DNA of 64,000 nt from Erythrobacter sp. SDW2 (GCF_021431965.1 NZ_CP090370.1:1674001-1738000), one strand, 5' to 3'; positions 1-64,000 are shown, numbered from the stretch's first letter. Made by a program: numbers and translations. The notes: generated by a model not told the origin, from the sequence alone.

Positions 1-260
1 TCTACAAGTTCCTCTACAACAAATGGTACTTCGACGAGCTCTACAACGAGCTGTTCGTCAAACCGGCGTTCTGGCTGGGCCGCAAGTTCTGGAAGATCGT
101 GGATATCGGCGTGATCGACCGCTTCGGACCCGATGGCGCGGCGGCCGTCGTCATGCAGGGCTCGGGCGCGGCCAAGCGCTTCCAGTCCGGTTATCTCTAT
201 AGCTACGCGCTGGTCATGCTGCTCGGCCTGATCGCGGCGGTTACCTGGGTGCTGATGTAA
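1..260 (+). CDS. nuoL: NADH-quinone oxidoreductase subunit L (3' end only)
   Basis: Only the last 85 or so codons are in the window. NuoL is the large antiporter-like subunit of the membrane arm of respiratory complex I and pumps protons. The visible tail contains the YKFLYNKWYFDELYNELF stretch typical of the NuoL C-terminus, followed by a final hydrophobic helix ending in AVTWVLM. The TAA stop (258-260) shares its last base with the ATG of nuoM, which fits the nuoL-nuoM-nuoN order. The identification rests on this tail and on the neighbours. Confidence 0.93.
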   Translation, partial: YKFLYNKWYFDELYNELFVKPAFWLGRKFWKIVDIGVIDRFGPDGAAAVVMQGSGAAKRFQSGYLYSYALVMLLGLIAAVTWVLM

Positions 261-1837
261 TGGAAGGCTTCCCGATCCTTACCCTCATGCTCCTTGTGCC
301 GCTCGTCGCGGCGACAGCGTGTTTCTTCGTCAACGCGCAGACCGCGCGGCTGCTGGCGCTGAGCGCTACGCTGATCGACCTCGCGCTCGGCATCGTGCTG
401 TGGGCGAATTACGATATCGGCGGCGCGCAGTGGCAGTTCACCGAGCAGGCCAACCTGTTTGCGGGCTTCGAATACCGCCTCGGCATCGACGGCATTGCGT
501 TGATGCTGATCATGCTCAGCGTGTTCCTGATGCCGATCTGCATCCTTGCCAGCTGGGAAGCGATCGAGAAGCGCGTCGGCGAATACATGGCCGCGTTCCT
601 GATCATGGAAACGCTGATGATCGGCGTTTTCGCGGCGCAGGACCTGTTCCTGTTCTACATCTTCTTCGAAGCCGGCCTGATCCCGATGTACCTGATCATC
701 GGCATCTGGGGCGGGGCGGACCGCATCTATGCCAGCTTCAAGTTCTTCCTCTACACGCTCATCGGCTCGGTGCTGATGCTGATCGCCATGCTGTGGATGG
801 TGAACCAGGCAGGTACCTCTTACATCCCGACGCTGATGCAATACGATTTCCCGGCCGAGGCGCAGACGTGGCTGTGGCTCGCCTTCTTCGCCAGCTTCGC
901 GGTGAAGGTGCCGATGTTCCCGTTCCACACCTGGCTCCCTGCCGCGCACGTGCAGGCCCCTACTGCGGGCTCGGTGATCCTGGCGGGCGTGCTGCTCAAG
1001 CTCGGCGGCTATGGCTTCATCCGCTTCAGCCTGCCGATGTTCCCCGAGGCTTCAGCGCAGTTCACCACGCTGGTCTTCGCCCTGAGCATGGTGGCGGTCA
1101 TCTACACCTCGCTCGTGGCGCTGGTGCAAGAGGATATGAAGAAGCTGATCGCCTACAGCTCGGTCGCGCACATGGCGATCGTGACGGCGGGCCTGTTCGC
1201 CTTCAATGTCCAGGGCCTCGAAGGGGCGATGATCGTGATGCTGAGCCACGGCCTCGTTTCGGGCGCGCTGTTCTTGTGCGTGGGCGTGATTTACGATCGG
1301 CTGCATACGCGTGAAATCAGCCGTTACGGTGGCCTCGCCATCAACATGCCCAAGTATGCGCTGTTCTTCCTGCTCTTCACCATGGCCAGCATCGGCCTGC
1401 CGGGCACCAGCGGCTTCGTCGCCGAGTTCCTGAGCCTTGCCGGCGTGTACCAGGTGTCGAGCACGGTAACGCTGTTCCTGACCACCGGGATCATCCTTGG
1501 TGCGGGCTATATGCTCTATCTCTACCGCCGGGTGGTGTTCGGTGCGCAGGTCAATCAAGATGCCGCCGCCATGACCGACCTTACGCCGCGCGAATGGGCG
1601 ATCCTTGCCCCGATTGCCGCGGCGGTGCTGTGGATGGGCGTCTATCCCGAAAGCTTCCTCGCCCCGATGCGGGCCGACATTGCCGCTCTGGAGGCCCGCG
1701 TCGCGCGCGCCGCCCCTGACGGCGATGCCAAGCTGGCCGCGGGCGAACCCCGCGAACACAACGCCAATTACATCGAACACCACTCTAAATCACCGGAAGA
1801 CTCCGCCAAACCCGAAGGCGCGGAGGGAGCACACTGA
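260..1837 (+). CDS. nuoM: NADH-quinone oxidoreductase subunit M
   Basis: Antiporter-like membrane subunit of complex I (525 aa), one of the three proton-translocating modules. Many hydrophobic helices are visible. The key charged residues of the family are in place: Glu137 in FFEAGLIPMYLI, Lys216 in FAVKVPMFPFHTWLP and Lys247 in LLKLGGYG. The last 50 residues form a hydrophilic Ala/Glu/His-rich tail that is longer than in E. coli NuoM. The ATG overlaps the nuoL stop and the TGA (1835-1837) overlaps the nuoN ATG, so the three subunits are probably translationally coupled. Confidence 0.97.
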   Translation: MEGFPILTLMLLVPLVAATACFFVNAQTARLLALSATLIDLALGIVLWANYDIGGAQWQFTEQANLFAGFEYRLGIDGIALMLIMLSVFLMPICILASWEAIEKRVGEYMAAFLIMETLMIGVFAAQDLFLFYIFFEAGLIPMYLIIGIWGGADRIYASFKFFLYTLIGSVLMLIAMLWMVNQAGTSYIPTLMQYDFPAEAQTWLWLAFFASFAVKVPMFPFHTWLPAAHVQAPTAGSVILAGVLLKLGGYGFIRFSLPMFPEASAQFTTLVFALSMVAVIYTSLVALVQEDMKKLIAYSSVAHMAIVTAGLFAFNVQGLEGAMIVMLSHGLVSGALFLCVGVIYDRLHTREISRYGGLAINMPKYALFFLLFTMASIGLPGTSGFVAEFLSLAGVYQVSSTVTLFLTTGIILGAGYMLYLYRRVVFGAQVNQDAAAMTDLTPREWAILAPIAAAVLWMGVYPESFLAPMRADIAALEARVARAAPDGDAKLAAGEPREHNANYIEHHSKSPEDSAKPEGAEGAH

Positions 1838-3300
1838 TGGACCTCAACGCATCCCTTGCGCTGATTGCGCCTGAGATCCTGCTCAGCCTCTCTGGGCTCG
1901 TGCTGCTGCTGGGCGCGGCGTGGATGGGCGACAAGTCCTCGCGGCTGGTGAGCATTCTTGCCGCCACCGCCATCGGTGCTGCTGCCGTGATGACAGTCCC
2001 GGCGCTGGTCAGCGGCGCTGCCGGGCAGGGAGTGGCAGCGTTCGGCGGGCAGTTCTTCGCTGATAGCTTTGCCGCCTTTGCCAAGCTGCTGATCTACATC
2101 GCCGCGATCGGCGCGCTGATGGTGGCGCCGACCTTCTTCGACCGCCTCGGCGCGATGAAGCCCGAGTATCCGGTGCTGGTGCTGTTCGCCACGCTGGGCA
2201 TGGGCATCATGGTTTCGGCGGGCGATTTCATCACGCTCTACATCGGACTCGAACTCAACAGCCTGTCGGCCTATGTGCTGGCGAGCTTCCTCCGTAATGA
2301 CACGCGCTCGGCCGAGGCAGGCCTCAAGTACTTCGTACTTGGCGCGCTGGCTTCCGGCATCCTGCTTTACGGTATGAGCCTGGTCTATGGCTTCACCGGC
2401 ACGACCAGCTTCGAAGGCGTGCGCATGGCACTGTCGGACGAGATGTCGACCGGGGCGCTGTTCGGGGTGATCTTCGTCCTGGCCGGCCTCGCCTTCAAGA
2501 TTGCCGCCGTGCCGTTCCATATGTGGACGCCTGACGTCTACGAAGGCGCGCCGACCCCGGTGACGACCTTCTTCGCCACGGCACCCAAGGTTGCCGCCGT
2601 TGCCCTGACGGCCCGCGTCGCGCTCGATGCCTTCGGTGACCAGACTGCGGCGTGGCGCCAGATCGTGATCTTCGCGGCGCTCGCTTCGATCGTGGTCGGG
2701 GCACTGGGCGCGATCGGCCAGAACAACCTGAAGCGGCTGCTGGCCTATTCCTCGATCAACAACGTCGGCTTCATCCTGATCGGCCTCGCAGCCGCATCCG
2801 TCGCGGGCCTCAGCGCCATGCTGACCTATCTCGCGATCTATGTCGTGATGTCGCTCGGCAGCTTTGCCGCGCTGCTGATGCTGCGGGCCGAGGACGGGAC
2901 GCCGCTCGAGACCTTTGACGACATCGCCGGGCTGTCGACCACTCGCCCCGCGCTGGCCTGGTGCCTGCTGGCGCTGATGTTCAGTCTCGCGGGCATTCCG
3001 CCACTGCTGGGCTTCTGGGGCAAGTTCGTAGTGTTCCAGGCTGCCGTCGAGGCGGACCTGGTGCTGCTCGCCGCGCTCGGTATCGCGGCCAGCGTGATCG
3101 GCGCGTTCTACTACATCAAGTTCGTCAAGGTGATGTTCTTCGATGAGCCTGCCGACCGCATCAAGGGTGCGAGCGACCACGCGCATTGGGCAATCCTGTT
3201 CATCGCCACTGTGCTGATCTCGCCGCTCGGTTACTTTCTGACCAAGTGGCTGGGCACGCTGACCGATAGCGCGGCGGCCGCGCTGTTTGTGGCCGCTTGA
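1837..3300 (+). CDS. nuoN: NADH-quinone oxidoreductase subunit N
   Basis: Third antiporter-like subunit of complex I (487 aa), an integral membrane protein with about 14 hydrophobic segments. The conserved Glu139 lies in YIGLELNSLSAYVL, and the TM7 lysine lies in LAFKIAAVPFHMWTPDVYEG, which is diagnostic for NuoN. The start ATG overlaps the nuoM stop. The stop at 3298-3300 overlaps the TTG start of the biotin ligase gene, so the nuo operon runs straight into cofactor genes. Confidence 0.97.
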   Translation: MDLNASLALIAPEILLSLSGLVLLLGAAWMGDKSSRLVSILAATAIGAAAVMTVPALVSGAAGQGVAAFGGQFFADSFAAFAKLLIYIAAIGALMVAPTFFDRLGAMKPEYPVLVLFATLGMGIMVSAGDFITLYIGLELNSLSAYVLASFLRNDTRSAEAGLKYFVLGALASGILLYGMSLVYGFTGTTSFEGVRMALSDEMSTGALFGVIFVLAGLAFKIAAVPFHMWTPDVYEGAPTPVTTFFATAPKVAAVALTARVALDAFGDQTAAWRQIVIFAALASIVVGALGAIGQNNLKRLLAYSSINNVGFILIGLAAASVAGLSAMLTYLAIYVVMSLGSFAALLMLRAEDGTPLETFDDIAGLSTTRPALAWCLLALMFSLAGIPPLLGFWGKFVVFQAAVEADLVLLAALGIAASVIGAFYYIKFVKVMFFDEPADRIKGASDHAHWAILFIATVLISPLGYFLTKWLGTLTDSAAAALFVAA

Positions 3301-4007
3301 TCCGGACCGTCGCCGAAACCGGCTCCACCAATGCCGATCTGATCGCCCGCGTCGGCGCAGGCGAACGGGTGCCCGAAGGCGATTGGCTGATCGCCGACCG
3401 CCAGACCGCCGGGCGCGGCAGGCAGGGGCGGATATGGTTCGACGGGCACGGCAACTTCATGGGCTCGACCGTGGTGCATCCAGCTGCGGGTGATCCGCCC
3501 GCACATACACTGGCATTGGTGACGGGACTGGCGGTCTATGAAGCGGTGCAGCCGCTGTGCCCGAACCCTGCGGCCCTGATGCTCAAATGGCCCAATGATG
3601 TGCTGCTGGGCGGAGCCAAGCTGTGCGGCATACTGCTGGAGCGGGCGGGGCAGGCGGTGGTGGTCGGCATTGGCGTCAACCTCGCTGCCGCACCCGATTT
3701 GCCTGACCGCAAGACAGTGGCGCTGGCATCATTCGGCCCGGCCCCTGACCGGGACGCTTTTGCCGCAGCGCTGGCAGCCTCGCTCGATCGCGAGCTGGAT
3801 CGCTGGCGCAGTTTCGGCCTTGCCCCGATCATTCGCCGCTGGCTGGCGGTCGGCACCCCTGAGGGAACTGCGCTCTCGGTTCACGAACCCGACGGAAGCG
3901 TGGTGCAGGGCCACTTTGCCGGACTCGATGGCGAAGGAACCCTGCGGCTGCGCTTGGAAGACGGCGCGGTCCGTGTCATTCACGCTGGCGACGTGATGCT
4001 CGTGTGA
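3297..4007 (+). CDS. birA: Biotin--[acetyl-CoA-carboxylase] ligase, catalytic domain only
   Basis: Attaches biotin to the biotin carboxyl carrier protein through biotinyl-5'-AMP. The 236-residue protein has the catalytic core and the C-terminal SH3-like domain but no N-terminal DNA-binding domain, so it should not act as a bio repressor. Visible motifs are GSTN (9-12), the biotin/AMP loop GRGRQGR (39-45) and KWPND (97-101). The start chosen is TTG at 3297-3299, which overlaps the nuoN TGA; no ATG or GTG precedes the conserved ETGSTN segment. It sits between nuoN and coaX. Confidence 0.93.
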
Positions 4008-4021
4008 AGGAGACGCTTAAG

Positions 4022-4807
4022 ATGCTGCTCGCCATTGATGCCGGTAACACCAATGTCGTCTTCGCGCTGTTCGAGGGGCGGGAAATCCGCGCCCGCTGGC
4101 GCATCGCGACCGATCCGCGTCGTACAGGCGACGAATATGCCGTATGGCTGCTCCAGCTTCTCTCGATCGAAGGCGTCGCCAAGAGCGACATCACACAGAT
4201 CATCGTAGGTTCGGTCGTCCCCCGAGCGGTCCATAACCTGACGGTCCTTTGCGAAAAATACTTCGGCGTCGAGCCGCTAATTTCGGGGCAGGGCAAGGCT
4301 GAGTGGGGCATCGTTGTCGATGTCGACCAGCCCAATTCGCTGGGGGCCGACCGCGCGCTCAACACCATTGCCGCCCATGCCAAATACGAAGGCGACCTGA
4401 TCGTCATCGACTTCGGCACCGCCACCACTTTCGACGCGGTCGATTTCACCGGGGCCTATAAGGGAGGCATTATCGCTCCGGGGATCAATCTCTCTCTGGA
4501 CGCATTGGTCAGCAATACGGCCAAGCTGCCGCGCATCGCGATCGAGAGCCCGCAGAGCGACAGCGTCATTGGTCGCAACACCGAAAGCCAGATGCTGATC
4601 GGCGTGTTCTGGGGTTATGTCGCCATGATGGAAGGGCTGATCGCCCGGATGCGCAAGGAAATCGGCCGCCCCGCAAAGGTGATTGCCACCGGCGGACTGG
4701 CGATCCTGTTTGACGAACACACCGAGATATTCGACGCGGTCGATACCGACCTCACACTTGATGGCCTCGCCATCCTCGCCGAACGGGCGAGCAAACAAGC
4801 GGAATAA
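4022..4807 (+). CDS. coaX: Type III pantothenate kinase
   Basis: Phosphorylates pantothenate, the first step of coenzyme A synthesis, and belongs to the ASKHA fold. The protein (261 aa) starts [17 protein letters not shown] (6-11) is the phosphate-binding motif, and the GADR and DFGTATTFD motifs follow. A GTG at 4004 is in frame, but the ATG at 4022 is preferred because an AAGGAG ribosome binding site lies about ten bases upstream and the family begins with this Met-Leu-Leu-Ala-Ile sequence. The gene is 14 bases after birA and co-directional with RNase J. Confidence 0.96.
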
Positions 4808-4808
4808 C

Positions 4809-6458
4809 GTGAAGAACGATTACACCCCCGAAGACGAACTGCTTTTCCTCGCCCTTGGCGGCTCTGCCGAGATCGGCATGAACGTCAATCTCTATGGCTG
4901 TCAGGGCAAGTGGCTGATGGTTGACCTCGGAATGACCTTCGGTGCGAACGAATACCCCGGCACCGAACTGGTCTTTGCTGACCTTGATTTCATCGAGGAA
5001 CGGGCGGACGACCTGATCGGTGTCGTGCTGACCCACGCACATGAGGACCATATCGGCGCGGTGCCCTATTTCGCTGCCGACCTCGGCGTGCCGCTCTATG
5101 CAACGCCCTTCACGGCCGAGTTGGTCCGACGCAAGCTTCAGGAGGCCGATCTCCTCGATGAAGTCGAAGTTGTCGTCATCGAGGAAGATCATGGCGAGAT
5201 CGAGCTTGGGCCGTTCACCGTAACCTATCTCCCGCTCGCGCACTCGATTGCCGAAGGCAACGCACTGCTGATCGACACGCCCTTTGGCCGGGTGTTCCAC
5301 ACCGGCGACTGGAAGCTCGACGAGGATCCGATCATCGGCGAGCCGACCACCGAGGAGGAATTGCGCCAGATCGGCGACGACGGCGTGCTGGCGCTGGTGT
5401 GCGACAGCACCAATGTGTTCAATCCAAATTCCAGCGGATCGGAAGGCGCGGTCTACAAGGGCCTGCTCGACGAGGTAAGCAAGTGGTCCGGGCGGCGGGT
5501 ACTGGTGACCACCTTCGCTTCCAATGTCGCGCGCCTGCAGACGCTGGGCGAAGTAGCCAAGGCAACCGGGCGCGAGCTGTGCATTGCCGGGCGCTCGCTC
5601 GATCGGATCATCGATGTCGCCAAGCAGTCGGGATATTTGCAGGATTTCCCGAATGTGGTCGACTGGGATACGGCAATGGGCCTGCCTCGCGGGCAAGTGC
5701 TGATCCTCGCGACCGGCGGGCAGGGTGAGCCGCGCGCGGCGCTGGCCCGCATTGCCGAGGAGAACCACCCGCTGGAGCTGTCGAGCGGCGACGTGGTGCT
5801 GTTCTCCAGCCGCCAGATCCCCGGCAACGAGCTCAGCATCGGGGTGATCCAGAACCGGCTCGCCGCGCGCGGGATCGTGATGGTGACCGACCGGCAGAGC
5901 ATGATCCATGTCTCCGGTCATCCTGGTCGCCCGGAACTTGCCGCGCTCTACAGTTGGCTGCGGCCGGAGATCCTCGTCCCCGTCCATGGCGAGATCCGTC
6001 ACATGCAGGAACAGGCGCGGTTTGGGAAAGAAAACGGCATCCCGCACAACATCTTCCAGGCCAATGGCGACATCGTGCGACTGGCCCCGGGCACGCCGGG
6101 ACGGGTTGCGCAGGTACACACCGGCAGGCTGCTGCTGGACGGCGACATTATCGTCCCGGCCGATGGCGAGAGCATAGTCATGCGCCGCCGCCTGGCGCAC
6201 AACGGGGTCGTAGTGGTGGTGCTCGATGCCAAGGGACGCCCGCAGGTTGAAGGGTTGGGGCTGCCGCTGGATGAGGACTACCCGGCCTTTGTCGAGGAAG
6301 CGCAGGCCGATATCGTCGATGCCCTGAAGAAGCTGCGCGGCAAGGATACCGGCAGCAGGGAAGCGATCATCGAAGCCGCGCGCCTCGCCGCGCGGCGGGC
6401 GGCAACCCGCTGGTCAGGCAAGAAGCCGCAGGTCAAAGTCATGCTGGCGGAAGCCTGA
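4809..6458 (+). CDS. rnj: Ribonuclease J
   Basis: Metallo-beta-lactamase/beta-CASP ribonuclease (549 aa) that acts in RNA decay and maturation by endo- and 5'-3' exonucleolytic cleavage. The zinc motif HAHEDH is at 76-81. Later beta-lactamase and beta-CASP motifs include the FHTGDWKLD segment, CDSTN and SGHPGRPE. The start is a GTG at 4809, one base after the coaX stop, and the protein begins (M)KNDYTPEDELLF. An upstream in-frame ATG inside coaX would add 42 non-homologous residues. Position after coaX is a common alphaproteobacterial arrangement. Confidence 0.95.
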   Translation: MKNDYTPEDELLFLALGGSAEIGMNVNLYGCQGKWLMVDLGMTFGANEYPGTELVFADLDFIEERADDLIGVVLTHAHEDHIGAVPYFAADLGVPLYATPFTAELVRRKLQEADLLDEVEVVVIEEDHGEIELGPFTVTYLPLAHSIAEGNALLIDTPFGRVFHTGDWKLDEDPIIGEPTTEEELRQIGDDGVLALVCDSTNVFNPNSSGSEGAVYKGLLDEVSKWSGRRVLVTTFASNVARLQTLGEVAKATGRELCIAGRSLDRIIDVAKQSGYLQDFPNVVDWDTAMGLPRGQVLILATGGQGEPRAALARIAEENHPLELSSGDVVLFSSRQIPGNELSIGVIQNRLAARGIVMVTDRQSMIHVSGHPGRPELAALYSWLRPEILVPVHGEIRHMQEQARFGKENGIPHNIFQANGDIVRLAPGTPGRVAQVHTGRLLLDGDIIVPADGESIVMRRRLAHNGVVVVVLDAKGRPQVEGLGLPLDEDYPAFVEEAQADIVDALKKLRGKDTGSREAIIEAARLAARRAATRWSGKKPQVKVMLAEA

Positions 6459-6473
6459 GGAAGGGAATCGATC

Positions 6474-6755
6474 ATGGCCTGGACATCGATTATCGCCATC
6501 TATGCCCTGTTCTGGGTGATGAGCGCCTTCATCCTGCTTCCCTTCGGGGTGAAGACGGCCGACGAGGCGGGCGTGGCCAAAGTGCCAGGTCAGGCCGACA
6601 GTGCGCCAGTCAATTTCCGTCCTGCCAAGGTCGCCTTGCGCGCCACTTTGGTCGCAGTGGTGTTCACCACGCTATGGGTCCTCAATTGGGAGTACGGCTG
6701 GGTCGGGGTCGAGGTGATCGACTTGTTCGGCATGGCTCAGCGTAGCGCGGGTTAG
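6474..6755 (+). CDS. DUF1467 family small membrane protein
   Basis: A 93-residue protein with two predicted membrane helices, about residues 5-25 and 57-79, and a short polar linker containing FGVKTADE. The pattern matches the DUF1467 family of alphaproteobacteria, for which I know no function. A GAGGAAGGGA ribosome binding site lies just upstream of the ATG. It follows RNase J by 15 bases and probably ends the transcript that began with nuo, because the next gene is convergent. Confidence 0.85.
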   Translation: MAWTSIIAIYALFWVMSAFILLPFGVKTADEAGVAKVPGQADSAPVNFRPAKVALRATLVAVVFTTLWVLNWEYGWVGVEVIDLFGMAQRSAG

Positions 6756-6763
6756 GGCGCAGC

Positions 6764-9394
6764 TTACTCGGTCCGCAATCGCTCGATTGCCTGCGCCAGC
6801 GCGACGTAAAGCTTGCCCATATCGCTGCTGAGCAAGGTTACGCCGATGGCATTGCCGTCACGCGTCGAGAGCATGGTCCGCAGCATCGCTTCGAAATCGT
6901 GAATGTAGCGGCTTACATGGTCCCGGAAGTCCACGTCGGCGTCATAGAGTTCCGCAATCTCGCGTGCTTCGGTGTTGGAAAGCAGGCTGACCGCGCGGCG
7001 GGTAAAGATGCCTCGATCCCCGCGCAGGTAGCTGGCCCAAGCGGTATCCGTGACATCGGTCGACAGCGACTTCGCAATGTCGATAGCGTTGGAATTGAGC
7101 GCCTCTGTAATCAATGCCACCCGACGGGCAAAATCATTGTCGACCTGCTCCTGCGCGCGTTCGCGGGCACGCTCGACGCGGTTCTCGAGATTGCCGGCGA
7201 GCTCGTTCACCAACGAAAGCTGGTCGCGCAATTGCACCGCTGCCTCGCGTGCCGAGGCGGCCGAGCGGGTGGCCGCTTCGTCGAGCGCGGCAATGGCCTG
7301 GTCCGAATTCTGGCGAACCGCCCGGTCGATGGTCTCCGCCGCACGCGAGCCGATGCCTTGCGCGATCTTCTCAATGGTTTCGCTGCTTTCCTCGCCAGCT
7401 AGCGCAAGGGCTTCGCGCACCTTGTCTTCGAGCAAGGTGATCGCCTCGCGCAACTGCTCTTGCGAGCTTTCGGAGATCCGCTGACCGTCTTCCTCCAGCA
7501 TCCCCAGTGCCTCGCGCAGGCTGGTGATCTCGGCACTGTAGTCGGCGCTCAGGGCCTTGAGGCGAGCGTGCAACGCTCCGGTCCGTATCTGCAGGGACTC
7601 GCCACTGTCATTGGCGGCGATGACATAGTTGGAGATCGATACCGACCGGGCCACGCTTTCCGACAGCATTGCCCCAAGAGTTTCGGTCGATTGCCGCGCA
7701 GCCTCGAGACGTTGCTCGGCCACGCCGATAGCGTTCGGCAAATCGTTCCTGCTGTGTTGCACGCTCGCCTGGATGAGTTCGAGCAAGCGCACGCAGGCTT
7801 CGGTCATATCGGCCACGACAGACTGGGTCGCGGCCATGTCGGCCCGGCTTGAAGCAAGGTCCTTTGCCATGGCCAGCGTGGTTTCGAGCAAGCCTTCCTG
7901 TGCCGTACGGCTTTCGCCCAGAAGGCCTTCGATCTGTGCGGTAAGTTCGGCCACCTTGGCGGTCGCAGCTTCGGTGCTGGTCTGCAGGGCGAGGGCATGC
8001 TCGGCCTGTCGGGCCCGGCGGGCCTCCAGCTCGCTATCGATGGCCGCGAGTTGCTCTTGCAATGCGGTAAGCGCAGCTGCCTCGCTGGCTTCCAACTGGG
8101 CTCGCCGCTCGTCGAGCTGTCCTGCAAAGATTGCATTGCGCTCGGCGATATTGGCATCAATGCGCGCAGCCTCGTCTCGGAGCTCCTGCTGTTTCTTGCC
8201 GGCAGCTGCGAGAAACTGGTCATCGATCGACCGAATCTGCTCTACGGCCTCGGTCAGCCGTTGCTGCATTCCGTCGATCTGCCCGATCCACAGCGCCTTT
8301 GCTTCTTCCTCGCCTTGGCGGATAGCGCGGGCAATGGTCTCGCTCTCGTTGCGCAAGCCAGTAAGGCGGGCGCGCATCGATTTGAGCGCTTCCTCTTCCT
8401 GTTCCTCCAGCATGCCGCGGGTCGAGCCGAGTTCTTCCGCCAGCTGGTTCGCCCGGCGCCGCAAAGCGGCCAGGCTGTGGACCTCGCGGCTGTCGAGTTC
8501 ACCGCGAAATTCCTCGCTTGCCTCGCGCAGGGCGGCAAAGCGGGCAGAGGTGATTTCCTCCATCTTGACCGCTTGCGCTTCGAAAGCGGCGAGAGTGGCC
8601 TCGACTTTTTCGCTCAATGCAGCGACCTGCCGCTCGCTCGCGGCACCGAACTCGTTGAGTCGGGCAAAGCCGCTCACCAGCCGCTCGATCTGGCCCTCGG
8701 CCGTGCCGCCGGCATTGCCGATCTGGTTGGCAACATCGCGCGCCGAATTGGCAATCACAGGCAGGTCGCCACGTAGCTTGTCCATGTTCTCCATGGCGAT
8801 AGCGCTGACGCTGGCGATCTGTTCGACCTGGGCGGAATTGTTGCGAACCAGTAATTGCAGCCTGTCGGCATGCTCGCTGAGCCGTTCGCTAGCGATGCGG
8901 CCGAGAGATTCCAGCTCGAGACCCTGCGAGGCAAGAAATTCCCGCGCCAGGCTCAACTCTCGATTTACCGTTGTCAGGCGCTGTTCGAGCAGCGCAGATT
9001 CCGACGACAAGGCCGAGGCTGCCTCGGCATAGCGGCGCGCGGCAAGGGTGCTGTTGCGCTGGAACAGCACCCAGAGGGCGAGCACTACCAGTACCGGGAT
9101 GGCCCATTGACCGATCCAGCCGGTCCATTGCTGCGGTGTCGTCCCGGCGAGCAAAGCAGCGCGGTTGGCCCAGGCGAAGAACACTGTCCAGGCAGCAATG
9201 GCGAGGAGCGCTGCGGCTGGAACGAGCCAGCCGAAAGTGCGCCGTGCAGGCTCTTCGGCCCACTCATCTTCCCAGCTGTCCTCCAGCACCAGATCATCCT
9301 CGGCGGCCGCAACGGCGCCGTTCTCTGCCGGTGTTTGCGCCGTGCCATCGCCGCCCGAAGCGCCGACTGCCCTGATATGATGACCCCCGCTCAT
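6764..9394 (-). CDS. Large membrane-anchored coiled-coil protein, function unknown
   Basis: An 876-residue protein of unknown function. An acidic, disordered N-terminus (about 1-50, rich in Asp, Glu and Trp) is followed by two hydrophobic segments, about 53-75 and 93-112. The remaining 750 residues are almost entirely Ala/Glu/Arg/Leu-rich heptad-like sequence, predicting a very long coiled coil on the side of the membrane opposite the 20-residue loop. Composition resembles proteins annotated as apolipoprotein-like or as methyl-accepting-like coiled coils, but no signalling hairpin or enzymatic motif is visible. It diverges from the Hpt-like gene at 9465, sharing a 70-base upstream region, and its end is close to the convergent DUF1467 gene. 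Confidence 0.75.
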   Translation of the reverse strand: MSGGHHIRAVGASGGDGTAQTPAENGAVAAAEDDLVLEDSWEDEWAEEPARRTFGWLVPAAALLAIAAWTVFFAWANRAALLAGTTPQQWTGWIGQWAIPVLVVLALWVLFQRNSTLAARRYAEAASALSSESALLEQRLTTVNRELSLAREFLASQGLELESLGRIASERLSEHADRLQLLVRNNSAQVEQIASVSAIAMENMDKLRGDLPVIANSARDVANQIGNAGGTAEGQIERLVSGFARLNEFGAASERQVAALSEKVEATLAAFEAQAVKMEEITSARFAALREASEEFRGELDSREVHSLAALRRRANQLAEELGSTRGMLEEQEEEALKSMRARLTGLRNESETIARAIRQGEEEAKALWIGQIDGMQQRLTEAVEQIRSIDDQFLAAAGKKQQELRDEAARIDANIAERNAIFAGQLDERRAQLEASEAAALTALQEQLAAIDSELEARRARQAEHALALQTSTEAATAKVAELTAQIEGLLGESRTAQEGLLETTLAMAKDLASSRADMAATQSVVADMTEACVRLLELIQASVQHSRNDLPNAIGVAEQRLEAARQSTETLGAMLSESVARSVSISNYVIAANDSGESLQIRTGALHARLKALSADYSAEITSLREALGMLEEDGQRISESSQEQLREAITLLEDKVREALALAGEESSETIEKIAQGIGSRAAETIDRAVRQNSDQAIAALDEAATRSAASAREAAVQLRDQLSLVNELAGNLENRVERARERAQEQVDNDFARRVALITEALNSNAIDIAKSLSTDVTDTAWASYLRGDRGIFTRRAVSLLSNTEAREIAELYDADVDFRDHVSRYIHDFEAMLRTMLSTRDGNAIGVTLLSSDMGKLYVALAQAIERLRTE

Positions 9395-9464
9395 GGCCGG
9401 GAATCTACCACTTTTGCGTCACGATTAAACCCCGCTTTAACCTTAACGCGATAGACCGAGTGTC

Positions 9465-9764
9465 ATGGCCTTTGAAAATGGTGCCTTTTCCGCCACGCTG
9501 GCGGCTGCTGCAGGGGGCGATGCCGCCCTGCATGCAGAGTTGCGCCTGGCCTTTCGCGAGAGCGTGGCGCAGCAGATCGATCTGCTTTCGCGCGCCCGTT
9601 GCGACGGCAACTGGCTGGTCGCAGCGCAGCGGATCAAGGGGCTCGCCGCGAGCTTTCATGCCGAACCGCTTATGGTACTGGCCGAAGAAGCTGTGTCCAG
9701 TGCGCCTGGCGATCCGGTCGTTTTGCGCAAGCTTGACCGTTTCCTCGCCGAGTTCGACGAATAG
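9465..9764 (+). CDS. Hpt-like helical protein lacking the phospho-accepting histidine
   Basis: A 99-residue protein predicted to be an alpha-helical bundle. Residues around 52-75 (AAQRIKGLAASFHAEPL, then LAEEA) align naturally with the core of histidine phosphotransfer domains, AHxLKGxAxxxGAxxLxxLA. The histidine that would carry the phosphoryl group is Gln here, read directly as CAG. A later His (in SFHAEPL) is not at the catalytic position. It is first in a four-gene run ending in a histidine-kinase-like gene. The fold assignment is inference from the motif; the absence of His is seen in the sequence. Confidence 0.68.
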   Translation: MAFENGAFSATLAAAAGGDAALHAELRLAFRESVAQQIDLLSRARCDGNWLVAAQRIKGLAASFHAEPLMVLAEEAVSSAPGDPVVLRKLDRFLAEFDE

Positions 9765-9836
9765 CGCAAAAGCCGGGGCAGGCTCCGCTGCTCTCGCTTG
9801 GATTTCGTATGGCCTGCGCCTATCGCTGCAACCGCG

Positions 9837-11012
9837 ATGGGATCGGACGATACTTCTCGGATAGCCTTGCTTTCGCTCGGTCCGGCCACGGGCATCGGTG
9901 GCAATCGACGCGTCGTGGGCGGGGTGAGCGTGCTGGAGCGGCAGGTCGACGTTGCGCTGGCATTGGGATGCGGGAGGATTTGGCTGTCGACGCCCGAACA
10001 GGACGGTCTGGCAATCCGGGCGCAACGGATGGCCGAGGCTGGCGGGGCACAGTTTCGCCTGATCCAGCGCGGTCGGCAATTGCTCGGTAGCTTGCGCCAA
10101 CAGGATGAACTGCTGGTGCTGGCAGAAGGTCTCGTGGCCGGTGAGAGTAAGGCGCTTGAACCTCTCTCCGGTGGTCCCGTGATTCTTACTATTCCGGCGG
10201 CAACGGGCATGGCAGGCGGTTTCGAACGGCTCGATCGTGACCACTGTTGGGCGGGCGGAATGGTCCTGCCCGGGCGGGTCATCGAGCGGCTCGATGAATT
10301 GGGTGGGGATATCGAGCCAGTCTCCGCCCTGTTGCGCGCAGGCCGGGCGGCACGAGTGCGTGAGCGAGCGATTCCGGAACCGTGGGCGGCGACTGGCCAG
10401 TGGTCGCTCTCGACGGATCGTGTGCCGGTGGCCGATAGCGGTGTGGATGCAGGGGGTTCTTCCTATCTGCAACGATTCGTGACTGAACCGATTGGCGCAT
10501 GGTTGGTCGGTCGACCGCGGCTTGCCTTGGCCACACTCGGTTCGGGCGCGCTTGCCGCGATTGGCGCACTCGCGTGCCTGTACCTGGCATTGCCAGCGTT
10601 CTCATTGTTGCTGGTGGCGCTTTCCTGTTGCTTGTTGCAATGTGGGGTTCTTTCGAAAAAGCAGGGCGATGCGCGGGTCTTCTCGGCGCCGAAGCCGGGT
10701 CGGCTGGATGCCCTCCTGCCCATGGTTGCGGAACCGGTGGGTGCTCTGGCGTTGGCCTCCGGCCTCCACACGCAATTCGGTTGGTCTTCCACGCTTTACA
10801 TCGCATTGTTGACGGTGGCGACGTGGTTGCTCGCAGGGCTCGGCAAGCATCGCATGGCCGAACTTTTTACCGACCGCGTCGCCCTCTGGCTCGGAACTGG
10901 CCTCGGTGGTCTGGCAGGTTTCTGGATCGCAGGCCCGGCCCTCGCCAGCGCGCTGTCTCTGGCCGCGATTTTGCTTAACATGCGCAACCAGCCAGCAATA
11001 ACGCAGGCTTAA
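9837..11012 (+). CDS. Two-domain protein: nucleotidyltransferase-like N-terminus and membrane C-terminus
   Basis: A 391-residue protein of uncertain function. The first 190 or so residues resemble a GT-A/nucleotidyltransferase fold: GGNRRVVGGVSVLERQVDVA followed by a Rossmann-like alternation and WAGGMVLPG. The C-terminal half has about five hydrophobic helices, beginning near the LALATLGSGALAAIGALA stretch. This layout recalls fusions of sugar- or inositol-phosphate nucleotidyltransferases with CDP-alcohol phosphatidyltransferases, but I do not see the DGxxAR signature of the latter, so activity is doubtful. ATG at 9837 was chosen; an in-frame TTG at 9798 is possible, and neither has a clear ribosome binding site. 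Confidence 0.6.
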   Translation: MGSDDTSRIALLSLGPATGIGGNRRVVGGVSVLERQVDVALALGCGRIWLSTPEQDGLAIRAQRMAEAGGAQFRLIQRGRQLLGSLRQQDELLVLAEGLVAGESKALEPLSGGPVILTIPAATGMAGGFERLDRDHCWAGGMVLPGRVIERLDELGGDIEPVSALLRAGRAARVRERAIPEPWAATGQWSLSTDRVPVADSGVDAGGSSYLQRFVTEPIGAWLVGRPRLALATLGSGALAAIGALACLYLALPAFSLLLVALSCCLLQCGVLSKKQGDARVFSAPKPGRLDALLPMVAEPVGALALASGLHTQFGWSSTLYIALLTVATWLLAGLGKHRMAELFTDRVALWLGTGLGGLAGFWIAGPALASALSLAAILLNMRNQPAITQA

Positions 11013-11028
11013 CTATGCTGCGTTAAGC
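11007..11028. repeat. Perfect 7-bp inverted repeat GCTTAAC-N8-GTTAAGC
   Basis: Arms at 11007-11013 and 11022-11028 with an 8-base spacer. The left arm contains the TAA stop of the preceding gene, and the site lies about 22 bases before the next start codon. It could be an operator or a small RNA hairpin. The TTAA halves are 10 bases apart, which does not fit the N7 spacing of a CtrA box. Confidence 0.45.
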
Positions 11029-11050
11029 GTGGCCGATGATCGAGGCTGCT

Positions 11051-12013
11051 ATGACCAATGCTGAAACCCCTGTGTCCGCCGAGGCACCTGTCGAAGCGAT
11101 CCTGCGCAATGAGCTCGCGCATGGCGATGTCATGCTCGGCACGATCGGGCCGATCCTTGGCCACTTGATCGCCAACCACGACCACTCGTTGTTCAGCGAC
11201 GAGATCGTGGCCCGAATCCGCGGCATGGTGAATGGCATCGCCCAGCAGTTGCTCGAACTCCAGGCCGGTGAAACCGACGAGGTCGATCCGCATGGTTTCG
11301 CCATCCGGAACGCGGAAGATTTGGCCGAGATGATCGCGGCCGATCCGGCGTTTCTGACCCATTGCCACGGCCTCGCCATCGAATGCCATCTGGCCGAGCG
11401 GCTGCGCGGGCGCAACGCGATCGATCCGGTGCTTTCACCCCTGATGCAGTCGTTGGTTGCGTCCGACGATCCGGCGACTGCCGCGCTGGCAATGCAGGCG
11501 CTGGCTTCGCAAGCCCGTTTCGTACAGCGCCAGAAGCGCATGCAGCTGCCGCTTGCCGAGCTTCCTGCCGACCTGTTCCACCACGCATTGATGACCTGGC
11601 GCAGCTATGCCGGTGGCCTCGATACGGCTTTGGTGGGCCGGATCGAGACGCGAATGCGCAAGGATTTCGACGAAAGTAGCAGCCGTCTCGGCTTGCTTTC
11701 GCGCTTGGTCGAAGGGATGGGCGGGGGTGCCCGTGCTGCGTTGTCGGTTTCGCATGCCGGCGTTGCACTGTTCCTGACCGCCCTGGCTTCGTCTTCGCAG
11801 CAGGAGCGTGACGTCGTTGCACTTTCGACCAACGACCGCCAGCTGGCCCGCCTTGCCCTCGCACTGCGCAGTTCTGGTCTCAGTCCGAAGGAGGTCGAGG
11901 AGCAGTTTCTCTACCTCCATCCCGAGATTTCGCTGCCGGAAGGCTTCTCGCAGCTGCGGGTCGACCGGGCACAGGCGATGCTCGCCGCCTCGGGCGGATG
12001 GCGGACAAGCTGA
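11051..12013 (+). CDS. Helical protein of unknown function in a signalling-like cluster
   Basis: A 320-residue soluble, Ala/Leu-rich and mostly helical protein that I do not recognise with confidence; a distant relation to DUF2336-type alpha-helical proteins found near sensor kinases is possible. No membrane segment, signal peptide or catalytic motif is evident. ATG at 11051 was chosen over 11036 because a GAGG element sits five bases before it. The TGA is three bases before the GTG start of the histidine-kinase-like gene, so the two are probably co-translated. Confidence 0.65.
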   Translation: MTNAETPVSAEAPVEAILRNELAHGDVMLGTIGPILGHLIANHDHSLFSDEIVARIRGMVNGIAQQLLELQAGETDEVDPHGFAIRNAEDLAEMIAADPAFLTHCHGLAIECHLAERLRGRNAIDPVLSPLMQSLVASDDPATAALAMQALASQARFVQRQKRMQLPLAELPADLFHHALMTWRSYAGGLDTALVGRIETRMRKDFDESSSRLGLLSRLVEGMGGGARAALSVSHAGVALFLTALASSSQQERDVVALSTNDRQLARLALALRSSGLSPKEVEEQFLYLHPEISLPEGFSQLRVDRAQAMLAASGGWRTS

Positions 12014-12016
12014 TCC

Positions 12017-13399
12017 GTGAGCCGCGTTTCCGATTCCATTCTTGCCAAGGCACGCACTGACGCAGACGACCGGCTGGTCGAAGCGGACGAGCCCCTTGCA
12101 CGGCTCCAGCGCGCCTGCGGCGGTGAACTGCCGGGCGCGATTGCCATTCACGAGCTGCGCCAGCTGGTCCGCAAGGCCCGTTCGATGGACCTGCGTCTCG
12201 CCCGCACGATCCGCGCCTTCGACGGCAATGACCGCATCACGGCGTGGGTCGAAGTTGTTCCTTACGAAGGAAAGAACGAACGCGGCTGTTCCATCTCTGT
12301 CGCGACCTGGCAGGTTTCGGCGCCCGTCAGCGGGACCGAAGACGATGCCGCCGCCCGCCGCGACGCCATCGACAATGCCTTGGCCGAACTGCATGCCCGG
12401 CTCGATCCGCAACAGCGCATCCTGACAGTCGATACCGAAGCGGAGGACCTGCAATCACTGGTCCGCCGGATCGAAGCCGATCCGGGCAAAGCATGGACAG
12501 ACTTCGTCAGCATTCCAGGCAACCTGCACGCCCAGCCATTGCACTGGCGCCTGCTCGATCAGGCCCGCTGCGAGGTTGAGGGTAGTCCGCGCCAATGGAC
12601 CGTGCGCCTTATCCCCATCGGCGAACCTGTTCCGGGCAGCGAAGGCTTCGAGCTCTACCTCGTCGCCAACCGCGCCTGGGCCAAGCGCGGCGATCGTCGA
12701 CGTAGCCAGAACCAAGAAGTGCAGGCCCGGCTCGGCCGTGACCTGTCGCCGGTGTTGCGCCAGCCGATCTCGCGCATTATCGCCAATGCAGAGACAATCC
12801 GCACCAAACTCGCCGGGCCGCTGGCCGATGAATACAGCGACTATGCCGCCGATATCGCTGCCGCGGGTCAGCACCTGCTCTCGCTGATCGACGACCTCGC
12901 GGATCTGGAAGTGATCGAGGCAGAGGGCTTTTCGACCGCCCCCGACAGGATCGACCTGGTCGATGTCGTGCGGCAAGCGGCGGGCATCCTCGGGGTTACT
13001 GCGCAGGAAAAGGGCATCACCATCGAGATGCCCGATCGCGACAAGCGCTGCCCGGCGGTGGGCGAATTCCGCCGCGTGTTGCAGGTGTTGCTCAATCTCA
13101 TCGGCAATGCGATCCGCTATTCGCCGCAAGGTTCGCAAATCCGGGTCGAACTGGCGCGCAACGGCAAGGTCGCCGGGGCGCGGGTGATCGACCAGGGACC
13201 GGGTATCGACAAGGCCCAGCAAGCGGCGATCTTCGAGAAGTTCGAACGGCTTGGCCGCAGCGGTGACGGCGGGTCCGGGCTTGGTCTGTACATCTCTCGC
13301 CGCTTGGCGCGAGCGATGGGCGGCGACCTCAAAGTCAAAAGCGAGCCGGGCGAAGGGGCGACCTTCACTCTCACCCTGCCGGTCAATTCCGAAACGTGA
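12017..13399 (+). CDS. Histidine-kinase-like protein with an altered H-box
   Basis: A 460-residue cytosolic protein without membrane segments. An N-terminal region of about 230 residues of unknown fold precedes a dimerisation-like segment and a C-terminal HATPase domain. The ATPase motifs are complete: N-box VLLNLIGNAIRYSP, G1 DQGPGID, F-box IFEKFERL and G2 GGSGLGLYI. In the expected H-box, SHELRTPL is replaced by SPVLRQPI, so the phospho-accepting His is Pro (codon CCG). It may bind ATP and signal without autophosphorylation at that site, or act on a partner. Start is GTG at 12017, three bases after the previous stop. Confidence 0.85.
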   Translation: MSRVSDSILAKARTDADDRLVEADEPLARLQRACGGELPGAIAIHELRQLVRKARSMDLRLARTIRAFDGNDRITAWVEVVPYEGKNERGCSISVATWQVSAPVSGTEDDAAARRDAIDNALAELHARLDPQQRILTVDTEAEDLQSLVRRIEADPGKAWTDFVSIPGNLHAQPLHWRLLDQARCEVEGSPRQWTVRLIPIGEPVPGSEGFELYLVANRAWAKRGDRRRSQNQEVQARLGRDLSPVLRQPISRIIANAETIRTKLAGPLADEYSDYAADIAAAGQHLLSLIDDLADLEVIEAEGFSTAPDRIDLVDVVRQAAGILGVTAQEKGITIEMPDRDKRCPAVGEFRRVLQVLLNLIGNAIRYSPQGSQIRVELARNGKVAGARVIDQGPGIDKAQQAAIFEKFERLGRSGDGGSGLGLYISRRLARAMGGDLKVKSEPGEGATFTLTLPVNSET

Positions 13400-13400
13400 A

Positions 13401-13426
13401 AGCCGGACTGCTTCCGCAGCCCGGCT
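13401..13426. terminator. Bidirectional hairpin between convergent genes
   Basis: AGCCGG (13401-13406) pairs with CCGGCT (13421-13426), and an inner CTGC/GCAG pair closes a TTCC loop; one A-C mismatch interrupts the stem. It lies exactly between the stop of the histidine-kinase-like gene and the stop of citrate synthase. T-tracts are weak on both sides, so termination strength is uncertain. Confidence 0.6.
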
Positions 13427-13435
13427 CCCGAAATC

Positions 13436-14719
13436 TTATCGCTGGCCGATCGGAACGTAGTCACGTTCGGTCGGGCCGGTGTAGAGCTGGCGTGGACGGC
13501 CGATGACCTGGCCGGGGTCGCTGATCATTTCGTTCCACTGCGCCACCCAGCCGACGGTGCGGGCGAGGGCGAACAGAGCGGTGAACATGGTGGTCGGGAA
13601 GCCGATCGAGCTGAGGATGATGCCGGAATAGAAGTCCACGTTAGGGAACAGCTTCTTTTCCTTGAAGTAATCGTCGTTCAGCGCAATTTCCTCGAGCGCG
13701 AGCGCGGTCTCGAACACCGGATCGCTGGTCTTGAGCGCTTCGAACACTTCGCGCAGCGTCTGCTGCATCACGGTCGCGCGCGGGTCGTAGTTCTTGTAGA
13801 CGCGGTGGCCGAAGCCCATCAGGCGGAACGGATCGTTCTTGTCCTTGGCCCGCTCGATATAGTGCGGGATCCGGTCAGGGGTGCCGATTTCCTGCAACAT
13901 GTTGAGCGCAGCTTCGTTGGCACCGCCATGGGCCGGACCCCACAGGCAGGCGATGCCCGCCGCGATGCAGGCAAACGGGTTCGCGCCCGACGAACCGGCG
14001 AGACGCACGGTCGAGGTCGAGGCGTTCTGCTCGTGGTCGGCATGGAGGATGAAGATCCGGTCCATCGCCTTTTCGATAGCCGGGTGCAGTTCGTATTCTT
14101 CCGCCGGCACACCGAAGGTCATGCGCAGGAAGTTGCCGGTGTAGCTCAGGTCGTTCTGCGGATAGAGGAACGGCTGCCCGATGGAGTATTTGTAGGCCAT
14201 CGCAGCAATGGTCGGCATCTTGGCGATCAGGCGGTGGCTGCTGATCTTGCGGTGTTCCGGGTCGGAGATGTCGGTGCTGTCATGATAGAACGCCGACAGC
14301 GCGCCCACCACGCCGCACATGATCGCCATCGGGTGCGCATCGCGGCGGAAGCCACGATAGAAAGTCATCAGCTGCTCGTGCAGCATGGTGTGGCGGGTGA
14401 TCGTGTAGCTGAAGTCGTCGAGTTCGGCCTGGTTGGGCAGTTCGCCATTGAGGAGCAAGTAGCTGACTTCCATGAAGCTGGAATGTTCGGCCAGCTGGCC
14501 GATCGGATAGCCGCGATGGAGCAGGATGCCTTCGTCACCGTCGATATAGGTCAGCGCGCTTTCGCAGCTGGCGGTCGACTTGTAGCCGGGGTCGAAGGTG
14601 AAAGCGCCGGTCGCGCCATAGAGCTTGCGGATATCGACAACGTCGGGTCCGGTCGTGCCCTTGAGCACCGGGAATTCATGGGACTGGCCGTTCAGCTCCA
14701 GCTTTGCCGTATCTGCCAT
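13436..14719 (-). CDS. gltA: Citrate synthase (type II)
   Basis: Condenses acetyl-CoA with oxaloacetate, the entry step of the TCA cycle. The 427-residue length matches the hexameric Gram-negative type. The catalytic residues fall at the same numbers as in the E. coli enzyme: His264 in GPAHGG, His305 in [14 protein letters not shown] and Asp362 in NVDFYSG. An AGGAG ribosome binding site precedes the ATG. It lies 34 bases downstream of gltX on the same strand, so co-transcription is likely. Confidence 0.98.
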
Positions 14720-14753
14720 TGTCGTTCTCCTACAATCTGTCCTTGCTCGTATC

Positions 14754-16181
<1,428 letters not shown>

Positions 16182-16210
16182 CTTGCGTGGCTTCCTTTCC
16201 TATTCGGTCC

Positions 16211-18460
16211 ATGGTGACCCGTATGACACCAGCAGTTCCGCTCGCCGGGGGTGAGCCGGGGGGCGGCCCCGGGTCAGGCCATGCTGCATTGCAGCAGAGC
16301 CATTGGCACTCACGCTGGCGCTTGTCCAGCAAAGTGGCGTGGATGGATCAGGAACTTGGCGCTGCGGGGTTCGACCGAGCCCCGTGGATTGCGGTGACGC
16401 TGGCTGCCGGGATAGGGCTGTGGTTCTGGTTGCCGGGACCCACGCCGTGGATCGCTGCGATTGCCTTCTCGGCGCTACTGGCCGCTTCCGGGATGTTCCT
16501 GCTCCGACGAGGCGCATTGCCGCATATTGCCATGGCAATGTTGGCGATGGGCCTGGCGAGTGGTCTCGGAACGGGCCTGATCTGGGCGCGCTCAGCCATG
16601 GTCGGGGCAGAACCGATCGCTGCGCCGACAGTGCAATGGTACCAGGGCAAGGTGCTGGAGCGCGAGGATCAGCCCGCCGAGGAACGGATCAGGCTGGTAA
16701 TGGCGGTGCGCGATGCCGCAACCGGGCAAGCGCAGAAAATCCGCGTCAATGTCCCGCAGGAGCAGGCATTATCGGAATTGCGCGAAGGTGCGGTGCTGCG
16801 GCTGAGGGCGCGGCTGATGCTACCGGGTGCGCCGCTGGTGCCGGGTGCCTATAATTTTGCCCGACGGGCATGGTTCGACGGCCTCGCGGCGACCGGATCG
16901 GTGATCGGCGATATCGAAGTGGTGGCGACGCCGCCGCCGGCGAGCGGGATCGCCTCGGTGCAGCGGACTTTGTCCGGGCATGTCAGGGAACGGCTGGGCG
17001 GATCGGCCGGAACCATCGCTGCTGCCTTTGCCAGCGGGGACCGGGGCGCGATCTCGGACGCCGACGAAGAGGCCATGCGCGATGCCGGGTTGACCCACTT
17101 GCTGTCGATCAGCGGCCTGCATGTCAGCGCCATTATCGCAGCGGCCTACCTGCTGGCGATCAAATTGCTGGCGCTCTGGCCATGGCTGGCCCTGCGGGCC
17201 CGGTTGCCGGTCGTGGCGGCGGCGGTGGGTGCGGCGGCGGGGATCGGTTATACCTTGCTGACGGGGGCAGAGGTGCCGACGGTGCGAAGCTGCGCCGCAG
17301 CGGTGCTGGTGCTGATTGCGTTGGCATTGGGCAGGGAGGCGCTGTCGCTGCGGATGGTAGCTGTGGCGGCGGGCTTCGTCCTGCTGTTATGGCCGGAATC
17401 GCTGGTGGGGCCGAGTTTCCAGATGTCGTTCAGCGCGGTGCTGGCAATTGTCGCCTTGCACAATTCCGCTCCGGTCAAGGCTTTTCTCGCGCCGCGTGAA
17501 GAGAGCTGGCTAGCGCACGGCGGCAGGCGTGTAGCGATGTTGCTGGTAACCGGGCTGGTGATCGAGATCGCGTTGATGCCGATCGTTTTGTTCCACTTCC
17601 ACCGGGCGGGTATCTACGGTGCGCTGGCCAATGTCGTGGCGATCCCGCTGGTTACATTCATTTCCATGCCGCTGATCGCCATTGCACTGGCATTCGACCT
17701 TGTCGGGGCGGGCGCGCCGTTCTGGTGGCTCGCGGGGCAATCGCTCGATCTGTTGCTTGGTATCGCGCATCTGACGTCGGACCAGCCGGGCGCGGTCAAG
17801 CTGATGCCGCAAATGGAGCTGGGGACCTTGGCACTGTTCGTCTTTGGCGGGCTGTGGCTGGCGTTGTGGCAGGGGCGCAAGCGGCTGGTGGGACTGGTCC
17901 CCGCAGGTGTGGCGGCGGCGATGTTGGCCCTCACGCCGACGCCGGACGTGCTGGTCTCGGGCGACGGGCGGCATGTCGGGATTGTCGAGGACGGTCGGCT
18001 GATCATGCTGCGCGAGGGTAGGTCGGACTATGCGCGCGAGAACCTGATGGAACTGGCCGGGATGGAAGGCGAGCCGGTCGCGATCACCGACTGGCCGGGC
18101 GCACGATGCAGTCGCGACTTCTGCGTGCTCACGCTCAGGCGGGGCGGGCGGCCGTGGCACATCATGATGGCACGCAGCCGCGAGCGGATCGAGGAACGGG
18201 CCCTGGCGGCGGCCTGCGAGCGGGCGGATATCGTCATTGCCGACCGCTGGTTGCCGCGCTCATGTCAGCCCTTGTGGCTCAAGGTGGACCGCAAATTTCT
18301 CGGACTGTCCGGCGGGCTGGCGCTGTTCCTTGAGCAGGAGCGCTTCGACAGCGTGGCCATGAGCGAGGGGCAGCATGGCTGGTGGAAACCGGTCGAGCCG
18401 GGACCCTACAGGCCACGCGAAAAGGGAGAAGTGCCGGAAAAAATGGGGGAGCGGCGGTGA
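16211..18460 (+). CDS. comEC: ComEC/Rec2 family DNA-uptake channel protein
   Basis: Inner-membrane protein (749 aa from this start) of the family that moves single-stranded DNA across the membrane during transformation. An N-terminal helical pair and a DUF4131-like beta region are followed by the competence domain with the signature HLLSISGLHVS and many helices. The C-terminal part (after the GDGRHVGIVEDGR segment) aligns with the metallo-beta-lactamase-like domain but lacks an HxHxDH zinc motif. The start is uncertain: ATG at 16211, 16223 or 16343 are all possible. Its presence alone does not show natural competence. Confidence 0.88.
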   Translation: MVTRMTPAVPLAGGEPGGGPGSGHAALQQSHWHSRWRLSSKVAWMDQELGAAGFDRAPWIAVTLAAGIGLWFWLPGPTPWIAAIAFSALLAASGMFLLRRGALPHIAMAMLAMGLASGLGTGLIWARSAMVGAEPIAAPTVQWYQGKVLEREDQPAEERIRLVMAVRDAATGQAQKIRVNVPQEQALSELREGAVLRLRARLMLPGAPLVPGAYNFARRAWFDGLAATGSVIGDIEVVATPPPASGIASVQRTLSGHVRERLGGSAGTIAAAFASGDRGAISDADEEAMRDAGLTHLLSISGLHVSAIIAAAYLLAIKLLALWPWLALRARLPVVAAAVGAAAGIGYTLLTGAEVPTVRSCAAAVLVLIALALGREALSLRMVAVAAGFVLLLWPESLVGPSFQMSFSAVLAIVALHNSAPVKAFLAPREESWLAHGGRRVAMLLVTGLVIEIALMPIVLFHFHRAGIYGALANVVAIPLVTFISMPLIAIALAFDLVGAGAPFWWLAGQSLDLLLGIAHLTSDQPGAVKLMPQMELGTLALFVFGGLWLALWQGRKRLVGLVPAGVAAAMLALTPTPDVLVSGDGRHVGIVEDGRLIMLREGRSDYARENLMELAGMEGEPVAITDWPGARCSRDFCVLTLRRGGRPWHIMMARSRERIEERALAAACERADIVIADRWLPRSCQPLWLKVDRKFLGLSGGLALFLEQERFDSVAMSEGQHGWWKPVEPGPYRPREKGEVPEKMGERR

Positions 18461-18508
18461 GGCGGGCGTGCCTCGCTGCGGGGACAGGACCGCTCCCCGC
18501 GGGGTAAC

Positions 18509-19189
18509 CTAGTGATACCGGCGCAGCAACCCGGCGAGCTTGCCTTGAACCTCGACCTGATGCGGCTCGTACACCTGTGGCGCGTAGGAACCATTGGCCG
18601 GATCGAGCACGATCTTGCCGTTCTCGCGGCGCAGGTACTTGAGCGTCGCTTCCTCGTTGTTGACCAGCGCGACCACGATCTCGCCGTCGCGGGCCGTGCT
18701 GGTGCTGCGCACGAGGGCATAGTCGCCGTCGAAGATTCCCGCCTCGATCATCGAGTCGCCGGATACCTCGAGCGCGTAGTGATCACCAGGGCCGAGCAGC
18801 GCAGCAGGCACCGGCATCGACGTCTGCCCTTCGAGCGCCTCGATCGGCACGCCAGCGGCGATACGGCCATGGAGCGGGACCTCGATAATGTCGTTGGCCG
18901 GCTGGAGCGCTGCCTTGGGTGCAGCCATGCGGGCGCCGACAATGTCGTTGACAGGCTTGCCGCCGCCGACCGCATCCTCGGGCTGCTTGAGCACTTCGAG
19001 CGCGCGGGCGCGGTTGGGCAGGCGGCGGATGAAGCCGCGTTCCTCCAGGGCGGAAATCAGGCGGTGGACGCCAGACTTGCTCTTGAGGTCGAGTGCTTCC
19101 TTCATTTCCTCGAACGAAGGCGAAATTCCGGTGTCCTCCAGCTTCTGCTGGATGAAGCGGATCAGTTCGTGCTGCTTGGCGGTCAGCAT
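18509..19189 (-). CDS. lexA: SOS repressor LexA
   Basis: Represses DNA-damage genes and self-cleaves when RecA is activated (226 aa). The winged-helix domain begins [13 protein letters not shown]. The cleavage site is Ala112-Gly113 in GRIAAGVP, and the Ser146/Lys184 catalytic dyad lies in SGDSM and ATLKYL. The ATG at 19189 is chosen because it gives the standard MLTAKQ start; an upstream in-frame ATG adds ten unrelated residues. A GTTC-N7-GTTC box lies 46 bases upstream, implying autoregulation. It is convergent with comEC. Confidence 0.97.
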
Positions 19190-19234
19190 GTCCGGCGGCT
19201 CCCTATGGCCTGTTCCCATTTCGATCGCTGATGC

Positions 19235-19249
19235 GAACGAATGCGGAAC
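19235..19249 (-). promoter_or_regulatory. SOS box (LexA operator)
   Basis: On the lexA strand the sequence is GTTC-cgcattc-GTTC, an exact match to the direct-repeat GTTC-N7-GTTC operator known for alphaproteobacterial LexA. It lies between the moeA stop and the lexA start, so it can control lexA independently of the upstream moaC-moeA genes. Confidence 0.9.
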
Positions 19250-19273
19250 AAGTAGGCAACCCGATTCGGCAAG

Positions 19274-20464
19274 TCAAGCAATTCCGCCAGTTTCCAACAG
19301 GTAGCACGGAACAGACGTTCCCGCTTTGGTCACGTCGGTTTGAGTGGGCCGGTCGATCAGTAGGTTCGATCGGGCCAGCGTCAGCAGCGCGCTGCTGTCG
19401 CGTTGGTGTGCAGGGATGACGCCGTCCGGTCCCAGGAACCCGCGCAGGAACTCGCGCCGTGCGCCGCCTTCAGGGCATTCCACTGCCAGCGGGAGCATGA
19501 TCGGCTGGGGCAGGCAGTCCGCCGCGCCGAGAAGGTGGCGCAGCGCGGGGAGCATGAACAGCACCGCTGTGACATAGGCCGAAACCGGATTGCCCGGCAG
19601 GCCCAGCACCAGCTGCCTGCCACGACGGGCGACCATCAGCGGCTTTCCCGGACGCATGGCGACTTTCCAGAAGTCGAGTTCCGCCCCCACGGCCAACAAC
19701 GCTGGCCGGGCGAGATCGTGATCGCCCACCGAAGCCCCGCCGGTCAATACAAGCAGGTCGGCATCGCTCTGCGCCTCGAGCGCGGCGACAATGGCATCGA
19801 GCCGGTCTGGCAAGGGCGCGCCCAGTGTAAGCTTGCACGGCAGCGCCGCGGCCATAGCGCCGAGCATCGCACCGTTGCTGGCCGGAATCTGATGCACTGC
19901 ACAGGCCGCGGGATCGCTCGCCAGTTCGTCGCCGCTGTCGAAGATGGCCACGGTGGGCACTCGCCTGACCGGAACGGCCGAATGACCTGCCGAACGCACC
20001 AGCGCCAGCTGTGCCGGGCCCATCAGGGTTCCGCTCGGGAGCAGTGTGTCACCCGCCGCGAACTCGAACCCCTTGCGGCGGATATGCTGCCCGAGGACCG
20101 GCTCTTCGGCGGCGGTCACGCGGTCTCCCTCGACCACGACATCCTCCTGGATCAGGATGCGGTCCGCACCTTCCGGCAGGATCGCTCCGGTCGAGATGCG
20201 GACACATTGGCATGCTGTAAGGGCACCGGTGAATGGCTCGCCGCAGCGGCTCTCGCCAATCTTGTGCCATGGTCCCGGACCGGCCACCGCATAGCCGTCC
20301 ATGGCCGAGAGATCCGCCGGGGGCTGCGTTCGCGCCGCCAGCAGTGTCTCAGCCAGATAGCGACCGACCGCCTGCTCGACCGGCACGCCCTCCACCGGCA
20401 GCGGCGCGATCAGCGCCAGCATCCGCGCCTGCGCTTCCTCGACGGTGAGCATTGATGCGCTCAT
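19274..20464 (-). CDS. moeA: Molybdopterin molybdenumtransferase MoeA
   Basis: Inserts molybdate into adenylylated molybdopterin, the last step of molybdenum cofactor synthesis (396 aa). Domains are recognised from the N-terminal [10 protein letters not shown], the [13 protein letters not shown] motif, and the MoCF-type core with IFDSGDEL and [11 protein letters not shown], then LPGNPVSA. The ATG overlaps the moaC stop (ATGA), so translation is coupled. Part of a run moaC-moeA-lexA on the minus strand. Confidence 0.95.
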
Positions 20465-20931
20465 TCCGCCAGCCAGTGGCCCGACTTTCCGCCGCGCTTC
20501 TCGATCAGACGGACCCCTTCTATGACCATGCCCTTGTCGAGCGCCTTGGCCATGTCGTAGATTGTGAGGAGCGCGACCGAAGCCGCTGTCATCGCTTCCA
20601 TTTCCACGCCAGTCTTCCCGGTCAGCGAGGCGGCGGAGCTAACCGCGATCCCGCTCTCGACATAGTCGAACGTCACCTCGACCGAGGTCAACGCCAGCGG
20701 ATGGCACAGCGGGATCAACTCGGCGGTCTTCTTGGCCGCCATGATCCCGGCGATCCGCGCGGTGCCGAGCACATCGCCTTTGGGCGCGTCCCCGGCCTTG
20801 ATCGCCGCGAGAGCCTCCGCACTCATGCGGATCACACCACCTGCGCGCGCCATGCGCGGGGTCTCGGCCTTGCCGCCGACATCGACCATATGCGCCGCGC
20901 CGGCCTCGTCGAGATGGGTGAGTCTGGTCAT
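20461..20931 (-). CDS. moaC: Cyclic pyranopterin monophosphate synthase
   Basis: Converts the MoaA product to cyclic pyranopterin monophosphate in molybdenum cofactor synthesis (156 aa, normal length). Conserved segments include [29 protein letters not shown], the [11 protein letters not shown] segment and the C-terminal KSGGHW-like KSGHW. It lies 174 bases downstream of trpC and overlaps moeA. moaA is not in the window. Confidence 0.96.
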
Positions 20932-20968
20932 ACACTGGCCTCCGGCAGGATACGCTCCCCAGGGGCCA

Positions 20969-20986
20969 TGTCACACTTGTCACACA
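20969..20986. repeat. Tandem TGTCACACt-TGTCACACa direct repeat upstream of moaC
   Basis: Two adjacent 9-base copies of TGTCACAC(T/A) lie 38-55 bases before the moaC start, in the 174-base moaC-trpC gap. On the moaC strand this reads TGTGTGACAAGTGTGACA. It could be a two-site operator for moaCE expression or a dispersed extragenic motif; nothing in the window decides this. Confidence 0.5.
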
Positions 20987-21105
20987 GTCCTGGAGAAAAA
21001 GAATGGCCCTCCGGTTCGGGCACCATTTTCGAATGGGAGAGGAAGTGGCCGTCGCGAGATTTCATACTCTTTCCATGGCAGAGACCCGCCTTGTAGGACA
21101 GGGGC

Positions 21106-21891
21106 CTAGCTTGCCAGCAGTGTCCTTGTCGCCGCCTCCACGTCATCCTGCCGCATCAGACTTTCGCCGACGAGGAAGGTCCGCACCCCTGCCGCCGCCA
21201 GCCGCTGGCAGTCGGCATGGCTGTTGATCCCGCTTTCGCCGACCAGCAGGGTGCCTGCGGGCGCCAGCGGCGCGAGGCGCTCGGTGGTGGCGAGATCGGT
21301 GGTGAAAGTCCTGAGATCGCGGTTGTTGACCCCGATCAGCCGCGATTGCAGCGCATGGGCACGTTCCATCTCGGCTTCGTCATGGACTTCGACCAGCACA
21401 TCCATCCCATGTTCGCGCGCAGCCGCCTCGATCTCCTGCATCTGCGTATCGGACAGGGCGGCGACGATGATCAGGATCGCATCCGCGCCCATGCTGCGCG
21501 CTTCGGCGCATTGCCAAGGGTCGACCATGAAATCCTTGCGCAAAGCGGGCAGGGTGCAGGCCTCGCGCGCGGCGACCAGATAATCGGCATGGCCCTGGAA
21601 CCAGTCCTCGTCGGTCAGGACCGACAGGCACGCCGCCCCGCCGGCCTGATAGGCGCGGGCGTGGCTGGCGGGGTCGAAATCGGCCCGAATCAGCCCCTTG
21701 GAGGGCGAAGCTTTCTTGACCTCGGCGATCAGCGCGAAGCCCTCTGCCGCCTTGGCCCGCAGCGCCGCCTCGAACCCGCGCGGTTCGGTCTGCGCCGCGA
21801 TCCGGTCGGCGAGTTGGGCGGGTGACAGCGCGGCCTTGCGGGCGGCGACTTCGGTGTACTTGCCGGCGCAGATTTCCTCGAGCTTGTTCAT
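21106..21891 (-). CDS. trpC: Indole-3-glycerol-phosphate synthase
   Basis: Forms indole-3-glycerol phosphate in tryptophan synthesis (261 aa, TIM barrel). Key segments are [13 protein letters not shown] (catalytic Lys), [43 protein letters not shown] and GESGI. The ATG at 21891, giving [11 protein letters not shown], is chosen because upstream residues come from the inverted-repeat gap and are not family-like. It is monofunctional, without a PRAI domain. It lies 115 bases after trpD. Confidence 0.97.
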
Positions 21892-21910
21892 TACCAATTG
21901 TGCCCCAGAT

Positions 21911-21994
21911 CCGTTCGGGCTGAGCTTGTCGAAGTCCAGCCACAGCATTTGCGGAGCCGTGGTGGCTGCCCTTCGACAGGCTCAGGGCGAACGG
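21911..21994. repeat. REP-like long inverted repeat in the trpD-trpC gap
   Basis: Left arm 21911-21934 starts CCGTTCGGGCTGAGCTTGTC and continues to GAAG; the right arm, 21971-21994, is its reverse complement at 21 of 24 positions, with a 36-base loop. The core TGAGC(T/C)TGTCGAAG resembles palindromic elements I associate with sphingomonad intergenic regions. As RNA it would form a strong hairpin inside the trp transcript and could stabilise or attenuate it. Confidence 0.8.
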
Positions 21995-22006
21995 ACAATG
22001 GTACTA

Positions 22007-22999
22007 TCACTTCGCCATCTCTATCCAGCGCGCCAGGAGCGCCCTTGCCGCGCCGCTGTCGAGCGCTTCAGCCGCCAGCGCTGCTCCCTCGGTCCAATCC
22101 TCGGTCCGGCCGGCGACCACCAGCGCGGCCGCCGCATTGAATTTCACTGTCTCGCGGTAGGCGCTGTGCTCGCCGTCGAGCAGCGCCGCCAGTGCCTTGG
22201 CGTTGTGGGCGGGGTCGCCGCCGCGAATGGCATCGAGCGGAGCATGGCCAAGCCCGGCCGTGGTCGCGTCGACGCGCCGCATGGCGAAATCGTGGCCGGT
22301 GACGTCGGCCATCTCGTTCCCGCCGGCGAGGCTCAATTCGTCGAGCCCCTCGTCGCCGGAAACGATGAAGGTGCGGTCCGTTCCCAGCCGCGCCGCCGCA
22401 TCGCCATAGATCGAGACATAGCCGGGCCGGGCAATGCCGATCAATTGTCGCCTGACCCCGACCGGATTGGACAGCGGGCCCATCAGGTTGAAGATGGTGC
22501 GGCGGCCGAGCGCCTTGCGGATCGGCTGGATGCGCACCATCGCCGGATGGTGGTTGGGCGCGAACAGGAAGCAGATGCCGATCTCGTTCAGCGTCTTCTC
22601 CGCCGTGCGCCCGGCAGCAGCCATGTCGAGCCCCAGCACTTCGAGCGTGTCGGCCACGCCGGAAAGCGAGGAAATCGCCCGGTTGCCGTGGCGCGCGACG
22701 GGAACGCCGCAGGCGGCGACGACCAGTCCGACGGCAGTCGAGACGTTGAGCGTATGGTGCCCGTCACCGCCTGTCCCGCAAACGTCGATCGCGTCGTCCG
22801 GCCCGGCCACGGGGATGTAGCGTGCGCGCAGGGCGCGGGCGGCCCCGGCGATCTCGTCCGCCGTTTCGCTGCGTTCGGTCATCGCGAGCAGGAAGCGGGC
22901 GATTTCCTCATCCGTGGCATCACCGTCGAGGATCCAACCGAACACTTCCTCGGCCTCGGCCTCGCTCATGTGCGGAACGGCAAGGGGAAGGTGCTTCAT
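22007..22999 (-). CDS. trpD: Anthranilate phosphoribosyltransferase
   Basis: Transfers phosphoribose to anthranilate (330 aa). Motifs are DVCGTGGDG for pyrophosphate binding, KHGNRA-like [10 protein letters not shown], and [12 protein letters not shown] at 22999, giving [20 protein letters not shown], overlaps the trpG stop as ATGA. Downstream the REP-like inverted repeat separates it from trpC. The pathway is encoded here as trpE-G-D-C; trpFBA are not in view. Confidence 0.97.
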
Positions 23000-23595
23000 G
23001 CGAGTGCCTTCGCGTCTATCCCGCACAGGCGGAGGAAATTTGCCAGCAATTCGTGACCATGCTCGGTGGCGATGCTTTCGGGGTGGAACTGGACCCCGTG
23101 GATCGGCAGTTCGGTGTGGCGGAAACCCTGCACATGGCCGTCGTCGCTCGTCGCGTTGACCGCGAGGCATGGGGGAATGTCCTCGACGATCAGCGAGTGA
23201 TAGCGCGTGGCGGTGAAGGCGCTGGGAAGGCCGGCGAACACGCCTGTGCCGTCATGCGTCACCGGCGAGGTCTTGCCATGCATCAACCCGCCGCGCACCA
23301 CCTTGCCGCCGAAATACTGCCCGATCGACTGATGGCCGAGGCAAACACCCAGCAGCGGCAGCCCCTTGTCAGCACAGGCGGCGACGAGATCGAGGCTGAT
23401 CCCGGCCTCGTTGGGCGTGCAGGGGCCGGGCGAGATAAGGACGCCCTTTGCTCCGCTCGATACCGCCTGTCCGGCGCTGATGGCGTCGTTTCGCTCCACC
23501 CGCACCTCTGCACCAAGTTCCATCAGGTAATGGACCAGGTTGAAGGTAAAGCTGTCGTAATTGTCGATGACGAGGATGTCGAAGCTTGGGATCAT
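22996..23595 (-). CDS. trpG: Anthranilate synthase glutamine amidotransferase component
   Basis: Class I amidotransferase that supplies ammonia to TrpE (199 aa). The catalytic triad is Cys85 in LLGVCLGHQ and His171/Glu173 in VQFHPES. It starts [19 protein letters not shown]. In some bacteria the same subunit also serves aminodeoxychorismate synthase; I cannot tell here. It follows pip by 48 bases and overlaps trpD by four bases. Confidence 0.95.
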
Positions 23596-23643
23596 GGCTG
23601 GCTCTTCGGCTGCACTGAACGGGCGCGCAAGCAAGTTTCGCTA

Positions 23644-24603
23644 CTAGGCTTGCTGGTCCGCGAACTCGTCCGTTGCCCGCACCAGCCCATCGACAATCCC
23701 CGGCTCGCTCGCCGCGTGGCCAGCGTCATAGACGATGCGCAAGTCGACTTCTGGCCAGGCCTGTTTGAGCGCCCAGGCCGAGGTCGGCGGGCAACAGATG
23801 TCGTGGCGGCCCTGCACGATGATGCCGGGAATGCCTTTCAGCTTGTGCGCGTCGCGCAGCAGTTGGGCTTCCTCGAGGTAGAAATCGTTGAGGAAGAAGC
23901 GCGCGCAGATGCGGGCGAAGGGGACAGCCTTGGCGGGCTCCGCGAAGTCGGCGAGCAGGTCCGGATTGGGCAACAGCGTCGCGACCGAACCTTCCCACAG
24001 CGACCATTCCCTGGCCGCGGCGAGGCGAGTGGCCTCGTCCTCGCTGGTCAGCCGGTCGTGATAGGCACGGACCAGGTCGCCGCGTTCGCCTTGCGGGATA
24101 TGGCCGCTGAAGCTGTCCCACTGCTCGGCCATGATCTCGCTGGCGCCATAGCGGTAGAGCCAGTTCTTTTCGCTCTCACGGGCGAGGAACACACCGCGGA
24201 GGATCAGTTCGGTGGTTCGCTCCGGATACTTCTGGGCATAGGCGAGCGCAAGGGTCGCGCCCCAGCTGCCGCCGAAGACCTGCCATTTCTCGTGCCCGCA
24301 CATGATGCGCAGCCGCTCGATATCCTCGACGATGCGCCAGGTGTCGTTGTGCTCGATTTCGGCGAAGGGCAGCGACTTGCCGCAACCGCGCTGGTCGAAC
24401 AGCAACACGTCATAACGCGCCGGATCCCACTGGCGCCGGTGGTTCGGGCTCATCCCGCCGCCGGGGCCGCCGTGGAGGAACACCGCCGGTTTCGCGCCAG
24501 GCGTGCCGACCCGCTCGTAATAGAGCGAGTGGCCTTCGCCGACGTCGAGCATGCCGGTGTCATAGGGTTCGATCTCGGGGTAGAGGGTGCGTTCGTAGTT
24601 CAT
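23644..24603 (-). CDS. pip: Proline iminopeptidase
   Basis: Alpha/beta-hydrolase that removes N-terminal proline from peptides (319 aa, normal length, S33 family). HGGPGGG (44-50) forms the oxyanion region, Ser113 is in GGSWGATLAL, and the Asp and His of the triad are in QGRHDICCP and DAGHAA. It begins MNYERTLYPEIEPYDTG, close to the standard start. The ATG overlaps the stop of the upstream lipoprotein gene. It sits inside the trp run between trpE and trpG, although no role in tryptophan synthesis is expected. Confidence 0.94.
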   Translation of the reverse strand: MNYERTLYPEIEPYDTGMLDVGEGHSLYYERVGTPGAKPAVFLHGGPGGGMSPNHRRQWDPARYDVLLFDQRGCGKSLPFAEIEHNDTWRIVEDIERLRIMCGHEKWQVFGGSWGATLALAYAQKYPERTTELILRGVFLARESEKNWLYRYGASEIMAEQWDSFSGHIPQGERGDLVRAYHDRLTSEDEATRLAAAREWSLWEGSVATLLPNPDLLADFAEPAKAVPFARICARFFLNDFYLEEAQLLRDAHKLKGIPGIIVQGRHDICCPPTSAWALKQAWPEVDLRIVYDAGHAASEPGIVDGLVRATDEFADQQA

Positions 24604-25427
24604 TTCTTTCTCTCCACCACGATCATCGGGCCGATCGGCACCAGACCGTCCATCCGGCCGCTTGCGGGATCCCACAGCGCGGAGACATTGCCGTCGAGAT
24701 AGAGCGCGTTGGGCGTATCGGCGACGTCACGGAAGAACCGCGCCAGCTTGCCGAAGCTGATCGGGCCATCGCTGATGACGAAATGGGCGCGCCCCTTGCG
24801 GTCGATACCCACACCGTTGCGGATCTGCTTCGATGGACCGTCATCGGTGATCTCCGGGTGAAGCTTGCCGTCGATCAGCAGCATCGGCCCGCTCTGGGTG
24901 CCGAATTGCGGGCGGTCGGCGACATTGGCGAGGAAGCTCTCAGCAGTGCGGAGGCGCCATTCGCCACCCGAGCCGTAGAACACACCGTTGGGCTTCATGT
25001 GGAAATTGCCCTCGCCATCGTTGGTGTTGAGCTCTTTCAGGCGCTCGCCACCTTCGACGTAATAGCCGATCGGCTTGCCTGCGCCGTCAAACATCCCGCC
25101 ATTCACGGCAAAGACGACACTGTCCCCAGAAACCGCTGCGGAGAGCTTCGAGAACGAGCGATAGGGCGCGCCGCCATCGGGACCGAGCGCCATGCGGATC
25201 GTGTCTTTGGCTGGATCGGCGATACAGTGCGTCAGGACGACGCCTTCGAACTTTACCTTCTCGCACGCGCTCTCGGCAGCGACTGTGGCCGTGGGGGGCG
25301 GCGCGTCCGTTTTGGTCACGGTCTCACCGTTCTCGCCGAACTCGATGACAGTCACGGGCTTGCCTTCCTGCTGCTGGCCGCAGGCGGCAAGCCCGAGCAG
25401 TAGGGCGAGGGAAAAAGTCTTCTTCAC
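24600..25427 (-). CDS. Phosphodiester-glycosidase-family lipoprotein
   Basis: A 275-residue secreted lipoprotein. The N-terminus (M)KKTFSLALLLGLAAC is a lipoprotein signal with lipobox LAAC. The mature part carries FAVNGGMFD, PNGVFYG, TQSGPMLLIDG and SDGPISFG, characteristic of the NAGPA/phosphodiester glycosidase domain (DUF2233-like). Its substrate in bacteria is not known to me. The start is GTG at 25427, overlapping the trpE stop (GTGA), which suggests translational coupling inside the trp run. Confidence 0.85.
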   Translation of the reverse strand: MKKTFSLALLLGLAACGQQQEGKPVTVIEFGENGETVTKTDAPPPTATVAAESACEKVKFEGVVLTHCIADPAKDTIRMALGPDGGAPYRSFSKLSAAVSGDSVVFAVNGGMFDGAGKPIGYYVEGGERLKELNTNDGEGNFHMKPNGVFYGSGGEWRLRTAESFLANVADRPQFGTQSGPMLLIDGKLHPEITDDGPSKQIRNGVGIDRKGRAHFVISDGPISFGKLARFFRDVADTPNALYLDGNVSALWDPASGRMDGLVPIGPMIVVERKK

Positions 25428-26872
25428 TGTCCGAATCCCGGTTCGCTGGCGATGCGCGCAGCCTCGCGGGCAGCGGCAATCAGGGCGCTTGCCTTGGCTT
25501 CGCATTCGCGCTGTTCATAGGCAGGCTCGCTATCGGCGACGATACCGGCACCCGCCTGCACATGCATAACCCCGTCCTTCACCACCGCGGTGCGCAGCAC
25601 GATGCAACTGTCGAAACTGCCATCGGGCGCGAAATAGCCGACCCCGCCGGCATAGGCGCCACGCGTTTCCGGTTCCAGCTCGGCGATGATCTCGCAGGCG
25701 CGGATCTTGGGCGCACCGCTGACGGTGCCAGCCGGGAAGCCGGCGAACAGCGCATCAAGCGCGTCCTTGGCGGGATCGAGCTGCCCCACGACATTGCTGA
25801 CGATGTGCATCACATGGCTGTAGCGTTCGACAGTGAAGCTGGCGGTGACTTCGACCGTGCCCTTGGCCGCGACCCGGCCGACATCGTTGCGGCCCAGATC
25901 AAGCAGCATCAGATGCTCGGCCCGTTCCTTGGGATCGGCCAGCAGGCTTTCCTCCGCCGCGCGGTCTGCGTCTGGCGTCGCGCCGCGCGGGCGGGTGCCG
26001 GCGATCGGGCGGATGGTAACCTCGCCATCGCGCAGGCGGACGAGGATTTCCGGGCTCGAGCCGACGACGGCAAAGCCGGGCAGGTCGAGGAAATAGAGGA
26101 AGGGCGAGGGATTCACCCGCCGCAGCGAACGATAGAGCGCCAAGGGCGGCAGCGGGAAGGGGCATGTGAAACGCTGCGCCAGCACCACCTGGAAAATATC
26201 GCCGGCGGTGATGTAGTCCTTTGCCCGCGCGACCATGGCGGCGTATTCGCCATCGCGCAGTTTGGGAGTCAGTGCCATCTCGGGCAGGTCGGTCGCAGTC
26301 TCCGCCAGCGGGACCGCCTTGGCCAGCCTGCGCAGGGTTTCGTCGATCCGCTCGCCCGCCCGCTCGATTGCCTTGTCAGGATCGCCGGTGCCGGGCCAGA
26401 GGGGAGCGATCACGAACAGCTTGTTGGTCAGCGAATCGAACACCAGCAGCAGCGTTGGCCGGGTGAAGACCATATCGGGCAAGTCGAGTTCGCTCTCGCT
26501 CCTTGCGCGAGGCAGGACTTCCACTTGTCCGATGGTCTCATAGGCGAAATATCCCACGAGGCAGGCGAGGGCAGGCGGGAGGCCCTGAGGCACATCGATC
26601 CGGCATTCGCCAATCAGCGCGCGCAGGGCATCGAGGCTGCGTCCCTCGACCGGTGCGAAAGCCGCCCGGTCGTGCTGCCACAGCCGGTTGATCGCGCCGT
26701 CTTCGCCGCGCGCCCGGAACACCAGGTCGGGATCGAGGCCGAGCAGGCTGTAGCGCCCGCGCACTTCACCGCCCTCGACCGATTCGAGCAGGAAGTCGCC
26801 CCGTTCGGGTTCGATCAGCTTGAGCGCGGCGCCGACCGGGGTTTCCGTATCGGCCACGATCTCGCGCCACAC
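25424..26872 (-). CDS. trpE: Anthranilate synthase component I
   Basis: Converts chorismate and ammonia to anthranilate (482 aa from this GTG). The feedback-binding motif LLES and the chorismate-binding core are clear: GDIFQVVLAQRF, NPSPFLYFLDLPGF, PIAGTRPRG, DLGRNDVGRVA and SGAPKIRA, ending in VQAGAGIVADS. GTG at 26872 is the first ordinary start, but the frame stays open for 26 codons upstream to the ppiD stop and reads GALAAGKPALVWREI, which looks like genuine family N-terminus. A CTG at 26941 with AGGGGG six bases upstream may be the real start. Confidence 0.93.
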   Translation of the reverse strand: MWREIVADTETPVGAALKLIEPERGDFLLESVEGGEVRGRYSLLGLDPDLVFRARGEDGAINRLWQHDRAAFAPVEGRSLDALRALIGECRIDVPQGLPPALACLVGYFAYETIGQVEVLPRARSESELDLPDMVFTRPTLLLVFDSLTNKLFVIAPLWPGTGDPDKAIERAGERIDETLRRLAKAVPLAETATDLPEMALTPKLRDGEYAAMVARAKDYITAGDIFQVVLAQRFTCPFPLPPLALYRSLRRVNPSPFLYFLDLPGFAVVGSSPEILVRLRDGEVTIRPIAGTRPRGATPDADRAAEESLLADPKERAEHLMLLDLGRNDVGRVAAKGTVEVTASFTVERYSHVMHIVSNVVGQLDPAKDALDALFAGFPAGTVSGAPKIRACEIIAELEPETRGAYAGGVGYFAPDGSFDSCIVLRTAVVKDGVMHVQAGAGIVADSEPAYEQRECEAKASALIAAAREAARIASEPGFGQ

Positions 26873-26950
26873 CAGCGCGGGTTTTCCCGCCGCCAGCGCG
26901 CCGCGCGCAGCGTCGCCATTGCTGAGACCGAGGGCAGGCAGGGTGGCCCC

Positions 26951-28888
26951 CTACGGCTGCGAATCGCCGGCCAGCGAGCGCTTGAGCGCATCGATGGCCG
27001 ATTGGTTCCGCTCGACGGTGACGTCCGCACGAATGGCGTTCTGGAACTGCTCCTCATATTCCTGCACCAGTGTCTGGGCGAACTGGCGCTTGGCTTCGCC
27101 GAGTAGCGGATCGTCTGCGGCGAGAGTGCCAGCCTCGATGCTATCGAGATCGAGCACGAACCAGCCGATGTTGCGCGGGCCTTCCAATTGCTTTTGCGTG
27201 CCCTGCGCCATGCTGAAGAACAGCGCCAGCGGGGCCGGGACGCGCTGGCTGCGGGCCAGATCCTCACGCGTGGTGTCGATAAAGTCGACCGGCGGCAGGG
27301 CGCGCCTTTCGGCAGCCACGGCGGCCGCCAGCGTTTCGCCGCCTTCTACCCGCTCGATCACGCGACCGGCGGCGAGCTTGGCCTGCTTGGCCCCTTCGGC
27401 GCGGCGCCAGTCAGCCACGACTTGCTCGCGAATTTCCGTGAGCGGGGCGGCTGCCGAGGGGGTGATTTGCGAAGCTTCGAAGAGCATGAAGGTGACGCCG
27501 GGCACGGCCTCGGCCAGCTGGGGCTCTTCTTCCTCCATCTGGAATGCGGTGGCGAGAGCCGGAGCCAGCTCCTGCGGTGCAGTTTCGCCATCCGTGCCGT
27601 AGACTACTCCGGCGGCGGTAAGCGGCTTCGTCGTCTTGACCTCGACCTTAAGCTCCCGGGCCACGTCGATAAGTGATTCTCCGCTGCCGAAGCGATCTTC
27701 GATGTCGGCAGCCAGTTCGTTGAAGGCCAGCCGGCGCTTCTCGTCGGTCAGCTGCGCCGCAATCGCGGAACGTGCCTGGTCGAGCGTCTGACCGGCCTGT
27801 TTGTCGATGGCATCGACGCGCACGACATGAAAGCCGAGACCGCTGCGGGCAACAGCAGCGACTTGCCCCTGTGCCGCGCTGAAGGCCGCGTCGGCTACTG
27901 CGGCCGATGTCTGCGAGCTGTAGGTCCCTTTGGCGATCGGGCCGATGACCGCAGTGGCAAGCCCGGCCTCTCGCGCGACGGCCTCGAGCGACGCACCGGC
28001 CAGCACGCGCTGGCGGATCGAATCGGCACTTGCCTGGGTCGGGACCACCAGTTGCGTCAGAGTACGCTCTTCCTTGGCGGCGTAGCGGCTCGCATCCTGC
28101 TTGTAACGCGCGGCGATTTCAGCGTCGGTCGGGGCAGCGATGGTTCCGACAGCCTCTTCACCGAAAGTCGCGTAGCGGATGACGCGGCGTTCGGGGCGGA
28201 TGTAGTCGCCCCGGTTGGCCGAGTAATAGGCGGCCAGCTGCTTGTCCGTCGGTGCGCCAGCCGGTGCATAGGCATCGCTTTCGAGCAGCGCGATCGAACC
28301 CTTGCGGCGCTCCTTGAACAGGGCGGCATAGCGTGCCGAGATCTTGTCGGGCATCGACGCCCCGAGCCCGGCCGGCTGGACCACCTGCTGGGCGATCAGG
28401 CCATTGCCCAGATCATCCCGCACCTGCGCTTCCGACAGGCCCTGGCGGGAAATGGCATCGCGGTACATCTGCTCGCTGAAATTGCCGTCGGGTCCGCGGA
28501 AGGCCGGGATCAGCCGGATCTGGCTGTTGATAAGGTTATCGCTTGCGCGGATGCCGTATTTCTTGCCGAACTCGGAGATGGCGACCCGGTCGAGTAGCGT
28601 ATCGACAACCTGTTCAAGGCCACCTTGCTCGACAAACGCAGGCATCGACAGCGTGGGATTGTTCTGGCGCATTTGTTCGAGCGCATTGCGCGCCGCGCGA
28701 TCGAGTTCGGCCGCTTCCACCTTCTCGTCGCCGACAACGGCAATCTTGTCGCCGCTGCTGATTGCCCCGAGCGGGTTGTTGCCCGAAACGTCGGCGCTGG
28801 CGAAGGCAATGGCGATCAGGCCCAGGAAGGCCAGGGTAAAGGCAATGCCCAGCTTCGACTGGAAGAACTTGCGGAAAGTGGTGATCAT
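26951..28888 (-). CDS. ppiD: PpiD-like peptidyl-prolyl isomerase (membrane-anchored periplasmic chaperone)
   Basis: A 645-residue protein with a single N-terminal membrane anchor (about 12-31) and a large periplasmic part. It has the SurA_N-type helical domain (AVVGDEKVEAAELDR and onward), a parvulin-like domain near the middle with GLGFHVVRVD, and a C-terminal helical region. It helps outer-membrane and secreted protein folding. It lies directly upstream of trpE, whose start may abut its stop. It is divergent from tpiA across 214 bases. Confidence 0.92.
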   Translation of the reverse strand: MITTFRKFFQSKLGIAFTLAFLGLIAIAFASADVSGNNPLGAISSGDKIAVVGDEKVEAAELDRAARNALEQMRQNNPTLSMPAFVEQGGLEQVVDTLLDRVAISEFGKKYGIRASDNLINSQIRLIPAFRGPDGNFSEQMYRDAISRQGLSEAQVRDDLGNGLIAQQVVQPAGLGASMPDKISARYAALFKERRKGSIALLESDAYAPAGAPTDKQLAAYYSANRGDYIRPERRVIRYATFGEEAVGTIAAPTDAEIAARYKQDASRYAAKEERTLTQLVVPTQASADSIRQRVLAGASLEAVAREAGLATAVIGPIAKGTYSSQTSAAVADAAFSAAQGQVAAVARSGLGFHVVRVDAIDKQAGQTLDQARSAIAAQLTDEKRRLAFNELAADIEDRFGSGESLIDVARELKVEVKTTKPLTAAGVVYGTDGETAPQELAPALATAFQMEEEEPQLAEAVPGVTFMLFEASQITPSAAAPLTEIREQVVADWRRAEGAKQAKLAAGRVIERVEGGETLAAAVAAERRALPPVDFIDTTREDLARSQRVPAPLALFFSMAQGTQKQLEGPRNIGWFVLDLDSIEAGTLAADDPLLGEAKRQFAQTLVQEYEEQFQNAIRADVTVERNQSAIDALKRSLAGDSQP

Positions 28889-29102
28889 GGAAAGACGTAT
28901 CCGGATTGCAGGCGAGGGCAGGCGTTGGGGACACGCGCCAGTGGCCGCGTGCGAAACGCAGGTGCTTTAGAGATGCTGCGTCCGAGCCGCAACAGTGTGG
29001 AAAGGGTTTTGACTGAATGCCGCGTGTCGGCTAGCGGACCCGGCCCCCGACGCGCTAACGGCCCCATCAACGCCCTCGTGCGAAGCAATTCAGGATTACT
29101 GC

Positions 29103-29867
29103 ATGTCTCTCCGACCTTATATCGTCGGCAACTGGAAGATGAACGGCACCCGCGCGATGTTGTCGGAGGCGCGCGCAATCGACCGTGCGGCACAGCGCCA
29201 CATGAAAGTTGAAGTGGCCGTCGCGCCGCCCTTCACTCTGATTCACGCAGTGCACCGCGAGGCCGAGCAGATCGGTGTCGGCGCGCAGGACTGCCACCCT
29301 GCAGCCGATGGTGCCTTCACTGGCGATGTATCCGCCAGCATGGTCGCAGACGCCGGCGCCAAGTTCGTGATCCTGGGGCACAGCGAGCGGCGCGAGGGGC
29401 ACGGCGAAACCAACGAGCTCGTTCGCACCAAGGTCCAGTCTGCGCTGGCGGCTGGTCTGAAGGTGATCCTGTGCTGCGGTGAACCGGAAGAGAGGCGCGA
29501 TGCGGGCGCGCACGAGAAATTCGTGCTCAACCAGTTGCGCCTCTCGCTGCCCGAATCGGTGGATGGTGCGGGCGAGAAGCTGACCGTTGCCTATGAGCCG
29601 ATCTGGGCTATCGGCACGGGCCGGACGCCGACGCTTGACGATATCGCCGCGATGCACGCAGCAATCCGCGGCTTTCTGATCGAGCGCTTCGGCGATGCGC
29701 AGGGCAGCGTGATCCGCATTCTCTATGGCGGTTCGGTCAAGCCCGACAACGCCCGCGATATCCTCGGCGTTGCCGAAGTCGGCGGGGCACTGGTTGGCGG
29801 GGCCAGCCTGACGGCGGACAGCTTCATGAATATCGCGCTCGCCGCCGGTGACGGCGAGGATGCGTAA
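29103..29867 (+). CDS. tpiA: Triosephosphate isomerase
   Basis: Interconverts dihydroxyacetone phosphate and glyceraldehyde 3-phosphate (254 aa). Catalytic residues are Lys12 in GNWKMNG, His93 in ILGHSERR and Glu165 in AYEPIWAIGTG, and the phosphate loop is YGGSVKPDN. It heads a plus-strand run tpiA-secG-pyrG, a common alphaproteobacterial order. Confidence 0.98.
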   Translation: MSLRPYIVGNWKMNGTRAMLSEARAIDRAAQRHMKVEVAVAPPFTLIHAVHREAEQIGVGAQDCHPAADGAFTGDVSASMVADAGAKFVILGHSERREGHGETNELVRTKVQSALAAGLKVILCCGEPEERRDAGAHEKFVLNQLRLSLPESVDGAGEKLTVAYEPIWAIGTGRTPTLDDIAAMHAAIRGFLIERFGDAQGSVIRILYGGSVKPDNARDILGVAEVGGALVGGASLTADSFMNIALAAGDGEDA

Positions 29868-29950
29868 GGCGTAGCAAGACACGCCAGACCTTGTGTGCAG
29901 GGCTCCCAGGCCCTAGATGCGCGCCAACATTTCCTTTTCGAGCAGGATCG

Positions 29951-30316
29951 ATGTCGCTCTTTATCTTTCTTACCGTGGTCCAGGCCATCATCGCAGCTGC
30001 GCTCGTCGGCGTGGTGCTCATGCAGCGCAGCGAAGGCGGCGGCCTTGGTGTCGGCGGTAGCCCGAGCGGTATGATGAGCGCGCGCGGCGCAGCCGACTTC
30101 CTCACCCGCACCACCAAGTGGCTGGCGGTGGCTTTCGTAGTCCTGTCGATTGTCCTGGCGGCGCTTGCGGTGGAGACCAGCGGTGGTTCCTCGATCGACA
30201 CGACGCTGGATCGCACTCCGGTCCAGGCCGAGCCCGATCCGCTCGCTGCACCGGCACAAGTCCCGGCTCAGGCACCCGCTGGCGAAGCAGCCCCCGCCGA
30301 AACACCAACCGAATAA
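29951..30316 (+). CDS. secG: Protein translocase subunit SecG
   Basis: Small subunit of the SecYEG channel (121 aa) with two membrane helices, about 3-25 and 57-76, joined by the conserved loop MQRSEGGGLGVG. A C-terminal Pro/Ala/Glu-rich tail of some 35 residues is typical for alphaproteobacteria. ATG at 29951 is chosen because the upstream in-frame residues do not resemble the family. Lies between tpiA and pyrG. Confidence 0.93.
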   Translation: MSLFIFLTVVQAIIAAALVGVVLMQRSEGGGLGVGGSPSGMMSARGAADFLTRTTKWLAVAFVVLSIVLAALAVETSGGSSIDTTLDRTPVQAEPDPLAAPAQVPAQAPAGEAAPAETPTE

Positions 30317-30344
30317 AATCAATCCAACGCGCAATATGTGGATT

Positions 30345-30360
30345 GCAGGCGATTGCCTGC
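30345..30360. other. Small perfect hairpin in the secG-pyrG gap
   Basis: GCAGGC (30345-30350) and GCCTGC (30355-30360) pair perfectly around a GATT loop. There is no following T-tract, so it could be a weak transcript end, a processing site or chance. Kept as a structural note only. Confidence 0.35.
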
Positions 30361-30408
30361 CCATTCCGCTTGCGCCGAATCCCAATCGCAGCTTAAGGCC
30401 CAACTCCC

Positions 30409-32043
30409 ATGGCGCGGTATATTTTCATCACCGGCGGCGTGGTCTCCTCGCTCGGCAAAGGTCTCATGGCGGCATCGCTCGGCGCGCTGCTGCAGGCACG
30501 CGGCTACAAGGTCCGCATCCGCAAGTTCGACCCCTATCTGAATGTCGATCCGGGCACGATGAGCCCGTATCAGCACGGCGAGGTTTATGTCACCGATGAC
30601 GGGGCCGAGACCGATCTCGACCTTGGCCACTACGAACGCTTTACCGGTGTTTCCGCGCACCAGGGGGACAATGTCACCTCGGGCCGGATCTACCAGCAGA
30701 TCATCGCCAAGGAGCGGCGCGGCGACTATCTCGGCGCGACGGTGCAGGTGGTCCCGCATGTGACCGACGCGATCAAGGAATTCGCTCTCGCCGATCAGGG
30801 CGATCACGATTTCATCCTGTGTGAAATCGGCGGCACTGTCGGCGATATCGAAAGCCTGCCGTTCATGGAGGCGATCCGCCAGCTCAGGAACGAGCTCGAG
30901 CCGCTCCAGTCGCTCAGTGTCCATGTGACGCTGGTGCCCTACATCAAGGCGGCGGGCGAACTGAAGACCAAGCCGACCCAGCATTCGGTCCGCGAGCTCG
31001 CCAGCCTCGGCATCAAGCCCGACGTGCTGCTGTGCCGGGCCGAACATCCCATTCCCGAGAGCGAACGGCAGAAAATCGCCAATTTCTGCAATGTCCGCAA
31101 GGAAGCGGTGATCCCGGCGCTCGACGCCAAGTCGATCTATGCCGTGCCCTTGCAGTACCACGAAGAAGGTCTCGACGCCGAAGTGTTGCGCGGTTTCGGC
31201 ATCACCGATGCGCCCGAGCCGGACCTGTCTGCGTGGTACGACGTGACTGACCGCTACTTCAACCCGGAAGGCGAAGTGACCATCGGCGTGGTCGGCAAAT
31301 ATGTCGGGCTACAGGACGCCTACAAGTCACTGAACGAGGCGTTGGTGCATGGCGGGATGGCCAACCGGGTCAAGGTCAACATCCGCTGGATCGACGCCGA
31401 ACTGTTCGAGAAGGACGATGCGGAGGTCGCCGCCAGGCTCGAGCCCTTGCATGGAATTCTCGTGCCCGGCGGCTTCGGCGAACGCGGCAGCGAAGGCAAG
31501 ATCGCCTCGGTCCGCTTCGCTCGCGAGCGGCACGTCCCGTTCTTCGGCATCTGCCTCGGCATGCAGATGGCCTGTATCGAGGCGGCACGGGCTGCCGGCC
31601 ACAGCAAGGCCAGCTCGACCGAATTCGGAGAGACCGAGGAGCCCGTCGTCGGTATCATCACCGAATGGATGACCAAGGAAGGTCTCGAAACCCGTGAGGC
31701 GGGCGGGGATCTGGGCGGCACCATGCGGCTCGGCGCCTATGAGGCGCGGCTCGATGGCAACAGCCATGTGAGCGCGATCTACGGCGGTGCGACGGCCATT
31801 TCGGAGCGTCATCGCCATCGTTACGAGGTGAACGTCGCTTATCGCGACGCGCTGGAAAGCCAGGGCCTGATCTTCTCCGGCATGTCGCCCGACGGCCTGC
31901 TGCCCGAAATCGTCGAGCGACCCGACCATCCCTGGTTCGTCGGCGTGCAGTTCCATCCGGAGCTGAAATCCAAGCCTTTCGACCCGCATCCGCTGTTCTC
32001 CGGCTTCATCGAAGCCGCAGTGCACCAGAGTCGCCTCGTCTGA
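30409..32043 (+). CDS. pyrG: CTP synthase
   Basis: Makes CTP from UTP and glutamine (544 aa). The N-terminal synthase domain starts [18 protein letters not shown] (ATP loop) with [15 protein letters not shown]. The C-terminal class I amidotransferase has its nucleophile in [10 protein letters not shown] and the His/Glu pair in VQFHPELKS. It is last of the tpiA-secG-pyrG run and followed by a 400-base gap without a convincing gene. Confidence 0.98.
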
Positions 32044-32338
32044 CCGATTTGCCCGTTCACCGGGTCGCCGCGCATTAACCAATCGCGTTTATTCGCGAGA
32101 ATGTCGCGTTTCTGCAATATTTCAGGCGCGTGACATGCCAAAGTAGGGCAATGGTTACCAATCCTGCGCGCCACCTCTTCACACTTTGGCGCTAGGGTCG
32201 CATGAATGGTCGCTAGCGGTGCGAACAGGCGCCGAGGGGGGGGACAGGGGAGTTTTACTACATTTCGAGCTTGTCGCGGTCTTGATCGTCTTCTGCGACC
32301 CGGACGGTTAATACCAGACAGGGCGGCGTCATCGTCGC

Positions 32339-32366
32339 GGGGCGGATCTTCAAGCGGGTCCGCCCC
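32339..32366. terminator. Hairpin GGGGCGGA-N12-TCCGCCCC
   Basis: A perfect 8-bp stem (32339-32346 with 32359-32366) around a 12-base loop, followed on the plus strand by ATATTATTCCCCC. It could end a plus-strand transcript, but it is 300 bases past the pyrG stop, so it may belong to an unannotated RNA or be the second half of a double terminator. Confidence 0.45.
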
Positions 32367-32385
32367 ATATTATTCCCCCAATGCA

Positions 32386-32415
32386 AAGGGCCCGCTCTGC
32401 CGAGAGCGGGCCCTT
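32386..32415. terminator. Strong bidirectional terminator downstream of hsp20
   Basis: AAGGGCCCGCTCT (32386-32398) pairs perfectly over 13 bases with AGAGCGGGCCCTT (32403-32415), with a GCCG loop. It lies 28 bases after the hsp20 stop and is the obvious end of that transcript. On both strands the stem ends in CCCTT/AAGGG, followed by short T-rich sequence. Confidence 0.85.
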
Positions 32416-32442
32416 CGTGTTTGGGCGAAGCAGCGACGCGCG

Positions 32443-32913
32443 TCAGGCGGCGTCGGCGTCCTTCTTGTCGCCGTCGACGATCTCCAGCGGCTTCTGACCG
32501 CCGACGAGGATCTTCTTGGGCTTCATCGCATCGGGAACCTCGCGCACCAGGTCGATCACCAGCATTCCGTCGGCGAGATCGGCATTTTCCACCCGGACGT
32601 AATCTGCCAGTTCGAACCGGCGCTCGAACCCGCGGTTGGCGATGCCGACATGCAGCATTTCGCCCTCGGCGGTCTCGTCGCGCTTCTTGCCGACCACGGT
32701 CAGCAGGTTCTGCTGCGCGGTGATATCGAGATCGCCCGGACGGAAGCCGGCGACCGCCAGCGTTATGCGATAGTTGTCGTCACCGCGCTTTTCGATGTTG
32801 AAGGGGGGATAGTTGTCGCCGCTGTTCTGGCGCACCTGGCTCTCCAGCATATCGAACAGCCGGTCGAAGCCGACGGTGCTGCGGCGGTAGGGGGTAAAAT
32901 CAAGACGTGACAT
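32443..32913 (-). CDS. Small heat-shock protein, Hsp20/IbpA family
   Basis: Holdase chaperone that binds unfolding proteins (156 aa). It starts MSRLDFTPYRRSTVGFDRLFDML, typical of IbpA-like proteins. The alpha-crystallin domain covers about residues 36-130, with NYPPFNIEKRG at its start and GFERRFELADYV near its end. The tail is short and acidic-basic (DGDKKDADAA). The ATG at 32913 has a strong GGAGGA ribosome binding site embedded in a ROSE-like leader, suggesting translation is released by heat. Confidence 0.93.
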   Translation of the reverse strand: MSRLDFTPYRRSTVGFDRLFDMLESQVRQNSGDNYPPFNIEKRGDDNYRITLAVAGFRPGDLDITAQQNLLTVVGKKRDETAEGEMLHVGIANRGFERRFELADYVRVENADLADGMLVIDLVREVPDAMKPKKILVGGQKPLEIVDGDKKDADAA

Positions 32914-32990
32914 AGCAAATCCTCCATCGAGCAATTTGTTGCGTTCGGGACCCGATCGTCCGGCGTCCCGTTGGTTGGTGTGAGAGGCCC
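32914..32990 (-). promoter_or_regulatory. ROSE-like RNA thermometer in the hsp20 leader
   Basis: On the hsp20 strand the last 24 bases before the start read TTGCTCGATGGAGGATTTGCT: a UUGCU element just before AUGGAGGAU, the pairing that masks the Shine-Dalgarno sequence in ROSE thermometers of alphaproteobacterial small heat-shock genes. Upstream is a perfect stem CGGGAC/GTCCCG (32946-32970). The combination and the position fit a ROSE element. No folding was computed. Confidence 0.7.
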
Positions 32991-33077
32991 ATTGCGGCGC
33001 CGCTTCACATGGCCGATATAGGTGCCGAAGCGGGCCGTTCAAGGCCTACGAAACGACTGGAATACAAGGATATTGCG

Positions 33078-33341
33078 ATGGCAGACGTGACCGTCGACAT
33101 CTATACCAAGTTCGGCTGCGGCTATTGCTTCCGCGCCAAGCGCCTGCTCGATGCAAAGGGCGTAGCCTATAACGAGTTCGACATTACCATGGGCGGTCCC
33201 AAACGCGACGAGATGATGCAGCGCGCACCAATGGCGCGGACCGTGCCGCAGATATTCATCGGCGCGGTCCATGTCGGGGGATCGGATGACCTTGCCGCGC
33301 TTGAACGCGAGGGCAAGCTAGATGCCCTTTTGGCTGGCTGA
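33078..33341 (+). CDS. grxC: Glutaredoxin 3
   Basis: Glutathione-dependent thiol-disulfide oxidoreductase (87 aa). The active site is Cys14-Gly-Tyr-Cys17 (KFGCGYCFRAK), where most GrxC proteins have CPYC. TVPQIFI and VGGSDDL form the glutathione-binding part. ATG at 33078 was chosen to match the family start. The stop overlaps the start of the carbon-nitrogen hydrolase gene by one base. Confidence 0.94.
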   Translation: MADVTVDIYTKFGCGYCFRAKRLLDAKGVAYNEFDITMGGPKRDEMMQRAPMARTVPQIFIGAVHVGGSDDLAALEREGKLDALLAG

Positions 33342-34171
33342 TGCCGAGGATTGCCGTCCTGCAGATGACTTCGGGTATTGATCCCGAGGCAAATACACGA
33401 GCGATAATTGACGCCGCCGTTGAAGCGGCCAACGCGGAAGCGGACATGCTCTTCACTCCTGAGATGAGCATTTTGCTTGACAAGGACCGAAAACGAGCAA
33501 GCCAATGGATCAACAGTGGTGGCCCTGAGAGGGTAGTCGATGAGTTGCGGGATTGGGGTTTCTTTGCCTCCCTCCAAATATCGGTTGGCTCGATGCCAGT
33601 CGCTCTTGCCAATGGCAAAATGGCCAACCGCACATTTCACTTCGATGAGGCGACGGGAGAACCCGTCATCTATGACAAGATTCACATGTTTGATGTTGAA
33701 TTGGATAGTGGGGAAACTTGGAAGGAAAGTAGCGCCTACGAGCCGGGTAATCAGGTCGTATGCGTTGAAGATACACCCTTGGGTCGATTGGGGCTGACGA
33801 TCTGCTATGATCTCAGGTTCCCGGCACTTTTCGAAGAACTGGGTCGTCGAGAGTGCAATGCCATCGCAGTACCTGCGGCCTTCACTGTCCCAACTGGAAA
33901 AGCCCATTGGCATGTCATGCTGCGCGCCCGCGCAATCGAAGCAAGCGCGTTCGTGATCGCTGCTGCCCAAGTTGGCAAGCATGAGGACGGTCGCGAGACC
34001 TACGGTCACAGCCTGGTGGTCGATCCATGGGGCGAGGTCCTGCTCGACATGGGCGGCGAGGCGCCGGGGCTGGGTTTCTGCGATATCGACCTTGGCCGCA
34101 TTGCCGAAGTCCGGGCGCAGGTGCCGAGCCTTGCCAACCGCCGTCCCATCGCTACATCGCCCGCGCAATGA
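33341..34171 (+). CDS. Carbon-nitrogen hydrolase (Nit1/omega-amidase-like)
   Basis: Nitrilase-superfamily amidase (276 aa) with the catalytic triad Glu41 (LFTPEMSI), Lys114 (YDKIHMFDV) and Cys156 (TICYDLRFP). The YDLRFPALFEEL sequence is close to Nit1-type enzymes, which act on deaminated glutathione. Its position directly after glutaredoxin agrees with that. The part from about 33345 to 33950 is visibly poorer in GC and uses TTG, ATA and TTT codons more than its neighbours, whereas the last 70 codons return to local style. It overlaps the DUF1178 gene. Confidence 0.9.
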   Translation: MPRIAVLQMTSGIDPEANTRAIIDAAVEAANAEADMLFTPEMSILLDKDRKRASQWINSGGPERVVDELRDWGFFASLQISVGSMPVALANGKMANRTFHFDEATGEPVIYDKIHMFDVELDSGETWKESSAYEPGNQVVCVEDTPLGRLGLTICYDLRFPALFEELGRRECNAIAVPAAFTVPTGKAHWHVMLRARAIEASAFVIAAAQVGKHEDGRETYGHSLVVDPWGEVLLDMGGEAPGLGFCDIDLGRIAEVRAQVPSLANRRPIATSPAQ

Positions 34172-34644
34172 TCGTGTTCGACCTCGCCTGTTCCCACAGC
34201 CACCGCTTCGAGGGCTGGTTCCGCTCGTCCGAGGACTATGCGGATCAATTGGCAAACGGTCTGCTGCAATGCCCGCAGTGCGGCTGTGAAAAAGTCGGCA
34301 AGGCGCCGATGGCCCCGGCCGTCCCGGCGAAGTCGAACGGCCGCACCGAAATCGTCGCCCAGCCAAAGCCGGCAGCAGTCAGCGGCGGCAGCGAAAAGGC
34401 GCTCCCGACCAAGCTCGTCGAAGCGATGAAGGCACTTGCCAGGGTTCAGGCCGAAACGATCAAGGACAGCACCTGGGTTGGCGAGGAGTTCGCCAAGCAG
34501 TCGCGCGAGATGCACTATGGCGAACGCGACGAGGCGCTGATCCACGGCAAGGCCACGCCGAAAGAGGCGCAGGAACTGCTGGAAGAAGGCATCGCGGTCG
34601 CTCCCCTCCTGATACCGGTCGCGCCGCCCGACAAACTCAACTGA
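34168..34644 (+). CDS. DUF1178 family protein
   Basis: A 158-residue soluble protein starting MIVFDLACSHSHRFEGWF, the DUF1178 signature, with a CPQCGC zinc-ribbon-like pair (Cys35, Cys38). The middle is Ala/Pro-rich and variable; the C-terminal part has HYGERDEALIHGKAT, also conserved in the family. Function unknown. The ATG overlaps the preceding stop (ATGA), so grxC, the hydrolase and this gene form one translational unit. Confidence 0.93.
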   Translation: MIVFDLACSHSHRFEGWFRSSEDYADQLANGLLQCPQCGCEKVGKAPMAPAVPAKSNGRTEIVAQPKPAAVSGGSEKALPTKLVEAMKALARVQAETIKDSTWVGEEFAKQSREMHYGERDEALIHGKATPKEAQELLEEGIAVAPLLIPVAPPDKLN

Positions 34645-34682
34645 TTGAAGTGCGCGCCGCTTGGCCCTAAGGCGGCTGCGGC

Positions 34683-34759
34683 GTCCCCGTAGCTCAGCAG
34701 GATAGAGCATCGGATTCCTAATCCGGGGGCCGGAGGTTCGAATCCTCTCGGGGACACCA
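34683..34759 (+). tRNA. tRNA-Arg (anticodon CCT)
   Basis: The acceptor stem GTCCCCG pairs with CGGGGAC, the anticodon stem TCGGA/TCCGG closes loop TTCCTAA with anticodon CCT, and the T arm GGAGG/CCTCT closes TTCGAAT. The CCA end is encoded (34757-34759). It reads AGG codons. tRNA genes are common integration sites, but I see no element behind this one. Confidence 0.97.
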
Positions 34760-34787
34760 GCCAATTTTCTTGGGGGAGAGACGCACC

Positions 34788-35522
34788 ATGACCACCCATC
34801 CCTGGACCCGCCGGATGAGCGGTCTGGCCTTCTGGCTGGCCGTCGCCGCCATTGCCGTGGCGCTGATCGGGACAACGCTGGCGCGCTATGACGTGGTCGA
34901 CAAGCTGACCGGTTTCATGTCGTTCATCTACATGAGCATGGCTTGCGGAGGTGTGGCGGTCATCGCTCTGATCGCGCTGGTCATGAACTGGCGTACGGGC
35001 TGGCCGGCCGGTCGAAAGGCGCTGTTCGGTCTGATCCTCGCAGTAGCCGGTTTCAGCGCCCTGATCATCCTGCGCAGCACGGCGGCGAATTACCCGTTCA
35101 TCCATGATGTCACGACGGACCTCGACGATCTGCCGACCTACACCTCCCTGACAATTCCCGACGACAATCTGCGCGGCGTCGACACGGCCGAGAAGTGGAT
35201 GGCGGAGCACCGCAAGGGTTACGGCGACCTGACCGGGATTACGCTCGACATGTCCCCGGCCGAAGTGATCGCCAAGGCCGAGGAACTGGCCAAGGCGCGC
35301 GGCTGGACGATCGCGGCCGCCAAGCCGGAGGAAGGGCGTCTGGAAGCCGTCGCCTATGCGTCGTGGCTGCGCTTCGAGGATATCGTTGTGGTTCGTGCGA
35401 CCGACGCCGGCAATGGCAAGACCCGGGTGGACATGCGTTCGATCAGCCGTGTCGGACAGAGCGACCTTGGCGAGAATGCCAAGCGCATTCGCGAATTCCT
35501 CGGCGCGCTTCAGGCCTCCTGA
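34788..35522 (+). CDS. DUF1499 domain membrane protein
   Basis: A 244-residue protein with three hydrophobic helices in the first 100 residues (about 12-33, 40-62 and 75-95) and a soluble C-terminal DUF1499 domain with DVTTDLDDLP, EVIAKAEELA and DMRSISRVGQSDLGENAKRI. The family's role is unknown. ATG at 34788 follows a GGGGGAGAG ribosome binding site. Its stop overlaps the convergent MFS gene by 13 bases. Confidence 0.85.
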   Translation: MTTHPWTRRMSGLAFWLAVAAIAVALIGTTLARYDVVDKLTGFMSFIYMSMACGGVAVIALIALVMNWRTGWPAGRKALFGLILAVAGFSALIILRSTAANYPFIHDVTTDLDDLPTYTSLTIPDDNLRGVDTAEKWMAEHRKGYGDLTGITLDMSPAEVIAKAEELAKARGWTIAAAKPEEGRLEAVAYASWLRFEDIVVVRATDAGNGKTRVDMRSISRVGQSDLGENAKRIREFLGALQAS

Positions 35523-36718
35523 CGCTTCAGCGCCAGCCAGCTTAGGACGACAATCCCGAGCGACATCACGGCGCATAGCGCGGCTATGCCTGCCCAGCCG
35601 CCGAGGTCGTAGGCGACCGGGGCAGCCCAACTGGCCACGCCCGCGCCCACGAACATCAGGATGATGTAGCCCGTCATCAGCCGGGTGCGGATTTCAGGGG
35701 CGAGGCTGAGGAACGTCATCCGACCCGCGACATCGACGCTTGGCCCGACAATATTGGTCAGGATCAGGGGGATCAGCAGCAACCAGAGGCTCGATCCCGT
35801 CGGCCAGTAGAGAATGACACCAACAAGCTGGATCGCGCCGAACCGCAAGCGCGCCCGGTACGGCCCCACCTTGTCCGCCCACTTGCCGAGCCGCGGGGTG
35901 GCGATGATGCTGACCAGCGCCACTGCTGCAAGATAACCCACCACGTCAGTGCCATAGCCCATCTGAGGGCTGGTGAGATGGAAAGCAAGGCCGAGCCAGA
36001 TGACAAGGAAGATGCCGAAATTGAGCGCCTGGATGACGCCCGAGAGCGCAATGTTCGGATACTCGCGCAAAAGCGCAATGGTCGAGCCTACCAGCGCAAA
36101 ATAGCCCTGCTGCGGCTTGGGGCCGGTACCCTTGGCACGGCCTTCCATCATGAAGGGGATGGCGCAGGTCACCGCTGCCATCATCGCGGCCGCGATCCAG
36201 TACACCACGCGCCAGTCGGTCTCATGCGCAATTAGGCCCGCACCCACCCGGGCGACAAGGATCGAGGTGATGATACCCGCCGTCAGCAGCGAGGTTACCT
36301 TGCCGAGACTCTCCGGCGGCACCCGCTTCGAGGCATAGGCCGGGAGCAGGTAGGGTACGATGGTCACGAAACCGAGGACAGTCGAAGCCGCCACGAACAG
36401 CCAGAACGACTGCGCCATTGCCATAACGACAAGGGTTACCGTCTGGCAGGCGGCCAGCACCAGCGAAAGTGTCCGGTTGCTGATCCGGTCGCCCAGCGGC
36501 AGCAGCAGGAAAATCCCCAGAGCGAGCGCGATCTGGTTGAACGCCGGGACGAGCCCGATCTCCGCCGAAGATACATCGAAAGTGCGCGCGATATCGGCGA
36601 TGATCGGGTGGATGTAATAGGCATTGGCAACCGTCACCCCCGTCAGCAGGCTGAGGCCAAGCTGGTCGCCACGGGTCAATCCGGCGGGTTTGTCGGGAGT
36701 CAGGTCTCGATCAGCCAC
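35510..36718 (-). CDS. Major facilitator superfamily transporter
   Basis: A 402-residue permease with 12 predicted helices. The loop between helices 2 and 3 has GDRISNRTL, a variant of the MFS motif GxxxDRxGRR, and the matching half-repeat has GKWADKVGPYRARL. The sequence resembles drug/H+ antiporters of the YgaY or nepI style, but the substrate cannot be inferred. It lies 12 bases downstream of the mechanosensitive channel gene. Confidence 0.88.
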   Translation of the reverse strand: MADRDLTPDKPAGLTRGDQLGLSLLTGVTVANAYYIHPIIADIARTFDVSSAEIGLVPAFNQIALALGIFLLLPLGDRISNRTLSLVLAACQTVTLVVMAMAQSFWLFVAASTVLGFVTIVPYLLPAYASKRVPPESLGKVTSLLTAGIITSILVARVGAGLIAHETDWRVVYWIAAAMMAAVTCAIPFMMEGRAKGTGPKPQQGYFALVGSTIALLREYPNIALSGVIQALNFGIFLVIWLGLAFHLTSPQMGYGTDVVGYLAAVALVSIIATPRLGKWADKVGPYRARLRFGAIQLVGVILYWPTGSSLWLLLIPLILTNIVGPSVDVAGRMTFLSLAPEIRTRLMTGYIILMFVGAGVASWAAPVAYDLGGWAGIAALCAVMSLGIVVLSWLALKRQEA

Positions 36719-36730
36719 CCATTGCGGCTA

Positions 36731-37642
36731 TCAGTTTTTGTCGCCGCTCCCAAGCGGAATGGCTTCCTTGAAGGTGTGGGTCACATAGGGGAAGGGAATT
36801 TCGATCCCGGCATCGTCCAGCGCGGACTTGATTGCGCGGATGACCTTGTCCTTGCTCTCCCACATGTCGCGCGGTTTCGAACCCGCCCACCAGCGGACCT
36901 TGAAATCCACCGAGCTGGCGTTGAACTCGACCGCGAAGACATCGATACCCTTGTCTGCATCGACGGTTTCGACCCCTTGCACCGCCGCGCGAATGACCTT
37001 GGCGGCATGGTCGAGATCGGTGTCGTACGAGACTCCGGCGATGACCTCGTGCCGACGCTGGGTTTCGTCGGTGAGGATTTCGACGGGGTTCTTGAACAGC
37101 ATGGAATTGGGTACCAGCGTGACTTCCCCCGACAGCTTGCGGACATAGGTTTCGCGCAGGGTGATATGCTCGACCTTGCCGGCAATACCTTCGCACTCGA
37201 TGATGTCGCCGATGCGCATTTTCTTGCGCAGCATGATCAGCACGCCGGCGAGGAAGTTCTCGAAGATATCCTGGAAAGCGAAGCCGATCGCGACCGCCCC
37301 GATGCCCAGTCCGGCGATAAGGCTGGCGGGAGTCAGGCCCGGCATCACCACCACTGCGGCGATCATCAGGCCCCCGATCCAGATGGCCAACTTGACCAAG
37401 GTCTTCACCAGGTTCTCAAGGCCCGGGCGAAGGTCCGTGCGGTCGAGGACGCGATTTGTCACGCGTACCGCGATCCGGGCGGCAATCCAGGTCAGGATCA
37501 GGATGCCGAGTGCAATCGCGAAGCCGGGGAGGGCGCGAACAAAACCGTCGGCCATCTGGACGAACTGGTCCTGCAGGGTTGCGACGGTGTCGAATGTCTG
37601 GTTCAGGCCTTCGTCGGCCCGGCTGGCTGTGGCGGTCGTCAT
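36731..37642 (-). CDS. Small-conductance mechanosensitive channel, MscS family
   Basis: A 303-residue membrane channel that opens under membrane tension and protects against osmotic downshock. Three N-terminal helices, with the pore-like TM3 rich in Gly and Ala (LIAGLGIGAVAIGFAFQDI), are followed by the beta domain with VEHITLRETYVR and LVPNSMLFKNPV. Length is close to E. coli MscS (286 aa). Upstream of, and co-directional with, the MFS gene. Confidence 0.93.
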   Translation of the reverse strand: MTTATASRADEGLNQTFDTVATLQDQFVQMADGFVRALPGFAIALGILILTWIAARIAVRVTNRVLDRTDLRPGLENLVKTLVKLAIWIGGLMIAAVVVMPGLTPASLIAGLGIGAVAIGFAFQDIFENFLAGVLIMLRKKMRIGDIIECEGIAGKVEHITLRETYVRKLSGEVTLVPNSMLFKNPVEILTDETQRRHEVIAGVSYDTDLDHAAKVIRAAVQGVETVDADKGIDVFAVEFNASSVDFKVRWWAGSKPRDMWESKDKVIRAIKSALDDAGIEIPFPYVTHTFKEAIPLGSGDKN

Positions 37643-37714
37643 GAAATCCCCTTCGATTGTATCAATCGAACGGGGCGTGCAGGGCGGGGTTCCGAATTTG
37701 TCTGGTTTTTCCGG

Positions 37715-38857
37715 CTATTGTGCGGGCGGATCAGCCTTGAAAACGAACACTGGACCGATGTCGACGCCTTGTGCCGGGCCATCGATCCTCAGGGCAACCG
37801 CAGCTTCACCGGGGCGCAGGTCGCGCTTGGCCTTGGTCGCGAGGCGCACAAGTTGCCAGTTTCCGCCCAGCTTGATCGAGGATTCCGACATCAGCTCGGC
37901 TGCCGCCGGGGCAATGAAACGAAGGCCCAGCGTCGAACCCTTGCCGTCTTCGCCGACTTCTGCCGACTTTGCCGCGACTGCGATGGTGATGTCGTCGCCC
38001 GCGGCAATGGCACTGTTGATGGTGACCAGTGCATCGACGGCAGCAGCAGGGTCGCCTGGTGTGGTCGCAAGGCGGGTTGCCTTGCCAAACCAGATAGTGC
38101 TGTCATCGCGCCCTTCGGCCGATCCGGAATCGGCGCTGGCAGCGACGATCCAGTCGCGATCGAACGGATCGTTGAGGACGGTGCCGAGGCCCTGCAACGG
38201 CTTGGGCAGGACGAAGGACTTTGGCGGCTCGATCACCGCTTGGGGCTGCGGTTTTGGCACCGCCTTGCCGACAATCGAACCCGCGCCCGTGATGACGATC
38301 GCCTGGCCGATTTCCAGGACCTGCTTGGTGCGCCCGAACTGGAGCGCGACGATACCGGTCTTGCGGGAAAGGGCCTGTTCGGCGGTCGTGGTGACTTCAT
38401 ACCACCCCCACTCTGTGCCGATCGACAAGGTCTCTTCGCCGAAGCCGGGGTAGGGCGGGGAGTCTTCCTGGAAGCGCACCCGCAGCACACCCTTCCCGTC
38501 AGGCGTGGCAGCTTCGACTGTCCGCGCCCAGAAGCCGATGGTGATGGTATCGCCGCGCTTTACGCTGCGGATCAGCGGGATGTTGGTCCCGGCGGTGTAG
38601 ATGAACTCTGTCGCCTGGTTGACGTGAAACCGCCGCGCCGCACCGCCGCCGGGGATGCTGTCATCCTTGATCGATTCGGCGTAGAATTCTGGGCCGTAGC
38701 TGTCCCAGTCGATCCGCGAAGGATCGTTGACAAGCGTCCCGGGAAGCTGCTCCTCCAACGCCTTCAGTTCAGGCGAAAGCGATTGCGCCGCAAGCGGAAC
38801 AGCGGACGCTGCCAGCGCAACGGCAGCAGCGATGCGAAGGATGCGAAGAACGACCAC
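37715..38857 (-). CDS. Secreted protein with two similar beta-sandwich-like domains
   Basis: A 380-residue exported protein of unknown function. The N-terminus (M)VVLRILRIAAAVALAASAVPLAAQ is a cleavable signal peptide. Two similar units follow: one begins LVNDPSRIDWDSYG and the other VLNDPFDRDWIVA. Each has a Gly-Asp-Thr/Asp-Ile-x-(I/V) strand, a GKG-LRF/RVRF strand and a final VALQ/VALR strand, so the protein is an internal duplication resembling carbohydrate-binding modules. GTG at 38857 is preferred because GGGAGAG lies four bases upstream; an in-frame ATG at 38881 is possible. Confidence 0.7.
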   Translation of the reverse strand: MVVLRILRIAAAVALAASAVPLAAQSLSPELKALEEQLPGTLVNDPSRIDWDSYGPEFYAESIKDDSIPGGGAARRFHVNQATEFIYTAGTNIPLIRSVKRGDTITIGFWARTVEAATPDGKGVLRVRFQEDSPPYPGFGEETLSIGTEWGWYEVTTTAEQALSRKTGIVALQFGRTKQVLEIGQAIVITGAGSIVGKAVPKPQPQAVIEPPKSFVLPKPLQGLGTVLNDPFDRDWIVAASADSGSAEGRDDSTIWFGKATRLATTPGDPAAAVDALVTINSAIAAGDDITIAVAAKSAEVGEDGKGSTLGLRFIAPAAAELMSESSIKLGGNWQLVRLATKAKRDLRPGEAAVALRIDGPAQGVDIGPVFVFKADPPAQ

Positions 38858-38943
38858 AGTACTCTCCCAACCAGCATGCATTCTTTGTTGGGAACGTTAT
38901 CAATCGACACCAGGCTTGGCAAGATCAGTCGGAGTGAGGCTGA

Positions 38944-39501
38944 TCAAGCGTTACCGTGTGCCTTGCGCGCGATCTCGTGCAGCCAGTCGGCGTGGCGGGG
39001 GGCCTTCTTGGTCTGGCTCCATTCATCGAGCATCAGCGGAGCGACACGCTTCAGCTCAGCATATTGCTCGTCTGTGCCGATATCGGCGGCGAGCTCCACC
39101 CGGTGGCCATTGGGGTCGAAGAAATAGATCGATTTGAAGATGCCGTGGTGGGTGGGGCCGAGCACATCAATGCCCTGTGCCTCGATGTGCTCCTTGGCTT
39201 TCAGCAGCTCCTCTTCCGATGCGACCCGAAAGGCGAGGTGCTGGACCCATGCGGGCGTGTTCTCGTCACGTCCCATCTCGGGTTGGTTGGGTAACTCGAA
39301 GAACGCCAGAACGTTCCCGTTCCCGGCATCTAGGAACACATGCATGTAAGGATCGTACTCGCCGGTGGAGGGCACATGGTCCTCGGCGAAGGCGGTGGTG
39401 TAGTCCATGCCCAGCACGCGGCCGTACCATTCGACGGTCTCTTTCGCGTCCTTGCAGCGATAGGCAGCGTGGTGGATGCCGGAGGGCTTGATGACGCTCA
39501 T
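38944..39501 (-). CDS. VOC-family dioxygenase/glyoxalase-like protein
   Basis: A 185-residue vicinal oxygen chelate protein with two beta-alpha-beta-beta-beta units. Metal ligand candidates are His10 ([10 protein letters not shown]), a His in WVQHLAFRV and a Glu in [14 protein letters not shown]. Its ATG overlaps the hppD stop, so it belongs with tyrosine degradation, where a small VOC protein next to HppD is common. Actual reaction unknown. Confidence 0.85.
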
Positions 39502-40598
39502 TGGGCAGGCTCCTCGATCTTCAGTGCGCCGCGCTCGATCTGGTCGCGCTCCATGCTTTCGAACAGCGCCTTGAAATTGCCCTCACCGAACCCTTCGTCA
39601 CCCTTGCGCTGGATAAATTCGAAGAACACCGGGCCGATCTGCGCCTGCGCGAATATCTGCAACAGGAGGCGGGGTTGCCCGCCGTCGGTCGTGCCGTCGA
39701 GCAGGATGCCGCGCATCTTGAGCGCTTCGGTATCTTCGCCATGGCCGGGAAGTCGCTCGGCCAACATCTCGTAATAGGTGGCGGGCGGGGCAGCCATGAA
39801 AGGCACGCCAAGCTTCTGCAGGCGGTCCCAGCAGCTGACGAGATCGTCGCAGATCAGGGCGATATGCTGGATGCCTTCGCCATTGAACTGGCGCAGGAAT
39901 TCCTCGATCTGGCCCTTTCCGCCTTCGCCTTCCTCGTTGAGCGGAATGCGGATCTTGCCGTCGGGTGCGGTCAGCGCCTTGGAGGTCAGGCCGGTATACT
40001 CGCCCTTGATGTCGAAGAAGCGGATTTCGCGGAAATTGAACAGCGTCTGGTAGTAGTCCGCCCAGTATTTCATGCGGCCGCCGTAGACGTTGTGCGTCAG
40101 GTGGTCGATCAGCTTGAAGCCGGCACCGACGGGGTGCTTGTCGACGCCCGGAAGATACTCGAAGTCGATGTCGTAGATGGAAAGGCCTTCGCCGTTCTCG
40201 TCGGCATAGCGATCGACGAGATAAAGGATGGCGCCGCCGATGCCGCGGATCGCCGGGATGTGCAGTTCCATCGGCCCGGTCTGGACCTGGACGGGCTCGG
40301 CCCCCTTGGCGAGCAGGTGGTCGTAGGCCTTGCGCGCATCGCGCACGCGGAATGCCATGCCGCAGGCCGAAGGGCCGTGCTCGCGGGCGAAGTACCAGGC
40401 GGCACTGCGCGGTTCGTAATTGGCGATCAGGTTGATCCCGCCCTGGCGCCACAGATGGACATCCTTCGAACGATGAGTTGCGACATGGGTGAAGCCCATC
40501 GCTTCGAATACGGGCTCCAGCTGGCCTTTCTCAGGCGCGCAAAACTCGACGAACTCGAATCCGTCGAGGCCGGCGGGGTTATCGAAGAGGTCTGCCAT
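39498..40598 (-). CDS. hppD: 4-hydroxyphenylpyruvate dioxygenase
   Basis: Converts 4-hydroxyphenylpyruvate to homogentisate in tyrosine breakdown (366 aa). The Fe(II) ligands are His166 ([10 protein letters not shown]), His245 (GIQHIALI) and Glu327 (VFFEFIQR), each five residues later than in the Pseudomonas enzyme. It heads a two-gene unit with the VOC gene. A perfect GTTTC-AAAC-GAAAC palindrome lies 34 bases before the ATG and is a candidate operator. Confidence 0.97.
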
Positions 40599-40631
40599 GC
40601 GTGCTCCTGAGGTCTGGGATGGGGAAAACTG

Positions 40632-40645
40632 GTTTCAAACGAAAC
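40632..40645. promoter_or_regulatory. Candidate operator GTTTC-AAAC-GAAAC before hppD
   Basis: An inverted repeat with 5-bp arms and 4-base spacer, 34-47 bases upstream of the hppD ATG, surrounded by AT-rich sequence (ACTATAT on one side) that could be the promoter. Size and position fit a small dimeric repressor or activator of tyrosine catabolism. No matching regulator gene is in the window. Confidence 0.5.
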
Positions 40646-40805
40646 TATATCGCAGATGCCCCGGGAATGCAAGGGCAAGGGTGCAATCAGGGCTGTTCAC
40701 AAATAATGCTCGCCCCATCGCAGCCTGCTGGCGAATCGGGGCATGTTGGTGCACGGTTCGACTCGTGCCAGAATCGTTTCGTCGCAATTTCGGAAAGACG
40801 GCTTG

Positions 40806-41159
40806 ATGCTGCGATTCAAAGCTGATTCAGTCGTCTTCATGACGCGCGAGGGACACCGCATCAAAATGCCCAGGGAGCAGCTGACCCAGGGGCTGGCGCT
40901 TGTCGCCTTGCTGCTCATGGCCGGTATGGCTCTGTTCGGGCCCAGCGGCCTGCTGGCCTGGAGCGAACAATCCCAACTGCTGGAGCAGCGCAAGGCGCAA
41001 ATTGCCCAGCTCACCGATGAGCGCAACCGCCTGCAACAGGACGTGGACGCGCTCGATCCGGAGAATGTCGATCCCGACTTTGCCGCGACGATCGTCCGCG
41101 AGCAGTTGAATGTCGTGCATCCCGACGAGCTGGTGCTCGAACTCGAGCCACAGAAATAA
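40806..41159 (+). CDS. ftsB: Septum formation initiator FtsB/DivIC-like
   Basis: A 117-residue bitopic membrane protein: a basic N-terminal segment, one helix about 33-52 (LALVALLLMAGMALFG), then a leucine-zipper-like coiled coil (QLLEQRKAQIAQLTDERNRL) and a short tail. FtsB bridges FtsQ and FtsL in the division site complex. Starts at 40839 or 40866 are also possible. Position before pdhA is typical for alphaproteobacteria, though eno is not seen upstream. Confidence 0.85.
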   Translation: MLRFKADSVVFMTREGHRIKMPREQLTQGLALVALLLMAGMALFGPSGLLAWSEQSQLLEQRKAQIAQLTDERNRLQQDVDALDPENVDPDFAATIVREQLNVVHPDELVLELEPQK

Positions 41160-41265
41160 TCCCTACGCATAGGTATTTCCGTAGCGTCCGGCGCGTGTGA
41201 GCGTTGCGCAGCGCGCGCGCTTGGTCTTATAGGCCGGGGCCATAACCCACCGGAAGGATTGCCCC

Positions 41266-42354
41266 TTGGCCAAAGCCAGCACCCGCAAGACGCCTGCGAA
41301 GAATCACGCTGTCCGCAGCGCCGCGCAGGACGAGGATTTTATCCTGCACAGCCTCCAGGAAGCGTTCGAGAAGAACAAGCGCTACGACGCCAGCGTCGAG
41401 GAGATGCTGCACTTCTACGAACAGATGTTGCTCATTCGCCGCTTCGAGGAACGCGCGGGCCAGCTTTACGGCCTCGGCCTGATCGGCGGCTTTTGTCACC
41501 TTTATATCGGGCAGGAAGCGGTCGCCATCGGCCTTCAGTCGGCACTCGACGGGGACAAGGACAGCGTCATCACCGGGTACCGCGACCATGGCCACATGCT
41601 CGCCTACGGCATCGATCCCAAGGTCATCATGGCCGAACTGACGGGCCGCGAAGCCGGCATTTCCAAGGGCAAGGGCGGCTCGATGCACATGTTCAGCACC
41701 GAGCATAAGTTCTACGGCGGCCACGGCATCGTCGGCGCGCAGGTCGCGCTCGGCGGCGGGCTGGCCTTCGCACACAAGTACAACGAGGACGGCGGTTTGT
41801 GCCTCGCCTATTTCGGCGACGGCGCGGCGAACCAGGGACAGGTCTACGAAACCTTCAACATGGCCGCGCTGTGGAACCTGCCGATCGTGTTCGTGGTCGA
41901 GGACAATCAGTACGCCATGGGCACTGCGTCGAAGCGCAGCTCGGCCGAAACCCGCTTCCACCGCCGCGGCACGGCCTTTCGGATCCCCGGCATGGAGGTG
42001 AACGGCATGGACGTACTCGAAGTGCGCGCCGCCGCCGAGGTCGCGTTCAAGCATGTGCGCGAAGGCAATGGTCCGGTGCTGATGGAGTGCAACACCTATC
42101 GCTACCGCGGGCACTCCATGTCGGACCCTGCCAAGTACCGCACCCGCGAGGAAGTGCAGGAACAGCGTGACCACCACGATCCGATCGAGGGCCTCAAGAA
42201 GATCCTGATCGAGAAGGGCAAGAGCGAGGACGATTTGAAGGCTATCGACAAGGCGATCCGGGCACAGGTCTCGGAGAGCGCGGACTTTGCCGAAAACTCG
42301 CCGGAACCCGCGCCGAGCGAACTCTACACCGATGTTCTGGTGGGGGAGTACTGA
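41266..42354 (+). CDS. pdhA: Pyruvate dehydrogenase E1 component, alpha subunit
   Basis: With PdhB, decarboxylates pyruvate using thiamine diphosphate (362 aa). The TPP-binding motif GDGAANQGQVYETFN and the phosphorylation-loop-like YRYRGHSMSDPAKYRTREE are clear, and GGSMHM and the GHGIVGAQ segments match the family. The start is TTG at 41266, eight bases after an AAGGA element; no ATG precedes the conserved region. The TGA is four bases before pdhB. Confidence 0.97.
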   Translation: MAKASTRKTPAKNHAVRSAAQDEDFILHSLQEAFEKNKRYDASVEEMLHFYEQMLLIRRFEERAGQLYGLGLIGGFCHLYIGQEAVAIGLQSALDGDKDSVITGYRDHGHMLAYGIDPKVIMAELTGREAGISKGKGGSMHMFSTEHKFYGGHGIVGAQVALGGGLAFAHKYNEDGGLCLAYFGDGAANQGQVYETFNMAALWNLPIVFVVEDNQYAMGTASKRSSAETRFHRRGTAFRIPGMEVNGMDVLEVRAAAEVAFKHVREGNGPVLMECNTYRYRGHSMSDPAKYRTREEVQEQRDHHDPIEGLKKILIEKGKSEDDLKAIDKAIRAQVSESADFAENSPEPAPSELYTDVLVGEY

Positions 42355-42357
42355 GCC

Positions 42358-43734
42358 ATGGCGATCGAACTCAAGATGCCCGCGCTCTCGCCGACCATGG
42401 AGGAAGGCACGCTCGCCAAATGGCTCAAGCAGGAAGGTGACGAAATCGCCATCGGCGACATCATCGCCGAAATCGAGACCGACAAGGCGACGATGGAATT
42501 CGAAGCCGTCGATGACGGCGTGCTCGGCAAGATCCTCGTTCCCGAGGGCACCGAGAACGTGAAGGTCGGCACCGTCATCGCCATGCTGGGGGGGGAGGGC
42601 GAAGAGTCCGCCGCCCCTGCCGCCCCAAAGGTCGAAGACGTTGCAGGCGAGGGCAAGGATGTCGGCCGCGACGAGGCCGGCGGTGTGACGGCCCCGCAGA
42701 AGCCCGCGAGCAAGCCCAAGGCCGATCCCGAGATTCCCGCCGGCACCAACATGGCAACCGTCACCGTCCGCGAGGCGCTGCGCGATGCCATGGCCGAGGA
42801 AATGCGCCGCGACGAGCGCGTCTTCGTGATGGGCGAGGAAGTTGCCGAGTACCAGGGCGCCTACAAGGTCACCCAGGGGCTCCTCGACGAATTCGGGCCG
42901 AAGCGCGTGATCGACACGCCGATCACCGAATACGGCTTTGCCGGCATCGGCACCGGCGCGGCCATGGGCGGCCTGCGCCCGATCGTCGAGTTCATGACCT
43001 TCAATTTCGCCATGCAGGCGATCGACCACATCATCAACTCGGCGGCCAAGACGAATTACATGTCGGGTGGCCAGATGCGCTGCCCGATCGTGTTCCGCGG
43101 CCCCAACGGCGCGGCGTCACGCGTGGGCGCGCAGCACAGCCAGAACTATGGCCCGTGGTATGCCAGCGTGCCCGGCCTGATCGTGATCGCGCCTTTTGAC
43201 GCCTCGGACGCCAAGGGGCTGCTCAAGGCGGCGATCCGCAGCGACGACCCGGTCGTCTTCCTCGAGAACGAGCTGGTCTATGGCCGCAGCTTCGAGCTGC
43301 CCGAACTCGACGACCACGTCCTGCCGATCGGCAAGGCGCGGATCATGCGCGAGGGTTCGGACGTTACCATCGTCAGCTATTCCATCGCGGTCGGTTGGGC
43401 GCTGGAGGCTGCTGAGAAGCTGGCCGAGGAAGGTATCGATGCCGAAGTCATCGACCTGCGCACCTTGCGTCCGCTCGACAAGGAAACGATCCTGGCTTCT
43501 CTCGCCAAAACCAACCGCCTGATCGTGGCGGAAGAAGGCTGGCCGACCTGCTCGATCGCTTCGGAAGTGATGGCGATCTGCATGGAGGACGGCTTCGACC
43601 ACCTTGATGCGCCGGTGTTGCGCGTCACTGACGAGGATGTGCCGCTGCCCTATGCCGCCAATCTCGAAAAGTTGGCGCTGATCGACACCGCCCGCATCGT
43701 CGCGGCGGCGAAGAAGGTCTGTTACCGAGACTGA
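42358..43734 (+). CDS. pdhB: Pyruvate dehydrogenase E1 component, beta subunit with N-terminal lipoyl domain
   Basis: A 458-residue subunit. Residues 1-80 or so are a lipoyl domain (lipoyl-Lys43 in [10 protein letters not shown]), followed by an Ala/Pro/Glu linker of about 50 residues and the transketolase-like E1 beta core from [14 protein letters not shown] on, with [17 protein letters not shown]. The lipoylated E1 beta is typical of alphaproteobacteria. The E2 gene does not follow; the next genes run the other way. LipA at 60 kb supplies the lipoyl cofactor. Confidence 0.97.
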
Positions 43735-43810
43735 CTGAGTAGAATTGAGAAAAGAGTAAATAGAAGTGTTGGCGGAAATAAAAACTTAGAACCACTGCGG
43801 AGTCGCTAAG

Positions 43811-44689
43811 TCAATCGTCGGCGTCCTCGTCCTCCCCTTCATCGTCATCATCAACTCCACCGCCACCGCTGCTGCCGGAACTGCCCGAACTGCTCGAACC
43901 GCCACCACTGCTGGTGCCGCTGCTGCCTGAAGTTCCTGGGTGGTCGCCCAACAGCGGACCGGAGGTGCCCCCTGGAGAGACTGCGCCTATGGGCTCCACA
44001 GGCGTGCTGTTCCCGTCGAAGTCATCGAATATGCTGCAATTCGCGGTAGGATCGGGCTTCAATGGATCCCGCTGGTAGAGTTCTGCGAGATCGCGATTGT
44101 CGCGCACGTTGAAGGCGGCATGGGCCGTGATCAGCCGATCGCTGACGAACATATCGCCAAACAGCGGTTGGTAGTTGTAAGCCACTTCGACGAACATGAT
44201 GGCGTCTTCGGGCTCTGCAGTGACCTTGCTGCCGACCGGCCCCATACCTTCGAAGCTGCCGCTCAGACCGTCGCCTTCGACGCCATAGGTCGAAGCCCAG
44301 TTCAAGCGGCCTTTGCAGCGCTGCCAATGGATGTACTGCTGCTCCGGGTCGCTTTCCGGGACAACCTCGAGACTGCTGATGATCACCCTTCCGTTGGCGT
44401 AGAATTCCAGCGAGTCTGTTTCGAGATGAGAGCCATAGAGCAGGTCGTTGACGTCGCTCTCGTAGATCTTGCGCGTCTCGAGCGCAGAGATTTCGCCAAC
44501 ACGTGAAGCGTCGTCGGCGATCCGCAATGCCATCTGGTTTACCCGCATGTGGACGATCGAGAGCCAGGTCGTCTCGGCACCGTAAAGGCCGGCGACCATC
44601 AGCAACGGAGCAGCGAGAGCGAACTCGGTCATCGCCACGCCGCTGGTTGCGGCCATCACGTCTTTGGCGAAATGTGCAAACCGGCTCAT
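43811..44689 (-). CDS. TadE-like pseudopilin-type protein with Ser/Gly-rich acidic tail
   Basis: A 292-residue protein. The N-terminus has a short basic segment, then the TadE-type helix (GVAMTEFALAAPLLMVAGLYG) with Glu22 after the predicted cut region. The extracytoplasmic part has no recognised enzyme. Residues after about 240 are Ser/Gly repeats, followed by an acidic end of 12 Asp/Glu. The stop and start overlap the upstream TadE-like gene by four bases. Last gene of the second triad. Confidence 0.8.
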   Translation of the reverse strand: MSRFAHFAKDVMAATSGVAMTEFALAAPLLMVAGLYGAETTWLSIVHMRVNQMALRIADDASRVGEISALETRKIYESDVNDLLYGSHLETDSLEFYANGRVIISSLEVVPESDPEQQYIHWQRCKGRLNWASTYGVEGDGLSGSFEGMGPVGSKVTAEPEDAIMFVEVAYNYQPLFGDMFVSDRLITAHAAFNVRDNRDLAELYQRDPLKPDPTANCSIFDDFDGNSTPVEPIGAVSPGGTSGPLLGDHPGTSGSSGTSSGGGSSSSGSSGSSGGGGVDDDDEGEDEDADD

Positions 44690-45270
44690 ATGCAGCTCTC
44701 TGTTTCCGGCGCAGCGTCACTATCGGCAAAGGGCTGGTTCCGCAGCAAAGTAGTTGCGGTGACGGAGAATCTGGGATCGAGCCCAATCAAGGCTGGAGCT
44801 GGGAACAGCCGGTCGTAACTTATCGTGACCTTGTATTCGACGACATCGCGCGCCCCGCCATTGCCGATAATGCCCCGATCGCTATCCCAGAGGCCGTTGC
44901 CGTTGACGTCCTCGAACGATTCCCCGTCGTTGCAGAACCCGTCGCCATTGACGTCGTCGTAATCTTCTGGGTTTCCGACGACCGAGAAACTGTCATAGGA
45001 TTTGCGAGCGTAGCTGAGCTGCGCCGATGGCAGTAGATCCCTTACCCTCGTCGTCACCTCGCCGTCGAGCGAGCCGCTATCGGCGTCCTCGATCGTTGCC
45101 CCGCGCGCAGCGTCGGCCACGGCGCCGCGCAAGACGACCGACGTGTAGGCGTTGAAGGCGGCATCCATCGCCCCCAATACCGCGATCAGCAAGACTGGCG
45201 AAATCATCGCGAATTCGACGAAAGTCGCACCTTCGCGGTTTCTGCGCAGAGATCGGACCATGCGGAGCAT
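44686..45270 (-). CDS. TadE-like protein with a calcium-binding-type Asp-rich loop
   Basis: A 194-residue protein with a TadE-type helix (ATFVEFAMISPVLLIAVLG, Glu19). Around residues 104-131 it has two consecutive Asp/Asn-Gly motifs, DDVNGDGFCNDGE and DVNGNGLWD, spaced like thrombospondin type 3 or dockerin calcium loops. This is unusual for TadE proteins. The coding region overlaps the vWA protein gene by one base and the next TadE-like gene by four. Confidence 0.8.
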   Translation of the reverse strand: MLRMVRSLRRNREGATFVEFAMISPVLLIAVLGAMDAAFNAYTSVVLRGAVADAARGATIEDADSGSLDGEVTTRVRDLLPSAQLSYARKSYDSFSVVGNPEDYDDVNGDGFCNDGESFEDVNGNGLWDSDRGIIGNGGARDVVEYKVTISYDRLFPAPALIGLDPRFSVTATTLLRNQPFADSDAAPETESCI

Positions 45271-47198
45271 CAGCGAGAAATCCGCAGGTCGCCCATCGAC
45301 TTGGCAATGGCGACAAAGGCTTCATTGAGCTGGCTGGAGTTGGCAGCTTCGAAGTAACGCCCCGTGCCGGCGCACTCCCTCATCGCTTCGTTGGCATAGG
45401 TGCCAAAGGCGATGACCCACACGGTTGTGTTATTCTTCTTCACTTCTTCGCATGCGAATTTGAAGCGCTGCTCGATGGTCTGTGCCAGCGACAGCGGCGA
45501 GGAACTGTCCCACCGCCGCATGTCGAGCGGTTCGAGCCCGTAGGCGCCATAAGCCATGTCATAAGGTTCGGTCTGGCCGTCGGTCAGGAAGATGAGGTGG
45601 CGAGAGGTCGGCTGGGCAGTCGAGACATTGGCGTTTTCGCTCGCGAATAGCCCCCTCTGCGACAGCAGGCGCCCGCCCCAGATCATCCCGATATCGTGAT
45701 AGGTGGCGCCATAGGGGACCAGCGTTGCCAGATAGGCATTAAGCTCGTCCAGCGTGCGCTCGGCCAGCTTCGATGCCGCGGGCGGACAATCGCTGAACCA
45801 CCAGGTGCCTGTCTGCGCATATGTGTCGGTGGTCACGACCTGCGACCTCGACCAGCTGCCCGTGCCGTTGTTCATGATCTTGCGAGCGTAGATCGCCGAG
45901 GGATAGCGCGGCCGCCATTGCGTGTCCGGATTTCCCGGATCGGGCACCAGGTTGATGTCGAGGTCGGGGTTCTGGCTGAGGTCCACACTGGAAAAATCGG
46001 TGATCGCAGTCGATTTGCGTTCCTCGATGCAGGTGTTGCCTGCTTCGGCTCGCCAATTGCTGACATCACGCGCGATCGGCTTGTAGCGGTACTGGATCCG
46101 GTCAGCCGAGGGAACACTGGTGACCTTCTCGAAGGTCTCGACATAATTGGTCGAGACCATTTGCTGCACCTTGCAGGTCGAAGCGGTGACCACAGTGCGG
46201 TAGCGGGTTCCGTTTTCGGTCCGCCGGTAATTTTCGGTCGTAACAACTGCGGGGGGACTGAGCTGCACTGCAACGGTTGGTCCGCCGACAAGGACGTCGG
46301 TCTGGGTCAGAGTGTTGGAAGGTTGCGATCCGCTGCACGAATACCATCCGGTCTGATCAGGCGAGGGAGGGGGATTCCAGGTGGCGACATAGCTGGTGCC
46401 GGTGTCCGTCCAGCTTGGTCTGGTCCCGGACACATACCGCCAGTTGATCCAGTCGGTTCTGGCTACCGCAGGAAGCGTCACACCGGTCGCTTCGCGCGAC
46501 TGATAGGTCCATTCATCGACCATCCAGTCATCTTCGAGCAGCCCGCCGACATTCACGTTGGTGGCATAGGGCACGAAGCCGTAGCGGATGCGAGTTTCCG
46601 GACCCTTGGCACCTTCCAGCTGGCCATAGAAGTTGCGGATCACCGCTTTGACCGACTCCAGTCGCGAGAGGGTGTCGCCGGCATTGGTGTGTCGCATCGA
46701 TCCGGTCACGTCGATCGACATCATCACGTCGAGGTTCTGGAAGTTGAGGATCGAGGCGCAGGTCACCGCGATCGGCATCTCGTCCTGCCCGAACACCTGC
46801 ATCACCGCCATCGGCATCTCGATCGTCGCGTGTCCGCTGACCGAGAAGTCATTTTCCAGCGCCATCTGGAAAGTGCGATCATAGGTGGCATAGCTGCCGT
46901 CGCGGAAGTTCAGGTTGAAGAACCGGTTGCCGGTCGCGGCCACTTCGGCAGGGACAACGCCAGTGGTGACGACTTCGGAGCCGAGCCGTTTGCGCGCCGC
47001 CAGCACGGCGGAGTCGCAAGCCTGCTGCAATCGGGTCTGCACCACATAGGCGCGGCCCATATCGACGCCGCTGCCGACAATCGCGAGCAACGGGATCATC
47101 GCCGCGGCAATCAACGCCAACGTGTTGCCCGCGCGGTCCTCGGCGAGGCGAGCGAGAAATCCCCTGACGACAGGCGGGAAGGAGATGAGGCGCTTCAT
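45270..47198 (-). CDS. TadG-like protein with von Willebrand factor A domain
   Basis: A 642-residue protein with the TadG/TadE-like N-terminal helix (AGNTLALIAAAMIPLLAIVG) and a large vWA domain from about residue 158. The MIDAS motif is DVTGSM (163-168 in this numbering), with FLTDGQTEP further on. TadG-like vWA proteins accompany Flp (tight adherence) pili. An upstream in-frame GTG at 47201 could be the start, giving one more residue. A TTAACCAT motif lies 48-55 bases upstream. First gene of the second triad. Confidence 0.85.
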   Translation of the reverse strand: MKRLISFPPVVRGFLARLAEDRAGNTLALIAAAMIPLLAIVGSGVDMGRAYVVQTRLQQACDSAVLAARKRLGSEVVTTGVVPAEVAATGNRFFNLNFRDGSYATYDRTFQMALENDFSVSGHATIEMPMAVMQVFGQDEMPIAVTCASILNFQNLDVMMSIDVTGSMRHTNAGDTLSRLESVKAVIRNFYGQLEGAKGPETRIRYGFVPYATNVNVGGLLEDDWMVDEWTYQSREATGVTLPAVARTDWINWRYVSGTRPSWTDTGTSYVATWNPPPSPDQTGWYSCSGSQPSNTLTQTDVLVGGPTVAVQLSPPAVVTTENYRRTENGTRYRTVVTASTCKVQQMVSTNYVETFEKVTSVPSADRIQYRYKPIARDVSNWRAEAGNTCIEERKSTAITDFSSVDLSQNPDLDINLVPDPGNPDTQWRPRYPSAIYARKIMNNGTGSWSRSQVVTTDTYAQTGTWWFSDCPPAASKLAERTLDELNAYLATLVPYGATYHDIGMIWGGRLLSQRGLFASENANVSTAQPTSRHLIFLTDGQTEPYDMAYGAYGLEPLDMRRWDSSSPLSLAQTIEQRFKFACEEVKKNNTTVWVIAFGTYANEAMRECAGTGRYFEAANSSQLNEAFVAIAKSMGDLRISR

Positions 47199-47245
47199 CA
47201 CATTCTGTGCCCTACAGGCGCCGTGTGATCGTATCCCGAACGGAC

Positions 47246-47253
47246 ATGGTTAA
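47246..47253 (-). promoter_or_regulatory. TTAACCAT motif, CtrA half-site-like
   Basis: On the coding strand TTAACCAT is an exact match to the half-site recognised by the alphaproteobacterial cell-cycle regulator CtrA. It is 48 bases before the tadG-like start at 47198. The second half (TTAA, seven bases away) is not conserved, so this is at most a half-site. Confidence 0.5.
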
Positions 47254-47292
47254 TTTGTTTGGAGTTGGCCTCCCCCGGCACGGGACACCGCC

Positions 47293-47730
47293 TTACTTCA
47301 GTAGGAAGATGGGGCGGGAGAAGGTGAGGGTGGGGCTGGCCCAATCGAACAATGGCAAGACCGCAGGCACCCGGTAGGTGATGGTGATGGTCTTTTCCCA
47401 CGCCCCGTCGAACCGTTCGGTCGCCGCGTTGGTGACGTCGATCTCCACCGAATTGGCGAGATTGTAGGTGTCGGACGTGGCGATGGCGATGGCCTGGTTC
47501 TCGATAGTGGTGTTCCCGGGCGCATTGCCCTTCTGGTATTCGACCACCGCGTAGCGCGCGGCGTCTCCCGCGACGCTGCGCATCGAATTGTAGGCCTGCA
47601 TCCCCAACCCGATCTGCACCACCCCGATCATCAGGCCGAACACGACCGGCGCAAGGATCGCAAATTCGATAATCGCGGCACCGCGCGTCTCGTCGGCCAG
47701 GCGACGACAGAACAGCTTCCTGACGGTCAT
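47293..47730 (-). CDS. TadE-like protein
   Basis: A 145-residue protein: basic N-terminus, then the TadE helix GAAIIEFAILAPVVFGLMIGVVQ with Glu22 in the GAAIIEFA motif, then a beta-rich extracytoplasmic part ending in FSRPIFLLK. Overlaps the preceding TadE-like gene by four bases. Third gene of the first triad. The following gap of 94 bases carries the next triad's promoter region. Confidence 0.85.
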   Translation of the reverse strand: MTVRKLFCRRLADETRGAAIIEFAILAPVVFGLMIGVVQIGLGMQAYNSMRSVAGDAARYAVVEYQKGNAPGNTTIENQAIAIATSDTYNLANSVEIDVTNAATERFDGAWEKTITITYRVPAVLPLFDWASPTLTFSRPIFLLK

Positions 47731-48191
47731 GATATCTGCACCGTCCGTTCAACATTGAAGTCGACCGGTTGGCCGATCCCGAACTGGGTCCACTTCGGCG
47801 AATAGGTTTCATCCATCTCGATGATGAGGAAGCCGGAAACCACCGCATCGACATCGCATTCGCCCTTGGTGTCGACATATTCGTCAGCATCGTCGCAGCG
47901 GAATTTCTGTGTAATCGTCACGTTTTCGTCGGCCAGGCCGGTGGAGGTTTCAAGAATGTCCTCGACGGTGCCGATGTCGAACGAAGACCCGCCTTCGGTC
48001 GACAGTGCCATGGCCACGGCCTCGGCCGCCGCGGTGCGCAATTCGGACTGGCGAGCCACCATGTAGCTCACCTCGAAGCCGCCGAACGCCATGATGACCA
48101 GGATCGGGACGATGAATGCCGTCTCGATGGTCATCGTGCCGCGGTCATCGCGCAGCAGGGCCGGGAGGGAGAAGCGAATAGCGTTCATCAC
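47727..48191 (-). CDS. TadE-like protein
   Basis: A 154-residue protein with the TadE helix RGTMTIETAFIVPILVIMAFGG; Glu22 is in the TMTIETA motif. Its middle contains CDDADEYVDTKGECD, a Cys-flanked acidic loop. It overlaps the upstream TadG-like gene and the downstream TadE-like gene by four bases each, so the triad is translationally coupled. Confidence 0.85.
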   Translation of the reverse strand: MMNAIRFSLPALLRDDRGTMTIETAFIVPILVIMAFGGFEVSYMVARQSELRTAAAEAVAMALSTEGGSSFDIGTVEDILETSTGLADENVTITQKFRCDDADEYVDTKGECDVDAVVSGFLIIEMDETYSPKWTQFGIGQPVDFNVERTVQIS

Positions 48192-49789
48192 CGGACCAGC
48201 CGCACGCCGCCCTTCTGGGAGCCGATTGCGAAGGGGTTCGCTTCGGACGATTCACAGAAGATGTTGGCGTTGAAGTTGCCGTTCAGGGTGATAGTCCCCG
48301 AGGCGATCTGGAGACAGGAGCCGGTCAGGTTCGAGTTGCCGTTGAACCAGACATTGCGGCCGGGCATGTAGAACACGCCGTTCAACACCAGCGATGCTCG
48401 ACCGTTCATCTTGAACTGGTCCTCACTTTCCGGGTCGTAAAGCAGCATCCCGGCCAGCTTGGCAGCGCTGGCTGCGCTCAGCCCATAGGTGTTTTCGAGC
48501 GTATCGCTGGAAATTCCGGTGAAATTGAGGTTGGAATTGTCGTTGATGTGGATCTTGTCGCCACTTTCCAGCACGAACATCACATCGTCGCCGGTGACGG
48601 AAACATTGTCGCCGAAGTCGAGCGTGCCTTCGACCACATAGACCCCGGGCTGGAACTCGGTGTTGCAGGCGATCTCGATATTCGCGTAGGTTCCAGGCAA
48701 AGGCCTTGCCACACCGTCGTTGGCAGGCGTGGAGACCGTCCGGATATTGGAATAGGTTGTCGTGGTCCCGACCTGCAACCATTCCCAGATCGAGCTGGTA
48801 CCCGAGCCTTCCCCGGTGGCGACAAGGTCGTTCTTGTTGAAGGTCGCAGGGCTGTAGACCGTGCTGCTGCCAGCCGTGGTTCCGTTCGGCACAGTCTCGT
48901 TACTGGTCACCGGCGCCGTGGTGTAGTCGGTGTGCCGGCCGATATATGTCGCCGGCTGGATAGTCGCGCTCGACTTGTTGCGCCCCCTGTAATACTCGTA
49001 GTTGTAGGAGTTGGAGGTCGTGACGTCCGCGGTCGTGGTTGTCGTTGCAGGGGTGGCTGCCGGGCAGGAGTATGTCCGCGGCGTCGCATCGTCCGGTGGT
49101 TCCAGCCCTTCGAACGGGTTGGTGAGCGAGCCGACGTCCGCGAAGATGCTGCCGTTGGATGAAAAGCCGGAATCGACGCCCCCGTTCGATATGAGCTGGT
49201 TCGCCCAGATCGAAGGGTTGCCGTTCTTGACCATGGCGGTGTCGCTGTCGGACAGGGAGCCGAAGCCGCATGGCGCACTGCCCGAAACGCTGCCCCCGAG
49301 GATGAACGCGCTGTCCGCATCCGGATCGAGCGCGAGCATGCAGGTGGTGAATTCCTGCGCAGCCACCGTTGTCGCCTGCGCGCTTACCGCGATAGTCACG
49401 GCGTTGTCGGTCAAATAGCCAGAGAAGGGCAGCCGCTTCGATGCCGTGACAGACACAAGCACGCTGTTGTCGGCTACGCCGTTGTAGTCGGCCAGACCGA
49501 TTACCGGAGTAGCGCTGAAATCTTCGGCGATACCGACGTTGGCGTTGAATTCCTGCTGCGCACGGACGTCATAGTCGTCAATCGAATCATTGTCCGCACG
49601 CGCCCAGGCTCCCGCAATAGCGGCTTGGTCGACGGCATACTGCAGTTCGCGCTTCCACAAATACCACTGCGCCGTATCGACTGCGAGCCCGGTGCCGCCG
49701 ATCAGCGCAGGCATGCCAAGCCCGACCAGCATGGCGGCATTGCCGCTCTGCGCGCGACCCAGACGCTTGAAAAATGCACCTATACCCAT
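48188..49789 (-). CDS. TadG-like protein with a repeat-rich C-terminus
   Basis: A 533-residue protein with the TadG N-terminal segment (QSGNAAMLVGLGMPALIGGTG) and a DTAQWYLWKRELQYAVDQA stretch typical of Flp pilus assembly TadG. There is no vWA MIDAS. Instead there is a Ser/Thr/Asn-rich middle, and the last 180 residues have short beta-strand repeats (VYVVEGTLDFGDNVSVTGDD, LNFTGISS, LNGVFYMPG, TLNGNFNAN) suggesting a beta-helix. First gene of the first triad; a TTAACCGT motif lies about 77-84 bases upstream. Confidence 0.82.
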   Translation of the reverse strand: MGIGAFFKRLGRAQSGNAAMLVGLGMPALIGGTGLAVDTAQWYLWKRELQYAVDQAAIAGAWARADNDSIDDYDVRAQQEFNANVGIAEDFSATPVIGLADYNGVADNSVLVSVTASKRLPFSGYLTDNAVTIAVSAQATTVAAQEFTTCMLALDPDADSAFILGGSVSGSAPCGFGSLSDSDTAMVKNGNPSIWANQLISNGGVDSGFSSNGSIFADVGSLTNPFEGLEPPDDATPRTYSCPAATPATTTTTADVTTSNSYNYEYYRGRNKSSATIQPATYIGRHTDYTTAPVTSNETVPNGTTAGSSTVYSPATFNKNDLVATGEGSGTSSIWEWLQVGTTTTYSNIRTVSTPANDGVARPLPGTYANIEIACNTEFQPGVYVVEGTLDFGDNVSVTGDDVMFVLESGDKIHINDNSNLNFTGISSDTLENTYGLSAASAAKLAGMLLYDPESEDQFKMNGRASLVLNGVFYMPGRNVWFNGNSNLTGSCLQIASGTITLNGNFNANIFCESSEANPFAIGSQKGGVRLVR

Positions 49790-49865
49790 CGAAGGAAACC
49801 TTCCCCGAAAACACTACGAGACAGCGTGCCTCTACAGGGTCTAGGTAATCGAGTTGCGTAAGCAG

Positions 49866-49884
49866 ACGGTTAAGATCGACTTTA
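49866..49884 (-). promoter_or_regulatory. CtrA-like site TAAA-N7-TTAACCGT upstream of the first tad triad
   Basis: On the triad's coding strand the sequence is TAAA-gtcgatc-TTAACCGT, one mismatch from the CtrA consensus TTAA-N7-TTAAC. It lies about 77-95 bases before the start at 49789 and close to the divergent plus-strand gene at 49926. Inferred only from motif and position. Confidence 0.45.
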
Positions 49885-49925
49885 CATTGTTGACTTTGTG
49901 CAGCTGCAGGCTGGATGGCGACATC

Positions 49926-50573
49926 ATGGACAGCTTCGCACTCGACCAGTTGCCACCGGTTCAAAGGCTCGCGCTGGCTTACGCGCCAGGGCCTGCGAAG
50001 GCTGCCACCGGTGCAGTTTTTGCTCTTGACACGCGACTGTCGCAGATTGGGCGCCAGTCTGCCGAGCCATTGATAACGCAGATGAAACTCGCCTGGTGGC
50101 GCGATCAGTTTGCCAACCCTGCGAGCGCTTGGGCAAAAGGAGAACCTTTGCTGGCGGTGCTTGCGGAAGGGCGGGTTTCACCCGATGCCTTGGCTGAACT
50201 GGTCAATGGCTGGGAGGCGGTGCTGATCGGGGAGGAACTCAATCTGCAGGCAGTAAAATCTCTTGCGGAAGGGCGCGTAGCCGCGTGGTGCGGACTGGGT
50301 CATCGGCTTGGCTGCGATGGAGCGGAAGACGCGATTGCCCTCGCCGCGCGACGCTGGACCTATGCCGAGGTGGCAGGCCAGATTCCTCCGGGGGATTTGC
50401 AGGATTCTCTCCGGAGATTCCCTGATGCTACACCGGTGCGATTGCCGAAGACCCTGCGCCCGCTTGTGGTGCTCGACGGCCTGGGCCTGAGAGCGCTGCG
50501 GCAGCGCGCCCCTCTGCTTGACGGTCCTGCGGCCTTGGTGGCGGCAATGCGGCTTGGCATTTTCGGCCGTTAG
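49926..50573 (+). CDS. Short squalene/phytoene-synthase-like protein
   Basis: A 215-residue protein whose N-terminal half (LPPVQRLALAYAP, FALDTRLSQIGRQSAEP, QMKLAWWRDQF) follows the trans-isoprenyl diphosphate synthase head-to-head family. It is shorter than active enzymes (about 280 aa), and I do not see the two DxxxD motifs that bind Mg-diphosphate, so it may be a non-catalytic paralogue, like mitochondrial NDUFAF6. ATG at 49926 is preferred over an upstream start at 49854. Confidence 0.7.
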   Translation: MDSFALDQLPPVQRLALAYAPGPAKAATGAVFALDTRLSQIGRQSAEPLITQMKLAWWRDQFANPASAWAKGEPLLAVLAEGRVSPDALAELVNGWEAVLIGEELNLQAVKSLAEGRVAAWCGLGHRLGCDGAEDAIALAARRWTYAEVAGQIPPGDLQDSLRRFPDATPVRLPKTLRPLVVLDGLGLRALRQRAPLLDGPAALVAAMRLGIFGR

Positions 50574-50620
50574 GATAAGGTTCTCGCGGGGACAGCGTTC
50601 TTGCGTGGAGAACGCTTCAG

Positions 50621-51079
50621 ATGAATCGCCTGGTGCTAGGGGCCGTCGCTGCATTGCTGCTGGCCGGAATCGGCCTGTTCTGGTGGCAGGGGAGGGCCGA
50701 GGTCGAGCAAGGTGCGCCGCCGCCCATGCCGATGCCCGTCGAAACACCGGACGAATTGCCCGAGGCCGATGTCAGCGGCTTGACAGGACCGGCCCCACCC
50801 GAAGCGACCGAACTCACCCGCGAGCAGCGCCGCTTCTTCCGTTATGACCGCAACCGCGATCTCAAGATCACCCGCCGCGAAATGCTTTCGACCCGGACCG
50901 ATGCCTTCCGCAAGCTCGACACGGACGGCAACAACCTGCTCACCTTCGAGGAATGGGCCGTGACCACGGTTGAAAAGTTCGAGCAGGCTGATGCCAATGA
51001 CAACCAGGAGCTGACCCAGGCCGAGTTTGCCACGACCGCCCCCAAGCCGGTCAAGAAGAAGCCGACGTGCAGTTGTTAG
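50621..51079 (+). CDS. EF-hand calcium-binding protein, membrane-anchored
   Basis: A 152-residue protein with an N-terminal membrane segment (about 4-23) and a Pro-rich stalk. It then has three EF-hand-type loops: 76-87 DRNRDLKITRRE, 100-111 DTDGNNLLTFEE and 124-135 DANDNQELTQAE. The second is the most canonical. The chain ends KKKPTCSC. Binding of calcium is inferred from the loops; the role is unknown. Convergent with trmFO. Confidence 0.83.
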   Translation: MNRLVLGAVAALLLAGIGLFWWQGRAEVEQGAPPPMPMPVETPDELPEADVSGLTGPAPPEATELTREQRRFFRYDRNRDLKITRREMLSTRTDAFRKLDTDGNNLLTFEEWAVTTVEKFEQADANDNQELTQAEFATTAPKPVKKKPTCSC

Positions 51080-51080
51080 G

Positions 51081-52445
51081 TCAGGCCGGTACCCGCAGAC
51101 TTGCGATCCATCTGGCGTGGTCAGCCTTGGCGCGACCGGTGTAAGCCTCCTTGCGCAGCTTCTTGCCGACATCGTGCAGCGGCGGGAACAGGCCGAAGTT
51201 GATGTTCATCGGCTGGTAGGTCTCGGCCTCGGCATCACCGGTGATATGCGCGAGCAGCGCGCCCATGGCTGTGGTGCGGGGCGGACCTTGCCAGGGCTGA
51301 CCCGCCAGCTCGGCCGCGGCCATCATCCCCGCCAGCAGGCCGACGGCAGAGCTTTCGACATAGCCTTCGCACCCCGTCACTTGCCCGGCAAAGCGGATGT
51401 GCCCCGCACCTTTCAGCCGGAGCTGTCGGTCGAGCACCATCGGCGAATTGAGGAAAGTGTTGCGGTGCAGCCCGCCGAGCCGCGCAAACTCGGCGTTCTC
51501 GAGGCCTGGAATGGTCCGGAACAGTTCGACCTGCGCGCCATACTTGAGCTTGGTCTGGAAGCCGACCATGTTCCACAGCGTGCCCAGCTTGTTGTCCTGC
51601 CGCAGCTGCACCACGGCATAGGGCCAGCGGCCTTGCGGAAACTCGGGCGTGGTGTCGCGCGGGTTGTCGAGTCCGACGGGCTTCATCGGCCCAAAGCGCA
51701 GTGTATCGACCCCGCGCTCGGCCATCACTTCGATCGGCATACAGCCGTCGAAATAGGGGGTGTCTTTCTCCCACTCGCGGAATTCGGTCTTCTCCCCGTC
51801 GAGCAGGCCCCGGTGGAAGGCGAGATACTGCTCCTTCGTCATCGGGCAGTTGATGTAATCGCCTTCTTCGTTCGACGCCTCGTTGCGCTTGTTCCAGCGG
51901 CTCTGGATCCAGCACACATCCATATCGATACTGTCGCGGTGGACGATCGGCGCAATGGCATCGAAGAAGGCGAGCCGTTCCTGCCCGGTAGCCCTGACGA
52001 TGCTCTCCGCCAGGGCCTGCGCCGTCAGCGGGCCGGTGGCGACGATGGTGAGACCGGCTTCGGGCAGCACATCGATCCGTTCGCGCACCACGGTGACCTT
52101 GGGGTGCTCCATCAGCGTGCGCTGCACTTCGGCGGAGAAAGCATCACGGTCGACCGCCATGGCACTGCCGGCCGGCACCCGCGCCATTTCGCCCGCGCGC
52201 ATGATCAGGCTGTCGAGTGCGCGCATTTCGTAGTGCAGCAGTCCGACGGCGTTCTTGTCGCTGTCGTCCGAGCGGAAGCTGTTGGAGCAGACCAGTTCGG
52301 CCAGACCATCGGTCTGGTGCGCCGGGGTCATGTCGCCCGAACCGCGCATTTCTGACAGCCGCACGGAAAACCCGCGCTGCGCCAACTGCCAGGCCGCTTC
52401 GCTCCCGGCGAGCCCGCCGCCGATTATGTGGACATCATGGGTCAT
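51081..52445 (-). CDS. trmFO: Methylenetetrahydrofolate--tRNA-(uracil-5-)-methyltransferase TrmFO
   Basis: FAD-dependent enzyme that makes m5U54 in tRNA using methylenetetrahydrofolate (454 aa). The N-terminal dinucleotide-binding motif is [11 protein letters not shown], and [10 protein letters not shown], the tandem [13 protein letters not shown] and GLLAGMMAA segments are characteristic. FPPLH near the end is also conserved. It stands alone and is divergent from the YhhN gene. Confidence 0.97.
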
Positions 52446-52513
52446 TGCCGGGGCAGTTAGGCTTGCGCGGCAGGGGCATCAAGTCCTAGCGGAGCGCAGG
52501 AGGGGAACTTGCC

Positions 52514-53176
52514 ATGTCACATCACGCCCTGATCGAGGAACGGCCCTGGCTGCTGGCGAGCATAGTCGCCGCGGTGGCGTTCTATCTGTTGCGTGACAAT
52601 GCCGTCGGCGGAATCCAGTTGATGGCGCTCAAAGGCGCAGGCGTGGCCTTGCTTGCGGTCTATGCCTTCCGTCGGGGTGTCGGGACAAACGGGCTGTTGC
52701 TGACGACCTATCTCGCATTCGGCGCGCTGGGCGACGTGCTGATCGAGATTTCGATCACCTATGGCGGCGCAGCCTTCTTTGCCGGACATATGGCGGCCAT
52801 TGCGCTGTTCCTGCGCAATAGGCGCGAGGCTCCGACCGGCAGCCAGCGCGCCGCGGGGGCAGCTTTGGTGCTGCTCACCCCGGTTCTGTGCTGGCTGCTG
52901 TCGGGCAGCTACGAGGTAGGTCTCTATGGCCTTGCCTTGGGCGGGATGGCAGCAGGGGCCTGGATGAGTCGTTTCCCACGTTATCGCGTCGGCATCGGGG
53001 CGGTATTGTTCGTGATCTCCGACCTCCTCATCTTCAGCGAGATGGGCAGCATCAACCTCGCACCCTTGCCACACTACCTGATCTGGCCGCTCTACTATGT
53101 CGGACAGTTGCTGATTGCCGTGGGCGTGGTCCAGACCCTGCTGGCAGACCGACTGGCCACCGCCTGGCAGCGCTAG
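52514..53176 (+). CDS. Lysoplasmalogenase-like YhhN family membrane protein
   Basis: A 220-residue integral membrane protein with about eight helices. The family signature is present as FGALGDVLIE and FVISDLLIFSEM, with conserved Asp residues thought to be catalytic in the eukaryotic TMEM86 enzymes that cleave lysoplasmalogens. The bacterial substrate is uncertain. Start ATG at 52514 follows GGAGGGGAAC, a good ribosome binding site. Convergent with the TauD-type gene. Confidence 0.88.
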   Translation: MSHHALIEERPWLLASIVAAVAFYLLRDNAVGGIQLMALKGAGVALLAVYAFRRGVGTNGLLLTTYLAFGALGDVLIEISITYGGAAFFAGHMAAIALFLRNRREAPTGSQRAAGAALVLLTPVLCWLLSGSYEVGLYGLALGGMAAGAWMSRFPRYRVGIGAVLFVISDLLIFSEMGSINLAPLPHYLIWPLYYVGQLLIAVGVVQTLLADRLATAWQR

Positions 53177-53185
53177 GGGCGAATT

Positions 53186-53932
53186 TCAGCCCGGCGCAGC
53201 GACCGTCGTGCGGTGCAGTTCGCGGCGGTGGCCTTCGTAGCCGCCGGTCGCCTTGTGCAGGACCGCGCGATTGTCCCACAGCAGCACCATGCCCTCGATG
53301 CCGACAATATAGCCCATGGTCGAGAACAGCGCTTCCTCGCCCGTTTCGGGATGCAGGTTGACGAGTGGGTGGGCGAAGTGTTCCCGCGCGCTGTCATCGG
53401 GGCGGATTGCCATCGAGCGGCCAAGTGCCTGGTCCTTCTCGCCATAGGTCCCGTCGGGGGCATAGGCGAGCGCGGCGCTGTGGATCGCGGTGAGCGAGCG
53501 CAGATAGGCCTTCCGCTGCTCCGGCAGGGCGGCGAAGGCGGCGACCTGGTCGGCGAACAGCGTGTCGCCGCCGGTAGGCGGGACCTCGATCGCCATCAGG
53601 CAGGTTCCGGCCGGCGGCCTGGGCAGGAAGCTCCAGTCGCTGTGCCAGCTTTCGGCGAAGATCGGCGCCTTTTCGTCGGGTTCGCGCAGGATCGCCGCGA
53701 TATTCTTACGGCCGGGGATCGGCTCGAAGAACGGGTCGAAGCCGAACCCGCCCATGGCGAGGGTGAAGCGTTCGAGCGCGTCATCGTTCATCGCCTGATC
53801 GGCGAAGGCGAGCACGCGGTGCCTCAGCCATTCGGCCCGGATCGCCGCCACCAGCGCGTCGTCGAGCGGGCCGGACAGGTCGATGCCCCGGATGGTGGCA
53901 CCGCAGGCTTGTCCGCTTGGCTCGACGATCAT
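53186..53932 (-). CDS. TauD/TfdA-family Fe(II)/2-oxoglutarate dioxygenase
   Basis: A 248-residue oxygenase with the iron-binding HxD (His97, Asp99 in SWHSDWSF) and a distal His226 in DNRAVLHKATGGYEG, followed by Arg for 2-oxoglutarate (HRRELHRTTV). It is close to taurine or 2,4-D dioxygenases in layout but the substrate is unknown. It lies three bases downstream of gyrA on the same strand. Confidence 0.9.
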   Translation of the reverse strand: MIVEPSGQACGATIRGIDLSGPLDDALVAAIRAEWLRHRVLAFADQAMNDDALERFTLAMGGFGFDPFFEPIPGRKNIAAILREPDEKAPIFAESWHSDWSFLPRPPAGTCLMAIEVPPTGGDTLFADQVAAFAALPEQRKAYLRSLTAIHSAALAYAPDGTYGEKDQALGRSMAIRPDDSAREHFAHPLVNLHPETGEEALFSTMGYIVGIEGMVLLWDNRAVLHKATGGYEGHRRELHRTTVAAPG

Positions 53933-53935
53933 GCG

Positions 53936-56764
53936 CTATTCCTCCTGTTCGGCCCCGATGTCGTCGTCCGATTGCGGCGGAGTGTAGGGCACGGTTTCCT
54001 GCGCCGCACGGTCGGACAGTTCATCCGCCACCGCCTCTTCGGCTTCGTTCTCCGGCTCCTCGCTCTCGTCGATCAGAGCTGCGCCGACAACGTGCTCGTC
54101 ATCGGCGACGTTGAAGATGCGCACCCCGGCCGAGCCGCGTCCGATAATGCGGAATCCGCCCGGGTCTTCCCCGGTTAGCCTATGCCGCAAGTCGATCGGC
54201 AGGCGGATCAGTTTGGCCTGGTCGGTCACCAGCATCAGCTGCGAACCGTGGCGGACCGGGAAGCTGGCGACAACCGGGCCGTTGCGCTCCGGGTTGCTTT
54301 CAGGCGTGCCGATATTGGTCAGCCCCTGGCCGCCGCGACCGATGGTACGGTATTCATAAGCGGAGCTGATCTTGCCATAGCCATTGGCGGTGATGGTGAG
54401 GATGAATTCCTCTGCCTCGGCCAATTCGGTGACCTTGGCTGCATCCAGCGAAGGCTCTGCGTCGTTCTCCTTCCACGGCGCGGCGCGCAGATAGGCGTCG
54501 CGTACGTCGGTGTCGCGCTCACCCGGATTGAGGACCGCCAGCGAGACGACCTTCTGCCCTTCCTTGAGCGTCATCCCGCGCACCCCGATGCCGGTCCTGC
54601 TCTTGGTTTCACGCGCATCGGTGGCGGAGAAGCGGATCGCCTTGCCGCCGTCCGAGGCGAGGAAGATTTCCTGCTCCTCGGTCAGCAATTCGACACCGAT
54701 CAGCCGGTCACCCGAACCCTCGACAAAGCCCATCGCGTATTTGCCGGCCGTCGGCACATTGGCGAAGGCATCCATCGAGTTGCGACGTACCATGCCCTGC
54801 TCGGTCGCGAAGACGATGTTGAGCTTGCCCCACTCGTTCTCGTCTTCGGGCAGGGGCAGCACGTTGGTGACGCGTTCGTCCTCGCCCAGCGGCAGCAGGT
54901 TGACCATCGGGCGGCCTTTGGTCTGCGGCCCGCCTTCGGGCAGCTTCCACACCTTGAGGCGGTAGACCCGGCCGAGATTGGTGAAGAACAGCACCGGGTT
55001 GTGGGTGCTGGTGACGAACAGTTCGACGACCGCATCCTCGTCCTTGGTCGCCATGCCGCTGCGGCCCTTGCCGCCGCGGGCCTGCGCGCGGAAGGTCGCG
55101 AGCGGGGTACGCTTGATATAGCCGCCGTGGGTGACGGTGACGACCATCTCCTCGCGCTCGATCAGGTCCTCGTCCTCGATCCCGTCCCAGGCAGGAGCGA
55201 TCTCGGAGACGCGCGGCGTGGCATAGCTGGCGCGGATCTCCGTCAGCTCGTCGCGCATCACGCCATAAAGCTTCACGCGATCGGCGAGGATCGAGAGATA
55301 TTCCTCGATCGCCAGGCTCAGTTCCTTAAGCTCGTCGCCGATCTCGTCGCGGCCCAGCGCCGTGAGGCGGTGCAGGCGCAGGTCGAGGATCGCCTTCACC
55401 TGACGCTCGCTGAGGCGATAGGTGCCGCCGGTCTGGTCGGCGGTCGGCTCGATCGCTTCGACCAGCTTGATATACTGGGCGATGTCGCCGATCGGCCATT
55501 CCTTGGTCAGGAGCTTCTCGCGCGCCTGTGCCGGGTTCGACGAGCCGCGGATCATCGCCACGACTTCGTCCAGGTTGGAGACCGCGACCACCAGCCCGAG
55601 CAAGATGTGCGCCCGGTCACGCGCCTTGGCGAGCTCGAACTTGGTGCGGCGGGTGATGACCTCTTCGCGGAAGGCGATGAAAGCCTGCACGATGTCGCGC
55701 AGGGTCAGAACTTCCGGGCGGCCGCCCTTGATCGCCAGCATATTGGCGGGGAAGCTGGCCTGGGCCGGGGTGTAGCGCCAGATCTGGTTGAGCACGACCT
55801 CGGGCGAGGCATCGCGCTTGAGGTCCACGACCACGCGCACGCCTTCGCGGCTCGATTCGTCGCGGATGTCGGAAATGCCCTCGATCCGCTTGTCCTTGGC
55901 CGCCTCGGCGATCTTCTCGACCAGGCCGTTCTTGCCGACCTGATACGGAATGCTGGTCAGCACGATCGAGGTGCGATCGTTGCGCCCGGTCTCGATCTCG
56001 TGCCGCGCCCGCATCAGGATCGACCCGCGCCCGGTGGTATAGGCGGCGCGCGCGCCCGACTGGCCGAGGATCAGCGGCGCGGTCGGGAAATCCGGACCGG
56101 GAATGAACTGCATCAACTCTTCGCTGGTGATGCCGGGATTGTCGATGAAGGCGAGGCAGCCGTCGAGCACTTCGCCCAGATTGTGCGGCGGAATGTTGGT
56201 CGCCATCCCGACCGCGATCCCGCCGGCGCCGTTGACCAGCAGGTTGGGGAAGCGGGCAGGAAGGACGGTCGGCTCCTTGCGCGAACCGTCGTAGTTGTCG
56301 GTGAAATCGACTGTATCCTTGTCGAGATCGTCGAGCAGCGAATTCGCGACCCGGGCAAGCCGCGCTTCGGTGTAGCGCATCGAGGCCGGCGGATCGGGGT
56401 CCATCGAACCGAAATTGCCCTGGCCGTCGATCAAGGGCACCCGCAGCGACCAGTCCTGCGTCATGCGGGCCAGCGCGTCGTAGATCGCGCTGTCGCCATG
56501 CGGGTGGTAATTGCCCATGACGTCGCCGACGATCTTGGCGCTCTTGCGATAGGGCCGCCCGGCGACGAAACCGCCTTCCTGGCTGGCAAAGAGAATGCGC
56601 CGGTGGACCGGCTTCAAACCATCGCGCACATCGGGCAGCGCGCGACTCACGATCACGCTCATCGCGTAATCGAGGTAGCTCGTCTTCATTTCATCGACGA
56701 TGTCGATGCGTTCGTACTCACCCATGGGCGAGGGCGGGGAAAGGGTTTCTGTTTCGTCGCTCAA
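53936..56764 (-). CDS. gyrA: DNA gyrase subunit A
   Basis: Introduces negative supercoils together with GyrB (942 aa). The active Tyr131 is in MRYTEARLARVA. The quinolone-determining region reads YHPHGDSAIYDALARM with Ser92 and Asp96, the residues of quinolone-susceptible enzymes. The C-terminal pinwheel domain has the GyrA box QARGGKG. A long acidic tail follows. gyrB is not in the window. Confidence 0.98.
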   Translation of the reverse strand: MSDETETLSPPSPMGEYERIDIVDEMKTSYLDYAMSVIVSRALPDVRDGLKPVHRRILFASQEGGFVAGRPYRKSAKIVGDVMGNYHPHGDSAIYDALARMTQDWSLRVPLIDGQGNFGSMDPDPPASMRYTEARLARVANSLLDDLDKDTVDFTDNYDGSRKEPTVLPARFPNLLVNGAGGIAVGMATNIPPHNLGEVLDGCLAFIDNPGITSEELMQFIPGPDFPTAPLILGQSGARAAYTTGRGSILMRARHEIETGRNDRTSIVLTSIPYQVGKNGLVEKIAEAAKDKRIEGISDIRDESSREGVRVVVDLKRDASPEVVLNQIWRYTPAQASFPANMLAIKGGRPEVLTLRDIVQAFIAFREEVITRRTKFELAKARDRAHILLGLVVAVSNLDEVVAMIRGSSNPAQAREKLLTKEWPIGDIAQYIKLVEAIEPTADQTGGTYRLSERQVKAILDLRLHRLTALGRDEIGDELKELSLAIEEYLSILADRVKLYGVMRDELTEIRASYATPRVSEIAPAWDGIEDEDLIEREEMVVTVTHGGYIKRTPLATFRAQARGGKGRSGMATKDEDAVVELFVTSTHNPVLFFTNLGRVYRLKVWKLPEGGPQTKGRPMVNLLPLGEDERVTNVLPLPEDENEWGKLNIVFATEQGMVRRNSMDAFANVPTAGKYAMGFVEGSGDRLIGVELLTEEQEIFLASDGGKAIRFSATDARETKSRTGIGVRGMTLKEGQKVVSLAVLNPGERDTDVRDAYLRAAPWKENDAEPSLDAAKVTELAEAEEFILTITANGYGKISSAYEYRTIGRGGQGLTNIGTPESNPERNGPVVASFPVRHGSQLMLVTDQAKLIRLPIDLRHRLTGEDPGGFRIIGRGSAGVRIFNVADDEHVVGAALIDESEEPENEAEEAVADELSDRAAQETVPYTPPQSDDDIGAEQEE

Positions 56765-56920
56765 GGTAATGCCATTCCGCTAATGACTGCGGCCAAATTC
56801 ACGTGGTGAGAGGGTAGGGGATGCAGCCGGAAAGGGCCACTCGCACAGGCCCCAGATGGGGTGATGTTGCGTTGTTTTCCACATTTACCTAGAGGCAAGC
56901 TCAATGAAGGCTGCACGCAT

Positions 56921-56970
56921 CATTCAATCGCCATTCAGCGCCAGCCGGCTAGTTGAGATGGCATTCAGCG
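56921..56970 (+). promoter_or_regulatory. CATTCA(GCG) direct repeats upstream of the secreted repeat protein
   Basis: CATTCA at 56921-56926, CATTCAGCG at 56932-56940 and CATTCAGCG at 56962-56970. The first two start 11 bases apart, one helical turn, and the third is 30 bases on, near three turns. This spacing is typical of OmpR-type response-regulator sites. They lie 87-136 bases before the start at 57057. No regulator is in view. Confidence 0.5.
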
Positions 56971-57056
56971 GTACACCGTGTCAGAGGGCACGCACTGTCG
57001 AGGGCAGCCGCTGCCAGCAGACATTTTCGAACCGATAACAAACGGGAGTAGCGCTC

Positions 57057-58445
57057 ATGCGTTTCATCAATCGCACCTCCAATCGCCCGGGCACCTCGGT
57101 AGCCTTGGCTGTCGCCCTGCTTTGCGGCACTGCGCTCGGCGCGGTCGCGCTCGAAGCGCCTGCCTATGCCCAGAAGGACAAGAAGGAAAAGAAGGCCGCT
57201 GCGCCCAAGCTCTCCAAGGGATTCGAGAAGGTTTACGGGCCGATCGTTCCGCTGGTGAACTCGCCTGTTCCGGACGAAGCCGCCCTGCGCGGCGCAATCC
57301 CCGCGCTGCTGGCTGCGGTCGAAACCGCTGACGACAAGGATGCGGCCGGCAACGTTCTGCTCAGCATTGGCGGCAAGTTCGATGACTATGCTCTCCAGCT
57401 TCAGGGCCTGGAGATGATGATCGAGAGCGGCAAGAATGCCGATCGCATCGGCCAGCTGTATTACAATGGTTTCCTGCTCAATTCGAACCTCGGCAACATG
57501 GACGCCGCGCGCGAGTGGGGCAGGAAGGCAGCAGATGCCGGTTACAGCTTCGAGGGCCGCCTGACCGATGGCACGACCAAGACCGTCAATGCCGGCGATA
57601 TCCGGGTCATGACGATCGAAACCTATTTCGACGAGGATCGCTATGAGGAAGGATTGGCCGAGCTTTATGGTTGGGTGAAGGCGCTCGACGAAGCCGGACA
57701 ACCGATCCAGGAAAACTGGCTGCGCAAGGGCTTTGCCACGGCGTTCAACAACCAGATGGGCCAGCAGACCGCCGAGTTTGGTGCTCTCCTGCTCAAGCAC
57801 TATCCATCGCCCAATGTTTGGGCCGATGCGGTTGTGGGCCAGATCAGCTTCATGGACTACGACGATGCGGCGATCCTCGATGTCCTGCGACTTGCTCGCC
57901 GCACCGGCGTGCTCTCGCCCGAGCGGATCGACACCTCGGCCTTTGAAGCAGATCGGGTCGAAACCATGCGCGAGCAGATCGAACGGCTTTACATCGGCTA
58001 TGCCGAGGAATCGAACGAGATCCTGTTCCCGAACGAAGTGAATTCGGTGCTCAAGGAAGGCATTGCCAAGGGCGTCCTCAACGAGTCCGACGTCACCGTT
58101 TCGGATGTGCTGAAAGCAACGGCTGAGCGTATTGCCGACAACCGGGGCGGCATGGCCGATCTCGAGCGCGACGCTCGTACCGGCAGCAAGCTGCTGACCG
58201 TCGTTGCAGCGGCCGAATCATTTTTCGACATTGGCGACTATGCCAAGGCCGAAGAGTTCTATGCCAAGGCCCTGACCCTGCCGGGCGTCGACAAGCCGGT
58301 CACACTGACCCGCCTCGGCATCGCCCAGATCGAACAGGGCAAGTATGACCAAGCCAGAGCCAATTTCGCTATGGTGGAAGGTACTCGTCAGCCACTGGCC
58401 GAGCTTTGGACCGCCTACGCGGCCGAAAAGGCCGCAGGCATGTAA
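57057..58445 (+). CDS. Exported helical (TPR-like) repeat protein
   Basis: A 462-residue exported protein. The N-terminus has a signal peptide ending in APAYAQ. A Lys-rich stretch is followed by helical repeat units, with clear TPR-like sequence near the end (SFFDIGDYAKAEEFYAKAL and IEQGKYDQARANFAMVEG). No enzymatic motif is seen. Function unknown; position after gyrA is not informative. A strong terminator hairpin follows. Confidence 0.82.
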   Translation: MRFINRTSNRPGTSVALAVALLCGTALGAVALEAPAYAQKDKKEKKAAAPKLSKGFEKVYGPIVPLVNSPVPDEAALRGAIPALLAAVETADDKDAAGNVLLSIGGKFDDYALQLQGLEMMIESGKNADRIGQLYYNGFLLNSNLGNMDAAREWGRKAADAGYSFEGRLTDGTTKTVNAGDIRVMTIETYFDEDRYEEGLAELYGWVKALDEAGQPIQENWLRKGFATAFNNQMGQQTAEFGALLLKHYPSPNVWADAVVGQISFMDYDDAAILDVLRLARRTGVLSPERIDTSAFEADRVETMREQIERLYIGYAEESNEILFPNEVNSVLKEGIAKGVLNESDVTVSDVLKATAERIADNRGGMADLERDARTGSKLLTVVAAAESFFDIGDYAKAEEFYAKALTLPGVDKPVTLTRLGIAQIEQGKYDQARANFAMVEGTRQPLAELWTAYAAEKAAGM

Positions 58446-58470
58446 GGAACGCTTCGGCGTTTCACTCTGG

Positions 58471-58500
58471 ACGGCGCGGTTCCCGCAGGAGCCGCGCCGT
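58471..58500. terminator. Bidirectional terminator hairpin
   Basis: A nearly perfect 13-bp stem (ACGGCGCGGTTCC with GGAGCCGCGCCGT, one T-G pair) around a CGCA loop between the repeat protein (+) and the NYN gene (-). TCTGATT follows on the plus strand. Confidence 0.8.
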
Positions 58501-58521
58501 TCTGATTCGGCTGGCCTGCAG

Positions 58522-59253
58522 CTATCGTAATCGCTTGACGTACAGCTGGTTGTTCTCGCCCCGCTTCAACTCGAAACGGTCGAGCGATTTGACGAGCTCC
58601 GACAATCGCTTGAAGCCGTAATTGCGCACGTCGAAGCTGGAGCGGTTGCCGGCAATCTGGCCGACTTCGTGGAGGCGGGCGAAGCCGCTCTCGTCCCGCC
58701 GCGCCGCTTTCCACGCGTTGCCAAGCAGGGTGATAAGCTCCTCATCGACGGTGTTGTCGTGACTTGCAACTGGGGCCGCATCCTTGCCCGGAGCATCGTC
58801 CTTGCTGTCGTTTCCGATCAGCTTGTCGACATCGATGAAGCGGGTGCAGGCCGTCTTGAGCGCCATCGGCGTCTTGGCATCGCCGAAGCAATAGACCGGC
58901 AGTCCGTCCTGGCGCAGGCGGGTAACGAGCGGCGTGAAATCGCTGTCGGAGCTCATGATACCGAAGCCATCGACCTTGCCCTGATAGAGGAGGTCCACGG
59001 CGTCTATCGACATGGCCATATCGGTGGCGTTCTTGCCCCGGGTCAGGTCGAATTGCTGGTGCGGGCGGATACCGAAGCGGTTGGTGATGTCACCCCAGCG
59101 CTTGAGCGCATCCTTGGCCCAGTTGCCATAGGCGCGGCGGATATTGACCTGGCCCAGTTCGGCCAGAACCGTCAGCACAGGGTCGATCCCGGCCGGGTTC
59201 ACATTGTCTGCATCGATCAGCAGGGCGATATTCTTGGCGCCGATTTCGGTCAT
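58522..59253 (-). CDS. NYN domain protein with C-terminal OST-HTH/LOTUS-like region
   Basis: A 243-residue protein. The first 150 residues are a NYN (LabA/DUF88-type) PIN-like nuclease domain with the acidic set Asp14 and Asp16 (LIDADN), Asp78 (ATDMAMS) and Asp103/Asp105 (SSDSDF). The remaining part, including GFARLHEVGQIAGN and the FDVRNYGFKRLSELV segment, resembles an OST-HTH domain that binds RNA. The combination suggests an RNase; the target is unknown. Confidence 0.9.
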   Translation of the reverse strand: MTEIGAKNIALLIDADNVNPAGIDPVLTVLAELGQVNIRRAYGNWAKDALKRWGDITNRFGIRPHQQFDLTRGKNATDMAMSIDAVDLLYQGKVDGFGIMSSDSDFTPLVTRLRQDGLPVYCFGDAKTPMALKTACTRFIDVDKLIGNDSKDDAPGKDAAPVASHDNTVDEELITLLGNAWKAARRDESGFARLHEVGQIAGNRSSFDVRNYGFKRLSELVKSLDRFELKRGENNQLYVKRLR

Positions 59254-59289
59254 GGGCTCTCTGTGGCGGTGTAGACGGGCGCTCGCAAG

Positions 59290-59931
59290 CTATTCGACAG
59301 CCACGAATTCGTCCATGTCACTGTCAAGGTGGTAAAGCACGCCTTCCGAGATTGCGAAGAAGGCACCCTGCATCTTCAGTGAACCAGCGTCGACCTTTGC
59401 CTTGAGCCAAGGGAAAGTGAGCAGGTTGCGGAGGCTAAGGCGGACAGCGGCGAGTTCCATGGCCCGCTCAGCTTCGCGCCCTTCGGTGCCAAATTGCTCG
59501 GTGACCGGCACGCGTGCATCGTCGAGCATGGAGATCCAGTCGGCGATGAACGCACCTTCGCCATGGCTGGCACCATGAAAGCTCTCCGTCAGCGCGGCTT
59601 TGCAGCCGCCGCACATGCCGTGGCCCATGACCACGATCTGTTTCACTTGCAGCATCTGCACCGCAAACTCGATCGCGGCCGAGACACCGTGGTGACCGGG
59701 GGTTGTTTCATAAGGCGGAACCAAAGCCGCGACGTTGCGGACAACGAAGATTTCGCCGGGATCGACGTCGAAGATCTGCGAGGGATCGACCCGGCTGTCG
59801 CTGCAGGCGATGATCATCAGCTGCGGCGATTGCCCCTCGGTCGACAGTCGGTCAAAGCGGGCCCGCTGTTGCGGATAGCCTTCGCGCCGGAACCGGCGAT
59901 ATCCTTCGAGCAGATGGGCGAATTCGGGCAT
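59290..59931 (-). CDS. Beta-class carbonic anhydrase
   Basis: Interconverts CO2 and bicarbonate (213 aa). The zinc-binding set is Cys43, Asp45 and Arg47 in ACSDSRVDP, with His104 and Cys107 in MGHGMCGGC. A possible upstream frame extension is not family-like. Alone on its strand, divergent from lipA. Confidence 0.96.
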   Translation of the reverse strand: MPEFAHLLEGYRRFRREGYPQQRARFDRLSTEGQSPQLMIIACSDSRVDPSQIFDVDPGEIFVVRNVAALVPPYETTPGHHGVSAAIEFAVQMLQVKQIVVMGHGMCGGCKAALTESFHGASHGEGAFIADWISMLDDARVPVTEQFGTEGREAERAMELAAVRLSLRNLLTFPWLKAKVDAGSLKMQGAFFAISEGVLYHLDSDMDEFVAVE

Positions 59932-60054
59932 ATCAGGGCCTTCTTGCAGGTAGGATAGAAGTGCAGGGCTGCGCCCAAGCCGCGTAAAAGAGCATTCGTA
60001 TTTGGGCAAGGGTGGCCATTGCGCGCTGTGGACGGGGGGCCTAGATGGGCCGCC

Positions 60055-61002
60055 ATGAACGACCTGCCTTCCGCACCCGCGCCCGAAGGCGAGCGGCCCG
60101 CTCGCCAGCGCAAGCCTGACTGGATCCGCGTCAAGGCGCCGGTCAGCCAGGGCTATCACGAGACCCGCAAGCTGATGCGCGAGCTCAACCTCAACACGGT
60201 GTGCGAGGAAGCGGCCTGTCCGAACATCGGCGAATGCTGGACCAAGAAGCACGCCACCGTGATGATCCTGGGCGATGTCTGCACCCGCGCCTGCGCCTTT
60301 TGCAACGTCAAGACCGGCATGCCGCGCCTGGTCGATCCGATGGAGCCAGAGAACGTCGCCATCGCGGCGGGCAAGATGGGGCTGGAACACATCGTCATCA
60401 CCAGCGTCGACCGGGACGACCTGCCCGACGGCGGGGCCGGGCAATTCGTGAAGGTCATCAAGGCCCTGCGCCGCGAGACGCCGGATACCACGATCGAGAT
60501 CCTCACCCCCGATTTCCGCGGCAAGATGCGCCCGGCGGTCGAAGCAATCTGCGAGGCGGGGCCCGACGTATACAACCACAACCTCGAAACCGTGCCCCGG
60601 CTCTATCCCACGATCCGGCCCGGTGCGCGCTATTACGCCTCGCTGCGCCTGCTCGAGGAAGTGAAAGCGCACGATCCGCTGATCTTCACCAAATCCGGCA
60701 TCATGCTGGGGCTTGGCGAGCAGCGGCTCGAGGTCCATCAGGTGATGGACGACATGCGCAGTGCGGACGTCGATTTCATCACCATGGGGCAATATCTCCA
60801 GCCGACCCCGCGCCATGCCCATGTCGAGGAATTCGTTACCCCCAAGGCGTTTGCCGCCTTTGGCGCAATTGCCAGGGCCAAGGGCTTCCTGCAGGTCGCG
60901 GCGAGCCCGCTGACCCGGTCGAGCTATCACGCGGGCGACGACTTCGCCCAGATGAAGGCCGCGCGCGAAGCCAGGCTGGCGAAGGCGAAAGCGAACGGCT
61001 GA
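60055..61002 (+). CDS. lipA: Lipoyl synthase
   Basis: Radical SAM enzyme that inserts two sulfurs into octanoylated lipoyl domains (315 aa). Radical SAM cluster: Cys76, Cys80 and Cys83 ([11 protein letters not shown]). Auxiliary cluster: Cys50, Cys55 and Cys61 ([13 protein letters not shown]). The C-terminal RSSYHAGD has the Arg-Ser-Ser-Tyr motif. Start ATG at 60055 is preferred to one 36 bases upstream. Works on PdhB, encoded at 42 kb. The stop overlaps the next start. Confidence 0.98.
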
Positions 61003-61463
61003 TGCCCGGCATTCGGGAAACCCGGCACCTGCCCTACACGCCAGAGCAGATGTACGACCTGGTGGCCGACGTCGGGCGCTATGCCGAGTTCCTGCCGTGG
61101 GTGATCGCGACGCGCGTGCGCAGCGACAGCGAGACCGAAATGGTTGCCGACATGGTTGTCGGGTTCAAGAACCTGCGTGAACGCTTCACCTCGCGGGTGG
61201 AGAAGCAGCGCCCCGAATTCCTGCGGGTTCACTATATCGACGGGCCGCTGCGCGATCTCGACAACATGTGGCGCTTTGCCCCTTACGGAGAGCAGAGCTG
61301 CACGGTCGATTTCTCCGTCGAGTTCAGCTTCAAGAACCGGGTGTTCGAAGCCATCGCGGGACAGTATTTCGATCGAGCGTTTCGCCGCATGGTCGAAGCC
61401 TTCGAAGCCCGTGCGGCAACGCTTTACGGCAGCAGCAAGTCCAGCGCAGCCAGCGTCGCCTGA
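61002..61463 (+). CDS. COQ10/RatA-like START-domain protein
   Basis: A 153-residue protein of the polyketide cyclase/START family that binds ubiquinone (COQ10-type) and is annotated RatA in others. It shows YTPEQMYDLVADVGRYAEFLPWV and WRFAPYGEQSCTVDFSVEFSFKN. Its ATG overlaps the lipA stop. The 3' end overlaps the convergent cinA gene by 40 bases. Confidence 0.93.
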   Translation: MPGIRETRHLPYTPEQMYDLVADVGRYAEFLPWVIATRVRSDSETEMVADMVVGFKNLRERFTSRVEKQRPEFLRVHYIDGPLRDLDNMWRFAPYGEQSCTVDFSVEFSFKNRVFEAIAGQYFDRAFRRMVEAFEARAATLYGSSKSSAASVA

Positions 61464-61927
61464 CGACGCACCTCGGCGCGGCCGACATCTCCGAAGCTCT
61501 TCAGTTCTCCCTCCGGCTCGCCATTGGCCCCGCGCACTGCGCGGGCGAAAACCACCGTACCGACCGGCTTGGTCGGCGTGCCTCCGCCGGGACCGGCTAC
61601 GCCGCTTACCGCCACGGCAACATCGGCGTTGCTGTGTTTGAGGGCACCCTGCGCCATGGCCCACACGCAGGCGATGGACACGGCACCGAAGGTCTCGATG
61701 ATGTCGCTCGAAACGCCCAGGATCTCCATCTTGGCTTCGTTGGAATAAGTGACAAAGCCCCGGTCAAGCACGGCCGAGGATCCGGCAATCTCGGTGACTG
61801 CTCCGGCAACCAGCCCGCCGGTGCAGCTTTCCGCCAGCGCAATCGTGCGCCCGACCTTGGTGTTCTCTTCAACCACCCGCCTGGCGAGGGATTCGATGTC
61901 GGTGGGGAGGAGGGACTGGTTGACCAT
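61424..61927 (-). CDS. CinA-family nicotinamide-nucleotide amidohydrolase
   Basis: A 167-residue protein consisting only of the CinA C-terminal domain (PncC-type), which deamidates nicotinamide mononucleotide. AESCTGGLVAGAVTEI and AVSGVAGPGGGTPTKPVG are its signature. ATG at 61927 was chosen; 61936 is also possible. Its end overlaps the convergent COQ10-like gene. Confidence 0.92.
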   Translation of the reverse strand: MVNQSLLPTDIESLARRVVEENTKVGRTIALAESCTGGLVAGAVTEIAGSSAVLDRGFVTYSNEAKMEILGVSSDIIETFGAVSIACVWAMAQGALKHSNADVAVAVSGVAGPGGGTPTKPVGTVVFARAVRGANGEPEGELKSFGDVGRAEVRRQATLAALDLLLP

Positions 61928-61937
61928 TGCTTGCATT

Positions 61938-62432
61938 CTAAGAGGGGAGGAACACGGTCGCAACCGCTTGGGCGGCAATGCCTTCGCCGCGCCCGGTGAA
62001 GCCCAACCCCTCGGTCGTGGTGGCCTTGACGCTCACAGCGGAAAGCGGAGTGCCGAGCAATTCGGCGATGCGGGCACGCATGGCATCGCGGTGCGGGCCG
62101 ATCTTGGGCGCTTCGCAGATAATCGTCAGGTCGACATTGCCGATGGCATAGCCGGTCTGTCTGACCAGCTTGGCAGCGTGTTCGACGAAAGCGGAGGAAG
62201 CCGCGCCTTTCCAGCGGTCGTCGCTGGGCGGGAAGTGTGCGCCGATATCGCCATTGGCGATGGCGCCGAGCAGCGCATCGACGATGGCGTGGAGCGCGAC
62301 ATCCGCATCCGAATGCCCGGCGAGGCCCTTGTCATGCTCGATACGGATTCCGCCGAGCCATAGCTCCTCGCCCGCTTCGAGGCGATGGACATCGTAGCCC
62401 ATACCGACGCGGACGGGAGGCAAATCAGTCAT
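61938..62432 (-). CDS. ispF: 2-C-methyl-D-erythritol 2,4-cyclodiphosphate synthase
   Basis: Fifth step of the MEP isoprenoid pathway (164 aa). Metal ligands Asp14 and His16 in GYDVHRL and the [19 protein letters not shown] motif are intact. ispD overlaps its start by eight bases; in many alphaproteobacteria the two are fused but here they are separate. Confidence 0.97.
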
Positions 62433-63090
62433 GGAAATCCTCCGCGAAGGTCAGCTTTCGCAATGCTTCGGAACCCACGACCAGCGCGACTTTCCCACCA
62501 TGTGCGGCGAGAACCTGCGCGTCATCGCCGGCGGTGGGCTCGCCCTGCCAGGCGCGATGTGCGGAATGGATAGCCTCGTAACGGAACGCCTGCGGCGTCT
62601 GAACCCGGCGCAGCGTTTCGCGGTCGGCCGAGCCGGCCATCACGCCGTCGCGCTCGATCGCAAGACTATCCACTACGGGCAACGTCGGAATGGCACCCGG
62701 ATGCTGGTCCAGCGAAACAAGCAGGCGCGCGATCACTTCCTGCGGCAGGTCGGGACGCGCGGCATCGTGGATCAGCACCCGTTCGGGCGCGTCCTCCGCC
62801 AGCGAGTCGAGCGCGGCAGCGACCGATTCCTGCCGGGTCGCTCCGCCAGTCACGAACCGGACCTTGCCGAAATCGCGCAGTGCCGTCATCGCCTGCATCT
62901 CTGTCCCGCGCGGGATCGCGACCACGACCGGGTCCGCTCCGGCTGCAACCAGCGCGCCGACCGAGTGCGCCACAACAGGTTTTCCGCGCCAGTCGGCGAA
63001 TTGCTTGGGAACCCTTTGCCCGGCTCGAATCCCTTTCCCCGCAGCGACGACGATCGCCGCAAAGGAGGGCAGGGGATCACAACGGCTCAT
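62425..63090 (-). CDS. ispD: 2-C-methyl-D-erythritol 4-phosphate cytidylyltransferase
   Basis: Third step of the MEP pathway (221 aa). The CTP-binding N-terminus [16 protein letters not shown] and DAARPDLP are conserved. Overlaps ispF by eight bases. Divergent from dusB across 78 bases. Confidence 0.96.
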
Positions 63091-63168
63091 CGCGTCCCGC
63101 TAACGCCTTGCGCGCCTGGCCGCAATCCACTAGTGGCTGCCCAAATTTTAGGCATATTGCACCGCAGC

Positions 63169-64000
63169 ATGAGCGATCTCGCACCTCCTCCTCCCGTGAA
63201 GCCGATCCAGGTCGGTCCCGTCGCGATCGAGACGCCGGTGGTGCTCGCCCCGATGACCGGCGTGACCGACCTGCCGTTTCGCACGCTGGTGCGCCGGTAT
63301 GGCTCGGGCCTCAACGTGACCGAGATGATCGCCAGCGAAGCCGCGATCCGCGAAACCCGGCAGTCGGTCCAGAAGGCGGCGTGGGACAGCACCGAAGACC
63401 CGGTTTCGATGCAGCTGGTCGGCTGCGATCCGGCCAGCATGGCCGAGGCGGCCAAACTGCAGGAGGGCAATGGCGCGGCGATCATCGACATCAATTTCGG
63501 CTGCCCGGTGCGCAAGGTCGTGGGCCAGTTCGCCGGCAGCGCGTTGATGCGCGAAGTGCCGCTGGCGGTCCGACTGATGGAAGCGACGGTCAAGGCGGTA
63601 AACGTGCCGGTGACGGTCAAGATGCGGATGGGGTGGGACCATGCCAGCCTCAACGCGCCCGAACTCTCGCGTATGGCCGAGGATCTGGGGGTCAAGATGA
63701 TCACCGTTCACGGTCGCACCCGCAACCAGATGTACAAGGGCCACGCCGACTGGGCCTTCGTCCGCAAGGTCAAGGACGCGGTTTCCATTCCCGTAATCGT
63801 CAATGGCGATATCTGCTCGATCAACGACGCGGCAAAGGCGCTCGAACAATCGGGCGCTGACGGACTGATGATCGGACGCGGTGCCTACGGCAAGCCATGG
63901 CTGCTGGCGCAGGTGATGCACTGGTGGCGCACCGGTCAGAAGCTGGCAAGCCCCGGATTCGGCGAGCAGTACCGCGTCCTGGTGGAACATTACCAGCGTA
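63169..64000 (+). CDS. dusB: tRNA dihydrouridine synthase DusB (5' part)
   Basis: The first 277 codons; the gene runs off the window. It forms dihydrouridine in tRNA. FMN-site residues follow [12 protein letters not shown], and the catalytic Cys is in [31 protein letters not shown] and [20 protein letters not shown] are all present. In alphaproteobacteria this gene (nifR3) often precedes ntrBC, which cannot be checked here. Confidence 0.96.

Follow-up and report, generated by a model that had tools for sequence, protein, structure and literature searches.

The window, a 64,000-nt stretch of DNA from Erythrobacter sp. SDW2 (GCF_021431965.1 NZ_CP090370.1:1674001-1738000), contains a run of four genes (9465-13399) arranged head to tail with short gaps. 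They encode a pseudo-histidine phosphotransfer (Hpt) protein of 99 aa (9465..9764, + strand), a nucleotidyltransferase combined with a six-helix membrane protein (9837..11012, + strand), a helical protein of 325 aa (11036..12013, + strand) and a pseudo-histidine kinase of 460 aa (12017..13399, + strand). The sequence-only reading described this four-gene run correctly, but the unit reaches a fifth, divergent gene (6764..9394, - strand) that it missed. This gene belongs to the same conserved neighbourhood and encodes a protein with two N-terminal TM segments, a long coiled coil and a strongly conserved C-terminal domain.

Loci sampled around the Hpt match in 76 genomes of the family display a recurring order: coiled-coil gene, Hpt, transferase-like gene, helical protein, kinase and citrate synthase. 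The two middle genes are often too diverged at these loci to be recognised by BLAST. At the cut-offs used, the kinase is found in 123 and the Hpt in 104 of 150 family genomes. Linkage of the two, to which the sequence-only reading attached much weight, holds at 66 of the 76 loci, where the kinase is present in the stretch sampled, but is broken in several other genomes in which the genes lie far apart. At least 10 genomes have also retained the pseudo-kinase after loss of the Hpt gene. An obligate pair is rejected on these grounds. Of the signalling or scaffold pair proposed earlier, a non-canonical part in binding or scaffolding is the best fit, and exclusive pairing is not supported.

The Hpt-like protein carries Gln55 (CAG, 9627-9629) within the stretch AAQRIKG, and thus reads QRIKG where PF01627 has the phospho-His motif HxxKG. 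In the window the protein has no Pfam match over any cut-off (PF01627 scores 12.7 bits against a 24.6-bit cut-off), and a PDB profile search returns no sequence matches, the kinship being visible there by fold comparison only. The AlphaFold model (pLDDT 92) contains five helices. Its top Foldseek matches are Hpt domains, including Caulobacter ShpA (27% identity), with weak E-values (≥0.2), and the best VIA match is HptB (Z 11.9, 2.2 Å, 96 residues). As a middling Z comes easily to helical bundles, more weight is carried by homology: a crown profile aligns with the canonical outgroup Hpt of the same locus at 98% in hhalign (7e-14), and these outgroup proteins are recognised by Pfam as PF01627 (4e-9 to 8e-10). 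The protein therefore adopts the four-helix fold of Hpt domains and is descended from them. In two other families of the order (f5 and f6), a divergent Hpt gene with the canonical AHKLKG flanks the same coiled-coil gene. Comparison of these sequences shows that the ancestor of the small protein was a canonical Hpt whose gene adjoined a TipN-like gene.

The kinase is recognised by Pfam through HisKA (1.7e-7) and HATPase_c (5.9e-28), and its N, G1, F and G2 boxes are intact. The H-box acceptor His expected from PF00512/PF02518 is absent; the position is occupied by Pro245 (CCG, 12749-12751), in the context LSPVLRQPI against MSHELRTPL. None of 66 crown orthologous kinases linked to the Hpt has His there. 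Together with the window, these kinases show P (48), A (8), R (6), Q (3), N (1) and E (1), and the residues seen overall are P/A/R/Q/E/T/D/N. In a larger alignment of 87 pseudo-kinases, a few genomes being represented twice, the N/G1/F/G2 residues are retained in 83-87. The general-base Glu beside the His is also lost (V in 43, A in 35), and the Thr at +4 is mostly replaced by Gln (50/87), with A, G, K, T, P, E and V in the others. His is absent from all 87 with one exception, the crown kinase of G027 (L175 1398-2837), in which an H falls in the aligned column. The surrounding residues read DHSFKPS, the Glu being absent and the Pro displaced; this H is counted as non-canonical and may reflect chance or an alignment shift. 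The N-terminal region is PAS-like in canonical relatives. Scanning the genome contigs with the kinase as query returned unrelated kinases only. All recognisable HisKA-type kinases of the window genome are His-bearing, except the pseudo-kinase and a DivL (Tyr), and no PdhS-type H-box occurs elsewhere in this genome.

The Gln, the Pro and the intact ATP-binding motifs pointed out in the sequence-only reading are all confirmed. The alignment of homologues that it recommended gives another picture of the substitutes: neither residue is conserved, and both are rejected as conserved replacements. Among 73 Hpt relatives at the sampled loci the position is held by M (18), L (18), Q (16), W (13) and a few others, and His occurs in only one, a basal genome whose kinase is likewise His-bearing. 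Since the substitutes vary in both proteins (P/A/R/Q and others in the kinase, M/L/Q/W in the Hpt), loss of the His is the shared trait. In comparison with two congeners, the kinase has a dN/dS ratio of 0.05-0.10 and the Hpt one of 0.08-0.13. Judged by this range (0.05-0.13), the pseudo-kinase and the pseudo-Hpt are under strong purifying selection and in use. Sequencing error or a pseudogene is rejected, as the frames are open in many genera and dN/dS is low.

Canonical, His-bearing forms are present in other families of the order and in basal members of Sphingomonadaceae. Canonical relatives of the kinase are encoded immediately next to a DUF2336 gene, and their H-box reads SHELRTPLNAIIGF. 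The DUF2336-adjoining kinases of other families and basal genomes read MSHELRTPLNAIIGFAE, the signature of PleC/DivJ/PdhS kinases. In the crown pseudo-kinases the H-box His, the Glu and the PdhS-type signature are gone. A kinase tree places them with the DUF2336-linked canonical kinases (support 99/95), apart from DivL and the other controls, although the branches are long and the control set is small (DivL, five other window-genome kinases and one hybrid kinase from another family). Comparison shows that the kinase goes back to a canonical histidine kinase that was PdhS/PleC-like and linked to DUF2336. In one genome (G113, L189) the coiled-coil gene, a His-bearing Hpt, the transferase-like gene, DUF2336 and a His-bearing kinase lie within about 11 kb, an arrangement that is likely the starting state. 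In two basal genomes (L191, L192) the DUF2336-kinase pair lies, by inspection, downstream of flgK-/flgL-like genes. The pair is therefore likely tied to the flagellar cluster, which suggests an ancestral flagellar link for the DUF2336 family.

The timing of the losses was read from a tree of the coiled-coil protein, built from this one neighbouring gene in 114 genomes by a quick method. The tree shows one change of state for the Hpt and two for the kinase, and the Hpt change shares the crown stem branch (support 99) with one of the kinase changes. In no genome of the table does a His-less Hpt occur together with a kinase that keeps its His. The second kinase loss belongs to the basal genus of G126, where the Hpt is still His-bearing. 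It is well supported by these sequences that the phospho-His disappeared from both proteins on one branch, that of the ancestor of crown Sphingomonadaceae. The earlier judgement that a shared loss is hardly chance is thereby strengthened, given the common branch and the occurrence of His in 0/66 linked kinases and 1/73 Hpt. The same reading held that canonical homologues in close relatives would count against it. Such relatives exist, but only outside the crown clade, and they therefore date the loss and do not refute it. G126 itself (L196 8730-9476 and 10572-10925) has a short, degenerate His-less relative of the kinase, an Hpt that keeps its His and a canonical DivK; G008 (L195) is listed with it in the same basal genus, which possibly represents a second, independent start of the same process.

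The protein encoded at 9837..11012 matches 4mnd in a PDB profile search (3.5e-6), and its AlphaFold model (pLDDT 90) matches AF2299 (4q7c/4o6m) over its whole length in Foldseek (3e-5, TM 0.5), which gives it an AF2299-type CDP-alcohol phosphotransferase fold. Because the catalytic motif D-x2-DG-x2-AR...G-x3-D-x3-D is missing from all 101 relatives, the membrane protein is probably a third pseudoenzyme of the run, older than the other two. Its gene is the fastest-evolving of the run (dN/dS 0.25-0.32). The helical protein encoded at 11036..12013 is below the Pfam cut-off for PF10098, and no protein of its genome exceeds that cut-off. Genes in the equivalent position beside canonical kinases match PF10098 at 2e-52 to 2e-64; the window protein aligns with these DUF2336 proteins at 80% in hhalign (E 1.4e-5), and a crown relative in G119 matches PF10098 at 3.9e-5. 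The hhalign result and the gene order are moderate evidence that the helical protein is a divergent DUF2336 member.

The coiled-coil protein (6764..9394) has 876 aa, its TM pair and coiled coil being assigned by inspection. The gene occurs in 146 of 150 family genomes and adjoins the Hpt in outgroups and in the crown, and its C-terminal domain is distributed class-wide, in proteins that reach about 2000 aa. TipN has 882 aa and GPR 2115 aa (PMC13170164), and the protein may be TipN/GPR-like, a likeness of architecture. In a genome from another alphaproteobacterial family (G385, L163 1653-9141), a hybrid kinase that includes receiver and Hpt domains immediately precedes a long relative of the coiled-coil gene, so that a signalling gene and a polarity-type coiled-coil gene are neighbours there too. 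The divergent intergenic region (9395..9464) contains a strongly conserved TAAACCC-N4-TTAACC element, and TTAAC occurs in 59 of 73 such regions against a shuffle mean of 6. The element may reflect CtrA control or a conserved promoter; as the CtrA-like TTAA-N7-TTAA is found in just 5 of the 73 regions, CtrA control remains a lead.

DivK is the usual partner of PdhS-type kinases. With a Caulobacter DivK sequence as query, identity is 46-54% in crown genomes, including the window genome (L281), and 66-80% in those basal and outgroup genomes whose kinases are canonical, as well as in G008 and G126. Asp53 is retained in all, and the idea that DivK also lost its Asp is rejected. Across 55 genomes, 28 have both the kinase and DivK, 2 the kinase only, 9 DivK only and 16 neither (Fisher 7e-6, phylogeny ignored). 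Six crown genomes (G030, G031, G064, G074, G081 and G156) have lost the pseudo-kinase and retained DivK. As the pseudo-kinase and pseudo-Hpt are separable and DivK outlasts the pseudo-kinase in some genomes, the three are linked and not locked together. A PdhS-like H-box is found somewhere in 54 of 150 family genomes. DivK is therefore not orphaned everywhere, about a third of the family having a PdhS-like His kinase elsewhere, and the notion that no crown genome offers it a possible PdhS-type kinase is rejected. The divergence of DivK in the crown fits the report that DivJ-PleC-DivK is degenerate or lost in Sphingomonadales, with a divK-like gene of odd phylogeny (Brilli et al., PMC2877005).

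The leading explanation, held tentatively, is that a former DivK-type phosphorelay became a DivL-like, ATP-gated pseudokinase with a receiver-binding pseudo-Hpt at the pole. The locus would be a cell-polarity or cell-cycle phosphorelay module that abandoned phosphotransfer. Both phospho-His were lost on one branch in the crown ancestor, the ATP-binding domain of the kinase and both folds staying strongly constrained. The pseudo-kinase may act as a dimer that is controlled by PAS and gated by ATP, and to whose DHp surface a receiver domain docks. This receiver is most likely the co-diverged DivK, which would be read out without phosphorylation, as by DivL in Caulobacter. The pseudo-Hpt could serve as a phosphorylation-dead receiver-binding decoy or adaptor, comparable to plant AHP6. 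To judge from gene order and architecture, both proteins probably sit at the pole together with the TipN-like coiled-coil protein of the membrane. Since both proteins were kept intact long after loss of the His, signalling probably proceeds by partner binding and not by the passing of phosphate; binding of the pseudo-kinase or the pseudo-Hpt to DivK or another receiver is suggested by analogy. The evolutionary part of this explanation is well supported, and the biochemical part we infer. A more specific statement is possible but more doubtful, namely that kinase and Hpt lost phosphotransfer at once and gave rise to a phosphate-free, nucleotide-gated polar complex, with DivK co-diverging and a dead lipid-type transferase as the third protein.

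Other explanations are less probable. The intact ATP boxes, unlike those of DivL, could reflect real catalysis on another substrate. The ATP-binding domain might phosphorylate a His or other residue on a partner, in a heterodimer or on a separate substrate domain, as the P4 domain of CheA acts on P1. The ATP boxes are practically invariant, better preserved than a scaffold requires, and further His kinases are present in the genome. However, the obvious substrate, the neighbouring Hpt, also lost its His, the DHp general-base residue is gone and no conserved new substrate gene is found in the cluster, which makes such a trans-acting kinase unlikely.

A pseudo-kinase acting solely as a phosphatase of a response regulator such as DivK is rather improbable. 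The phosphatase activity of HisKA kinases can outlast the loss of the His, which it does not need; the Gln at +4 in 50 of 87 and the retained DivK Asp53 accord with this. The +4 position nevertheless varies among Q, A, G, K, T, P, E and V, the acidic residue at +1 has disappeared, and the canonical kinase form was lost by the lineage at the same time. An envelope or lipid-linked function is a similarly weak candidate. Here the run would serve the membrane transferase-like protein, regulated by the kinase, Hpt and DUF2336 proteins, and DivK and polarity would have no part in it. In loci with a broken run, the transferase-like gene is its most constant partner, and the match to the CDP-alcohol phosphotransferase fold is consistent with the proposal; the absence of the catalytic motif (0/101) and the rapid evolution of this gene (0.25-0.32) are not.

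A decaying relic, a phosphorelay on its way out, is highly improbable: the Hpt gene has been lost repeatedly and the dead-site residues are variable, but the open frames, the dN/dS of 0.05-0.13, the invariant ATP boxes and the presence of the kinase in 123/150 and the Hpt in 104/150 genomes at the cut-offs used argue for constraint. The earlier suggestion that another residue at or near the site accepts the phosphate is just as improbable and unsupported, because the site is freely variable (Pro, Ala, Arg, Gln, Trp, Leu, Met and others) and no point in its favour was found.

Pseudo-kinases such as DivL are known. Here a kinase and a phosphotransfer protein lost their His on one branch and canonical ancestors survive in living relatives, so that the locus offers a dated natural experiment on the change from phosphorelay to binding machine. 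It also offers a concrete reason why DivJ-PleC-DivK control is reported to have broken down in sphingomonads, and makes polarity setting without DivJ-PleC-DivK control testable in this group.

The closest known system is DivL, a kinase without the His that senses a phosphorylated response regulator and relays the signal by contact (PMC4211667). Both have PAS, DHp and CA domains, lack the acceptor His, keep the fold and belong to the DivK-signalling kinase lineage (PMC4211667). By analogy, the pseudo-kinase may bind DivK~P and regulate CckA in the manner of DivL. However, DivL carries a conserved Tyr (or Ala) at the H position, whereas in the pseudo-kinase this position is free, with Pro in the window. 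ATP binding is weak in DivL, and in the pseudo-kinase the ATP boxes are fully kept. The origin from a DUF2336-linked kinase also differs from that of DivL. The pseudo-kinase is not the sphingomonad DivL, as the window genome has a separate, Tyr-type DivL-like kinase (L249) that falls apart in the tree, reads MSYEFRTPL and has DivL (4q20, 9e-27) as its top PDB match. PleC/DivJ/PdhS kinases with a DUF2336 neighbour represent the ancestral kinase, in the same position beside DUF2336; they have SHELRTPLNAIIGF, whereas the crown forms lack the His, the Glu and the signature. In RcsD (YojN) of enterics, a kinase-like domain without the acceptor His is likewise part of a phosphorelay. RcsD keeps a working Hpt, whereas the Hpt of the cluster is dead too. 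Plant AHP6 has a residue change at the phospho-His. It shares with the pseudo-Hpt an Hpt fold without this His, but is of unrelated origin, the pseudo-Hpt being paired by gene order with a pseudo-kinase. AHP6 is described as a pseudo-phosphotransfer protein that inhibits a phosphorelay (PMC3572949). The study of Brilli et al. (2010; PMC2877005) addresses the same clade and pathway; there absence is inferred from best hits, whereas the present analysis identifies a single degenerate kinase, the dead Hpt next to it and the branch on which the loss took place.
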